Shown here: one piece after another, positions 1 to 64,000 of the stretch
Numbering within the stretch: the first letter of the stretch is position 1
How the letters are laid out: each line of letters opens with the position of its first letter
Position numbers and translations under genes: made by a program
Notes under the pieces: model-generated
Told to the model about the DNA's origin: nothing
The model's input: only the letters and a program-made list of their open reading frames with translations
Database searches by the model: none
Source of the DNA: Polytrichum commune
Taxonomy: Eukaryota > Streptophyta > Polytrichopsida > Polytrichales > Polytrichaceae
Reading direction: 5' to 3'
Assembly: GCA_950295325.1 (NCBI GenBank)
Contig: OX485803.1
Span: 58,605,554-58,669,553 of the forward strand
DNA length: 64,000 nt

Positions 1-978
1 ATCAAAGGTAGGGTCATGTTCAATATTCCAATGTTAAAATTAAGAAAATGTGTAAACAAAATTTGGGTCATTGAAATCAATTTTGAGAATGAAGATATAT
101 TTCAAAATAGTCAATAATTAAAAGAATAAACACATAGGCTTAAAATAGGCTATGGTATATCAACAAGAAATATAATATTAGTCCAATTCCAAAGTTAATG
201 ATTGGCCAACATAAGTACATATGGTAGAGCACTTGAAACCTACTACAACATGCAATCAAAGGAATACATGCATATTGAATATAGAATAAACCCCAAATCT
301 TTCAGCCTACAAAAGTAAAATATAATAAATGCATATTCATTGCAACATAGGAACTTTTCTCCAAACAAAAATATAAAGTAAACATTATAATTATTGGATA
401 TAATATATGGATATTCATTTAAACCCAAACATGATAGGATTCATAAGTAACCCAAAGTCTAGCCCAATTATATTGAAATCGCAATGCACATAGACTTACT
501 TTAAGTTTAAACATGTTGAAATTATAATAATAGATCAAGTACAAAAACGTTGGATATTATTAGTGGTTGTTCTTAAACAAACAACTAAATTTCTACCAAG
601 TTCTCATTGGCTTGATTCACCTACGAGGCCAAATAGATTGACTTTTGCAAATATTATGTACTTTTGAGGGATAGATAGTGATCCACTATGATTCTTCTGT
701 GGTTTCCACATTGTAAATATGGAATATGTGTCTATCCAAGTTGGACCATGCTCGAAAATGATTATATACATATATATAGTATTCCAACCTCTATACTGAC
801 GGATCACATCTTCATAATGTGTTGTTGGTTGGTAGTATCCTACCTGAATCTAGCGGAAATGAGGACTAGAAATTATAAATTTTGGTTGAAACGTGAATTG
901 TTGAGGCTTCGTGTGCCCAATTAGATGTTGAGTTCCACTCCAAAGATATGGTTTTATAAGTGCTTTGAAATTTGGCAC
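1..978. other. AT-rich intergenic stretch
   Basis: No coding region, RNA gene or bounded repeat is visible here. The short open frames are AT-rich, have no recognisable motifs and overlap on both strands, as expected by chance. Confidence 0.5.
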
Positions 979-2300
979 CTACTCAATCATATGTGGGATG
1001 ATGGAAATATTGTCTAAATCCATGGACGATTTCATCAAGAGTGGGATTGTTGGAAAATCCTCCTTATGCAACTTTATGCTCCACCACCCAAAAGATGCAT
1101 CAATATCATCGTGTGTGTTGCCCACCAATATATAAGACACAAACACCTCTTTGAAAATGTCTTTCACAACCAGCAAATACCAATAGGCAAACACAAATTT
1201 TTAATGTTTAGGCACAGTTGTCTAGTTGGACTTGTATAGTGGGGGGCAATCATTTTTGCAACCACATGCTCTTTAAGGGTAACTTGCAATGAATTCAAGC
1301 ATGTATTATTTCCATCCAACATTGCCTCATATAGAGGTGTTGATTCGGTACTCTCAAATAATAATCTTGAGGAGTACGCATACAATTTCTCTAAACATGC
1401 AAAGGGCATGCAAATGATCCAATGATATGGTTTGAATTTGCCGGATACAAATCAAGGGCATAATGGGCAAACTTGACATCACCATGGCCATTGGCAATCA
1501 TCCCTACAAGAACAACCCAAAGACTCGATATATAAGCAATCCAAATTGATTACGCCTATGCTCCTAAGTACCGTAACAAATAAATAGAGTTGTGGAGCCC
1601 CACAAGATAAAGATTCACTAGTTATGAGACATTGAAGAGAATCATTTTCCTTGTAGTCGGAACATATAGCTTAAAGAGGCCATGCATAGCCTTGATCCAA
1701 TGCATCAAAAATGGTGAGGTTGTTTTGGCATGGTCCATTTTATTGTGGATGACCATGAGGACCTCTAATGGCCTAGCGATGGACAACGCTTTATTTGTAT
1801 AATAATCATTACAATACGTCTCTTGCATGTTCACATGCGTAAAATAGTTCAATTGATGTGCAACGTAAGACTTAGTCCTAATCATATGTGCATCCCGAAG
1901 GCACTTCAATGTCTCACATATGCAACACCAAGTAAACTTGTCACCGCATTTTTCTATAATGTGGTCACTAAAGTTTGTTTTTTTAATTGTGCTTAATTTG
2001 GACAACAAAATGGGATCCAAACCAGCCTTTTCACCAATCGCATTTACATCCAACAAGAGGTATTTCCATTGCATTCCCGTGGGAAAAATATATTCAACAA
2101 TATTCTCCCCCATCGGGAGTGTATGTGTTTTGTGCTACATTGCATCAGCAAGAGGCACAATGATGGCGGCTAGAGTAGCAACTACTTGTCGTGTTGCTTC
2201 CTTAGGTTTTATTGGGCCCAAATCCCATGGTTACAAACACCCATGGCCTTCTTTGGTATTAGATGTTTGTTTATATAATTCCATTTTAGACACACCATGA
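979..2300 (-). pseudogene. DUF7869-type transposon-like gene, broken
   Basis: Three minus-strand blocks read in order as one protein. The first, 2113-1622 (163 codons), has a Cys cluster near residues 63-66 (CCIC) and the block IHNKMDHAKT at residues 122-131. The second (about 1560-1420) reads like GHGDVKFAHYALDL. The last (1194-979) carries VGNTHDDIDASFG. From memory, the pair 'D(K/G)MD-A-KT' followed by 'VG(H/N)THxDIDxxF' is typical of the DUF7869 family, found in many copies in plant and animal genomes and thought to be transposon-derived. The coding trace continues upstream to about 2300 with stops. Frames change between blocks and several stops are present, so this is a decayed copy. Catalytic function is not established from the sequence. 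Confidence 0.65.
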
Positions 2301-5300
2301 ATGATGTACCATGCCGTACACACACACACATCTATGTTTTTAAGCGTGATCACCTTGCATCCCATCTTATTCACATGTATTCCCTAGTGCACATCATTTT
2401 TTTTTGAAGATCTAAGGTGAAAAACTCCTAACCACATTTCTTCCCAAATAGTCTTCATTTTCTCCCTTGAAAACAACTAGCAATAGTGGTGAACACAACA
2501 ATCCTTCATGGCCACTTCTCTAATGGACTCTTACGTGAGCAGTTTTGGCGTTTACACTAACTCATAGAGCAAGGAGCACGTGCCAATGAATCATACTTCC
2601 GTAGGTCTTTGCATGGTCACATGTTGGCTTGGAGTTCTTCTTGGAGTTGCCAATGATGACACTCGTGATCACACAAGCTAACGCCCTCGAGCATTACGTT
2701 CTAAACCAACCCACTACGGAGCAAGAACCTTTGAGTGGGATGCACTTCGGAATGAATGAGCGACTCAAGGATGACAACCTCAACATCCTCATCACAACAC
2801 AACACTCTCTGTATACATAGTTAGGTCAGAAAACACCAAGTCAATACTAACATAGGTTTGTGATTCTCACTTGTAGGCCAATATGTAACATAGGGATACA
2901 CCTCACAACATTATTGAACGTAATTATGCAAATATATAAGTAAGCATACTAATGTGAAGTTGTTGATCAATAGTATTGGTATATAACATACGCCTCAGAA
3001 TAGGGTACGTGGTTTTATTACATATGTGATTCTAGATGTTATAAACATTGTGTAAATCTATTTAGTAGGATTTGAAGAACATGAAAAGAGAATTGAATAT
3101 CACCAACATTAGGGTACTAGATAAATTATCTTAAATGGCTATTTGTTCAACTTGCCCACTTCTCACATCTTGTTCATTGTAAAAGCAAAAAATTGCATCC
3201 TCATTAAATAGTCATATAGGTCTCCCCAACTAAGAGGATTATTGAGCTTAGAATAGTAAGATTATTTTACTTTTGGTTTTATTTTTGTTGAAATCCACAA
3301 AACTACCTTACTTAAGGTGAAGGAGCTAGTACAAAATAAAAAATAAAAACAAAAACAAAAAAACCATTTAAGACTTTAGTTCCTATAACCTAATCTTGCC
3401 CCTTGATAACCTAATCCCACATGCAGTATAATCTAATTCCATGGGTCCCTATTCCCACGAGGGGTAGGTGAAGGGGAAGGGTTTCTTTTCGAAAGCCTAG
3501 ATCCTAACTTCATTAACTCCTCTCTCTCTCTCCTCCGCCAAACGTTGCTTTGTAGCAAAGTGCTATGTGTAGAGAGAGAGAGAGATAGAAAAAGAAGGAA
3601 AAAGAAGATGAGTGAGAGCCAAACAAAAAGAAAGAGGGATAGGTTTGTGAGGTTTGTGAGAGTGTTCAAGAGAGAGAAACAACAACATTTAAAAAAGGAG
3701 AGGATATGAGAGAGGGTTAGTGTTTTCAAGATTTTATGTGTTGTCCTTTAAAAGCTTGTGAGTTTTTTTTGTGAGGTTCGTGAGATTGTTAGCATTATGA
3801 TTTTTTAGAAAGAGGATTGGAGGTTGAGCGCATTAGAGGTTTCAAGGTTTGGAGGATTAGAGGAAATTAAGAGCTATAAGGCTTTAAGGCAACCAAACAT
3901 TTCAATGTAAGTAACCTAAAATTCAGTAGTGTTGAGATTTGTTGATTATTGTTTGTTATGTGCATGTTGTGTTCTTCGCAATAATGTTGTTCATAAGCAA
4001 TGAAATGTTAGTGTGTTGTTTTCAATTCAATGTTAGTGTGGTTTGCAATGCGTTGTATTTGTGTTTTCATAGTGTGCATGCAAGCAAGCTATGGATAGAG
4101 AAAAATACAAAATTCTGGCCATCAACCAAAATTAAGGGATAACTCTAGCACTAAAATAATTTTAAATTATGAAACAAGGGTAAATTGGGTACAAAAATTT
4201 ATAAAATAAGGCAAGAGTGCTTTAGAATAAATGAATTTTGGACAGTTGACCAAAACCTTCAACAAATCCAAGCAAAACCATCATAAAAACAATAGTTTTA
4301 GCTAACAACCCAAATGTAACAAACCAAAAACCACCAATAGTTTGAGGCGGTCAACCAAAACTATTAACCAAGACTATCTCAAAGTAGTTAGAAACTAGAT
4401 ACTAAATTTCAAGAATTTGGATTTTTAATTTTTGAAGGAAAGATTGAGTTTAATGTGGGTTATATTCTCTACAAAATCCATAAAAATGCGAATTTAATGG
4501 TTTGGTTGCAAAGATACTCTATTGAGAGATTTAACATATTTATTCTCTTGAGGACATAATGAATTTAATGTGTCAAGTGGTCTCCAAGCACACTACGAGG
4601 ACACAGGTGAGGCCTTCTTTAAATACGCATTATGTTCTTAGACTCATGTACAATCTCATGATCATTTGTGTCATTGATTTTGCCTCTTGAAGATAATGGA
4701 TTCTCTTGTGCCTCCAAATATTTACTTAAAACAAGATTCAACCTCTAGATAGGATCATGCATATTGAGCAAGAAATGTACTCTATAGATGTAGCATGGTT
4801 AGAAATCATTTTAATGCCAAAGAATACTAGCGAGGATGGTTTTATATGGAATTTGGTCTTGGTTCATATATAATAGGTCTTTTTAATTCCCAAAATGCAA
4901 GCTTCTATTATCATTTTAACAATTGAGTTTGGCATGTCCATTATTCAAATTCTAAATGTCACCACTATTAATTTGGAACATGTCGCAAAATAAATTACTT
5001 TTTCCAAATTTTTAATGCAAGACATGACCGTAGATGTGTATAAATGTCCACATGCAACCTTGCATAATCTTTCCACAATAAGAGGCTTGCATAATCCAAG
5101 ACACAAATGATTTGTCTTCACGTAGGTATGGTGGATGATTTGATTCAAGTCTTCATGCAAATTGTGAACTATAGGTCATTGGTTGAAAGTTGAGTCCACT
5201 AGTAAAGGCCACAATTCAATATCATTAAAGCTTAAGGCTATTTCCAAGTGTGGAGATCCAAGGCCAATGGCAGAGGCTATGAAGTCCTATCCATGGGTCA

Positions 5301-6740
5301 ATGGTCTTAACATTGAGGATTATGCTTTGGAGGGCACAATGTTGTTTAGTTCCATCAAACACAAACTCGATTAGCCACCTAGTTCCAAATGCGACTCACA
5401 TTGACATGATAAAGTGAACTACCCCATTCCTTGCCCAAACTCTAGGGCAAAAAAGAAACATGTATAAAGGGATCCTTGAATTATGCAGGGCATGGTGTGG
5501 CACATATGACATTGGTGTTGGAGATTGACGGCTCTAATTTAGAGGCACATTGTAAGGTTTCCACCCAACTCCACCCAAAGATGTTGGGCAATGCAAGCCA
5601 TTACAAGGACTTTGTGCAATGCCAAAGTGGGAACTGACAAACATGGCACCTCTACTCCAACATACAAAGAAATAAAGAGAAAGTTCCCTCCCACCAACAA
5701 TTTGGAGCATGGGTTTTGGTTTCGCCATGTTGACCTCAAACATTGTGTGAGTGGCAACAAAATGAATTTGTTATGGACTGGCATGTAGTGCCTAACACAT
5801 GGCCGTTAAAGATAGGAATCAATATCTCAAAGGAGAAGGCATTGGTGCTAGAGTACGTCATGTTCAAATTGTAGCAAAGGGAGGCATTTTCACCTTGTTG
5901 TGGGCTCTTACTAATTGGGACACTCCCTTTCGCTTGATTACATTTTTGTGTGTCACTAAACCTTGATGCCCATTCAACTTTAGATTTTCAAAGACAATGC
6001 ATCACAATCTAGCAACACCAACACCAACACCAAATCACCAAAACAAATGGGAGAGTGATGGACTTATGGACGGATACTATGTTGTTGGAGTCATTGCCAT
6101 TACATATCTAGGATTTGGAGTGATCATCTATGTGAGCCCAAAATGGTGCCCACATGTGGTGATTAACTCTTCGAAACCATTTTTAGCTTGACTTTGATGT
6201 GTTATGATTATTCACAAAAATATAAAAAGAGTGAAGTGTGGTTTGGATTTAAGTTTAGACATTAGGTGGTGTTGTGTGATTGTTTCAAGGTTTAAGTTCA
6301 ATAAGGGGATGTCTTGACTAGGTGAGTATGGAGTAAGGTGAGGCAAGGTGAGCTCCGCGGGTTAAATGCCCACATTAGGATCCACCTTGTTGGTTTAGGA
6401 ATGTAAGAGCTTTGTGGATGGGAGGAGTCCCTACTTAAGAGGAAAGGATTAAGGGGTTGTGATTGGAGGTGCTAATTCCCTCACCCTATCCTTACCTCAC
6501 TCTCCCTCTCTCCCTCTTGGCTACTTAAGGATCCCCTCTCTCATTTTTCCTCTCTCTCTCTCACACCTCTCAAGCGGAGGGAGCTCTTAGAGCTTAATGT
6601 CATATGTGGAATTAGGTAGAAGTTAGTGAAATTAGAATGTTAGGATTAGCTTGGACCATTAAGGAATTTGATAGGATTAATGTGTGTAGTTAGTTGCTTA
6701 GAGGGTTAGCTTAGGGTGGCCAAAAGCTCACAAGTCGGCA
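2301..6740. other. Intergenic stretch, no supported gene
   Basis: Contains CT/GA-rich patches near 3520-3590 and A-rich tracts near 3340, but no domain. Plus-strand frames between 5180 and 6190 have coding-like stretches in different frames and may be an old transposon remnant. I do not recognise a family. Confidence 0.4.
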
Positions 6741-6763
6741 CTTAGGCAAAAAGCCTGATTAAG

Positions 6764-6923
6764 AGCTGGGTAGGGTTGATTAAGGAGGCTTAAGCCAACT
6801 CTGCGGCACCAAGGTTAACTTTGGTACTGTGGCCGAATTAGTGGTTGGGTAGGGTTGATTAATTAGGCTTAAGCCAACTTTGTGGCACGGAGGCTAACTA
6901 TGGGACTGTGGCCGAGGGCACTG
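6764..6923. repeat. 80-bp tandem duplication
   Basis: Two diverged 80-bp units, starting near 6764 and 6844, share GGGTAGGGTTGATT, then GGCTTAAGCCAACT and an ending ACTGTGGCCGA. The second unit runs straight into the 53-bp array that follows, suggesting stepwise amplification of one sequence. Confidence 0.75.
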
Positions 6924-7078
6924 GTTTGACGCTGGAGCGCTGGAGGCTAGCTCTGGGACTGTGGCCGAGGGCACTGGTTTGACGCTGGAGCGCTGGAGGC
7001 TAGCTCTGGGACTTTGGCCGAGGGCACTGGTTTGACGCTGGATCGCTGGAGGCTAACTCTGGGACTGTGGCCGAGAGC
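6893..7078. repeat. 53-bp minisatellite, about 3.5 units
   Basis: Units begin at 6893, 6946, 6999 and 7052 (exact 53-bp period). They are nearly identical; differences include GCTAACTATG versus GCTAGCTCTG starts and a GAGCGC to GATCGC change. The sequence is GC-richer than its surroundings (GGCCGAGGGCACTGG). Confidence 0.9.
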
Positions 7079-7337
7079 TAATACTAGCTGGGATTAGTTT
7101 AGCGGAGACTAGTTAGTGGCCTAAAGCTTGGCTTAATTTTGGGTGGTATCACCAAGATTAAATAACGGCCACGTCATACTACCTTTTGATGACGTGGTAC
7201 ATGTGTGGGTGTTGGACTTATTAGGCTAGATAGTTTTAGGTGTTGCTCCACAAGTAAGTGTAATTGAGATTGATTATTGAGAACAATGTTTTTAAACACT
7301 TGCATCCTCTTGGTCAAAATAACTTACATGCACAAGA

Positions 7338-7508
7338 ATGGAGAAGATGAATGATCCTAACAAGGGGAAGGCAAGGGAAGTGAAGATTAAGGGTGCCAGA
7401 GGCATATCCTTAAGGGCATGTGTGGCCAAAGTTGCAGAGTGGACCCTCGAGAAGGCTAATGCCCCACTTGTTCAAGAAACAAGCATTAATAAAGTATCAC
7501 AATCTTGA
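7338..7508 (+). CDS. Small ORF, unknown product (56 aa)
   Basis: The ATG at 7338 opens a Lys/Glu-rich 56-codon frame starting MEKMNDPNKGKAREVK, rich in charged residues and unlike the AT-driven random frames nearby. It lies about 260 bp after the tandem-repeat block and ends about 100 bp before the hAT-like MITE. It could be the first exon or start of a degraded gag-like gene. No family is recognised, and chance is a real alternative. Confidence 0.2.
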   Translation: MEKMNDPNKGKAREVKIKGARGISLRACVAKVAEWTLEKANAPLVQETSINKVSQS

Positions 7509-7596
7509 GCCATGGGATGTTCATTAATATGAAGGGTACCTACCATGCTATTGTGAATTTGGTGCTACACATGTGACTCACAAAACCATCACCCGG

Positions 7597-8022
7597 ACTA
7601 GGACCACGGGGAGGTCACTTCATTGTCAAGTTGACACCACGTGCGGACAAAATTTGCTACCCCTATATTACATGCCATATATAATTTTAAAATTTATGAT
7701 ATTTTTTCTACATATACATAACCATTGATAGTATCTTTTGTATATTTTTTTGAAATTTTTAGTCATCTTTATTTTTTTTAGTAATTGTTTTAGTTCAATT
7801 CTGTGTCATTCTAGTTAGAAATGGTATGTTTTATGAAAAAAAAAAATCATCAAATTTAGTTACCACTTTTGGCTATGTCATAGGTACTGTGTATATCTAC
7901 TCATGAAAAAAATTTGATAAAATTTTGACCCATTTTGGTGGTGCAACTTACCAAAAGAAGATTTTTTTTGGTCGCACGTGGTGTTCAACTTGACAATGGA
8001 GTGATCTACCCGTGACTAGGAC
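7597..8022. mobile_element. hAT-like MITE, copy 1 with 8-bp TSD
   Basis: The element proper is 7605-8014 (410 bp). It starts CACGGGGAGGTCACTTC and ends with the near inverse (GTGATCTACCCGTG), giving imperfect terminal inverted repeats of about 40 bp that include CACCACGTGCG. It is flanked by an exact 8-bp direct repeat ACTAGGAC (7597-7604 and 8015-8022). The interior is AT-rich and non-coding. An 8-bp duplication fits the hAT superfamily. A near-identical copy lies in opposite orientation at 10995. Confidence 0.9.
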
Positions 8023-9960
8023 GCTTAAGGGTGGTGGGTTTGGCCTCACAATCTAACATTGTCTCCAAGGAGGATAACTCCTATTGTGTCACAATTGGTA
8101 ACATCCCATAATGCACATGCTTAGACTTCATCAAATTGTTTTCTATAGCTTTGGGAAAGAAAGTAAATGAGTGTGTTGCGAACACTTGTATTATGAGTTC
8201 ATGCAACTACTTGAGCTTGCAAGTGTTGTTGAACACAAATAGTGATGCTAGTATAGTGTTCGTCACAATGTTTCAAAATGTCAGTAAATGACATTATAAG
8301 TTATTTCTAATTTACTTTAGTGGCACGCAACAATGTTTTGGATTATGACAATAGGCAACTGATTGAATATTTTTCTAGTAGTCTATGATAATGGGCCTCC
8401 TTACGTTCTCAAATTTTGAAATGTTAATGCTATAAAATTGAATAAAATTAATAAATATAGTACCAAATTTAAGTTGTAACCTCTATAGTCATGGAAATTT
8501 TCTATATTTGGCTTTATTGCTCACATGTTACCACTCATTGCTCACCGCTCATCACTCATGTCTTTGAACTCTCCCTCAAAGTGATGCTTTGACATGTAGG
8601 TTTGGTGTTACTACATATGCTATTTATAGCCAATTTCCCAGGTGGTGAACAATGTTTCTAAACATAATCACTAAGTTTATTTGCAAATTGTGAACCAACA
8701 TTGAAAGTCGAACCACATTGATATGGTCTATGACTTCATGTCAACATGTTTGCTCGATAGATGTTTAAGAAATTAGACTTGTGACTTACATACTAGAGAT
8801 GATCTTGAAAATATGGAGTCTAACCCCTAAATAATGAGGGTTAACCCCTAATTTTTATAGAGACCACATCATTGCTCCAACCCCGTTCTCACCAATTTGA
8901 GGTCTTTTATTAATAAATAAATAATAATAAATAAGTAAGTGCTCAAGGTCTATTTCAACTTTTGAAAAGTAGATTTGGGACTATCATGCTAATTAAGCTC
9001 ATAGCCAACCTCCCAACCAAAAAATGGTTTACAAAAAAAATCAAACACTAAATTGACTTCTAATATGGATTATTGTTTCTCTCCAAATAGGAGATGTTGG
9101 ATTTATTTTTTATTGTAAGGGAATTTTTAGAATCAACATTACATTTGAATGTGTCTATATTTTCAATCTTAAAAAAACTAAATATCTAAATCAATGTTTA
9201 CATATTGAGACTAATATAAACAATCATGTATCAAATTTGGTGCAATGTCTATCATCAAGATGGCTATGTTAGTGTGATGGAACAACATCTTTTTTTGCAT
9301 GAATCAAATGACAAGTTTTTGGTTTCATTTGCAAATGTTGTAAACTTTGTATACATATGAATGTATTTGTGTAGACATGTTAGATCATGCTACAAGTCAA
9401 CATATATTGAACGTGCTCATATATTATCCACTCAAATCAATGTTTATAAAGGAGTGTTTCATATTCCTACTTTAGAAATGCCTCCATGAAACTCACGATA
9501 TTATTAGTTTTTAAAATTTTAAAAAGTTTCACCGTATGAATGTGATCTTTGACTGTTTTGTCAACTATATCACTTTACGAAGGTTTCGTTTATTAAGCTT
9601 GCAGTTCCCACTTTATGAGTGATGTTCATTATGTGTTTGTTATTGAAAAATTAATTAATTAAAATAAAGAAAAGATCTAGATAATAAGGGCTACGATAGA
9701 CTCTCATGCATGCTACACATCTATACACTTGCACACCCGTTCCGAGCTGATTCCTTATGGTACCCAAAATCCTTTCACCCAAAGGACCCCTCACTCCAAG
9801 GGAAATGGACGATGGAGATCTCTCACCCATTGCAAATGTCTTCATCACCAGCCATGTTCTAGCAACCAACTGATGTGACTGTGTTTGGTGGTTTCAATCC
9901 GAGAAAATTCATCAAAAAATACAGCGCTCGGATTTATGTTATGTCCAGCCGAGGAATGAG
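8023..9960. other. Intergenic stretch, nothing recognised
   Basis: AT-rich sequence without a coding region, RNA gene or bounded repeat that I could support on either strand. Confidence 0.45.
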
Positions 9961-9974
9961 GACGTGCAATACCG

Positions 9975-10910
9975 GATCACATACACACCGGCTAGGGATT
10001 CGTGGTGTCTACTTAATCTCATCCATTGCAAAGCTGAAAATGTGGTGGATTATATATTACACTCTAAACTTCATACCATCACACCTGTGGCAACCAAAGT
10101 GCACGTGATACTACAGAGTTTTGTAGTGTTAATATGGATGTGTGATACTGAAGAATTAGAGTAGCATGTGACATTGTGGAATAGCACAAAGGAGACGTGA
10201 GGACAATTTGAATTCGTTCTCCCGTCACTTACGCTAGTGTGGTCCACTCCATTTGGTCTTTCCAGGCAATATGGTGGACGCATGCACCAACATTCAACAA
10301 GTGGCAGAAGAAGAAGAAGAAGAAGAAGGTGACACTCCACATGTTGATACATGGCGCAATGTGAGGGTGTGGGTCGACTTCTTTGATGGTTTGCATTAAT
10401 AACAAATTTCGTGATATAAGGGAGACAATTGTGACAATAAGGAGTGAGATTTGAACTACGAACATCCGTTCCCTAGGGTTTCAGGATATTAGAGAGTGTG
10501 TGACATTATGAGGGTTGATATTATGGAGTTTAGGGTGTATAACTTGTATTTTTCAGATGATTTGACTCCACAAACAAAGTCAAACATCCCGAACTGTTTT
10601 GGTGGTGTCAAATGGAATGAATCGGCCCTCAATCTTGTACGGGATTTTTTTTTTAATGGAGCCCCTTCATCCATGATGGAAGAGTTTACGTAGACGTCAC
10701 GAATATGAAGCCATATACATTTTTCTTGTCTTCAAGAGTTCATGTTACCTCACATGTATGTATTGTTTACATTTTGTACTCACACATGCATTGGAATATG
10801 GCTAGGGATTCATGATGTCTACGTAAACTCATCCATTCCGAAGGTGAAAATACAGTGACTTACGTTATGACATGTAAATGATTATTTCTAAACACTCTAT
10901 AATAGAGACA
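9975..10910. repeat. Diverged direct duplication
   Basis: GGCTAGGGATTC(G/A)TG(G/A)TGTCTAC followed by CTCATCCATT occurs near 9990 and again near 10800. A second block, GGAATGAATCGGCCCTCAATCTTGTA then a T run then GAGCCCCTTCATCCA, occurs at about 10610-10675 and again at 10935 onward, where it is split by the MITE. These appear to be parts of a locally duplicated repeat. Confidence 0.7.
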
Positions 10911-10986
10911 AAGACCCCAAATTAGCCTAGTGATGTCGAATTGGAATGAATCGGCCCTCAATCTTGTAGAGGACTTTTTTTTACTA

Positions 10987-11407
10987 GAGCCCCTCACGGG
11001 TAGATCACTCCATTGTCAAGTTGAACACCACGTGCGACCAAAAAAAATCTTCTTTTGGTAAGTTGCACCACCAAAATGGGTCAAAATTTTATCAAATTTT
11101 TTTCATGAGTAGATATACACAGTACCTATGACATAGTCAAAAGTGGTAACTAAATTTGATGATTTTTTTTTCATAAAACATACCATTTCTAACTAGAATG
11201 ACACATAATTGAACTAAAACAATTACTAAAAAAAAAGATGACTAAAAATTTCAAAAAAATATACAAAAGATACTATCAATGGTTATGTATATGTAGAAAA
11301 AATATCATAAATTTTAAAATTATATATGGCATGTAATATAGGGGTAGCAAACTTTGTCCGCACGTGGTGTCAACTTGACAATGAAGTGACCTCCCCGTGG
11401 AGCCCCT
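10987..11407. mobile_element. hAT-like MITE, copy 2 with 8-bp TSD
   Basis: The element proper is 10995-11399 (405 bp), the reverse complement of the copy at 7605-8014 with only scattered changes and homopolymer length differences. The flanking 8-bp repeat GAGCCCCT is exact (10987-10994 and 11400-11407). The same target sequence without an insertion is present nearby at 10659-10666, giving a paralogous empty site. Confidence 0.92.
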
Positions 11408-12475
11408 TCATCCACAACCAATGAGTTCACATAGATGCCATGAATCCCAAACCCTTGTACATCCATTCATACTGGTTATTTCATGTATAGTTTGTTCTTG
11501 GAAGTCTCTTAAATTGTAGAAGTTTGTCTGCAAGAGTCCACTTGTACATTGATATGTGCAATCAAGTTGCCTACATGATAAGTTGCCTCTTTACCCATGC
11601 AATTACATGGGATCAAAACCATATCACACAAACTTATAACTTTGTTTATTCAATTGTATAGCGATCTCATCCTTAAATAATTACTATATGTGTTTTGGTT
11701 GTAGTAAACATTCAAAGTAGAGTGGAATGTCAACAACTTTTGTGGGGCAACTTATTGCACATAACATAGAAAAGCTTATGAGCATATTTGGGATAAAAGT
11801 TGTGAAAACCAAGGCAATGCTCACTATATCTTATTTAGCATTGTGTGCACTACATACATTGTCTAGCCTACATTTCAAATAATGTAGTTGTGATTCCATC
11901 TTTTTTGTTCATTCCTCCCTCAAACTAGCCTTCATGAGCCTTGGAGTGGTCCCTTAACACCTCTTCACCATCACTTATGGGCTTAATAGTCACCCCTCCA
12001 TATGAGTGGTCATCTCATGGTTGCCTTGCGGGACTTGAGCGTCATTCTAAGATCCACTCCTACAAGCGGCGGGTCGTGTCACTCCAATGAGGTGCACAAT
12101 AGTAATGATATTCCTTTATGCTTGCTGGATAGTTCAAGGTTTGTATGAAGAGACACAATTTTGTATACATGTTGTTTCCAAGTTATGAAAGGGGCATTAA
12201 GAGTGTGCCAAGATTTGGACATAACCCTCAACAACCTCCCTCCCCGCAAAGAAGGTCATTTGTGCATCTAGTGCATGAAGGGTGGGTTGTTGGTTCATGA
12301 CACCCTCAAATGTCACGAACTCCGATACCTTCTTCTAATTTTGGGTTTTTCATCTTACCATTGTCTATAGGCTCAAAGTTTTGTGAGTATAACCTCTAAA
12401 CTTGGTTACAATCATAAATGCATCATGTATGTTGCATTTGAAAGTGAACAATGGTGTTCATAAACATCATCCCCC

Positions 12476-12507
<32 letters not shown>

Positions 12508-14625
12508 GTGTGTGTGTGTGTGAGTGTGAGTGTGTGAGTGTGTGTATTTTTGTGCAAGTTTTTATGTAGCATTGTGTGTGGCATGTTAGAATATAACTTG
12601 ATGTGAATGGTAGTTATTGTTCACAACCTTAGTTGCTAATTGCAACTTTGCATCCAAAATTTGATCCACCATAGGGTGTAGAAAAATACATGCTTTAGAC
12701 AATTATAACTACTATTAGAGTCCCAAAAAATACTCACTCCTAGAAAATTATGTGATTCAAAGGTGTTGGAGTTTCCCCCAATAATTACCATGTTCTCTCA
12801 TGTGACCCTTTAAACTACGAGAGACTTACCCCATGTGGCTACTTTCCCAAGGGATACGATGGACATGAATTCATCCCTTGCTATGGCCATGCATTCATAA
12901 CATTACTCAACTTCCAACTATGATCCCTTTCCAGTAGGGGAGCACATAATGAGAGGTTGGATGCCATGTTATAATCTAGCCATATATAATATAATGTCTC
13001 ACATGCTTAGCAAGTGTAGATCAAATCCAGGGTGCCGCGTGGGTCCTCTCATGTCACACAACATGAAGGTTGTGCATGCATGCAATGTAGTTCTAAGGTA
13101 AATTCAAACAAAGCAATTTATTACACTATGGCAATTATGGTGACCCCTAGGTTTAACTTGATGTTAGTTTCACTTCCATGTTATAAAAAATACTCAAATT
13201 GAATATGGTTCGTTTTGCAAGAAAACCCAAAATTAAATGTGGCATAATCCCCAATATCTTTCCAGCCCCACAGTGCACGGGCCTTCAACTAAGATATGTC
13301 ATGCTATGGTCCGAGATGACCCTCAACTATTGGATGATAGTGGAGAGGCACCCAAATCAAATGGAGTGGTTGGCAGTTAGATTCCATCCGTGAAATCATC
13401 TCTCTACTTGATTGAAAACTAAGCAAGTGGTCAAGTGCTTTATGTGTTCAAAAATATATAAAAATGTAATAAATAAAAATCTGCTAACAACCAATGTGGT
13501 AAATTATGCTTCCTGTACACTACTCTCTCAATGTCAAATACATCTATTGTTGGCAAGCCAGTTGACAAGATTTTGAGAAATCCTATAGGTTTTAATGTGT
13601 TGTAAGAGACTATTAGGTGAATGGAAACAACAATACAAATAAAAACAAACAAAATCAGACCAGATGATTCAGCAATAAATTACTTCAGATTATTTTTCTA
13701 AAAAATGATTACATCACAATGGCATAATAAAGGAGCACTTTTTGAATTTTCAACCATATTAGCATATTCAAAGCCAACTAAATATATAATGACAAAAACT
13801 ATACAATTCTTGACAGTACAAGAGTTGATGAATTCACCACATATCATAGTTTTAAGTGTTTGCATGGTTGGTCCCTCTTCCGTGAAACTATGTTTTAAGT
13901 AAATCTAGACTTCTGCATGAAATTGGACATAGTCAAATTTTAGATGTACACTTTTGTTGGCGGACCCTATGGTAGAAATGACAACAACTAATCTTAGAAG
14001 CGGACTACATCTCTTGTTGTAGCACGTGTTAGTTGCATGCACACTGTGTTGTTTGTGAAAAACACACATCTAGACAAATTATTTGACCACATTGCTTCCC
14101 AAAGCATGTTAAATTTTTGCAATGTGCGTGTTTCAATTATGCAAAAGAAACAATCTCAAATGCATGATTGATGTGCACAAGTCATTTGTCCATATTTACT
14201 TAAGTCATGGTTGTGATTTGGAGTTCCTAGTAGGAAAATTACACGTAGAGAAGCTCTTGATATAGACACACACACACACACATTCAAATAAATTTGACAC
14301 TCTACTTGTGCTCCATAACCATAGGAGAAACGGGGAGAGAGAGGCGGGTTTCTAGCTTGGTGGACATTTATCACAGTAAATTTGAAAGCATAGTATACAT
14401 ACATGAGTCCGTTTCTGAGCCTATTATTGGTTCATATGCATTTGTTATTCTCTATAAATATTCTTGTATATAAGAGATTCCATGTTATAGTCCCCCATGC
14501 ACGTCATCTAGCTTTTCAATGAAGAATCTACCTCCCAAGGTTTTGGGGGTGACACTCAATGTCGGTGGCCATGACTCACGTGAATGCATTCTAATAATGA
14601 TATTCCTAGTGCTTGGACCTAAATT

Positions 14626-14627
<2 letters not shown>
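11408..14627. other. Intergenic stretch with microsatellite
   Basis: No supported gene. A compound (TA)n(TG)n tract lies at about 12477-12545. Open frames here lack motifs. Confidence 0.45.

Positions 14628-14703
<76 letters not shown>
14628..14703. repeat. (CT)26(TA)12 compound microsatellite
   Basis: About 52 bp of uninterrupted CT followed directly by about 24 bp of TA. The plus-strand frame reading through it gives a Leu-Ser/Tyr-Ile repeat that is not a real protein. Confidence 0.95.
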
Positions 14704-15935
14704 TCCTCTTTTTCATAAAACACTTGAAACAATAAATCAGTAAATTTACTTCCAGATTTATCCTATTGACTTTTAAAGTAAAATGTTGCTTTTTCTTAAT
14801 AAAATCAAACATCTAGATTTTATCCACATGTTGTATTTTATTGGTTTTTCTACATCAAGTAGGTTTAAATGTATTGAACAATTACAATTATATTAAATAT
14901 AAAACTTGGTGCATTTTAACTTCATACACATGGGGTTTGTTCCTTTTCAATATTGGTGAATTACCTTATTGTGAAAGTCATGAGTTTTTTATAAAAATTT
15001 ATGAGTTCTTTAATTTCTTTATCAATATGAATCATTGATCTTAATGATTGGATTTGACATAGAACATGTTCTTATTTGGAGTATATTTTAATTTACATTC
15101 ATATTGGTTGGCATACAGATCATTGTTCTTGACATCCACCTAATCATTTTCAAACCATTTTCCATCAATAAGTAATCTAAAACCCCTAGATAAATCAAAG
15201 TCAATTCACATTTGGTATGGAGGGCTAAAAACGTGACTTTTATACATTTGTGGGAAAATGAAACTATGCATGTCAAAGACCTTGTTTTTTTCTCAAATAA
15301 TAAGATTTATTCTGAAGGGTTTCAACTATTCTAGGGTCCATATAAAACGTTGCTCGTAGATATTTTTAACATATTTGTTTTAAAAAATGGTGGACTTATT
15401 GATTTGAAGTGCAACGAAAAATGCTAAGGAAGGATAAATTAACCTTATTATATATTGCACAAGCCCAAAACCTCAAATGACTACATTGTCATTTGAATGT
15501 ACAAGATATAGTCACACCATACATATATAAGAATACTCCAATATGTAGGGTTAGGGTCAAGGTAGGGATTATCCATATGGATGCCTTCTTTACAAATTTC
15601 TTGTTCCTATGTTTTTGTTTTTTCAACAAACCTCTCAGAATTTGCAAAGAAAAGGTGGGTGTTTTCTTATCAAAGATGCCATGTTGTCAATCAAGGGGCA
15701 TCCAAGGGCTGTTTTGATGGAGATTGGGGATCGTGTTATTGATCATCCCAAGCTTTACATGCACTCGGGCAACCCCATAGTTGTGGGGCATTGGTCTTGA
15801 GGATGCCAAGGTTACACATGTAGCATTGGTTGTCAACATCAACAATAGTCTCGCTCTCCAAGATTTGTTAGCCACATCTTTCCTCCAAAGTGACCTAAAT
15901 TTCTATTCCTCTCCCATTCCTCCATGACCAAGAAT

Positions 15936-16241
15936 CTACGTACTAAGGCTTTGTTGAAACGTTACAAACGATCGTTGCAATTCATCATACATTTGTTTAG
16001 CTTCCGTTTGAACATCGGAGCAAAGCAATTGGTCATCGATGTCAAGGACATCTCTATGTAAAGTTTCAATGTCTTTGAAGTCGGTAGCACTTTCATATTC
16101 AACAATGAGTTCACATTGTTGGGCTTCAGTCAAGCGGGTTGCCTTAGGTTTCATCCGTTCCCCGTTGCGATTCATTGAATGAGAGTGTCTAGAAAGTGAT
16201 ATGAGTAAAGTGCGCACCAACTGCTCCAATTCAAAGTGCAT
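15936..16241 (-). CDS. Unknown acidic helical ORF (101 aa)
   Basis: The frame has balanced composition unlike nearby random ORFs. A basic N-terminal half (RNGERMKPKATRLTEAQQ, residues 25-42) is followed by an acidic stretch with ETLHRDVLDIDDQLL and a C-terminal block rich in Glu, Gln and Leu that looks alpha-helical. No family is recognised. It could be a fragment of a transposon-borne gene or a small accessory ORF. No introns, promoter or partner genes are evident. Confidence 0.3.
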   Translation of the reverse strand: MHFELEQLVRTLLISLSRHSHSMNRNGERMKPKATRLTEAQQCELIVEYESATDFKDIETLHRDVLDIDDQLLCSDVQTEAKQMYDELQRSFVTFQQSLST

Positions 16242-18736
16242 ACTTGAGCACTATAGGATCTATCCGCTCAACAAGGTAGTGTAAGAAGTGATCCACAAAA
16301 GGACAACATTACCTTTATGTAATTAGAGACTCTCACCCGCAATAAGGTTGATTTTGTGACAATCTCACCTAATAATCCAACATTAATGGACGCTCTTAGT
16401 GAATAGAAAAAGGCTCATTTCTTTAAAGAAATTTGCAATTTTTTGGAGGTTGCATATGATTGGTTTTTTTTTTTTGAAAGTTTTATGATAGACTCATGTA
16501 GATTTGCATATCTATAGATTTTTTTTACAAGCTAATAAGCATTCTTGAAATAGAAAAAGTTCATGGAAGTGATGCTTTAAGGCTCATCTACAGTATGCCA
16601 ATTTTCAATAATGGGTTCAAGAGAGGATTCTTAGTATGGAGGAGGTTCCTACGAATGGCCACATTTTTCCTAAATAGGGTTTCTGCGGAGTGCCACTTGA
16701 AGGGAATGGGACCAATCTTGGGGATGTCTCAATGAGCGATGTAGATGTCAATGGTTGGTTTGTAAGGGCATGTATTAATATTGACAATACACATCAATCA
16801 TATTCATCTCATCTTCATAATATTGCTCAAGGCTTTGTGTTTGCCTAAGTTGGTATTTCTTGAAATTTGGGGTGCCCCGAACATTTGGGAGTGGGTGATA
16901 GGATGAGAGTCAAATAACCTTCATTGAGAATATGGTACAACAACATGGAGCTTATGAGGGTTGGCTCAAGAAGTGCTCCCTCAATTTTAGAGGCAAAACA
17001 ACAACCCTTGTCTGATCAGGGTTTGTTGTGGGATTATTGGCTTGTTGTGAGACAAAGCAAGATCCAATAATCCAAACATGACCTCGATCAGAGAGTTGAT
17101 GGTACCATATTCCCTATTGGGTAGCTCAAGCTTCCCGGCAATCTTAGTATTCATGAGGTGAGTGTAGATGAGCTTGCATAGGTTTTGGATAGTATTGAGT
17201 CCATTCCAGTGGAATTGGGCCCTAGTTGGACCACTCTACTTTAGAAAAATATGTGCCCAATTCCATGGACATTCTCATTCACCAAGATAATTAAGGTCAA
17301 AACCTAAACCCATCAAAGGGAGGGATGAAACTAAATTTGGAATTGCACAAAGCCCTTTAGGCATTTAGGGTGATTTATGTCCCAAAAAAGGGCCCCTTCT
17401 TGTTGGTATTGGCGTCAACATCATGTGCACATGTTCATATGCCATGCACAAGTTGTTTATTAATTAGTAGCATAAGTGGACTTCACACAATGTGAATTCA
17501 ATCATGTGATGTACAAGAAGCCCATATAACTTATGAGAAGTGCTTCAAGTTGAGATCTATATCATAGGGTATGTCTATATTTAGTGGGAACACGTGAGAA
17601 CACAAGGTATTTTTAGGGGGGGTACTAAAGTGGAGAAGGTGAATATTGTGGATCCTACTATCATGTAATTTTCTAGCATTCATTATTTTTTAGGACCCTA
17701 TGAGTAGGTTAACTTGGTATTTATTCTTCTTTTACATGGGCATATAGTAGTTATAAATTATAGGTTTGTTGATGTCATGTGAAATCTAACATTTACATAT
17801 ACAAGATTGTAATTCAACATAATTTACCTTAGTATGCATTCAACTCAGTCAAAACATACACACATGAAAATGGTAATAAAATGCTTGGGTTTCAAAACAC
17901 ATGCAAATGCTTTTAAAAACACAATCACATACAAACATGTAGCATTATAACACAACTAGCCAACACCAACCACAAAGATTGTTTAGGGTTTATACATTTA
18001 GTTATGAAGCAATTTGTGTCATTGTTCAGGTTTAAGTGGTTAAAATTGCTTTATACACAACATCTAGCATTTTGTGCTCAAGTCTACACCTGCAGATTCT
18101 AGTCCAAAGTGCCATTGGTGATCCTCTAGGGTTATTACTTACAGGTCTTTCCGAAATTTCTCTTTGGCTAGCCAATATCTAGCCATAACCTTGGCATCAA
18201 CTAATGTGAACTTAAGGTCAGTGATCTCACCACTAACTCTAGAACCGGCATGTGGCGGCAATGGTTGGTTAGAGTCATCAAGGGGGTAAGATCTTGGATT
18301 CCGGCCTCCTCTGCTAAGCACCAATGATCGGGGAGATCCAGCAGCTAGTTGTAAATTAGCTGAGTGAAATTGCAAGATTATCGATTTTTTGGGGAGATTT
18401 CGGTTGTATAACTGAGTTAAATATGAAGAGTATAGGAAATCAACCGACGAATATGAGATAATGTAGGAAATTTAACCCCTCAGGCTCAGAAAATGGCGGA
18501 AATGAGTTGGGTCTCCCGAGGGTATAGGCCCGGGTATGCAACTCCCATATTATACGCAAGGGGCATCATATTAAAAACGGCTTAGAGGACGGCTTTTATA
18601 AAAATTATATCAAATTATATCAAATTAAAATGATCAAAAATTTGGGTGAAGACCAAATTAAATAAAATGAGATGAAAAAAAGTTGGGTGGCATATTTATT
18701 TAAAAAAACTCCAACGTATATAAACAATTGAAACAC
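16242..18736. other. Intergenic stretch, nothing recognised
   Basis: No coding region or bounded element could be supported. The minus frame at 18375-18139 has an Arg/Ser/Pro-rich composition but no motif. Confidence 0.4.
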
Positions 18737-19045
18737 CTAGTTTTTTAACCTTGTAGAGCGTCTAAGAGTATTCAATGTAGATGTCGGATTAGTATTCACA
18801 AATGATAGAGGGTCCTTTCGAGGTCTCCCTCTTTTGGAAGGAGTTGTGGCAATTACAGGTGTAACATATTCCTTCTCCCTATCTCTACCTCCACTACATG
18901 AGCCTTTACGCTTCATCTCACAATCCATGTGTTTGTTTAAGCCAAGGATGACCCTCCCAAATGAGCACAAGCACACTCCAAAGCGACGACACAAAGGCTC
19001 CAAAGCAAAGCCGCACACTCCAAAGCAAAGACACAAAGGCTCCAA
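18737..19045 (-). CDS. AT-hook-containing ORF of unknown family
   Basis: In this 102-codon frame the C-terminal third carries SKRGRPRKDPLS (about residues 70-81), a good match to the AT-hook core that binds the minor groove of AT-rich DNA, followed by a basic end RRSTRLKN. The N-terminal third is Cys/Leu/Phe-rich and derives from a tandem repeat (18975-19055) with ACTCCAAAGC and GGCTCCAAAGC units, so it may not be coding. In plants, AT-hooks occur in chromatin proteins and in some transposon proteins. The real start is uncertain. Confidence 0.3.
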   Translation of the reverse strand: MEPLCLCFGVCGFALEPLCRRFGVCLCSFGRVILGLNKHMDCEMKRKGSCSGGRDREKEYVTPVIATTPSKRGRPRKDPLSFVNTNPTSTLNTLRRSTRLKN

Positions 19046-19439
19046 AGCGAATATATAGAAGCCTCAAACCCTAAGCCCTAACCCTAAACCGGGAACCCAT
19101 GATATTTTGAAATACCCCATGATACCCTTGAGTAGTCGGGGCACCATATGATGTATATGGTCTTAAAAATACATACCTCAACTATATCCTAACACAAATC
19201 ATTAGTTTTCTATCCCAACAGTTAGACCAGTAAGTTGCCTATACATAATTTCTAAAAATCCACACTAATATTTGCCTCCAATTAGAATTATAAGCCACGA
19301 ATAGTTGCCTCCCATTAAAATTATAAGTCATTCACAATGTTAAAATTTTATTAAAAAGTCCAAAAAGTTGGGTAGTTTGACCTATGGTACATGTATTAAA
19401 AAATCATATAATTAGGTATTTAATGCAATTATATGCTTC

Positions 19440-20395
19440 AAAATATATTCATTTCCTATATATGATTACATTTTTGGATTCCTTGTTAGAAGGGCTACAA
19501 GGGTTTCCTACATTAAAACAAATTGTATCACTCAATATTGGACTAAAATGCATTATAAGTGATTATAATCAGGATCATATCATACGGGAGTTGCGTACCC
19601 GGGGGTATAGGCGGATATTGGCTAGTCTCCCAAGGGTATGGGCGGATATTGAATGAGGGAGGTTCTCAGCCGTGTAGGTGACACGAAACTTAACGATGCT
19701 TTTGCTTCATTATTGCATTTCATTGTTGACGGCTAGCGTTTAGAATGTATTATGAGTGTGTCTATGGAAGATCTTTGTGGTGATCTTGATAATGTACTAA
19801 TGGAAGCCATAGCTTTATGAAGGAACTCTACAAAGTTTAGATGGTTGTTTTCACATCCACAAAGATACCTTTCAGGGCGTTTTCCTCTTGAAGGTGAAGA
19901 TGATATTGTTGATTTTGACTCTAATAGTTGGTGAATTTCATTTTTGTATATAGTATGCTATATTAGGTTACTCTTTTATCATGTTGTGGCCTCAAATCTG
20001 ATATGAGGTTTTAAGACCTAGGTATGATAGAAGAGTTTATCCATGGCCATCAACCGGTTGATGGCTTATTTTAGGTTCAAATCCTGCTACGGATAAATTG
20101 TTGATCATTCTTGTTGGATGTTGATATCGTTACATATTATTGTTGTATGTTGATATGTTCTTTGGACATTGTTGTTGAATGGTGTATGGTGTTTGTAGAT
20201 ATAATTGGAAAACCAACTTACTTATCAATGCCCGAGTTTTTGGCCGGTTGTCATTACAATGAAGAGGAAATTAACCGGCACTTGAAAGAAAATATAGGAT
20301 ATTGGCCGATCCAAATTAATGACAACAAGTTTGCAACCGATCAAATCCTAAAAAAACCGGTAGAAATTATGAAGGGACGGATTTTAGCTGGTTGA
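19440..20395 (+). pseudogene. Decayed gene of unknown family
   Basis: The frame at 19679-19936 reads continuously apart from two stops and contains LNDAFASLLHFIVDG, MSVSMEDLCGDLDNVLMEA and SHPQRYLSGRFPLEGEDD. This is regular amphipathic and acidic composition unlike random AT-rich frames. After a gap with intron-like ends (GTGAAT near 19933, TTTGTAG ending at about 20199), another block reads GKPTYLSMPEFLAGCHYNEEE and ends at 20395. An upstream block (19440-19650) may belong as well. I do not recognise the family. It may be a captured or ancient host gene, or a transposon gene. The exon boundaries are a guess. Confidence 0.35.
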
Positions 20396-21433
20396 GCTCA
20401 AAAATCTCCCGAACCCTGCTAAGCACTCTAGAGTTCGTTGGGAGTCAAAAGCAAAATCTAGGTCAACCACACACATGCACTTTTTAATTTCAAGGTTGGG
20501 TTTAGCTAGTGGCAAAACATATACATATGAAGATACCCAATTAAGCCCCTTGGAGCTAATCATGCATCTACTCTCAACATCAAATGAATTTAATGGGCCA
20601 ATCTACAATATGAATGCCTACAATAGTAGTCTAAGTTTGGCATATGTGTCAACTTTAGTACACTCGCAAAGTCCAATAAATTTTGGACTAGCATTGGAAT
20701 CAACAAGTGAGAACAATTTCAAATTTAAAGGCATAGCGAACTTGATTTGTGACTAGCAACCTCTCAAAAACTTTAAACCTCAAGTAGCTCAAACAAACGC
20801 CTCATGTTGACGTAACATTTTTCCTCTGCGTCGACAACTAAACCTAAAAGAATGAGAAATCACAACAAAATCAAAACCCTAAACTCTACCCATCTACCAA
20901 GCAAGCAAAGAACTGAAATTAGGAAAGATGGTTATTTTGATGGGCACACCTTAGAAAAGATGACTATTCTCGTGTGCCTACTCCTGAACCTTGATCAATC
21001 AACCATCAACATTTGCTAAGTTTGGAAGAAGGTAAAAGTTTGCACATAATAAAAAACTTTGGAGGGTTCATGCAAACCCTAACTGTGAACTCACAATGCC
21101 AAACATAATGTTTAGGACCCTTTCCCACGTCTAACATGACATATTACATTTAATTACAAAGATACATCCATGAGATGTCATCCAATGGTGTTCATCCATA
21201 GTGTAGGGCCCTTATATATTATATTAATTCCCTGCCATATTGAACCCTATAATATGTTAGTTTTAGAATTTCTTTAATATGATCAATTTGTAAATACCCT
21301 AATTTATTTACACCATGGAGTTTGATATATAACTTGGCCTTCTTTACAAGTACATATTTTATAATTTGTAAGTTGCAACTTTAAAATGAATCTTATATTT
21401 GTTCACATGTAGTTTTCGAAAATACAATAGTGA

Positions 21434-21446
21434 CCCCCCCCCCCCC
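21434..21446. repeat. C13 homopolymer
   Basis: Run of 13 C. Similar runs occur at 34891-34908 (18), 36644-36656 (13), 38920-38930 (11) and 39323-39335 (13). Confidence 0.9.
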
Positions 21447-21669
21447 GCGGGTCACCTATAAACTTGATGTGTTGTTGGAGTGGATTGAAAACAATTCAAT
21501 CCAAGTGCTCCTACCTCAATATATTTGTAATTATTTTGAGAGGTGCAAATAACACTTCCCTAAGGTATTCACTTCTCTCGTTGTCGGGTAGAGAGGGTTC
21601 CGCCTTGGGAAAGCACTGGGCTTCTGGCTGCAACTAGATTTTATCGGACCCGTCGAATCTTCTGGTCTT

Positions 21670-21777
21670 CAATCGAGTCTTCTGGTTTTCTAGTCTTCAA
21701 TTTCTTCAATTTCTTTTAATCTTCAATCGAGTCTTCTGGTCTTCTAGTCTTCAATTTCTTTAATTTCTTTTAATCTT
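21670..21777. repeat. 54-bp tandem duplication
   Basis: Two 54-bp units, CAATCGAGTCTTCTGG... at 21670 and 21724, differ at only a few positions. The sequence is strongly pyrimidine-rich (TCTTC and TTTCTT words). Confidence 0.85.
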
Positions 21778-21970
21778 CAATCTCTTTCCCGTTGACCTAT
21801 CCTGTTGCGGCTCTATATGGGTAAAGGGTAAGGGTAGTGTGATAAGAAACCACGGGCTTCGGACGGGTAAAACGGGATGTCAGAACACGAACTGACGTCC
21901 GAAAGATTGGCTCCTAAACTTTCAAACCCATGGTGACCAGCAATCGCGCCTCACCAGTGGGAACGACAGA

Positions 21971-22087
21971 AAACAACCTTGTGGGTGATCAATCCCACTT
22001 CGTTGTCACAAACAACCTTGTGGGTCATTAATCCCACTTCGTTGTCACAAACAACCTTGTGGGTCATTAATCCCACTTCGTTGTCAC
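21971..22087. repeat. 39-bp tandem array, 3 units
   Basis: Units start at 21971, 22010 and 22049. The last two are identical, and the first differs at two positions (GTGATCAAT versus GTCATTAAT). There are no spacers between units. Confidence 0.95.
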
Positions 22088-22589
22088 ACAGGAAACAAAT
22101 TACGATGCAGAAATGAAATGCAACTAGCCTCCAAAACCGGCTTGGAATCACACACACAAGAAAAAGACAACGTGCCACAAGCAACCACACATTCGAGTCT
22201 TGAAGCCTTCAATTCTTCAATCTGTCCGTCTTCTATGGTCGGTCGAAGTCTCAGCTCTTCTTTTAAGAACCAACAGACTTCCCTCCACTCAAACAAGCAC
22301 AAATCTTGATTGCTAACTTCCAAAACAACAAGTGAGATCTCTCATGAATCACAAATCCCTCGTATTTTATTTCATATTCTTCTCAAAACAACTCACACCG
22401 TGAGCTTCGAATCCACTTCTCTCTCCCCACAACTTCTCTCCCACAATAATCACATAACATCTTTCCTTCACCACCTCTCTCTATCCATGCGAGAGACAAA
22501 GTTCTATCTTATCCTCATCACATGGCTTCTAATCACCCATTGGTCCAAAAAGTAACTCAAGATAAACTAAGTAAGACTAAAAAAGGTAA

Positions 22590-22800
22590 AGTAAAGGCAA
22601 CACTAAGAGTAAATTGTGAGTAAACAAAAGAATAAAGGTAACTATCCACTTCTATCCACTTTTATCCTTTGGTAAAGGTAACTAAGAGTAAACTATGAGT
22701 AAATAAAAAGGTAAGCAACTTCTATCCACTTCTATCCTTAGGTAATGATAACTAAAATAAACTATGAGTAAATAAAAAGGTAATCTACTTCTATTCTTTA
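22590..22800. repeat. Imperfect low-complexity repeats
   Basis: Alternating AACTATGAGTAAATAAAAAGGTAA and CTTCTATCCACTTCTATCC modules recur three to four times with variable spacing. No coding capacity. Confidence 0.7.
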
Positions 22801-25800
22801 TTATTTTTCTCCAAGACCAAGAATCACAATGCAATATTAAATACGTACACATCTATATAGTGTACATATTTACATTACGACATCGTTCAAGCATGTTTGT
22901 ATTTGTGTCATGTGTTTGTCTCGATCGCACTTGTCTTTTATTGGGTACATATCATAGCTATAATTATTAGGAACAAGTGTGCCGCCACTTGTCCTAGCTT
23001 TAATCTTCTAGTGCGCCACTTTGTTCACCAACAATACTAACATGTCATCCACACACTCCAATTCCACCCATCAAATTACTTATAAGACTATTTATATTCA
23101 TGCCATTGATTCATGTATCTATTATTAAGATTCCAAATTGTTGGTGCATTGACACACAATTCATTTATATTGTTTAGCGTTCCTTCATTGAATATAGTAT
23201 TATATGCAAACTTGCAAAGTACCTCATTGCTTAAGCACAATATAGTAGTGTTTGTATTCATCTCCTCTGTGTTTTGTGGTTGATGTTGTTCACCACTCCA
23301 TCCTTTCACATATCTCCCTTCTACTTCCCTCTGTGCTTTCACATTGTGCGTATAGCTGCTATTAGGAGTCCGGACAATTGTTTTTGTTCGTTTGTGTTTT
23401 CTGGTGATCATGAATTTTAAAGGGGGTATGATATTCAATCCATGGAAGGTGCAATTGACTAACTATCCCAATTAGTGCGTGTTACTATTATGTAGTACTA
23501 TAACTATTTAACGAGAATGTAATTTTTTTGTAAAGCAATGTAATTCATGTTCTATAATGTCCGATCAATCTATTGAACTTGTAGTAGTAAAAATTGAACT
23601 CCTCAGCAGTGTTCTAGATTAAAGTCTTCACTGCCCTTTAAACGCAGTTTGGCCCTTTAAAATCTACCTCTCTCAAAACAACCCTACAAAACACAACCCC
23701 AAATTGAAAGTGAAGATGTCACTTGAAGTGCTCAATAAAAGGAATGAATAGGTCAACTAGATGATGTACAAGCTTCAAAGGAAGTAAAAGCTCCCACAAC
23801 CATAGTGGTTGAAGTTTAAAACAACACAATGTTGAGAAGGGGACTAAAGCAACTACCATGGAATCCAAAGAACACACACATACATTGTTTTTGTTGTTGT
23901 TGTTGTACAATCATCACATATTTCCGTTCTCCCATGGAAACTTCATCTATGTCATTATCCCACATACCCAATTACATTTATATTAACACTATTATCAATG
24001 CATTGCACCGAGATGAATAAGTGTTTGTTTGTCATATATTATTCATGGTTTTCCATGCCAAAGCACAAGGTGCAATGCTTGCCTTTCAAAAGGTGCACTC
24101 TACTGAGGATAGGGTTAACATCTAACCAAAGAAACACTTGAACTAAAGGGAAACACATGTGCTTGTTTTTTGAGGTTGGTCGCTATCCGGGGGTTTACCT
24201 GCTTTCTTTGCTCCAAAGCACATAAGAAAGATATCTACGAGACACTTGATATATGTTTTTCATCAATTTTTTGACTTGTAAGCATAATGTATGGATTGGT
24301 TTCCTTTGAATTTTCATGCTGGCTTATATTCTAGGTATTCTCATAGGACTTAATTTATGAGAATCTATGATAACAAATGGTGAAATCGACTTAAGAATGA
24401 TTAGCTTAGGGGAGAGTGTGTACACTTGATGATTGTCAACATGAGCTCCAAGTATACACTAAGCAAGCATGTTTTGAGATATTACATGATAAATTTAATA
24501 ATTTGAATGGTGTTGTGTTCATAGATGGATAATAACATTACAACATTTGTTATTGAGGGTGTAACATCTAGTGTGGCTTCAAGACCTTCAAAGCTAAGTA
24601 TTTGGTGTATTGTGACATTAAGCTTTGCAATTTTTAGACCTTTCACATACTTATTGTTACAGGAAACTAGGAGAAGGAGCTACATGTCTATTTCATTCTT
24701 ATGAAAAATTGTGCGTCTTGGGTTCATGAAATTTTGGGGCTACAATATTTATTGGTATGATCATTGATTTCTTATCGTATGGGTGTGTCTAGATTCAAGA
24801 CTTGGGCATTAGTGTGTTTGACGTCCAAGGAGTGGTGCCTCCAACATCTTTTGAAAGTTTGAGAGTTTTGTGGTTGATTTGCTCATTTTCTATGTTTTAA
24901 AACGAGGTAAAATTTTTTTTTGCACCCTTGACAATGTTTTTGTTGTGTTCATTCTTTATGGAGCTCAAGATGTTTGTGATTTCCCTATTCATGTGATTAA
25001 AAGGGGGTGGACATAGAAGCCAATAAGGATTTGTATGTGCCATATGTATGTAGGGGATGTGTCTTTCTTTGTTCATTGTTGTTTTCTCATTTATTAAGGA
25101 ATCATAACTTTCATTCCCGATGATTTTGAAGTGTGTTCTTACTTTTCTGAATGTTAAACCTTATCTTGAACTATCTTATAAGATGTAATATAGATACAAT
25201 TGTGAACTTATTAAGGATAGTTGAGTTGAGATGAGGGAGGACGGTGTTTAGGTTGTTTATGAATATGAACACATCACATTCACAATTTTTTGAGATCATG
25301 GATTGAAAAATGGTAGTTATAAATGCCGTAGGGAGTTTTAGAAGTCTTTCTACAATCTTGAGAATATCTGGCACCATACACACAATTGGTCATCCTCTAT
25401 TATTCTAGGCCTTTGAATTGAGACAACCATCAATCTCCAGACATTGTAGAGGGTTGAATGAGAGAGGAAGAGTTTCGTAGAATTTAATGAGGAGGTGATG
25501 TGAGTGTATTTTGTAAAGTCGATGCTACATTGAGAGAGTTATTATATTTTGGCGTGGACTTTGACTCAGTATTCTCGTGGGGTGGCTTCTCTGTTTTCTT
25601 TCTTTTTCTTTTTTCCTTTTCTCTCCGATTGACAAAGTCATAATGGGACGGTGAATATAATTTGTTGTGGATATCTCAGATTCGTGTTTGAGTTTGGTGA
25701 TTGATTGATTGATTGATAATTACCTTAACCTGGAAGCAACACTGACTAGATGAGTGTCTTAAGAATGACCTCAAAAGAAGGAAACTGTGATTTTTGGTCA

Positions 25801-26019
25801 CATGAAACGTAGTCAATACAGACGCTCTATTTTATCTCAATTGACCATGTCATCGGCAAGTTGAATGATTTCTTACCCCAAAAAAACAAAACCCACCCAG
25901 TGACTTGAATGTGTGACAAAAACTTGAGAAGCAGCAGCCGGGTCAAAGTTGGTGTGGTTTATGCAGAGCTGGGAGGCTGTCGGCCTGTTGGGCCATGAGA
26001 CAAAGCCACAATACTACCT

Positions 26020-26050
<31 letters not shown>

Positions 26051-26790
26051 AACAGCAGCGGCGACGACGTTGTTCTGCTTCAAGAGGTCAAGGCCTAATA
26101 AATGCAAGCCAAGACTTGGAGGACACAGCATTTGGAGACAGAGCGCGCAAGATAATAACATAATGTGCGTGTCCCACGGGACTACCATGCTTGACGGGGC
26201 TAAAGCCTGGGTGCCTGCCCCCGCAATGTACCTACTCCAGCGGACCTGGAGGGAGGGAAAGGAAGGAAGGAAGGACTCGAACAAGTTATCTATGCACATA
26301 GTCCACGAGTTTGACAAATTTTACACATCCACTTGCTTGTAAATCTGGCAACGAAAATGTCGTTGGTGAAAATAATTGTGACTTGGTTTCTACGAAGTCG
26401 TTTGTCATGTTCCTAGTCTTCGGTGAAAGGAAGTATCAGATACAATCATGCATCTCGTTCGCCCGACACAAAAGTCTTAAGATAGTGTGCAGTTTAGAGG
26501 TTGAGAATGTTAGTTTATTTGACGTTGGAATCAATTTCCAAGACCCGGAATTAGTCATGTCGAAATTATAAAAGGTACATCAACCACAAACCTATAGGGG
26601 GGTAGGGTTTCATGTCAGGTGGATGAGAGGTGCGCTCATGGATGATAGTTTCCTCACGACATGGTCTTCGTATGTTATTACAATCAATGTTCACACATGC
26701 TTGATTTATAGATGATTGAACATGCTCAATGCAGGAGGGATAAAACACGTGCAAGTACTTGAGGTCTTGCATTCCATTTTTATTGTCAAA
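22801..26790. other. Intergenic stretch; CAT/CAG microsatellite
   Basis: No gene could be supported. A (CATCAT)(CAGCAG) trinucleotide tract at about 26018-26055 sits in a GC-richer patch (25930-26280) that might flank a host gene outside this window, but both strands' open frames are low-complexity Ser/Ala or Asp runs. Confidence 0.4.
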
Positions 26791-26792
26791 GC

Positions 26793-27077
26793 TAGGGTGG
26801 GTTCACATTAGGGTCCAAGACCGAATTTCAAAGATACTTTGAGATTGAACAATATAATTGGTCAAGAACACAATTTTGAAACCAAATTGGTTACGTTAGA
26901 GTCGAAAGTCAAAGTATGAATGACTGAAGTAATGCTTATGTGACACCACTTTCCCACCAAATTTTGTCCCTAACTTCGAACGTGGGATTAATACCGAGTC
27001 CAAAAGTAAGATCCGTGAAAGGGCGTTTTGGACCCCAAGTTCCTCGGGCACAAACCCCCTAATGTAAACGCACCCTT
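26793..27077. mobile_element. MITE-like unit with GGTTCACAT-type ends
   Basis: The left end AGGGTGGGTTCACATTAGGG is mirrored at the right end by CCCTAATGTAAACGCACCCTT, giving inverted repeats of about 20 bp around a 285-bp non-coding unit. TA dinucleotides lie at the boundaries, but a target duplication cannot be fixed. The superfamily is unresolved. Confidence 0.55.
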
Positions 27078-28540
27078 AGTGTGCATGATGGTGCAACACT
27101 TATCAAACCTTTCCTAATACTTAGCCTAGCTTGGGGTAAAAATTGGCACGTTTGTGCGAGTCACAAAGTTTGCAGGTCATGTTGTTCCCAATACATAAGT
27201 GAAAATTCGTTCTAAAACCAGATACTTTAGTTTAGGATGATATGGCTCCAACATGGTCCGCCGTGCTAAGCATTTGGATAACGGGCTCACATTCATGCCG
27301 GTACAATGTATGGGCGTAATTTTTCTTTCTTCAGGATGATATGAAATTTGGTCATCGGAACATGTCGTGATAAAATACCAATTTATTGATGTTCGACTAC
27401 AAAATCTACTGTAGAATATAGATATAAATAACGGTATCAAGATAGTTGATACAATAATTAGTGTGACTCGTGATCAGTCCCACTATATTCTTAACTTTAT
27501 GAGAGGCCCATTTCATGGGGCTAACACTTAGTGTGACTTACAGGAACCACGTGCAGCGAGGTTATAATTGTTTGGGGGTAATTATCTTGTTCACAAGCAA
27601 TTCAATGACCCATTCAATTAGATAATTTTCTAATTATGCACATTTTGTAGTACTTTCAATTACTTTGAAAGGTTGGGGTTAGTTATTTTCATGTAGCATA
27701 TGTTTCATTATGAATCAACAAGTGGTTGGGCGGAAGAGTTCTATGCACTATTATTATCCTCCACATGTGGCCAATTCTAGTTCATTGTCCAAAGTGAAGC
27801 CAAACTTTGACTCATTTCAAAAACCGTCTCAAAAGGCAAAGCCAAAAAATCATTAGAATGCGTTGCAAGCCTAAACTTGTCATCCAACATGCTTCAACCA
27901 TTATTCACATGTTGATGCTTTTCAGCCACTATGGGCAGGGACAAGGGAGTGCATACACTATAATCCTTTTGCAATGTTTTATACCATGGTAACTTAGAAA
28001 TAATATGAACCTCATTTCATGGAATTTATAACAACCTGTATTAGTTTGAAGTCAACGTCACATATTGTGTGGGGCCTATTTTGTTTTGAAGTCGCTCCAA
28101 ATGTTTTGATACCATTTATTTAGAACAATGCACTTAGTTTCAAATCTTCATGGAGTGTCAGTCCTAGGGCCCGTTTTGAGCTTATGAATGAATTTTGAAG
28201 GCAAATTTGTTTAAAAGGAAGGTGGTAGGAAGGTCACAATAGGAAATATTATGTACCTCATGAAATTTTCTTGTCAATGTCGATGATCACATTCCAATCT
28301 CGGGGGGTGCACCTTTCATTAAAACCTAGAATCACGTGTGTTCATTGCATACTCTAAAAACCCCCTATATACAAGTTATTTTTTGTGAAATGAAGTAATA
28401 CACATACAATTGCAACAATAAATATACAAGTGACAATATGTATACACAAAAAACATCCATTCATATATAGTCATTAACATAAGTATACAAATATACTTTT
28501 GAACAATAATCAACCCCTATAATATGTATAACAAAATATC

Positions 28541-29191
28541 CTAGCTTTCATCAGCAAAGTCGTTGAAAACTTTATCATCTCCCAGATGTAACTCATAAAC
28601 ATTTGATTCACCAATATATGTCATTGTAGCCAATGCAATTATTGTCTCTAAATCTACTATCAAATGATCAGTAAGATCATATGTCCACTTGTTGTTAGCC
28701 CCTTTTTGATACCAACATAAACCAATCTCCACGTTTGATGGACGGTCCATCAAGTCAATTGGATCCCTATACTCCACCCAACAATTACCAAACTTCCTCC
28801 GCATCCTATAAACTCTCCCAACAAACCAAACCTTAACTCAAGTAGATTTTTTTGGCCTACCTCATTTTTTCACAGTTTTAGCTTCAGGTGTGTTCAAAAA
28901 ACACACACCACAGTCACAACCAAGCTTTAACAAAGTGTCATGGTTTCCAACACTCGGGAGTTTAGGCTTCATATATAATATGCCAGATTTAATTCGAGTC
29001 AACCGATCTTTAGACAAAGAAGGATTGCCATTCAATTGACTAACAAGTGTACTTTTAAAAATTCTAGACTCCCCTACCATTACATAAGCCACAGCTGACT
29101 TTGCATTTGATAGAGAGGGAATTTCAGAACGAGGCCATGACAATGTCAGGACTTTCGGTGATTCCCACGGCAGCAGTAACCGCAGGGACAC
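28541..29191 (-). pseudogene. AT-hook gene with two in-frame TGA stops
   Basis: One frame runs through 29191-28541 and is interrupted only by TGA at 28864-28862 and 28840-28838. Upstream of the first stop lies KSTLVSQLNGNPSLSKDRL and a Cys pair region CDCGVCF. Between the two stops is GRPKKST, an AT-hook core. After the second comes VGRVYRMRRKFGNCWVEY and an acidic C-terminus ending before TAG at 28541. Both TGA codons sit where Arg would complete a basic AT-hook, consistent with CGA-to-TGA mutation. The family is not recognised. The conserved-looking long frame and AT-hook suggest a DNA-binding protein of host or transposon origin. The start is uncertain: GC-rich sequence with a duplicated CCTTC-GC-CCCGAC motif precedes 29191. 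Confidence 0.5.
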
Positions 29192-30699
29192 TGAGAAGCG
29201 CTGGAAGCAACAAGTGAAAGAAAGAAAAGTGAAGCAGTTGTCGGCAAAAGAAGCAGGCTATGCGAGAAGAGAAAACAAAAACCTTCGGCGCCCGACTAGA
29301 AGAGAAAACAAAAACCTTCAGCACCCGACAAAAAAAGAAAACAAAACCTAGAGATGGGAGGGGAAAAGGGTCTTTGTTACTTTGAGCTGAACGAATCATT
29401 TCAAAACCCTAATATTGCCTCTTTCCCCGATATTACCTTGACACCTTGTACATGATTCATACTACCCTATAAGGTTGCTAACGAAAATCGTTAATCCTAG
29501 TTAATCCTAATTTCATCCAATATGAAAACTTATGATGTAGTATAATAACAATACCATACAAGTACAATTATTGTATACTTTTTAAAGGCCTTCCATATAT
29601 GTACGTAACTATAAATTATAACATGTATACCATATGTATACGTAATACGGCAAGGTCCAAATCAATACCCCTCCTGTGCACTCACGTATACTCGTACATG
29701 TTTAGTACAGTGCACCCCCCGAGATTCCAATATAAAAAGATAGTTGTTCATGAGAGATTTCTCAAAGTCCTGAATGAACTAGCTTTTCCCTTTGTTGATG
29801 CATTATTATATATAGAATTTTCACATTATTTGGCTTGAAAATTGTCAATTTTTATGGACTCTTTTTCCTACTTCAAGGTGCATATCTGTTCTTAATATAA
29901 TCTTGAAAGTTTGGACAAAAAATTCATTGCATATATTCTATCACAATTGCTTGATTCTAAATCTTTCATAAAACAAATCATGAAAATCAAATATTGCTAC
30001 CGTATTGATGTGATCTTCATCTCATTAGCAAAAAAATTGTGCTCCAGAAAGCTCACTTTCCATATGATCCAATGAAACCACAATCTGCTCCACGAAGTTA
30101 AGGGTTAATCTGCGTACTCCAGCACGAAAGTGCAGAAAAGTGATCCCTGATCACTGAGAGTATGGTGTTTGTTCTCAGGAAGGCATGGATTCAAAGAGAA
30201 AGGAGGGGGGAATTCACTCATCAATTCGACATCTCCTCCCCTCCCTTCCCATCCGCACAGCAGTAAAGCTTTTTTTAACCTTCATGGCAATTTTCCAGGT
30301 TGTGGTAACTATGTGTCATGATGTAAAAGTTATGCCAGCAAGAAGTTACCGCGTCACGTACACAATGATTACCATTACTTTTGGGCAGTACTGCAGTCGA
30401 GGCCTGACTGGAGCAAATTATCAGCCAATTTTTCCCCGACCATCAAATATCCCCAAGGTGGTCCACTCCATAGTTGTAGAACTGCTCTCCCGATTTCAAA
30501 CCAGAGTAACTTAACTCCGCCTCGCTGGCCCGGCCATGGCGCCGGTGAAAGTAACTTACCGTATCCCATAAACTCCACCACGTGCTTCCCACGTTGTAGC
30601 ATTATTGAGAAATATTATAACAATAAAGAAAAGGGACATACAATTAGATAACAGCTTATCTAATACACCCATCATCAGCATCAGCATCATAACTAACTC

Positions 30700-30989
30700 A
30701 GGGCCGGTTCACATGGGTCCCAACTATCACATGGATGCCTAAATGGCCACACTTTTTGGAGGCCAGGCTTGGGACTTGTGTTGCGAGTTGGGTTGAGCGA
30801 AAAGTTAGACCCAACTCTCAACCCACTTCCCACGGATATTTATGCATAAAATAATCAAGATCCGACTTTCATGATAATAAACCATATCTTAATGGTTCCT
30901 TGAGACTCACACGTTGGGATTTTGCCTCCACGTTGGACTTTGCTAACATGAGTGGGACTTGGGACTTGGACCCCGTGTGAACCGACCTT
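30700..30989. mobile_element. MITE-like unit with GGTTCACA ends
   Basis: The left end AGGGCCGGTTCACATGGGTCC is mirrored by GGACCCCGTGTGAACCGACCTT on the right. The unit is 290 bp and non-coding. The ends resemble those at 26793 (GGTTCACAT then GGGTCC), so the two may be one family. No clear target duplication was found. Confidence 0.65.
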
Positions 30990-31099
30990 CATTAGCACTC
31001 CACAATTGATTAATCTATTTTGTAAAGATTAAAAAAAAAACCCCCCGTGGAAGAGAGAAAAATAAAAAAATAAAAAGAATTCATGACATTATTAAACTT

Positions 31100-32080
31100 T
31101 CAGGTGGTGTTTTCTGTCCTATCAAGTACAGTGACATGGTAATAGCAAGGTGGATATTCGGACACCTAAGATTGCCGGGCACATCCGATTACCGATTGAC
31201 ACCCATCCTTAGGGTACACACAGTAGCACACAATATATATATGCACCCTCGAGTCGGCAACCAAAGCCTCCTCCAAAGCCGTTTCCTTCCCCGAATACCG
31301 AAAGGATCGCCTCCACACGAGGCACCATGTATCCCATAGCCTTGTTCCGTAAACCCGTGTCGGGCATAATCTCCCCGGACACGGGCTCTCTCGTTCACAA
31401 GGAGCCTAATAAGAACTTAGTAGATGATGATGCTGCAGCAGCAGCAGGAGCAGCAGCAGCAACAGTGATGAGCTTGTGAACGAACAGAAGAACATTCTTT
31501 GTCTGGTTTGTCCTTGCTTCCGTCGTAGGCCGTGAGGAGGGAGGGTTGAAGCTTCCCTTTTGTGCTGAAATAGTAGTATATATAATGCCTCAGTGTGTTG
31601 GAGGGCTCCCACGTACCTAACTTACAACTTCCCCCAAGATTGGTTCGGTGCATGGTGGTTAGGGTGACTTTTTCATGTAAAATGGGGTACATACCACACC
31701 ACACCACACCATACCATACCATACCACTGGTGGTGGTAGCTAGCTAGGAGGAGTACCAGCAGCAGCAGCAGCAGCAGGAGCGGAAAAAGACTGCCACTCA
31801 ACCTGCTTTCCTGCACCACCAGAATGTGCAGGCTGCTGGCTGGAGAGAGGACAGCTTACTTTGAATCATGCTTTTCCCCTCTCCCACACTCCTTCGAAAT
31901 CGTCAAGTACCACCGCTTCACTGCAGGACAGGACCCGACCCGACCCGCAGCAGCAGCAGCATGAGAAATCCCCACTGCTAGCTAGCTAGCTAGTCAAATT
32001 GGTGGATGATTTCCTCCTTAAACTAATAATATTGTATGCATATGTATGTGTGTGTGTATATATATATATAGACAGGTATA
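31100..32080. other. GC-richer stretch with CAG-rich tracts
   Basis: Contains interrupted CAG runs at about 31434-31462, 31757-31778 and 31949-31962, a GCTAGCTAGCTAG tract near 31978 and a TA/TG tract near 32045. It could be the flank or UTR of a host gene, but no coherent open frame is present. Confidence 0.35.
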
Positions 32081-32136
32081 GGTACCGACTTTGTTGAACC
32101 CTGTTTCAACTCCTTGCATGGATGGAGGTATGCGGG

Positions 32137-32348
32137 TGTCACAGCGAACGGCGAGACCCGGCTGTTAGTGACAGATGAACTGGTTGAAGTGCAAGACTTC
32201 AGGAAAATTTACCCGTCGTTTAAGAGGAATCTAAGGAGTATATCCCATTTGACCAAGGAAGTCCGAAAGATGTCAACATGTTAACCGGTTGGACTTGGAA
32301 ACATTAGGATCTCGACCGATCATGCACAAAGTCTTCGCCGGACACTGG
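32137..32348 (-). repeat. AACCGGTT-family repeat, copy A
   Basis: Read on the minus strand it contains GCATGATCGGTCGAGATCC, then CAAGTCCAACCGGTTAACATG and further on CTTCAACCAGTTCATCTGT. Its ends are short inverse matches (CGGCGAGA and TCTTCGCCG), suggesting a terminal-inverted-repeat unit of about 210 bp. Related copies are at 35000, 41330, 46400, 48108 and 52998. Confidence 0.65.
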
Positions 32349-34880
32349 GGCGTTATTCAGTTATTTTTTCTAATCGGATCCTCTATGTGATCGGTGTGTG
32401 GTCAGGTGAGGATCGAAGAACAACCACTATGAAAACACATGGTTAAATGAGATTGAACTACGTTTTCATGTTCTATTAAGTGTTCCACGTTGGGAGGACC
32501 TATGTGTTCCAATAAGTAATTAACAAACATACATTTTTGAATACCAAAGTTAAATCAAGGTGAATCCAATTTTGCATCTAATTTTACTGATGATTCATCA
32601 TGGATTTGCTAATGCAACACAAGTTTTGATGTGTAAATTTCACTTTGTAGAGCTCGGAGGACATGATTATTAGTCAAGGCTGTGACAAATAGGTACAATC
32701 TTGCAACCTTGTTTCCAATTTGGACTTGACTACCTAAGTTTGGAACTTTTGACCACTTAAGTCTCTCCAAATCTTTAAAAGATAATATCAAAGGTTTTTA
32801 TGGGGTTTCATGTTTCTAGAGAGCCATTCTGTCCATGCAAATTTCAATTTCAAAAAATAATTGCATGCTTATTATATTGGTATTGACACAAGCACATTTG
32901 AGTCTTACTTCTCCTTTTCAGGATCAAAACATATTGTGTGTGCAGGAGTAGCTAGAGTGGTATGATGATCTACCGGAGGTTAATCCCTCCATCTCACTCG
33001 CCCAAAACTCTTTCATGTTGAATTTGAAGGTATGTGTGGAGCGTTTGCAACATGTTCGCTGCAAATCTCTACTTGGCGGAGAAGCTAGCCAGGTGGCCAT
33101 GCGCCTCTTGTGTTCCAAACAAACAAACAAAATCATTCCAAATATAATTGTCTTAATAATGAATTGTTTTAATTTTCATATACCAAAACTTCTATTGGAG
33201 AATTACCCCACATGGACCTAATTACCCCAAATTGGACGCAAGAAGAAGACCTAGAGGAAGGCACAAGCTAAAATACAAACTGAAAATTTGAGTAACACCG
33301 AACCACCTACAACACCACAAACGTAATCATGTAAACTTTTACGGCACCTACCATAAGAGAGGGTGAAAACGTAAAAGAGGCATTGGATAGCACTACGTAA
33401 TTCCAAATCGTAAGCAAGTGGCACCAAAGGCATTCATTAGTGTAGTTGTTTACTATTATAATAAGTCACTATCCCCCCGTGACCAAGGAACATGGACGAA
33501 GGGCACACACAAGATTCTATATACACTCATATTCAACAGCATGACTCGTGACTTTAGCAATATGTTTATCTATACAAATGATCTTGCTTATCTATACAAA
33601 AATCATGAGGTCCATAATTATTCAGTGCAAGACTGGTGAGTGGTGGACTGTGTGGCATGTGGAACATCAATCCCGAGGCTACCCTAGCTGGTCCAAGATG
33701 GATGCCTTAAAATACATGGAGGTGTATGTCGGGTGTTGCTAAATTAGCCTCGCAACCGGTTTGTGCGATTGGGTAATCTGCATGAAAAGATGGTATCGTG
33801 TCAGCTTTTTTTATTCATACGACACTTGTGAATAGGCAACAAAGTGATGGAAGCTTGTATTTGCAAGTTCAGCGGTGAAATTCCCCATTGGGTCCTCCTT
33901 TCTTCCCCCTCCGTGGACATGATTTGAAAAGCACTCAGAATTTGGATCCTCGATTTAGAAGTGACTTGATCTTGAAGGGTGGGTGGATCCGAGCGAGGGC
34001 GTCCGAGATTAGAGCTCGCTTGATCGAGAAATATGGGCCATGTCTCTTGTCCGTTTGGAAACATAATAATGCCATAATTGTGTCACCAATCACTCATCAA
34101 ATGCACCGCCTCCCATAACGTCCCAAGGAACAAATCGTAGCATGTACATCACCTTCCGCACCCCGGAATACAAATATTGGCAAACACCTCTTTATTGGAT
34201 ACTCAACCCCTTATCATCATCATTAGACCCGTTTCCTATGTAGTCTGCGTAGTACTATTGTAGTCTTCCACTCTCTCAAGCATGTGAGTTGTAGAAGAAC
34301 AAACGCCCACTACCTTGAACAATTGCAATTTGCCACCATAGCGCCCACCCAAAGAGCGCCAATGTATTTTTAACTTATCTTTGTTTTTTCGTTTTCCTTG
34401 GGAATATGTATGTATATATATATATATATATACACGGAGCACTTCATCTTAGAGTACTTTGCAAGCCGGGCGGACTCCTTTGTCTTCAGCAGTTGTCCCT
34501 AGCTAGCGTCACCCAAGCCGATTTTTGTGGCTGTGTATTGTGGTACCAGGAAAACACCAATCATCATGTCAATAATTTGCCTTAGTGCCAAGATAAGAAC
34601 AGACACCCAGCTCCCATCAATTCATTTATAGAGCTCCAGCCTCCAACAACGTAGGGATGATCAGCATGTTTCACATGCTCCACAATGAATTTACCATTTA
34701 CCATTATTAAGTGGCGATAGGTTTAAAAGGGACTAAGGGCAGCCTGACTTTGAACTGTCACGACCGTGGAGAAATTCATAGCCTGCCAGTTCAATCCACC
34801 AATTAATAAAGATGGTCTAATGAATTCGTAATTTCTGGCCGAACGCAAGGAAGCGTTATTTGAGCCGGTTGGATAAATGG
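32349..34880. other. Intergenic stretch, nothing recognised
   Basis: No supported coding region or bounded element. An 18-C run follows at 34891. Confidence 0.4.
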
Positions 34881-35009
34881 TATTGAGGTACCCCCCCCCC
34901 CCCCCCCCAAAGGCTGCTGCTTTAAAAGCTCTGTGGTTGTTTTTTGGGTCTTTACTTTGAACCTATTATTTATGTTGGAGCTGGGAGGAGCTCCCAAACC
35001 TTTACATTC

Positions 35010-35115
35010 AATGTCTGGGGAGCATTTTGGGTATAACCGGTCAAGATCCCAGTGTTTCCAAGTCCAACTGGTTACATGTTGTGATCTTCTAAATTGGTCA
35101 GCAATTTTCCGAAGT
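35010..35115 (+). repeat. AACCGGTT-family repeat, copy B (partial)
   Basis: Contains GGGGAGCATTTTGGGTATAACC then GTGTTTCCAAGTCCAACTGGTTACATG. It matches the 5' half of the family and stops where the LINE 3' tail begins. Confidence 0.65.
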
Positions 35116-35235
35116 GTTTTCTTCCTTTCTTCTTTTTTGAAATACAAGGTCAAAAAGTCAAAGCCAAATGCATTAAGAACCAAAGAAGACGCACCCACTT
35201 CAAGGGGAGGCAAGCCCCTCGGGAGCACCACACTT
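35115..35235 (-). repeat. LINE 3' end and A-rich tail
   Basis: On the minus strand it reads CTTGCCTCCCCTTGAAGTGG, then TTTGGTTCTTAATGCATTTGG and a TTTCAAAAAAGAAG tail. It aligns with the plus-strand insertion at 48434-48562, which has CTTGGTTCTTAATGCATTTGG and TGTCTCAAAAAAAG. Confidence 0.75.
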
Positions 35236-35399
35236 CCACGTAAGAGTAATAAGTAACAGGAACCCCACCAAGGACAACTTGCCAAACCGCCAGTCCGAGG
35301 ACCACCCCCATCCCACCAACCAAAGACAACCCTCAAACTACCAAGTGACCTGCCAAAAGTTAATCAACCTAGCTACATTGTATTAATTCCAAGCGATGT

Positions 35400-36660
35400 G
35401 CAAATTGTTCCTCCTACAAAGCATGTTCCTAGCTCCCCGCGATTGGTTGAAACCTTTGAGAAGCTTCAGCGTAGTAAGCACTAATCTTTACAAATTTATT
35501 GAGGCTCACCCAAGTTGCTTTGACATACACAATGAGGCCATCCCAAACGTGGTGTCTAACCTTGGACTTGTGCTATTGTTCATGGTTGAACACCCTAACG
35601 TTGTGCTCAATCCAATTCATTAAAAGGGTGATATCATTAAGAAGGTGTTGAATCTTCATTTTCTTGACAAACTTCTTAAAAGTCCTTTCCCCAAAGAGGG
35701 CTTGTTTCCGATGAAAGTTGTCGTAGTTGCCAGTTCTCACCCCACATAATTCATGCATAATGAATGTGGCCCACCTCGAAACTCTCCAAGCTTGAGTGTA
35801 GTCCCAAAACTTGTGTTAGGAAGACAAAAACACGCAAAGGCAACCATAAAACATTGACCGGGAGAGGCAAGGTGAGGTGATGTTGGTGTAGGTAAGAGGG
35901 AGTGAATTGTGTAGACCATTGCAAGACAAACACCGGATCCTCCTCTCCATATGAGTACAATCCTACCCATTAGCCAGAGTGAGTGATGTCCATGTTGTCT
36001 TCCAACAAATGCCACCATTATTCAATGACTTTGGACGTGAAGGGGCCCAATCCTCGGCATCCATGTGGGTGACTTTAAATTTAGCCTAAGTGACATCCCA
36101 TGTGATGAATGTACAATGTTCACTATCCCAAATGTCATCTACACATTGAATGCATCAAAGATAGAGCTTGTGGGCCCTGGCGTAGGAGACCTTTGTCAAT
36201 AAAATCAAGGCCGTCAAAGCACCAAATATTAGAGTGGAGCAATTCCATGAGATTTTCAGGAGGAAGTTGATAAAGGCCTTTAACCATAACCTTTCAAGAT
36301 TTTTGATGTGAGCCCAAACTCTAGAGCTAGAGACGCTTTGGTGTTGTTTTCTTGTAAACAAGTCTAGACTAACTCATAGTTTCTTCCTCGTTGTGGTTTA
36401 AACCTTGCTAGCCTATAGCAGAGCATAAATTGAAGGTCAAGTTTGCCCAACTCCATGGCCTTAATCATCCACATGCACAAGAGGTTGGTCTTGGCAAAAG
36501 CGAGATCCACAAGTCCAAGGTCTCCAAATTTCTTCTTCATGCAATACTCCTTTCAAGTAACCTTCGTGGGGGTGAGTTGCTCATGGCCTTACCAGAGGTC
36601 GTTATGGATTGCACCCCTCATCTTTGTGAGGATCTTGTTGGAGCCCCCCCCCCCCCTAAT
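35400..36660 (-). pseudogene. LINE reverse transcriptase, C-terminal part
   Basis: The minus-strand trace reads KVTWKEYCMKKKFGDLGLVD (about 36590-36530), the post-catalytic region conserved in plant L1 reverse transcriptases, followed by TNLLCMWMIKAME. Downstream come the zinc-binding C-terminal region and NWIEHNVRVFNHEQ near 35620-35578, like the W-x-E-x-N-x-R-x-F motif at the end of plant LINE ORF2. It is broken by several stops and frame changes. The active-site block is not in this segment. Confidence 0.75.
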
Positions 36661-37385
36661 TATGATAAAGAATCATAGAGTAAAGAGTAAAACATGGTTG
36701 CAAATAACTATTCTACATGCTAGTGGAAGTTTCTTAGTGCTCCAATAATCCAATTTCTTAGAAATTTTGGCACAATGGAAATGGTCAACATCGGTGGTGT
36801 GGAAGTCAAGTCCAAACATGCTAGCAAGTAGTTTAGATAAGTTCCCCTCTAAGGCCCATTTATGGTCGTAGCTTGCAAGCCATGTGGGTTTATGTGTATA
36901 CTTATCAAGCTAGTAGGTACATGATTTCTCCCTCCATTCTCGAGTTTTTCCTGTGTATCGAGTTTTTTTTTTTTTTTTCTTTCAAAACTCCCTTGCTTTA
37001 TGTTTGTTGTGCTATCCACATAATATTAATCAATTAAGTATGTATGTTGAGTGGGGTTGGGAACAACTTAGATCTACTCGGAATTAAACTATGTTTATTC
37101 TCATGATAGTGCATTGCACTAGCAAATTCATGCTAAAAAAACTTCTAGTGAAGTAGTGTACTCAAATTATTAGAATGAAATGGCTTATAGTAATTGAATA
37201 ATTTTATGTATAATAGCAAGAGATATGCCTAAGTTTTTTTTAAAGGCCTCCTTTGGGAGGCTTTCCCAATGTTGCCGTAATTCATAAGCAAATTCCCCTT
37301 GTAGGTGGGCCACGTTCCATTGAAGTATCGTCTTCCTAATTTCTTTTATGCAAACACAAAGTCCAAGTTAAACATGTGCATGGCC

Positions 37386-37922
37386 TAAGAGCATCCTCAG
37401 TGGATCTAGGTAAAGCTCACTGCAAACCAAAACCTATCTTTTGACTGACCTAAAATTAGAAACTGAAATTACCATCATTAGAAGCACACCTAAATAAACG
37501 TGAGATATTTCTCAAGAAAAAAGAATTGTAAAAATTTGACGTAGGTGAAATCCCTCATTGAAAACACCACATTTTCAAAATTTAGAGGGAGTGCACCAAA
37601 TCTTGCTTAAAAATGGAAAGATCCTCCCACACTCCCTCCAAATTTTTGAATAATAATAGATGAAATTTGGAGGGAGTGTGGGAGGATCTTTCCATTTTTA
37701 AGCAAGATTTGGTGCACTCCCTCTAAATTTTGAAAATGTGGTGTTTTCAATGAGGGATTTCACCTACGTCAAATTTTTACAATTCTTTTTTCTTGAGAAA
37801 TATCTCACGTTTATTTAGGTGTGCTCCTAATGATGGTAATTTCAGTTTCTAATTTTAGGTCAGTCAAAAGATAGGTTTTGGTTTGCAGTGAGCTTTACCT
37901 AGATCCACTGAGGATGCTCTAA
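37386..37922. mobile_element. Near-perfect hairpin MITE (PIF/Harbinger-like)
   Basis: Element 37389-37919 (531 bp). The two arms, 37389-37645 and 37663-37919, are 257 bp each and reverse complements of one another with one difference seen (AGAAGC versus AGGAGC), separated by a 17-bp loop. The ends GAGCATCCTCAGTGG are flanked by TAA on both sides (37386-37388 and 37920-37922), the TTA/TAA target duplication of PIF/Harbinger elements. The first eight bases equal the end of the Harbinger element at 51691. Non-coding. It lies inside the L1-type LINE. Confidence 0.95.
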
Positions 37923-38370
37923 CCGAGTAACCGTGTATGAAGTAAGATACTAAATTGATGCCTTGATTCATGTTGAGTGGAGAATAACATATATCAAGTC
38001 TTGCAAGCCAACTTGTCTTTCCCCTTTTGCCCATTATTCCAAGAAAATTATGGGGCCCCTTGATACAAATGAATCATGAAATTGAAGGGCATTAAGGAGG
38101 TCATTCCAAATAAACATTTCTAGGTCACTAATGCCCCCTTCCCACCTGACTCTAGTTAAGACCCAAAGTATTTCCTAAAAACCGGGTAAAGCTCCCTCGG
38201 TTATAGCGGAGGCATCCGACTATCCCAATGCACCTACAAGAACTTGCTCCGGAGATTTTCAAGTAGGTTTTAGTTAAGTAGCTTTCACACATGTTCATGG
38301 TTTTATCTACCAAGCAATGAATGTTGGGTAGTTTTTGTCCCATCGCCAAATGCCTTACTACTCACCTATC

Positions 38371-39190
38371 TTACCATCGGTTTTTGTTAATGAAGCTCCT
38401 CGTGCCCTCATAGCTAAGACTAAAAAGCAACCAATCACAAGGGTGGGAGGCGACACTTTTAAAGTTCCTATATTCTTGCCTCATGTTTAGGTACCGATGG
38501 GAGGGTCGGTGGTTGAGGCTTAAAACCTCCACTTTTAAGCCATGCCACATCATTTGCCACCTAGGCTCGGCACTAAAAAGAGCCGTATGTGTGAACCCTA
38601 GATAACTAAAACTACTTCTAACTAATGTCAGGTGGGAATGCCCCATAATTATCCTACTGCAATCATTGGACTTGTCATTGGGTCTCTCTGTCATATTGAG
38701 ATCACCTTCAATTATCCAATTACAGTCCTTAGGTAAAGGGTCTACCATTATGTTCCAAAGATGCCTATGCTCCGTGGGGATGTAGGGTGCATAAACACTT
38801 GAAATCCCAATATATATCCCCCTCAAAACCTTCCAGTTTGGTCCACATTACTCTATTGTCATACAAAGCTCCATGCATTGTAACTAACCTAGCAAGTTTG
38901 TTGGACAATAAGATCCCAACCCCCCCCCCCTTTCATGGTGCATTAGGGTTAAACCAACTCCTTTCACCCAATGCCTCTTCAAAAATCTAGCTAGCACATC
39001 CTGGCATAAGTCTCTTACCTAGGTTTTCCAGTAACCTACCTCTAAGCTTGTGCTCTTGGATCATAACAATATCAATTTGGGGATTTTATTAGTTCATAAA
39101 GATGCCTTTCCTTTTAAAGATGCTCTTTGGGTCGCTGAGGCCACGAAAGTTGTGGGTAATAAGATTTCACTTTACAAATCGATTAAAGTG
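38371..39190 (-). pseudogene. LINE AP-endonuclease domain
   Basis: The minus-strand trace begins HNFRGLSDPKS (about 39160), then IDIVMIQEHKLRG (about 39082-39040) with the catalytic Glu, and SVYAPYIPTEHRHLW, then IIEGDLNMTE (GDLN at about 38706-38695), the Asn-containing motif of exonuclease-endonuclease-phosphatase folds. The enzyme would nick target DNA to prime reverse transcription. Stops at several positions and an 11-C run (38920-38930) break the frame. The longest intact piece is 38826-38371. Confidence 0.8.
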
Positions 39191-40599
39191 TAAGTGATTG
39201 AAGAGCTCATTTATTCCCTCCGAGAGGCAACTTGCTTCTAAATTCCCATAACATGTTCCGCCTTGGAGTCGTAACATGTTGTCCTAGGGTCATAAGGTCA
39301 GCCATGTTAATTCTAATGTCATCCCCCCCCCCCCCAAAAAAAGGAGAATCGATGTCCTCCCTTGCTTTATGGGGTGTGGTAGGACTTTCTTCCTGATGCT
39401 AGCCAAAATGGTGTTGTAAACGAGCTCATTATTCCCATTTCTAGCGTTGAGTTGCGTTTCCAAGACAATGTCCATATGCCTCCTACTTACAGGGGTGGGT
39501 ATTAAACAATTAGAAGAGGATTCCTTCTCAATATCCATTATTCTATTTAAGACAAATGTGGCATACCTATCAATTTTGGCCAATGTGGCATGCAATGTGT
39601 GGTGGAGCTCCGCTCAATGGTCTTCATGCTCCTTGATTTCATTTGTGCCATGTGAAAGAGTTGTTCTACCTTCCTTTTTGGCTCCATCCTTGGTACGTTC
39701 CTCAATTGTTATTATCCCCCCTCATTTATCTTCATCCTCCCCTCTTCCAATTTTTCTTTGAGGCAAACTCTCATCCCGAGCTTTCGTCTTCTCCTCTTCC
39801 ATCTAGCTCTCCTTCCTCCTCTCCTTCTTCCCTCTCACTTCCCTTTGTTTTTTGTGGGTTTTCTATTGCCTATGAGGGATCAACAACCTCTTCTTTCTAA
39901 TGATGCATCTTGGGGACAATGACATTTTGGTTAGTGCAAACTACTCTTTGTCCATTGGTTGGTTCTCATCTTTGGTAACTACCCTTGTGTTTTGAGTAGC
40001 ATGGCTTTGGTTTGCTTTTGGATCTACGCCATGTTGCCCCACCTCTTTCTCAATGTCAACACACATTGACTACAACCTCTATAACAGCTAGAGCTTCTTC
40101 GCTCTTCGATTAGCAATATTTCCCATCATGTTGCCCTCATCCAGACCTCCTCTTGTTGAAGTGGTTGTTTCCTTCCTCCACCCTTGGTTTTCCTCACGGC
40201 TTGTCTCTGCACATGGTGTAATTTTAATGGCATCCTGCCCGGTTGCCGGGGCCTTCGCAAAGGTAGGATCACCCTTGTATGCATTTCCAATTGTAATCCC
40301 ATCCTAAATTTAGGCATCTGAAGCCTAGTTGTCGCCGATAGTTGGCTTCTCCTCTGGTTCTTGCAAGCCCAACTCATGTCTGTCTAGCATTTCCAAATGC
40401 TTGCTCCGCCTCCTAAGGTCTATATTTTTTCTTTGTGTGTTGCAGTGATAACCACAACTCTAGTTGACTTATTTGGGTTGCTCAAACCTATACATACTTT
40501 GAGTGTTGTTTGCTACATGTTGCTACCCACCAAGCATCCTTCTTGCACTCCTCATTCTCCTTAAAAACATTTCTTCTTATTGATTTTTTGCTTTTTGGA

Positions 40600-40850
40600 A
40601 GCCATCTTGATCCATCACAATGCCTTTGTTCTTCTCTTATGGTTGTATGTGGTATGCACATGGTTGCTTCCTTGGCCCTTTAGATAGTTGTCTTGGAAAC
40701 TCCTTGCAACCTTTCACCTCATGTTTCCAGCTAAGACATGCTCTACATCGAAATGGCATGTTATCATAATCAACAAGTGTTTTTTGGGGTGGGGGATTGC
40801 CTTCATCAGAGCTTAAGGCAATGCTAGTTACCCAAGCCTCAAGGATGTTG
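40600..40850 (-). pseudogene. LINE ORF1 fragment with CCHC knuckle
   Basis: The minus trace reads DYDNMPFRCRACLSWKHEV followed by KGCKEFPRQ, matching the C-x2-C-x4-H-x4-C knuckle preceded by 'LPFRCR' that is typical of plant L1 ORF1 RNA-binding proteins. The upstream part is lost where another repeat starts at about 40835. Downstream (40380-39290) the frame is broken. Confidence 0.7.
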
Positions 40851-41075
40851 GATTTGTCATGGATGATTGAAATTTGGATGAAAAATCACATGGTAAGTGA
40901 CAATAGTTGCAACACTGTAAATCTATAATATCCCAACAAATCTACAAGGAATGACAAATAATGTTGGATTAACATTTAGTGTTGGTGACACAATACTGCG
41001 GTTTACAATTAGTATTAAACAAGACAATCATAATAGGTGACTCTAAATATCATATTTAGTGCAGTTGATACTAGA
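40835..41075 (+). repeat. Dispersed repeat, copy 1
   Basis: About 235 bp sharing GTCATGGATGATTG, TTGCAACACTGTAA, TACAAGGAATGACAAATAAT and CACTAAATATCATAT-like blocks with 49035-49275 in the same order and orientation. Family unknown. Confidence 0.75.
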
Positions 41076-41329
41076 AAACAAAAATAGGTCAGAAATTAAA
41101 AACATATTGACTTATTATATATAACCCTCCATGCACATCTGCCACATATGAAGGGAGGTTCAGTAGGTTGTCCTTACTTTTCGATCCTCTCCTCCATATA
41201 CCGGCATGAATAAGCACTTATCCCATCTTTGCATTGGCAATGCATATGGAAAAGTGCGAATACATATGCATATTCAAGATGAGTGGGCTTGCTATGAACA
41301 AGCCGTCTCTTGTACCCCAGAGTTCGAAG

Positions 41330-41450
41330 CCTGGCTAACTAATCTTTCCCGAAGTCTTGAACTGCAACTGCTTATTTCTCAAACTCAACTGGTTCATCGG
41401 TAATTGGTGGTGGGTTCTTCCCATTCATTGCTTAGATTGTCTGGATTGGC
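41330..41450 (+). repeat. AACCGGTT-family repeat, copy C (3' half)
   Basis: Contains GAAGTCTTGAACTGCAACTG, TTTCTCAAACTCAACTGGTT and GGTGGGTTCTTCCC, matching the 3' half of the copy at 48108-48330. Confidence 0.6.
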
Positions 41451-43250
41451 AATCACCATGTTATTGACTGATAGGAACTTCAATACAAGCATCGATGGAG
41501 ATGGCGTATTGAATCCATGGTTTGCCCCCCTGAAGACCCACCAAAGACCATCATTTTCCCGCACAAGCGACAAAATCTAGTAAGCTCCTCAATCACACCT
41601 GTGCTCCATGATTATTAGTATTATGGTGACATCCTTCATTGAATACCCACGTGGCGCCCCTCCTTCCTTGCAGTCCAGGCAGTAGGGGGAAGTCCTCCTA
41701 TCTATCAATATGATTCAATCCACAACTATCTGTTGCGAAGAGTACCTTCAAATGAAATCTTCAAAGTGATCGGTCTACTATCATAAGTGGCCCATGGATG
41801 ATGTCAAGAACCAGGAAGTGCGAAGCTGAACTTCTTCACATATTGGAGTGATCATCGACTCTTTTATTTCAAGAAAGTCCCGCTACCAGTACAATGCTTT
41901 ATAGTGGGAACCCACTCACGTTGCCTTACCGAATGGGATAAACCAACTGGGGAAATGGATGGCCTTTTTCATGAAGTTAGAGTTATCTAAATCACTAGAG
42001 GACAAAAAAAGGAAGGGGAAAAAGAAAAAATCATTTTCTTTTATGGCAAAACGGCGACTCTTAGGTGGGACCCAGATAAGTGCCCTTGGGTTGAAGGGTG
42101 CCACTTCCTTGACTATACCACGGAGTCTGGTAGAGACTTCATAACTAAAAGGACTGAAGGGATCCCGCGCTCAAATTTGTCTCTGGTGACAATGTAAAGG
42201 GAGCTTGTTTGGTCCTTATGAGGGCATGGTTACTCTAGTGACTAATGACCATGATCACCACTTTCTACATGCTCTCATTGGTTCTAAAATAAGTTGCGGC
42301 CTCACTTTGTTTTACACGAGATCACCAAAACAAAGAGTAATCATGTCTAAAAATGCATAAGAAAGTGACATGGAAGTGATATGATATCCTACATGTCTAG
42401 CGATGGATAATATTTGGTGGTTGCCTGGGTTAACTGTCTCGGGAAAAAAATTGAAGGTGACCATGTTGGGGAGTAAAAACCTATTTCATCACCTTTTAAT
42501 GTGATAATATTATTTTTTAATAAAAAAATTTGTATGGTTTTTTTAAACAAATTCTTATTTTTTAAGAACACTATGTACCTATCCAAGTCCATTTTTTTTT
42601 ACTATGTCGAGTTACCAAGGTTTGCGAGAAATGAGAATTTAGGAATTCTCTTGGTCATGGGTCTTCGGACCGATGACCATGACCACTGAAACAATTTTGA
42701 ATCAATTATTTCCATGGCCCTTGGTTAAGGGTGTAAGACGGCCCTTAGGTGAGCACTTCCATGGGCGGACCCTTTTGGAGAGTGGGGTGACAAAATGGAC
42801 CTCTTTGCTTTTTGTACACATGTTCCATCAATTTGGACGTGGGATTAAGAGTTGTTGTAAGTAGACATCACACTTGTAAAACCCTGTGGAGTTTTCCTAT
42901 GTCCTTAAGCTCTCGGCAAAGGATTCCAAGATTGTTTGTGTTGGTCTTCTAGACTATGCGATCTTGTGATTCAACATGTTGGATTTCTTTATGTAGAATG
43001 TGGGTGCAATCATACTCCTAATACTAGGTTTGATGCAACCAACAAATACCCTTGAGCATCCTCACCCTTCCCATGCCAGACTAAATTTTGAAATTGCTTT
43101 TGCGTATTTCAACTAATCCCTTCGAGTCTTATGAATTTGTTTTCATTTCACGTGTATTAGATTTATAAGGCAACCCGTACATCCTAGTATGCGACCATCA
43201 AACTATCGGAGCATCGCCTTTGACAACCCCATACATTGATATGTACCTCA
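41451..43250. other. Intergenic stretch, nothing recognised
   Basis: No supported gene or bounded repeat. A run of Lys codons near 42005-42030 is low complexity. Confidence 0.4.
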
Positions 43251-43253
43251 TGA

Positions 43254-43310
43254 GTAAATAAGTAAGTAAGTAAGTAAGTATGTATGTATGTATGTATGTA
43301 TATATAAATC
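43254..43310. repeat. (GTAA)n(GTAT)n microsatellite
   Basis: Tetranucleotide units AAGT/GTAA change to GTAT and end in TATATA. Confidence 0.9.
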
Positions 43311-44430
43311 TGTGAGATAATAAAGAATAGAGTTGCGCATGGTTCTGATTGTCTCGGTCTTTGACTTGGGCCCACCTAAAGTGAAAATGCACATGCACAC
43401 ACACAGATAGATATACTATTATACAGACTTGTCAAACATAGCTGACTCAAATGTGAAGTTATTATCAAAGACCCCATAATATATAGTATAATAAGATCCG
43501 ATTGGGATGAATTAACCACACCGCAACAGGGGATAAGTTTCTATGCGACCTCCTTCCCCTTTACCGCAGTAAGAGCTTTGTAGGCCCCATTCAGAGAGCA
43601 AGACATGTAGATGCTAGATTCTAGCCCAGCTAGCCAGCTTGGGAAGGCCGATCATGTGATCTGAATTGGGATAAATCGGCAGGGAACAAGTTCCTTATTG
43701 CACAAAAGTGTGACCCAAATATGGCTCCAAACCAGAGGAGCCTCGCAGGCAAAGAAAATTGTGCATCTGTTTTTTGTCCTCATGTGCATGCAGTGGCCCA
43801 TCCATTTTAAAACCGGCATGCCTTATATTATGCGACTCCCCCACGGGGAAAAACACTGACATCATCCAGCTCAAATGTGTTGTTCAAGCACCAGTATCTT
43901 AACTAGTTCTCGTGACATCACCCTCACGCTGCACACTATTCTCCATGCCCGTTCCCATACACACAGCTTTCAGCCATTAAGTTATGCTTTCACACTTCAC
44001 TTCATTCCAGTTATATATGGGTGAAGTACGGCAGATGCAAAGAATCCTTTGCTTTAGTCCCAAACCCTGAGTAAATGAGAATTCACACACAGTCGCCCAA
44101 GTTTTCTTGAAGTGCACGAAGAGTGGTGTTGTGCTATGAAAAAAAATTGAAAAAATAAAAATAAACTAAAATTGTATTTGTCGTAGGGTGAGTTTTCATG
44201 TAGACTACTCGCCCACCAGATTGTGGTGTGAACAAGGACAAATCTGTTCAAATATAGAGGGAATCTGGTGGGGTAGGGAGCCAACCACCTAATCCAATCT
44301 TCTCAATTCCGGGCCCACCTTCTTACTAACCTCCCGGTTATCAATGATACAATTCTAGACCAACATTGGCTCTCTTGAGTCTTTAACTAGTCGTAATCTT
44401 TCGGTGACCGGCACTTATGGGTTGAAGATT

Positions 44431-44752
44431 CTTTAGTGGTCGCATGGAAGTCTAGCAGCCCGTGTCCACGGCCCTCCACATTCTAGTAGGCCACCCAAAT
44501 ATGGTTGGTCGGTGGTTTATGCTTATCTACATGAAAACACCTCCGATCCACTATTGTCTAGAAGGTAGTGGACGAGCAACCTACATGGAAACTCACCCTT
44601 GGGGTTGCTTGCCCACTACATTCTAGATAATAGTGGATCAGAGGTGTTCTCATGTAGATCAGCACAAGTCGCTTACCGGCCAAATTTGAGCGGCCTACTA
44701 GAATGTGGAGGGCCGTGGACATGGGCTGCTAGACTTCCATGCACTGCTAAAG
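44431..44752. mobile_element. Imperfect foldback element (322 bp)
   Basis: The left arm, CTTTAGTGGTCGCATGGAAG onward through AGCAGCCC, CACGGCCCTCCACATTCTAG and TCTACATGA, is mirrored by the right arm ending CTTCCATGCACTGCTAAAG. The arms are about 150 bp with mismatches, around a centre near 44582-44603. Nearby sequences (about 44190 and 44968) repeat CTACATGGAAACTCACCCTT or its inverse, so more of this family is present. No target duplication was established. Confidence 0.75.
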
Positions 44753-46394
44753 CACTTCTAAATCTACATGTGTTAATCACGGAATGATCTGAAGACCAGT
44801 GGTCTAGAACTCCATACTTGGCAACCTAGAGGAGGAGGCTAGTAGGTGGGCCCCACATGAGAAGATGATAGCACCTAGTTGGTATATACGAACCTTACTC
44901 AACCTTATTCCATCTATATTTGGGTGAGTTTGTACACATTCTCACTAGAATTTGGTGGGCAATGGGCCTACATGGAAACTCACCCTTACTAGGATGGGTG
45001 GGCTAAGCAAGCCTTGCATAGGCTTGCCAACATTTAGGACATTGGGTTTCATGTGCATAGCCTATGTAAGATCCTTAAATTCTCTCAATATTGGAGAGGT
45101 GAAAAGAGGAGGCCCCAAAAGTTTCACCCAACTTTCAAAATAGGCTCCAATTGTAGATGCTCAATCTAGGTAACAAGATGGAGGAGGAATTGCAAAAGAT
45201 GGAGGACAGCTGAGAAGAGCTGCCATGATGAGAGGCTAGGGGAGGAAGACATAATTCCACTCATGGGAACGGCAACAAAGGCTTGGGAATGGCACCGAAG
45301 GTTTGAGAACCGCAAACAAGGTTTGGAAACCGGCAACAAGGCTTGGGAATGGCAACGACAACTTGAGAACATAGGCTAGATTGAACTCGACTCTTGTTAA
45401 TTGGGTTGTGTGCTAATGATTACCCATGTCAATTGGGAACTGTATCTAGGACCATGTTTCTTAGTAGTGAAAGCCTTTCGAATGCAGCCCTTGACATCAA
45501 CACATATGGTAAGGATAGCAGAGTCATTACAAATTGAAATATTGGCACAATTCATAAGGAGTGAAAAACATCGTCAAACCTTGGCATGAAGCCAAGCAAG
45601 TCTACCTTGACAAGTGAATGCAAGTGGCATCCCTCCCTCCCTCCCTCCTGATATATATGTCGGCTTGTGTTGGCACAACCACAACTGAACAACCTCTCCG
45701 TTTGTGAAGTGTTGCCTCCTCTTAAGGGTGGGCTCTATCTCGGGTAATTGAAATAATGTTGGTTAAGGCAACCATGTGTAAGATGGTTAGTGAGTGCCCT
45801 AGTTTGTCAAACTTGAGGGTTTAGATTTGAAACCCCACGAAGCCCCAAGAGAAGTTTGTCACGCATGAGATTTGCTATTCCTTGGGATATGTGAAGCCTT
45901 GATTAATGAAGTCCACCCCCTCATACCACAACATATCCACGTGAAGCAGTTCCATTTGTGTAAGGGAAGGGATTTCGTAGATACCTTTCACCATAGCCTT
46001 CCAAGCTTTACCAATACCTTGCATCCAACAACACCTTGGTTATTAAACCAATCAAAACTAACCCCCCAACATCTTCCTCTTTGTGGATTAAAGCTATCCA
46101 TTCTATGCCTAAGCATAAGATTTGCTATTCTTGATCAAGACTTTTAACAAGACCTACCAACTGCCTTCGCAACTCTCGGGGTTTGTAGTGTTTATGCAAG
46201 AGGTGGGGATGCAGGAGGGGTGTTAGCTGGATCTCAACGCCCATTGGGTTGTGTTAGTGTGTCAATCGCTAAAGGACCTGAATTGTTGTTTTAAATGATC
46301 CAGGGTTGAAACCATGAGAGACCTCTAATGAAGTGAAAGCAAGATGTGCACATGCCCTACTCTGGATGGAAACAGGGTGGAAATATTGAGGACT

Positions 46395-46625
46395 CGGTTG
46401 TTGTTCATGTACTGGAGCTCTGAACATGGAGAACTGACCGCTAGTTACACATGAACTGATTGAGTTTGAGAAATAACTAGTTCAAATTCACTTCAGAAAA
46501 ATTACGGATTCATTTAAAGGAATTTACATAACATTCCTCAATTTTAAAAAGAAAAACCAAAAGATGTCAACATGTAACTGATTGGTCTTGGAAACGCAAA
46601 GATCTTGACCAATTATGTCCAAAAA
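46395..46625 (-). repeat. AACCGGTT-family repeat, copy D
   Basis: The minus strand contains GGTCAAGATC, CAAGACCAATCAGTTACATG, TGACATCTT and then ACTAGTTATTTCTCAAACTC and AATCAGTTCATGTGTAACTA. This is the family order with diverged AACCGGTT motifs. Confidence 0.65.
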
Positions 46626-46814
46626 ATCCTATGATATTGTATCAGTGTGCATGGCATATGTAGGATTTTGGGTATATGTTTAATCAGGTGTAATAGATGC
46701 CAAGGTAGGCCATGGCTTGTCTAAGGGAATTTATGGGGCATGCATATGTACTATGGACACAACATTATTTAATGAGACTTGTCCATACTTTCATTTTTTT
46801 GTCAAACCGAAATG

Positions 46815-46885
46815 CATTGTCTTCTTCTTCTTCTTCTTTTGAGACGGAAGGCCAACAAGCCAACGCCAATGCGAAAACAACCAAG
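46815..46885 (-). mobile_element. 5'-truncated LINE 3' end
   Basis: The minus strand reads CTTGGTTGTTTTCGCATTGG, CGTTGGCTTGTTGGCCTTCC and GTCTCAAAAGAAGAAGAAG, matching the LINE 3' end with an A-rich (AAG)n tail. A target duplication was not identified. Confidence 0.65.
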
Positions 46886-47457
46886 GAGTCTTTGTATGAG
46901 ACGGGTGGGTGACCTGCTCATATGGGTGGGATGGCAAGTTTGACTTTACCCCATCTTTCATATAGAAGGGTAACCCACATTGCCATGAATGAAGATGTTT
47001 TTTGCCAAATAACATACTCTTAACACAAGGCATTGCTTTAAGAGAATGTTTATATTTGTTAATCTATGGTTTATTGAGGGTACCTGAGGTGTTTTCCTAT
47101 TAATCTAAGAGTGGAATACCAATAGACAATTGATAGTTGTAAGAGTTGTCATACAATCTACTTACTTGCTTAGGAGAGCCGGATGTCACATGATAAGGGT
47201 CCTACATGCCTACCCAATTGCGCGATACTAAGGACACCACTTGCTAACACCAGGGTTGGGTGCACATGGATATAGCCCCTTGCCCCGTGTACGAGGATTG
47301 ACAAAAGATACAAGGTCAACACCAAAAACGACGAGCGTGAACATGGCATGCTTAAGGGACCCATCTTTTTCGCACAATTAGTACGCTAGAAATAGGAAGA
47401 TTTTATTGGATGATGATATGATGGGTCAACGTATTAGTTGCTGAACATGGATCGATG

Positions 47458-47519
47458 TCATTCATGTAGTTTTTTTGAGACAGAAGGCCAACACCGCCAA
47501 CGCCAAATCATTCATGTAG
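47458..47519 (-). mobile_element. 38-bp LINE 3' end with 12-bp TSD
   Basis: The insert is 47470-47507. Read on the minus strand it is TTTGGCGTTGGCGGTGTTGG, then CCTTCTGTCTCAAAAAAA. Identical direct repeats TCATTCATGTAG flank it (47458-47469 and 47508-47519). It is an extremely 5'-truncated target-primed insertion. Confidence 0.92.
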
Positions 47520-48107
47520 GTATGGCCCATGGGAGACATATCATGAAATTTGATGAACTTAGAAATGTAGAAAACCATGCCACTCTTGAGATTGAGTTTG
47601 TTATAATGTGTTGCAGGATGGATGTGGGTTGTTGGAGGTACTTCATTCACCTCATTTGTCACCAACATCAATGGTTTCCAAACTTGGGATCCATACCCCT
47701 GGCTTCGTCGCTGTCTCTTTGGCTTCATGATTTCAGCTTAATTCTTTCCCAAACTAAACCAATAACTTATATAGATATCAGGTGATGATGTCGATTGATA
47801 AGATTCGTGGGTGAGGGTAAAATGGCCCTGTGATTTGGTGCCCTTCAATAAGTTGAATCTTGGACAGTGCAAGTGCAGCCACATGCCATTTCATAAGCTT
47901 GCTTTGGGGCCTCCTATCTTTGACATTGCATGTGACAAGCGTACTTATAGCTTATCTAAAAACTAAAAGAAACAAGGCATCCCCAGGCACCCAGCCATTG
48001 GCTCACAGCAATTCCCACCAACTTTAGCTCTGCTACGAGTGAGCAGACACAGGCCATGCCACCTCCAAGGCCCAAAGAAAGCCGCAGATGCCTTGCCTTG
48101 CCTTGCC

Positions 48108-48330
48108 TTCATCGGGGAGATTTTTGGGCATAATCGGTTGAGATCCTAGTGTTTGCTTGTCTAACCTGTTACTTGTTGGCATCCTCCGGTTTTCCTTTAT
48201 TGAATTGGGGTATATTTTATAAATTCCTCTAGAATGATCGGTAATTTTCTTGCAGTCTTTGAACTTCAACCGGTTATTTCTCAAATTCAACCGGTTCATT
48301 TGTAACTAACTGTTGGTTCTCCCCGATCAT
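48108..48330 (+). repeat. AACCGGTT-family repeat, copy E (most complete)
   Basis: Starts ATCGGGGAGATTTTTGGGC and ends GGTTCTCCCCGATC, so ATCGGGGAGA forms a 10-bp terminal inverted repeat. The interior has ATCGGTTGAGATCCTAGTG, TTCAACCGGTTATTTCTC and ATTCAACCGGTTC. Non-coding. It is the best reference copy in the window, and suggests a small non-autonomous DNA transposon. Confidence 0.7.
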
Positions 48331-48420
48331 TGTTCATAATTTGCTTTGCCTAATTGCCTTCCCTGGCCCAATTCGGGTTTGTGGGTGGTTCATGTGAGGC
48401 CACACACATTTAAGCACGTC

Positions 48421-48575
48421 GGTAAAAGAATTTTATGTGGCGGTGTTTCGCGTCTAAGGGGCCCCGCCTCCCCTCGATGTGGGCGCGTTTTCTTGGTTCT
48501 TAATGCATTTGGGGTTGGCTTTGTTGGCCTTTTGTCTCAAAAAAAGAAAAGGAAAAACCGTAGGTAAAAGAATTT
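48421..48575 (+). mobile_element. 5'-truncated LINE 3' end with 13-bp TSD
   Basis: The insert is 48434-48562 (129 bp), with CCCCGCCTCCCCTCGATGTG, CTTGGTTCTTAATGCATTTGG, TTGTTGGCCTTTTGTCTC and a mixed A-rich tail. The flanking repeats GGTAAAAGAATTT (48421-48433 and 48563-48575) are exact. It is the plus-strand counterpart of the LINE 3' end at 35235-35115. Confidence 0.92.
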
Positions 48576-49034
48576 CGTCCTTGGCATGTGTCTAACTCCA
48601 AAGAGCTTAGTTTTAAGGTTGGTCCCTCTTTTATTGGGTTAAAAATCGCCCATTTTCAACTCCGATACAAGACAGTGGTTTTGTGAAGCTCGATTTGAAA
48701 CCTCGATTCCCAAGTGGAGTTGGAAATGAATATTTTAACCCAAAAATTTAGGGACTGACCTTGAAATCAAACTCCTCGAAGTCATGCACATAATTCTCAA
48801 AGCTTAAATTCTTTATGCCTTGGCTTACCAAACTCCATTTCAAAACCGGTGTTAACAAATAGGTATGGCCTCCCCTTCATGCAGGAGGCCACACACATTC
48901 GAAAACACTAGTTCCGAAATGGAGTTCTTGGCCCACCGAACTCCGTTTTGAAATCATTTTGACACTTTTCATGAATAAGTGAACAAATATTGTCATGGAT
49001 GATGGATGAGTCATTGGCCAAAACCCTACCTTCT

Positions 49035-49275
49035 CTTGTCAGCACCAATGTGGTGAAATGTTGTCATGGATGATTGTATTTTGTTTGAAAAATCACTTAG
49101 TAAATGACATTAATTGCAACACTGTAAGTCTATAACCCCCTAAATTTTTTTTACAAGGAATGACAAATAATGTTGGGTTAACATTCAGTCATGGTGACAC
49201 TGTAGCGCGGTTTACTATTAATATTGAGAAAGATAATTAGAATTGGTGACACTAAATATCATATACAATGTATCT
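49035..49275 (+). repeat. Dispersed repeat, copy 2
   Basis: Partner of 40835-41075. Shared blocks are in the same order, with roughly three quarters of positions alike by eye. Confidence 0.75.
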
Positions 49276-50935
49276 AACTTAATGTATGGAGTACCATGCC
49301 AAGGTCCATGTCCGAGCGTATCCTAAAATATGTTCCCAACCATTCCCAATAGAATGCCTAATAGTGGACTTAGATGTAGAATGAAACAACAATGCACCTC
49401 AGGGTCACTTCACACACAAGGCTGAAGGCCCTTGACCATGGCAATGTAAGAGCTCTCATTGGTCGAAAAGGCGGAGACCATCCAAGTTCACTTCACACTA
49501 GGAGGTGAAGGCCTAAAGGCCGAAAGAAAAGTTCGTGGATGAAAAGTCTACATGGAGTCCTACATGGCTAGTTATGGATAAGGGTGCATGGTCTACCGGA
49601 ATTTGCGTCAGACCCACCTCCAAGAGGTGGGCTTGACGCAAATTCCGGGAGACCATGAATTTTTTAATATTTTTTCCAGCAGGACAGATTTCAGGACAGA
49701 CAAACACCACCAAGTAGTTATTTTAAATTAATAAACTTGGAGACATATTATATTAAACCAAATCCTCCCCTCTTTTTCCGCCAACAAAATATGCAATGGT
49801 CCCGCAACATGGTTCATTCTCACTTCACACTATGCTTGAGGGCCAAAGACTACATAAAATGGCTTTCCCAACACCCATGGTACGGCCTTTGGATGAGAGT
49901 CAAGGGTCCTCACCATTACAAGGTCACGGCTCTTGGCTCATGTGTGAAGTGGCCCTCAGATATGACTATGAAACCATGAGAAGATTCCATGCTTGTTCCA
50001 AGCCATGGACACAGTTGCATGTCTAAACAACACTTTTGTGTGTTTCACTATTTCCGTACATGGGGGGCCAAGCCTCTTTCTGCATTTCATTCAGGGCTGC
50101 TCTCCCTCCCACATGTGTCTTGTGGATAGCCTAGGTCTCCATTCATTGCTACACCTATAGCTCCTAACTTAATTTCTACTGCTGTCCTTCCATAAAACCA
50201 TCGTAAAAAGTTATAATGTCACAGCCTTTTCACCGTCGACTGTCACACCACTTCTTCAGAAGCTGAACTAAGTTAAATGCTTCTGGAAACAACATGCAAG
50301 CCACTTGATTTATTAGCTACATGACAATCTACAGGCAGTCAGAAACCCTGATCAAATTTACTCATAAAACTTCCAGTCGACATGCCATTACAGAACTGGC
50401 CTGGGAAAGTTCTCAGCCCCTGTTGTCACGCCACCGTCAGCACCTTCCACTTCCTGTGTTAATGCTTCTCCAGATTAACCACTTCAAACGACCTGTAACA
50501 TATTAACTTTACCCAGACTGTAATTAACTTTCTTGAATTCGGGCAACCTTGTTCTCATTATCAAGCGTCGATTGTGTTTTCTCCCTCTACTCACAAATCC
50601 TACCATCCAAAAGGCATCGCGGTAATTTATAGCCGCACAGAGACAAGAACGAATGGTGTACTTATTATTGGGCTTGCACTTCCAGTAAGGGGAAAAGGGA
50701 AGGAATTGTTTGTGGATCCCGAGATCTGTTATCCTTTCCCTAATTGGCGCAATATCGATTTTTCTTTTGATGCTGAGTCACCACCAAAGTGCGTGTTGTG
50801 TACTGTAGCAAGTAATTACATACCCCTAAAACAGGCAGAATGTTGCTCCTCAAAACCTCAACACTGCATGCATCAACATAAAGAAGTGGTGAAACCCAGT
50901 CGGAATTAGCTTGCTGCCCGTAATAAGTACATACT
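49276..50935. other. Intergenic stretch with a short palindrome
   Basis: A palindromic pair lies at 49591-49653: GGTCTACCGGAATTTGCGTC, then CCACCTCCAAGAGGTGGG, then GACGCAAATTCCGGGAGACC. It is a strong hairpin of unknown role. No gene could be supported; the plus frame at 50574-50909 is Cys/Pro-rich without a motif. Confidence 0.6.
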
Positions 50936-51142
50936 TTACACTACCAGAAAACATGGTCCTTATAGAACACCCTTCCCATTTGACGTGAGCAGTCACTTGC
51001 GACATGTCCCCATTTACATTATGTCAAGTTCAATCTACAAACGTCATAGATTGGACTCCACACATGCAAATGGCGTTATGTCCCAAAGATTGCCAACGTC
51101 AAATAGTAAGTTTATTCTAGACCCCACAATCTAGTAGTGCTA
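50936..51142. mobile_element. CACTA-like MITE (201 bp)
   Basis: The element 50939-51139 starts CACTACCAGAAAAC and ends TCTAGTAGTG (inverse CACTACTAGA). CACTA ends are diagnostic for the superfamily. The flanks are TTA and CTA, a 3-bp duplication with one mismatch. Subterminal TTTGACGT near the left end and AACGTCAAAT near the right end are inverse repeats. Non-coding. Confidence 0.7.
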
Positions 51143-52434
51143 CCTAGATCCTAGGTTAGAAGGGGAATTCATGGTGTGGTCTTTACATATAGATATATAT
51201 CTATGTGTGTGTGAGAGAGATCAATGAGAGCAGCTTGCAGTGGCATTGGGCAATCTAGACAGTGTGATTTTGTGAAAGAACTATAAATACACATGCATGC
51301 TATGAAGTCACCATCCACCAACAAATCAACACATTTACACACCCTCTGATCCTGCTCTTGTTCTTCTTGGGCCCAATTATGAAGTGGCCTTGCCCCCAAA
51401 TAGCCTCCAAATCCACACCCTCCTCATTGCATGCATGGGCAAAAGTGAGTAGTGTCGGCCTCTAACATGCTTGGATCTCTCCACAAATTATCTTCCCTTT
51501 CCTTAATCCTTCTTTTGTTTAGCCCTTCCTTTCTTTTGTTCTAGCATGGCATCCATAACATTACTCGGCAACGTGGGCCCTCATAATATAACAGTGGGAT
51601 GTTGAGGTGCTCAATGCTAGCATAGGTCACCTTGTTACTACATTTTTCCACTTTAAAACATGAACAAGCAGTTGGAAGAGGATCTTATAAGAGCATCCCC
51701 ACCAGACCGGGCACCGCCCCGGGCATAATTGCACCGGTGGCACCCCGGGCATAGTGTGGGTTTACCCGACATATTGTTGGAGCCCACTAGCTCGGGTACA
51801 TGCCCCTCTTCGAGGCCGGCCCCCGCCCGGTATTACCCCCTTGCCCGATTCCATTAGCCTTGCCCGATGTCTTGCCCGGATACCGATTCCGTGCCCGATG
51901 TGTTGCCCGATTCCCTACCCGATCCCTTTCGGTTCTCCGCCCGGAAATATACTAAAATCCCTCGTTAACTAATTCACTGATTAACTAATTCATCTCCATT
52001 GCTCGTGTGCTTCCAAAGCCAATAGTGGACTTGCAATGCTTCTACCGTGGGTTACTAGCAGCTTAGGCAGAAAATACACAATGGGTTTTCTCAAGAACTC
52101 TTGAAATAGGAGTTCAAAGACCTTGGGTGTTGCCTACTCAAGTTAGCAACTATCATCTTATCTAAATTCCCTACTAACTTTCAAAAACTAATAATTCCAT
52201 TCGCACCAAAGAGTTATTTAATAAGAAACTAGACAACCAATGATGCATGACATTTAGCATCACTAAGTTTTAATGTAGGTGGACCAACATCAACCATGTC
52301 CATTCTACACTAATAACCCTAATTCTCATTAAGTTTCCAATGATAAGTGCAATTTTCCAAGTAGTACCCAAGTGAAAAAGAATGTATTTTAGATGTACAT
52401 AACATAGATGAAAGAAATTTTAGCATTAACTTAC

Positions 52435-52590
52435 CTCTATAATATGATACAACGGAGATTCTAAATGTCGCATTATCGAGCGTTGTACTCATATAAAAGA
52501 GGGAGTTTTGAGATTAAAAAGTTGGGTCTTGCAAAAAATGTGTCGTAATATTGAGGGTGTCATATTAACGAGGTTCGACTGTAGAACCCT
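52435..52590. repeat. Possible small repeat inside Harbinger element
   Basis: ACCTCTATAATATGATACAACG on one side and GTCATATTAACGAGGTTCGAC on the other resemble loosely inverted ends around a segment with paired CATTATCGAG and ATATTGAGG words. Weak. Confidence 0.3.
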
Positions 52591-52987
52591 GGTCTCTCCT
52601 TTCTTTTGTGTGCAGTGGTAGGATAAGGGCCGTACGTTGGGTTTGCACTACTAGGGTCCACAACCAAAAACTCTCCAGAATGTAGCGATCCTTATTAGTG
52701 GAGAGCCAAGAATGTCGCGATCTCTGTACAGAGTGTACTCGGACCACATACTTTATACCTCCGAAGTGGTAATTTGTGGCGTCGCAATAATTTGGGACAT
52801 AGTATAATAGATGATGATGCCCATGAGTTCGGGGCACGGTCTGGTAAAGGAAGGGAAAGGAAAGGAAAGGAAAAAATGCCCAATACATGTGAGTGGGGAT
52901 AACTGCATACACAAAAAACCTTAAAATAATACGAACTCAAAGATTCGACACTGTTAGTTGATTCGACACCGAAGGCCACTCTGAAGA

Positions 52988-53180
52988 CCCCGACGCAGTG
53001 ATCAGGGAGAGTTTTAGGCATGATCGGTTGAGATCCTAGTGTTTGCAAGTCCAACCGGTTACATCATGTTGACATCCTTAGGGTTCTCCTTCGCTAAGCT
53101 GGGGTATATTCCTCTCTATACAGTCCTCCAGAAGATATGACTTTGTTAGATTTTTTCTTCTCGTCTCCAATTATTTCTTC
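52988..53180 (+). repeat. AACCGGTT-family repeat, copy F
   Basis: Contains GATCAGGGAGAGTTTTAGGC, ATGATCGGTTGAGATCCTAG and CAAGTCCAACCGGTTACATC. Nested inside the Harbinger element, so it is younger or was co-amplified with it. Confidence 0.7.
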
Positions 53181-53377
53181 AACTCGAGACAGTGGTTTCA
53201 GAAGCTTGAGCGAGTTGGCAAGTGTGTGAACATGCACACAAATTGAAGCGTTACAATCTCAGCATAAGCCAGGACTCTGCCAATGATTACATGGTCCCAT
53301 AACCGTCGTCAAACCCCAAGTTGCAGGTATAAAGGAAAAAATTCATGGAGCTCCAGGGAGCTGGAGCATGGCGTGGT

Positions 53378-53495
53378 TTGTGTTTGTGTTTGTGTTTGAA
53401 TTTGAGTTTGAGTTTGAGTTTGAGTTTGAATTTGAGTTTGAATTTGAGTTTGTGTTTGAGTTTGAGTTTGAGTTTGAGTTTGAGTTTGAGTTTGT
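53378..53495. repeat. (TTTGAG)n hexamer array
   Basis: About 19 units of a hexamer, TTTGAG with TTTGTG and TTTGAA variants. Plus and minus frames read as alternating Glu-Phe, Leu-Ser, Gln-Thr, Asn-Ser or Lys-Leu repeats. It is not the plant telomere repeat. Confidence 0.95.
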
Positions 53496-53622
53496 TGACG
53501 CCGCGTTTGAAGAGACGTTGTATAACATTGCACATTGGAATCCAATTAAGACAAATGAATTGCAGACATAAATCAGGAATACAAATACATAATTATGAGC
53601 CTAACTCTAACAAATACATAAT

Positions 53623-54853
53623 TCAGATTCTTGAGCCCTGCAACCATGTGGATGGAGGGGAGATTTGCCTAGGTACAAACTGTTCCCGAATTGCAGGGGT
53701 CCAAAACTGGCCAAAGAGTTCATGAGGATCAGCAGAGAGTCGTCGACGTTGTGATGGGGGAGGGTTAATTGCGAAGTCATTAGGTTGAGAATCTAGGATG
53801 GAGGTTGTATCCTCATCACGATCCGAAGCTGGTTGGCCGAAGTCATTCCCAAAAGCATTTAGATCAGCTACCCTCCTCCTGTCTGCAAATAAGTCGGAGG
53901 AATCATCCTCACAATCATCATCAGCATCATCTTCTTCATTCAAATCTCCTCTAAACCCTAACCCTTGTGTTGGTGCAGGTGCAACAGGCGTGTTGGAGCA
54001 GACTCCAAACCGAGGAGGAGCAAGCTCGTTGGAGGCAGCAACTTCGGCAGCAACCTGTGCCTTGAGCTTTGCAAGCTCTTGGGTCCTGCGGAGGTGGAGC
54101 CACTGTCTAGCAAGGTCACAGGTAATGTTCTTATTCTCTACTGTAAACAAGCTAAAAACATTTTGCTGAGCAATTTGCTCAGCTTTCTTCAATGTAGCTG
54201 CAGCAAAGTCAGTTGTAGCTTTTGCATTAGCGCGCAAAGCTAGCTCCTTCCCCTTACTTTGTGCATGCTCGTTTTTTGCCGACTTAGCACCCTGTGGTCT
54301 TGTCTGTGCAGGTGGCGATTCGGTGGAGGGAGCCTGGCCATTCGGAGAAAGCAGATCGCGACAATCAACAGGCAACCCCTCTCTTGAGGGCGGATCAAAC
54401 CCTCCACCCTTTCGCTTGCTCATAAATATTGCCGCAAACCTAGGATAGCTCTTTAACAACAACCAGCAATGTTTTAGAACAAATGTCTTCCCACATTTTT
54501 GCTTGTACAAGCTCATAGCATCTAATACAAAATCATCCTCACTCTTCCCACTCTCATTCAGATCTCTCACTGACTGATAGCAACCACTGAACTTGGCGAC
54601 AGATTGCTTGATGTCAGACCATTTTGTCTCTAGAGACCTAGCAGGATGATCAACTCCTCCCTCGGGTTTGTGTCTAGCATAGTGCGTTGCTACATTGATC
54701 CAAAATTGTGCATTCTTCTGCCCTATCCCTCTCCTGGCATCGGTGGAAGTATGCATAAAACTTCGGCAACACTGTTCTTCCTCCTCCGGGCAGAAGTTCC
54801 TGCCCTTCTTGATCCTCCCACCCGTTGCAGGCACACCCCCCCCTTCCTGACAT
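53623..54853 (-). CDS. Harbinger-type Myb/SANT protein
   Basis: Minus-strand frame of about 400 codons ending at 53623. The N-terminal part is a Myb/SANT (trihelix-like) domain: FCPEEEEQCCRSFMHTSTD, FWINVATHYARHKP, RSLETKWSDIKQSVAKFSGC and KHCWLLLKSYPRF. This matches the second protein of PIF/Harbinger transposons, which recognises element ends and helps import the transposase. An Ala/Lys-rich helical region (about residues 200-270) and an acidic Asp/Glu patch follow. The frame is open from a GTG at 54834. A better start, ATG at 54853 in CCACCATG context, is one base out of frame across a G8 run (54843-54836), so an indel or sequencing error there is likely. Confidence 0.85.
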
Positions 54854-55589
54854 GGTGGAATAAGTCCAAAGTTGGGCTAACTGCCGGATGGCGTTGGCGG
54901 GCAGAACACAGTACCCGAGGCCAATATACCCGAAGAGCTGCTCCCAAATGCCCGGTCCGGCACCCTTTATGGCGTTAGCGTCGACTGGTGGACGTTAGAA
55001 CTTGGCGTCCTGGGCACCGGATTTCCAGGAGTGCCGTTCAACTGACTTATACCTCTGCTGGTGGGGACGCTCTAAGTCTCTATCACCATACTTGCGAGCT
55101 TCTTCCATTTCTCGACAGATGCTTCATACTTTCACATATCAAATGCATAAATACGTCCTCTTCATGACTAAAATGTTTACATCATCTTGATTAGGCATAT
55201 TCACTCGCTTGCCACTACAAAGCAAATTGCCCAATGTCTTTTAAAGGTCACAAGCCCTTAGTGTAAAATCAAATGGATTAAAATTTTAAAAAAATCATCA
55301 GAAGAAAAACGAAGAAGAAAAGAAGAAAAACTTCAGTCTCCGGAGGAGACCGACGTGAATTAAGTGTCTGTTCGATCCACCCCAATCCGATGCCCACAGG
55401 ACAAAGGTATGGAAGTACAGATCTACTCCTCCCTTTCGAGAGTAGACACTATAGTCACCAGTCACCAGTAACAAGGACCATAATGGTTAGTTTTTAGGTA
55501 TTATTAATATGAGTGTGGCCATCCATTCTCTGGTGCATTGTTAGTGGGTGGAGTGGAGTGGCTTAGTTGTTAAGGCTTTATAGCTTTAT

Positions 55590-55992
55590 CTATGGGGGGT
55601 CTAGTGATTGGGGAAGCAGTTGGTGGTTTTCTATTCTTCTTTTGTGGAGGAGGATAGCCATGGCATATTTTAAGGTGATAGTATTGATGTTTTTAAAGGT
55701 GTTTTTAATGGTAAGCATAGGTATTTTAAATTTATTTTCGAGTGATTTCATTGATGGGATGTATGTAGTGGCTCTGGCGCCTGCAGTGATTATAATAAGG
55801 GGGTCAACTTTCCATCCTCTGGCAGCAATACTGTCTATTAATGGTCTGTATTTACTATTTTTTGCTTCGATTGTTTCTGGTGAGAATCTGTCATTACAGT
55901 ATGTGAATTCGATGAATTGTATGGTAAGGTTGGGGTCTATGTCTGTGGGGGGGGGCATTTTGGTATGATAATCCTCTAACACAAAGGATATC
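55590..55992 (-). pseudogene. Restriction-like endonuclease, C-terminal part
   Basis: Frame 56099-55590 contributes the second half of the endonuclease: TIQFIEFTYCNDRF (residues 59-72), with Glu64-x-Thr66 as the (D/E)-x-(K/T) position, then GWKVDPLIIITAGARATTY and a helical Lys/Asn-rich tail ending LDPP before TAG at 55592. The first Asp of the motif (RLDIL, about 55992) lies in the preceding frame, the switch being at nine consecutive C (55955-55947). R2-type enzymes use PD...D-x-T; here Pro is replaced by Leu (CCT to CTT) in copy 1, while copy 2 keeps RPDIL. Confidence 0.65.
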
Positions 55993-57552
55993 AAGTCTAA
56001 ATCTAGAGTTACAATGGCATCTTTGTGTACCGCATGTACAAGGGAGTAGCCAATTGGGAACGGTGTTTTCTTGGGGTGTATTATTGAAGGTGCCAACATT
56101 CATGAGAGTATAGCATCGAGAATTTCCGGATGAGATTAATAGTTTCCTAATTTCCCATACTGCTTTGTTGTGTCTTTTGACATGAAGTGAATGTATGTGT
56201 TGTTGCTTACAAGTAAGTAGTACATGTAACCATGTATCCGGTTCGTATGAATTGCAAATGGAGCACGTAATAGATGGATATGTTTGCCTGCCAAAGAATA
56301 GTTGTTTTCGAGCATTACCCATATAAGTTCTAGTTCGGAATTTGATGAGGCATGATTTTTGTTTATCTGTGATTTCCGGGTTTTCCCAAAATTCATTAGA
56401 AAATTCTTTGTCTATATCTGCATTTCCTGTCCATTTGTAAGTGTTAGGGGTTTGTGTGGCCATGTTTTCCAAGTTATTTTCCCTATCATATTTTATAATT
56501 TGTTTTTCTAGGAATCTAACGGGGTCTTTATCAGGAACGTCCATCATTGAGGCCCAAACATCCTTTTGGTAATAATATGGGGTAGCATGGGCATGTTCAT
56601 ATGGGTGAATGGCAATTATGTGGTCTAGTTCTAGGCCTTCTTTTGCCAATTTATCTGCTTGTTCGTTGCCGTCAATGTTGACGTGTGCTCTTACTTTGTA
56701 TAGTGTGATTGGTTGTGTCCGATTTTGAAGTAGTTGTACCATGGTGGCGAGGGTGATTTGATATGGGTGGCTATTATGCAGTGTGGGGTGTTTAATTTGT
56801 GTGTTAAGTAAATATAATACATTTAGATTGTCGGTAAATATATATGCAGGTTCGTTTGGGTATAGTGTATTAATGATTCTTAATGTTTTATGAATAGCTA
56901 TCATTTCTGCTCTTAATATGTTTTGGTGTCCATGGAGTCTTTTGGAGATGTTAAGGCCTTTAGGGCTATAGATACCATACCCGGCTCTTTCTCTTCTCCA
57001 TACTCCAGGGTTAATTTCTTTGGGTTTCATAAAAGAACCATCTGTATAGTAGCTGAATTGAGAGTGAAATTTTAGTCGTAAGTTTGTTTGGTAATTTGGG
57101 AGTTGTGGGATAGGTATGTTATTATTTGCGGATGCGTTTGGATAGTTTAATTTAGCCCATTTTTTGTTGGGATTAACGGCGGTATTTAAGGGGATGGGTG
57201 GTGCAGTTTGTGTATGAATTTGTAATATTTGAAGGTTATTCGCTATGTCTATGAGTTGATTCATTTGTTCGTAGGTGCCGATGTGGTTGTTTTGGTGGTG
57301 GATGCAGAATATTCGCAGTGTTGATACTTCTTTCCTCGTGCTATTGAGTTCGGGAGGGATTGTAGGTTCTTCGTATATGATGGTATCTGCGGCAAAGTGG
57401 GCAATGATGTGTGTATCCGGGAATGGGCCAGTGTATGGGTTAAAGTTGTGGTACCAGTCAATATCCTTTGAGATAAGTAAAGTGATTGTATTGGGGTCAT
57501 TTTTGGCCGCAATACGGGCCCAGTGGATGGTTTTTGTAAGTCTGTTGCGCTA
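55894..57552 (-). CDS. RNase H with CCHC knuckle and start of RLE
   Basis: Open frame to 55894; the first ATG is at 57264 (456 codons), but the same frame stays open upstream to 57552. RNase H (residues 70-210 from that ATG) shows the four acidic residues: TDGS Asp75, RAEM Glu120, TDNL Asp145 and GNEQADKLAKEG Asp204. It is followed by MGNARKQLFFGRQTYP and a CCHC knuckle (Cys334, Cys337, His347, Cys352), then KRHNKAV, a Cys cluster CTC-x4-CHC (409-418) and RLDILC (Asp425). In R2-like elements a CCHC knuckle directly precedes the endonuclease. The enzyme would cleave the RNA strand of RNA-DNA hybrids and nick the target. The last 30 or so codons are out of frame after the C9 run. Confidence 0.75.
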
Positions 57553-57578
57553 TGGGGGTGGGCATATCCAATTCCCTT

Positions 57579-58449
57579 CTATTTTTGGTCAAACGTGTTT
57601 CCTAAAGATCCAAATATTCTATCCCTAGAGAATGGTGAGTAGAATTGGGTGAATTGTGTAGGGCATGTAACTGGGGATGAGAAGTATGAGTGGTTGATGT
57701 TAAATGATGTTATTAGGAAATCCAGTATTGGGGTTGGTATTGCATATTGGGCACGTTTAAGTGGGTCATTTTTAGGAATACGGTATTTGTATCTCTGGTA
57801 CAGCCAGACGATTTCGGTTTCGAATAATTGGGTAGGTGATTCTAGGCTATGTGGGGTATTTTTAGCTTGGTGATATTGTTTCCATAACCACAGTAATTTA
57901 GTTTTTGGGATGGTGATGAGATGCCGGCCATTGTCTTCATATATATGGGCGACGTCAAATTGTGTTTGGATAGTGTTAGTATTTGTTTCGATGTCACTCT
58001 CTGGGTTGCATTCATTAATGGAAATATGTGCCAATGGAATTATTGTGGCAAGGATAACGTATCTAGTATCTCTATGTTGTTCTGTGGAGAAGTAGACATT
58101 GATAATGTTTGAGAAGTGTTTGTGTTGCCTTTTCGTATAATATTGGGTAAGTAGTGCGGTGTTGTGGCGACTAGTATTGGCGTCACAATAGGGGAATAAA
58201 TCTATTTGGGTACGCCATTTGTTGTATGTGTTATTATTTGGTGTAGTCCATTGGCATAGGTATGATGTGTCTATTCTTTTTATCCCATTAGGATCTATGA
58301 GTTGTCGTTGTTTGTGATCGAGTATTGTATGTATAGAGAATTGACGGGGGTTGTTAAGCATGTTATTGGGAGGGGGGGTAGGTGGGGGATAGGGGGGTTC
58401 GGGGGGTTCGGGGGGTGTACAGGAGGGGTTGGGTGTTGAGGGAGAATGT
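57579..58449 (-). pseudogene. Methyltransferase-like segment (PCIF1-type?)
   Basis: The ATG frame is 58361-57579 (260 codons); the same frame is open upstream to 58449 through a Pro-rich stretch. The C-terminal part has HSYFSSPVTCPTQFTQFYSP and DRIFGSLGNTF, then in a continuing frame a GYAHP-like motif. The pattern 'FASP...C..F.S.F..D..FGS.G.F....G...NPPF' is that of PCIF1-like N6-adenine methyltransferases. The trace resumes in the RNase H frame with TITLLISKDIDWYHN and DTHIIAHFAAD. Where NPPF is expected, a stop (TAG near 57579) and a His in place of Asn are seen, so this copy is probably inactive. Family assignment is from motif resemblance only. Confidence 0.45.
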
Positions 58450-58519
58450 TATGGTTTATTATAATGTAATCATTCTTTAGGGTTTGTGGGGGTAGTGGTG
58501 TAGGCATGGTAGGTTGCAT

Positions 58520-59694
58520 TCTTGGTGGCAGGTAGGGTAAAAAATCATCATATTTTATTTAGATATGAAAATGCATCATGGAGGACATAAGAAAGAAAGT
58601 GTTCATAGTTTTCTTTACGTGTTGGCGTTTGTGTATGTTAATTCAATAGATTTTGAGCACTCAAATTTATTTATAGGGCTTGAATTAGAAAATTCGGTTT
58701 TTTCTTATTGCACAATAGTACACAAAAAAACATAATTTTTGCGATAGCTTCAACAATCCCATTCTATATACAACATGAATAGTATTTGAATATGTGTTTT
58801 GGATAAGTTAACATGGATTGTCCCCCCGGGTCCGCCACACATTATGCTTGAACTACCTTCAATAGGCATTCCCAAAAAACCCTTGCAATTTTGGCCAACA
58901 TTATTTATACCAATCATGTGAAATTTCATGTAGATTTTTCACCCATTGAAAATGTTATAGGTTGTAGCCCAAAAACTATCCTCCTCTAAACATAAAGCAA
59001 GGGCACATGACACTCTCAACCAATGACAATTCAAGAATCCTCGTGAGCCTTGGCCTGATGGCTTTTATGTAAACATGCCATAGAGTAGATGGTACTACAT
59101 CATTTATGGTATTTAGTTTCACATACACTAGTTGCAAAAGGGCCTAAACTAGATGCCTAGAGGTCTCAAAGTGCCACGTCCGCTAATGTTAATTTTGTAC
59201 TATTTGTCCACATAAGTAACATTTTAAACTAAAATTTATTTACATCATGACATGTAGTGTATCACATTGGATTACTTGAGATGGTAGTTTTTTCATTTTA
59301 GTATGCAAGTGGAAGATATTATTGGGCATACTAATGGCAAGTGTCATGTGTTTACATTGTAGTATGCAAGAGCAAGATATTCTTGAGCATGCTAATGCCA
59401 AGTGTCATTTCTGCACACTTTAGTCAACTTATAGACCAATGTGTAACATAGGCATACATCTCATAACACTATTGACCATACTCATGCCAAGATTCCAGTC
59501 ACCACACTTGAACGCCAAAATAGTCATGAGGTGACATCAATGGTGAATTTGTTGGTCGTTGGTGTAACCGAACTTATGCCTCAAAACATGGTAAGTGACA
59601 TTATTACGCATCTAACACTGAACATCATAAAGGTGGTAGAATCAACGCTCTTACATCTCAAACACTAAGGACCTATCGATTATGATAATGTCAA
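58520..59694. other. Intergenic stretch between the two RLE copies
   Basis: AT-rich, with no RT or other retroelement coding trace found on either strand. There is a repeated phrase near 59310-59400 (TGCAAG-GAAGATATT then CATGCTAATGCCAAGTGTCAT). Confidence 0.5.
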
Positions 59695-61145
59695 TCACCT
59701 TAAGAAAGAAAAGAAAAGAAAAAATAACGCCCGTACTTTCACACGAGCATGACTACGAGCCCGCTGGCCTCATACTAATCACGGGATTCCGTGATGTAGT
59801 ATGTGGTTTTATGCCTCCGTTAGGAGGTGGGCTCTGGTGGTTTCCCTAGAAGTCCATTTTGATTAAGGTGGGGGTACGGGTGGTTGTTTATTGTCGAGTT
59901 TTCTTTTATTAAGTACCAAGTACGTGAGGTATTTAATAGCGTTTTGGTGTATGTCTTTCATGAGTTTTTTGATGTTGGATTTAGGGATTTTTAAGTCCGT
60001 TAGTTTTTGGATGGAGTGTTCGTGTATGGCTCCTCGTACTCCTGCGGTGATTGTTATAACGGGGTTGGTTTTCCAACCCTTGTTGTGAATGTCGTGATTT
60101 AGTGGGTCGTATTTGGCGTGTTTCTGTACAATGGCATGTTCAGGGAATCTGTCATGGCAGTAGGTGAATTCGATAAATTGTACTGTGTGGTTGGATGATG
60201 GTAATACGGGCAGAGTGATATGATTTGGGGCACCTATCAAGCATAAGATGTCAGGTCTAAGTTTAGCTTGACATTGACATGGTTTTTGGGGGCATGTACA
60301 TGCTAATAACCATTCTGGTACTGTGGTTTCTTGTGGCTGGTTGTTGAGATGTCCGGCATTGGTTCTTGTGAGGAACCGTGTGTGTTTGTTTGCTTGTAAT
60401 GTTTGTGTGATCAGATGTACTGCTTTGTTATGTCTTGCGATTCGGAGACCTTTTAAGTATGGGTGTTCGCATATTGATAGTAGGTGCGGCCACGTGTCTC
60501 TCTCATTTTTGTGGCAAAGTGTGCAGTTGGGGTTTGAATGTGTGAGGGGCCAAAAAATATTTTTTCTATGGTTGCCCATATATTGAGCGTATCAAAATTT
60601 TAATGTTTGGGTGATTTGGGTATCGGGTATTTGATCGTTATTCCAAAAGTGATTAGAGAGTTTTTGGTTTATTTGGGTGTTTGAGAGCCATTTATCTACG
60701 TATGGGAATTTATTTATGGCTAAGGTTGTTTCTAAGTCGTCGTGTGCTTTTGTTATGACTGTGCGTAAGTTGCGGATGGCTCCATCGTGTGTGCCTGTGG
60801 GACAGCTGGCAAGCCAGTAGGGGGTGGGGCGGGCGATGTGGATGTGTGGGGTTTGTTTTGGTTTTTCTAAGTTGTTCCCTTCATTTGCTAGATCATCGGC
60901 CAGTTCATTTCTAGTGATGCCCGTGTGCGCTCGGACTTTATGTATGTGGATTTTGTGGGGGGTCCAGTAAATCTTCCTTACTATGGCGGCTATAAGTAGT
61001 TTGTCAAGGTGGTGGTGTTGTGATGTTGGATGTTGTATGTTGTATGTGGTTATTTATGAGGTATATACTGTTGAGGCTGTCGGTAAATATGTGTGTTTCT
61101 GTTTGTGTGATTTTTAACATCATGCTTACGTGTGTTTCACCTTAA
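59695..61145 (-). mobile_element. Dualen-like element copy 2, 5'-truncated, 9-bp TSD
   Basis: Minus-strand element 59704-61136. The flanks share TCACCTTAA (59695-59703 and 61137-61145), a likely 9-bp target duplication. It starts inside RNase H and runs through the CCHC knuckle and endonuclease to a 3' UTR of about 160 bases with small inverted repeats (CCTCC-TAAC-GGAGG; CACGG-AATC-CCGTG), ending in a (TTTTC)n tract and not poly(A). Confidence 0.75.
59863..61115 (-). pseudogene. RNase H fragment, CCHC knuckle and intact RLE motifs
   Basis: The trace begins with HIFTDSLNSIYLI (RNase H Asp), has a frame shift near 61020, then KVRAHTGITRNELADDLANEG (another catalytic Asp) and NHFWNNDQ. A TGA at about 60596 replaces Arg (copy 1 has KFRTRTYMGN), then the 238-codon frame 60579-59863 follows. 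In it are Cys19, Cys22, His32 and Cys37 (CCHC), IARHNKAV, Cys cluster 94-103, RPDILC (Asp110) and QFIEFTYC (Glu137-x-Thr139). The P-D and E-x-T positions are kept, so the endonuclease core is better preserved than in copy 1. It ends in a Pro-rich tail. Confidence 0.75.
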
Positions 61146-61165
61146 CATCATGCTTACGTGTTGAT
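61110..61165. repeat. 20-bp direct repeat at 5' junction
   Basis: TTAACATCATGCTTACGTGT occurs twice (from about 61114 and 61143), separated by a short spacer with TTTCACC, at the 5' end of copy 2. It may be a by-product of the end-joining step of insertion. Confidence 0.75.
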
Positions 61166-62146
61166 TTTTGGAACATCTAGCAGTAAAATTTGGAACCCTC
61201 ATAGCTTTTGCATGCATAATTCCATTGATGACCTAAAGTCCAAGATGCCTTTATGCCTTTTGTGATAAACATCGAAGTGCTCACCCATTAAAAGTTTCAA
61301 CCACCATTTTTTGAGCATATTCTATACACATACATTCCAAACTCTAGATTTGATACCATGGTTCAACTAAACATGTTCTTCACATTTATAGTAGTTGTAG
61401 CGGAATAGGTGGTGGTGTAGGGATAGAAAGAAGAGACATAAATTGATGAGGAGGAGATAAACTACTTGTCTACACATGCCTTACATCCTCGGTGATGCAC
61501 TCCGAAATGCTCAAATGTTAAAAATGCCAACCACCATTTTTGGCCATTTTATATACACATATATTTCAATATTTAGAATGAAAATAATCACATTTCAATA
61601 TACATCTTTGATGTGACTTGGAACTCTAGTGCTTTTAAGTGGTTTTTTTACCCCTAAATTCTTTCATTTGGGTTCATATAGGATAAAATCATGACACATG
61701 ATATTCTAATATAATCAAGAAAATTATTTTTCACAGTGAAGATCTGGAGTACAATTTTCACTGCCCCCCTCTCCCCAATGGCGTATGTAATATTTAAATA
61801 AAAAATCTCACTGACCAAAACTAACGATGCGTATTTGACAATACAAGTCATAAATTCCACATAAATGTACACATTAAATTTGGTTTATGTTTTATGCTAC
61901 CTAAATCATGTATCGTCATCAATGGTTGGGCGGAGCATGGCAAGGCCTTTATAATTCATATAAGAAATGCTTTGTTATGTTGGACCCATTTTAATACTCT
62001 CTACTCTAGTATAAATCATGATCCCAATCGATCACTATATTGTTTTGACATACCCAATCTAGAGAGCACTCATAGATAGGTCGTGCCCTTTTATCACTGT
62101 GTTGTTTGAACCCCAGTTATTTGAATCCTTTTTTTCCCCCTACTAC
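61166..62146. other. Intergenic stretch, nothing recognised
   Basis: The phrase 'CACCCATTAAAAGTTTCAACCACCATTTTT' has a diverged second copy near 61510-61545, so an imperfect direct duplication is present. No gene could be supported. Confidence 0.4.
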
Positions 62147-62460
62147 TACACTAAACAATTTTATAACTATGGTCCACAAGAATTTCCTAGAGCAGACACA
62201 CTAAATTTCTAGTAGAAATTTAACATGGGCCACACTAATTGGTTTTCTAGAAATTAATGTTAGCGGAGATTTTAATTTTGTGCTACTTTAGTCTTACAAC
62301 TAATCATCAATGTGTTGGCCGGAAGTCTCCACGACGACTTAGGAGAAGACCCATGATCTTGGACCCACGTCAACTCCACCTTGACTAGCAAATTGGTGTG
62401 GCCCACGCTAGTTGTTTTTATGCTAATTCTCCACCCACACTAATAGGACTATTTAGTGTA
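62147..62460. mobile_element. TA-flanked MITE with CACTAAA ends
   Basis: Element 62149-62458 (310 bp), starting CACTAAACAAT and ending GACTATTTAGTG (inverse CACTAAATAGT), with TA on both sides (62147-62148 and 62459-62460). TA flanks suggest a Tc1/mariner-type unit; the CACTA start would allow a CACTA unit, but no 3-bp duplication fits. Non-coding. Confidence 0.5.
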
Positions 62461-62913
62461 ATGTATGACTAACTTTCTCTCTTCAAAGACCTAGTATAGA
62501 CGATTCCAACTAGGTCTCTTGTAGAATATATTTAATACATACAGATCTCGTGTGCATCCATACTTACATCATTGATTGGAGGTGTTGGGGCTCCCTTTCC
62601 AACACCCATAAGAATGTAGGCCACCTTCCTTCCTTCCTCCCTTCAATTCTTCCCTTCTTCAATCCCTAGCTAGTTAGTTAATTATGGGAGGGCGTGGGGG
62701 TGGGCGTGGGTGCTTCCCCCATTAAGACCCCTAAATAAGCACATTAATAATGGAATTCCTTGGCTTCACGTGCTACCCTATACACCACTCTACACCTAGA
62801 GCCTATGTATGTGGTGCCACCCAAGCGTGGTCCCTCGGGCCTTGCTCCCAACTACTAATAAGTCCCAACTAAGTTAATTCCCATCTCCCACCACTAGGTA
62901 AGGAGGGAAGGCC

Positions 62914-62929
62914 ATATATATATACACAC
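62914..62929 (+). promoter_or_regulatory. TATA-box-like stretch
   Basis: CATATATATATACACA precedes, by about 20 bp, the ATG of a plus-strand frame at 62934. The upstream 300 bp are CT/CA-rich and non-repetitive, as in plant promoters. Equally it may be a simple AT repeat. Confidence 0.25.
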
Positions 62930-62933
62930 ATAT

Positions 62934-63206
62934 ATGCCTCCCTCCTTTGTCTTCTCCCATGGCCTAGAGTCTCTCTTGCATCCCTTGCTTTACTACCCTT
63001 GCTCACACATGGCTAGTAAGACAACTCTGCAAATGATGAGCCCCCGCCCCCCACCTGCTTGCACAAGGAACACGGCCTTTATAGAACTCATATGCTCCAA
63101 GAAAATTCTAGTCTCCATGATCGCCCGTGCGCGGAGGCTTCAATGTTTGACGGCTGTTCATCCGCTAGAGAGGATGTGTGTGTGGCCCTTTTGGATCCAC
63201 GTATGA
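62934..63206 (+). CDS. Weak ORF, unknown (90 aa)
   Basis: The frame begins MPPSFVFSHGLESLLHPLL and has a Pro/Arg-rich middle (MMSPRPPPACTRN) and a basic segment ARARRLQC. It follows a TATA-like stretch in one of the less repetitive parts of the window. It could be a first exon of a host gene. No motif, intron border or homolog is recognised, and chance is likely. Confidence 0.15.
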   Translation: MPPSFVFSHGLESLLHPLLYYPCSHMASKTTLQMMSPRPPPACTRNTAFIELICSKKILVSMIARARRLQCLTAVHPLERMCVWPFWIHV

Positions 63207-64000
63207 TAAGATTTTGGCCGTTCTTACTAATCTAATACTACATCACACATTTTGATGGGAGTGTAGGGTTCACTCTTGCGGGGAAAACTAAATGAAATAT
63301 TTGTTCTGAACTCTGTGGAAATGAACCACAACACAACTAAGAGCCATCACACGGACTCATGCCATGCCCACACTTGTTGGTGGGCATAACCTGTGGACGG
63401 ATCACACCAATACGGGGCGCTTTGTTTGTTTGTTTGTTTTTAGCCGATGAAAGCTCGAAATTCGAGTGTGTTACATCCAAATATTAACTAAAAAGGCAAT
63501 CCTTTACTGGTGGGAGCCGTCCATTGTGTATGTGCACCAATAAGTGTGGGCATGGCTTCAGGCTCTCAAGCCTCAAAGGCTAAGTTGAACAAACCCTGAC
63601 ATTTGGACCCTTTGACACTTCAAAGCACTATGAGGTCCATTCTAACACAAATCACCTTATTGGCTTCCCCAATTGTGATTCAAATTATAGGGTCTTTGTA
63701 ATGATTAGTGTACTCACAAGCATAAACCAACTTATCTCACTACACTTGGATGAAGTTCACTGGAGGGATTGATGCAACTTCTTTTGCTTTTTCTTTTGCA
63801 TCAAATGGCATTTTTCGTAGTAATAAAGAGAACATACACTTCAAAGGGCAAATTAGTGACCCCAAACCAAGTTGGGATAGAACTAAGGAGAAGACCTAAG
63901 ACAACTGGTGCAACTCCTCATCTTGCAAAGAAAATCAGTCATTGGTAGGAACTGGTAGCTGACCTCCAAAACAACCTGAATGGACCATGGGTTGTGATTG
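63207..64000. other. Window end, nothing recognised
   Basis: No gene could be supported. A (TTTG)n tract lies near 63421-63440. Confidence 0.4.

What the first reader, a model, noticed from the sequence alone, without database searches (positions are those of the whole stretch)
55590..61136. Retroelement family joining RNase H, CCHC knuckle and R2-style endonuclease in a plant-like genome
Two minus-strand copies share the same order: RNase H acidic residues, a CCHC knuckle, an RHNKAV block, a Cys cluster, RPDIL and IEFTYC. RLE-bearing non-LTR elements are, as I recall, typical of animals and some algae, while land plants mostly carry AP-endonuclease L1 and RTE elements. RNase H plus RLE suggests a Dualen/RandI relative or a new clade.
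Basis: partly seen in the sequence, partly recalled or inferred. Interest (0 to 1): 0.9.

Follow-up and report, generated by a model that had tools for sequence, protein, structure and literature searches.

The report
Moss jumping gene with two endonucleases
The window holds two worn copies of an abundant and recently active moss retrotransposon that encodes both known kinds of LINE endonuclease and, unexpectedly, a chromatin-reader-like domain and a conserved but apparently disarmed relative of the mRNA-cap methyltransferase PCIF1.

Summary
Two decayed minus-strand copies (A 55350-58376, about 80% identical to an intact copy; B 59707-61117, about 79-82%) carry RNase H, a CCHC knuckle and a C-terminal R2-type RLE. 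The host is a moss by its LEAFY protein (408 Mb, seven large contigs). Copies elsewhere in the genome have intact ORF2s of 2372-2924 aa. ORF1 (747 aa) is followed by ORF2: 2A-like NPGP peptide, APE endonuclease, RT, chromodomain-like domain, PCIF1-like domain, RNase H, CCHC, RLE. Three copies with 99.3-99.6% identical bodies end in a (TATC)n tail and lie between 10-12 bp target-site duplications at unrelated sites, so they moved recently and are not site-specific. APE plus RLE plus RNase H is the Dualen/RandI plan; a source read here lists RandI in green algae and only L1 and RTE in flowering plants. The PCIF1-like domain has lost the catalytic NPPF motif in every copy read, yet is about as constrained (dN/dS about 0.09) as RT or RLE. 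This is a new variant of a known kind. Membership of Dualen is probable; the RT tree with genuine Dualen sequences could not be run. The roles of the two added modules are inferred.

The parts
55350..58376 (-). Copy A: 5'-truncated, frameshifted copy of family A (part of ORF2 from the chromodomain-like domain to the stop codon, plus 3' UTR remnant 55350-55459)
   Evidence: blastn about 80.7% to intact copies L021-L023 over 55591-58414, plus 3' UTR match; tblastn 79-83%
58113..58376 (-). Copy A chromodomain-like region (IHTILDHK...YLCQW...W)
   Evidence: Profile A4: 12 of 13 PDB hits are chromodomains, best E 0.013; Pfam Chromo in 4 of 11 members, best E 0.0016, below the curated cut-off
57531..58112 (-). 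Copy A PCIF1-like domain (Pfam stretch 57588-57851), with a frameshift near 57540-57580
   Evidence: PF12237 E 8.7e-11, over the curated cut-off
56632..57057 (-). Copy A RNase H
   Evidence: PF00075 E 1.3e-13
56209..56265 (-). Copy A CCHC zinc knuckle
   Evidence: CSIC...H....C aligned with the invariant CCHC of relatives
55593..56208 (-). Copy A RLE (PD decayed to LD; frameshift near 55950)
59707..61117 (-). Copy B: 5'-truncated copy of family B (end of RNase H, CCHC, RLE, start of 3' UTR)
   Evidence: blastn 79.4% to L027; tblastn 80-82%
60877..60969 (-). Copy B end of RNase H
   Evidence: PF00075 E 3.7e-5
60469..60525 (-). Copy B CCHC zinc knuckle
59866..60468 (-). Copy B RLE, reading frame open, all candidate catalytic residues kept
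24599..25145 (-). Third, older fragment of family B (RNase H end to CCHC)
   Evidence: tblastn E 5e-16, 38-44% identity

Best explanation
These are dead copies of an autonomous, recently active non-LTR retrotransposon of the Dualen/RandI kind in a moss. Its mRNA encodes ORF1 (747 aa, unknown fold) and a polyprotein ORF2 from which a 2A-like StopGo sequence can release the enzyme part. Two endonucleases (APE before the RT, CCHC-RLE at the C-terminus) can nick the target; the RT primes on the nick and copies the RNA from its (TATC)n tail, RNase H removes the template, and 10-12 bp target-site duplications are left at non-specific sites. Between RT and RNase H lies an acquired module: a chromodomain-like domain, which I infer tethers the complex to chromatin, and a PCIF1-like domain whose methyl-transfer motif is lost but which is kept by selection, which I infer binds capped or 5'-end RNA or partner proteins rather than methylating. 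Shown by sequence: architecture, intact frames, target-site duplications, tail, recent copies, purifying selection. Inferred: target-primed reverse transcription, StopGo activity, division of labour between the two endonucleases, and the role of the added module.
For: Intact ORF2s of 2625 aa in three copies and of 2372, 2663, 2919 and 2924 aa in others. Pfam RVT_1, RNase_H and PCIF1_WW in ORF2; APE families over the cut-off in L024 (Exo_endo_phos) and L027 (Exo_endo_phos_2). Catalytic motifs intact: APE (ETK, GDFN, SDH), RT YADD, RNase H D-E-D-H-D, RLE CCHC/RHN/PD/E/K. RLE profile hits only R2Bm in PDB. RT best PDB match is R2 (3e-30 and 4e-35). Chromodomain: 12 of 13 PDB profile hits. PCIF1_WW up to 55.6 bits genome-wide, and the only PDB hit of that region is PCIF1. 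2A-like motifs GDIExNPGP, GDIKPNPGP, GDIHPNPGP. TSDs of 12, 12 and 10-12 bp abutting a (TATC)n tail at three unrelated sites, element length 11.97-12.70 kb; bodies 99.3-99.6% identical. dN/dS: RT 0.06, APE 0.07, RNase H 0.05, PCIF1-like 0.09, RLE 0.10, against linker 0.32 and pre-2A 0.54. Host is a moss: LEAFY best match is P. patens LFY.
Against: The RLE match to R2Bm is weak (E 0.38) and an AF2 model from three rows failed (pLDDT 39.8). The chromodomain match is below Pfam's cut-off, and a Foldseek search with a low-confidence model (pLDDT 54.9) returned no chromodomain. The Chlamydomonas Dualen founders are reported, as I recall, to carry a cysteine protease; none was found here. No genuine Dualen RT was available for a rooted tree.
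Confidence: 0.85

Rival explanations
1. A separate new clade of LINEs, not Dualen, that combined APE and RLE independently (for example an APE LINE that captured an RLE, or the reverse).
For: RT is 20-27% identical to both R2 and L1 and forms its own long branch; no cysteine protease; carries domains not described for Dualen in the sources read.
Against: APE, RT, RNase H and RLE together, in the green lineage, with a non-poly(A) tandem-repeat 3' end as for green-algal RandI (PMC3747384), is most simply common descent with Dualen.
Confidence: 0.2
2. The PCIF1-like domain is still an active N6-adenosine methyltransferase with a divergent catalytic loop and modifies the element's own RNA cap.
For: Strong constraint on the domain (dN/dS about 0.09); one subfamily keeps the P-P (A-H-P-P-N, L024).
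Against: The catalytic N and F of NPPF are replaced in every copy read. In human PCIF1, changing N553 and F556 (APPA or SPPG) inactivates the enzyme (PMC10544176).
Confidence: 0.12
3. An ordinary plant L1 or RTE LINE misread through shared RT and RNase H.
For: L1 elements are common in this genome and in the window.
Against: Moss L1 copies lack RNase H and RLE and form a separate clade with human L1 (97-100% support). The element's RNase H has D-E-D-H-D, while the archaea-like RNase H of plant L1 has R for H (PMC4640811).
Confidence: 0.01

Closest known systems
Dualen/RandI non-LTR retrotransposons (Chlamydomonas)
   Same: Both APE and RLE in one element, RT, RNase H, green lineage, 3' end in short tandem repeats rather than poly(A) (PMC4640811, PMC3636483, PMC3747384)
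   Different: Moss host, chromodomain-like and PCIF1-like domains between RT and RNase H, 2A-like peptide, no cysteine protease detected; presence of these extra domains in algal Dualen could not be checked
R2 non-LTR retrotransposons
   Same: C-terminal CCHC plus RHN plus PD-(D/E)XK-type RLE; R2 is the best PDB match of the RT
   Different: R2 lacks APE and RNase H and is specific for 28S rDNA; these insert at unrelated sites
PCIF1/CAPAM cap-specific m6Am methyltransferase
   Same: Homologous segment over Pfam PF12237, including FGS.G and the position of the catalytic loop
   Different: NPPF replaced by [AG]-[HF]-P-x-[NDTS]; no WW domain found; embedded in a retrotransposon polyprotein
Methyltransferase-bearing retrotransposons (DNMTs in Symbiodinium LINE/DIRS and charophyte Gypsy elements; Dam-like enzymes in DIRS)
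   Same: A retroelement that captured a methyltransferase-fold protein and keeps it under purifying selection (PMC5890265)
   Different: Different methyltransferase family, and apparently without catalysis
Chromoviruses (Gypsy LTR elements with chromodomains)
   Same: Chromodomain in a plant retroelement polyprotein (PMC6338049)
   Different: LTR elements with integrase; here a non-LTR element

Membership tests
Dualen/RandI | APE endonuclease upstream of RT | tested here: met
   PF14529 in L027 and PF03372 in L024 over the cut-offs, L021 E 8.8e-4; motifs ETK, GDFN, SDH
Dualen/RandI | RLE (PD-(D/E)XK) with CCHC knuckle at the C-terminus | tested here: met
   Invariant CCHC, RHN, PD, E, K; the profile finds only R2Bm in PDB, E 0.38
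Dualen/RandI | RNase H domain | tested here: met
   PF00075 5e-13 to 1.3e-14
Dualen/RandI | RT branching between RLE and APE groups, monophyletic with Dualen RTs | tested here: inconclusive
   Own long branch, separate from R2 and from L1 in an unrooted tree; no Dualen reference or outgroup available
Dualen/RandI | Cysteine protease domain (reported, from memory, for the Chlamydomonas founders; not part of the group definition in PMC4640811) | tested here: not met
   No protease family at E <= 1 in ORF2 or in the scanned part of ORF1
Plant L1 clade | L1-type RT and absence of RLE | tested here: not met
   RT clade separate from moss and human L1; RLE present
Active PCIF1/m6Am methyltransferase | NPPF catalytic loop | tested here: not met
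   [AG]-[HF]-P-x-[NDTS] in 24 loci read and in window copy A
Chromodomain | Sequence similarity to chromodomains and aromatic cage | tested here: inconclusive
   Profile similarity specific but below Pfam's cut-off; by inspection the central W is kept, the third cage aromatic is not, and the first only in family A

The most novel reading that the evidence does not exclude
A land-plant lineage of dual-endonuclease LINEs captured a chromodomain and a PCIF1-type cap-methyltransferase, turned the latter into a non-catalytic module kept by selection, and uses the pair to read chromatin at the target and to hold the capped 5' end of its own RNA during target-primed reverse transcription. This would be the first LINE known to combine these functions and a direct handle on how a LINE secures full-length insertion.
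Probability: 0.25. Interest if true: 0.85.

Novelty: new variant of a known kind. Interest (0 to 1): 0.66.

Why it matters
Dualen is used as the intermediate in the argument that APE LINEs arose from RLE LINEs (PMC4640811). Recently mobile, full-length copies in a moss would bring that intermediate into experimentally tractable land plants. A selected but catalytically altered PCIF1-like module and a chromodomain-like module inside a LINE polyprotein suggest that LINEs can capture RNA-cap and chromatin readers, which can be tested directly.

Tried and rejected
Scans of viral contigs (RLE and PCIF1-like profiles) and of prokaryote contigs (RLE profile) found no relatives, so this is not a viral or bacterial gene in those collections. 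AF2 on the RLE (3 rows) was too poor to use. AF2 on the chromodomain-like region from one sequence gave three strands and a C-terminal helix at pLDDT 54.9, and Foldseek on it returned no chromodomain; I give it no weight. ARAGORN and Rfam found no structured RNA in the intact element. A segment of a vertebrate PCIF1 from PDB gave one weak match in the genome (C4:784705, 36%, E 7.5e-4), too little to tell a host PCIF1 exon from an element copy. The literature searches found no paper linking PCIF1 to retrotransposons and none linking Dualen/RandI to mosses; the original Dualen and LINE-2A papers are not held.
Full report
What is in the window. On the minus strand, copy A spans about 55350-58376 and copy B about 59707-61117. 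The C-terminal frames carry CCHC, RHNKAV, a Cys cluster, R-x-D-ILC and QFIEFTYC-DRF-K-KY in one order. Both copies are broken: copy A has frameshifts near 57550 and 55950 and an LD in place of PD; copy B lacks everything upstream of the end of RNase H. A third, older fragment of family B lies at 24599-25145.

The host. The genome has 408 Mb in 64 contigs, seven of them large. A LEAFY DNA-binding fragment from it matches Physcomitrium patens LFY best (128 bits; 59 of 64 residues identical by my count from the printed alignment), ahead of other LFY proteins (109 bits or less). It is therefore a moss; the species was not determined.

Intact relatives. A protein search of the genome gave 79 scored matches at 80-100% identity and 5022 first-look candidates. 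Three copies (L021-L023) have an uninterrupted ORF2 of 2625 aa; others have 2372 (L027), 2663 (L026), 2919 (L024) and 2924 aa (L025). ORF2 reads, in order: a poorly conserved N-terminal stretch, a 2A-like motif (GDIEPNPGP, GDIKPNPGP, GDIHPNPGP), APE, RT, a chromodomain-like region, a PCIF1-like region, RNase H, CCHC and RLE. The core motif published in 2026 is (D/G/C/N)(V/I)ExNPGP (PMC12846837); GDIEPNPGP fits, the K and H variants do not and their activity is unknown. An upstream ORF1 of 747 aa overlaps the start of ORF2; the parts of ORF1 scanned have no convincing Pfam match.

It is a transposing LINE. L021, L022 and L023 are 99.3-99.6% identical over most of their length. Each ends in GGAGTTTC(TATC)n, directly followed by a 10-12 bp sequence that is repeated at the 5' end: CATTCTTAAC (12 bp if two tail bases are counted), TTTGAATTAGGA, TGGCCCCATAGG. 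Lengths are 11,967, 12,490 and 12,702 bp. In 300 shuffles of each 14-kb locus, the first 10 bases of the repeat recurred anywhere in 4-16 cases, so a match of 10-12 bases at the element's edge in all three is not chance. The three sites share no sequence. The 5' UTR of L023 is unrelated to that of L021 and L022 except for the last 195 bp. An exact 29-base 3'-end pattern occurs 124 times in the genome and 0 times reversed.

The RLE. In an alignment of five relatives and copy B, CCHC, R-H-N, P-D, E and K-x-x-K-Y are invariant. A profile built from it was run against all PDB sequences with E up to 10: the only hits are R2Bm chains, at the CCHC-RHN segment (E 0.38). The match is weak but specific, in the expected place at the C-terminus.

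RT and other enzymes. The RT matches R2 best among solved structures (E 3e-30 for A, 4e-35 for B) and human L1 less well (B: 3e-20; A: none at E <= 1 in the full-length search). Moss L1 copies from the same genome match human L1 best (4e-41) and lack RNase H and RLE. In an unrooted ML tree the element RTs form one group (100%), separate from L1 (100%) and R2. With no Dualen sequence and no outgroup this does not prove the Dualen position. RNase H has D-E-D-H-D, unlike the archaea-like form of plant L1 with R for H (PMC4640811).

The module between RT and RNase H. The downstream part matches PF12237 (PCIF1_WW) above the cut-off in L021, L024 and window copy A, and slightly below it in L027; 150 scored places in the genome exceed it. 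The profile's only PDB hit is PCIF1 (E 0.087). Despite Pfam's name, the matching segment is not the N-terminal WW domain: in the PDB chain it covers residues 287-368 of 496. At the position of the catalytic NPPF the element has [AG]-[HF]-P-x-[NDTS] in the 24 loci read and in window copy A. In human PCIF1, changing N553 and F556 removes activity (PMC10544176). So methylation is unlikely, but the domain is not decaying: dN/dS is 0.09 between L021 and L025, against 0.06 for RT, 0.10 for RLE, 0.32 for the adjacent linker and 0.54 for the pre-2A stretch; it is 0.09 and 0.16 in two other pairs, though synonymous sites are close to saturated there. The upstream part, IHKII...YLCQW...W...L, is chromodomain-like: 12 of 13 PDB hits of its profile are CDYL, CBX4, CBX8 and related chromodomains (best E 0.013), and Pfam Chromo matches 4 of 11 members (best 0.0016, below the cut-off). 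By inspection the central cage tryptophan is kept, the third cage aromatic is not, and the first only in family A, so methyl-lysine binding is uncertain.

How it probably works. Shown: an autonomous element with two endonuclease domains, RT and RNase H, recently mobile, leaving 10-12 bp duplications, not site-specific. From established knowledge of LINEs and R2 (PMC12222951): an endonuclease nicks the bottom strand, the RT primes there on the RNA 3' end, and a second nick presumably permits second-strand synthesis. Inferred: which endonuclease makes which nick; that 2A separates the N-terminal peptide from the enzymes; that the chromodomain-like part tethers the complex to chromatin; [quoted passage not shown] The last point is a guess of perhaps one in four.

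Comparison and novelty. APE plus RLE defines Dualen/RandI, and RNase H is reported from it (PMC4640811, PMC3636483). A 2013 survey lists RandI for green algae, with (ATT)n or (CTATTT)n tails, and L1 and RTE for flowering plants (PMC3747384); the moss tail is (TATC)n. Retroelements with DNA methyltransferases are known (PMC5890265), and chromodomains are known in LTR elements (PMC6338049). I found no report of PCIF1-like or chromodomain modules in a LINE, or of Dualen in mosses, but the library is partial, Repbase was not searchable, and algal Dualen could carry the same domains unrecognised. I therefore call it a new variant of a known kind.

Noticed in passing
window 35386-39175, 41877-42173, 45881-46119: Decayed fragments of a moss L1-type LINE (related to L057; APE, RT and C-terminal parts), on both strands.
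   Followed up: partly
window 53623-54876 (-): Open frame of 417 aa with a Pfam NAM-associated match (E 3.7e-8), likely a plant gene or transposon-associated MYB/SANT-like protein.
   Followed up: no
window 1622-2134 (-): Open frame of 170 aa of unknown kind; not analysed.
   Followed up: no
L023 compared with L021 and L022, 5' UTR: Nearly identical ORFs (99.3%) carry an unrelated 5' UTR except for the last 195 bp: exchange of the promoter region between young copies.
   Followed up: partly
L031 1291-1473 (also in L021): Tandem array of an 18/54-bp unit in the 5' UTR of family A.
   Followed up: no
L028 1456-7848 (+): This family B copy holds two 2A-like motifs (aa 14 and 281) with similar flanking sequence, an apparent internal duplication of the N-terminal region.
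   Followed up: no
G000:C4:784705-784929 (+): Only genome match to a vertebrate PCIF1 segment (36%, E 7.5e-4); could be an element copy or an exon of the host PCIF1 gene.
   Followed up: no
3' UTR of family A elements (L021, L024, L025): Conserved stretch with AATCGAACC resembling an antisense tRNA B box, upstream of a short GC-rich inverted repeat before the (TATC)n tail; ARAGORN finds no tRNA.
   Followed up: partly
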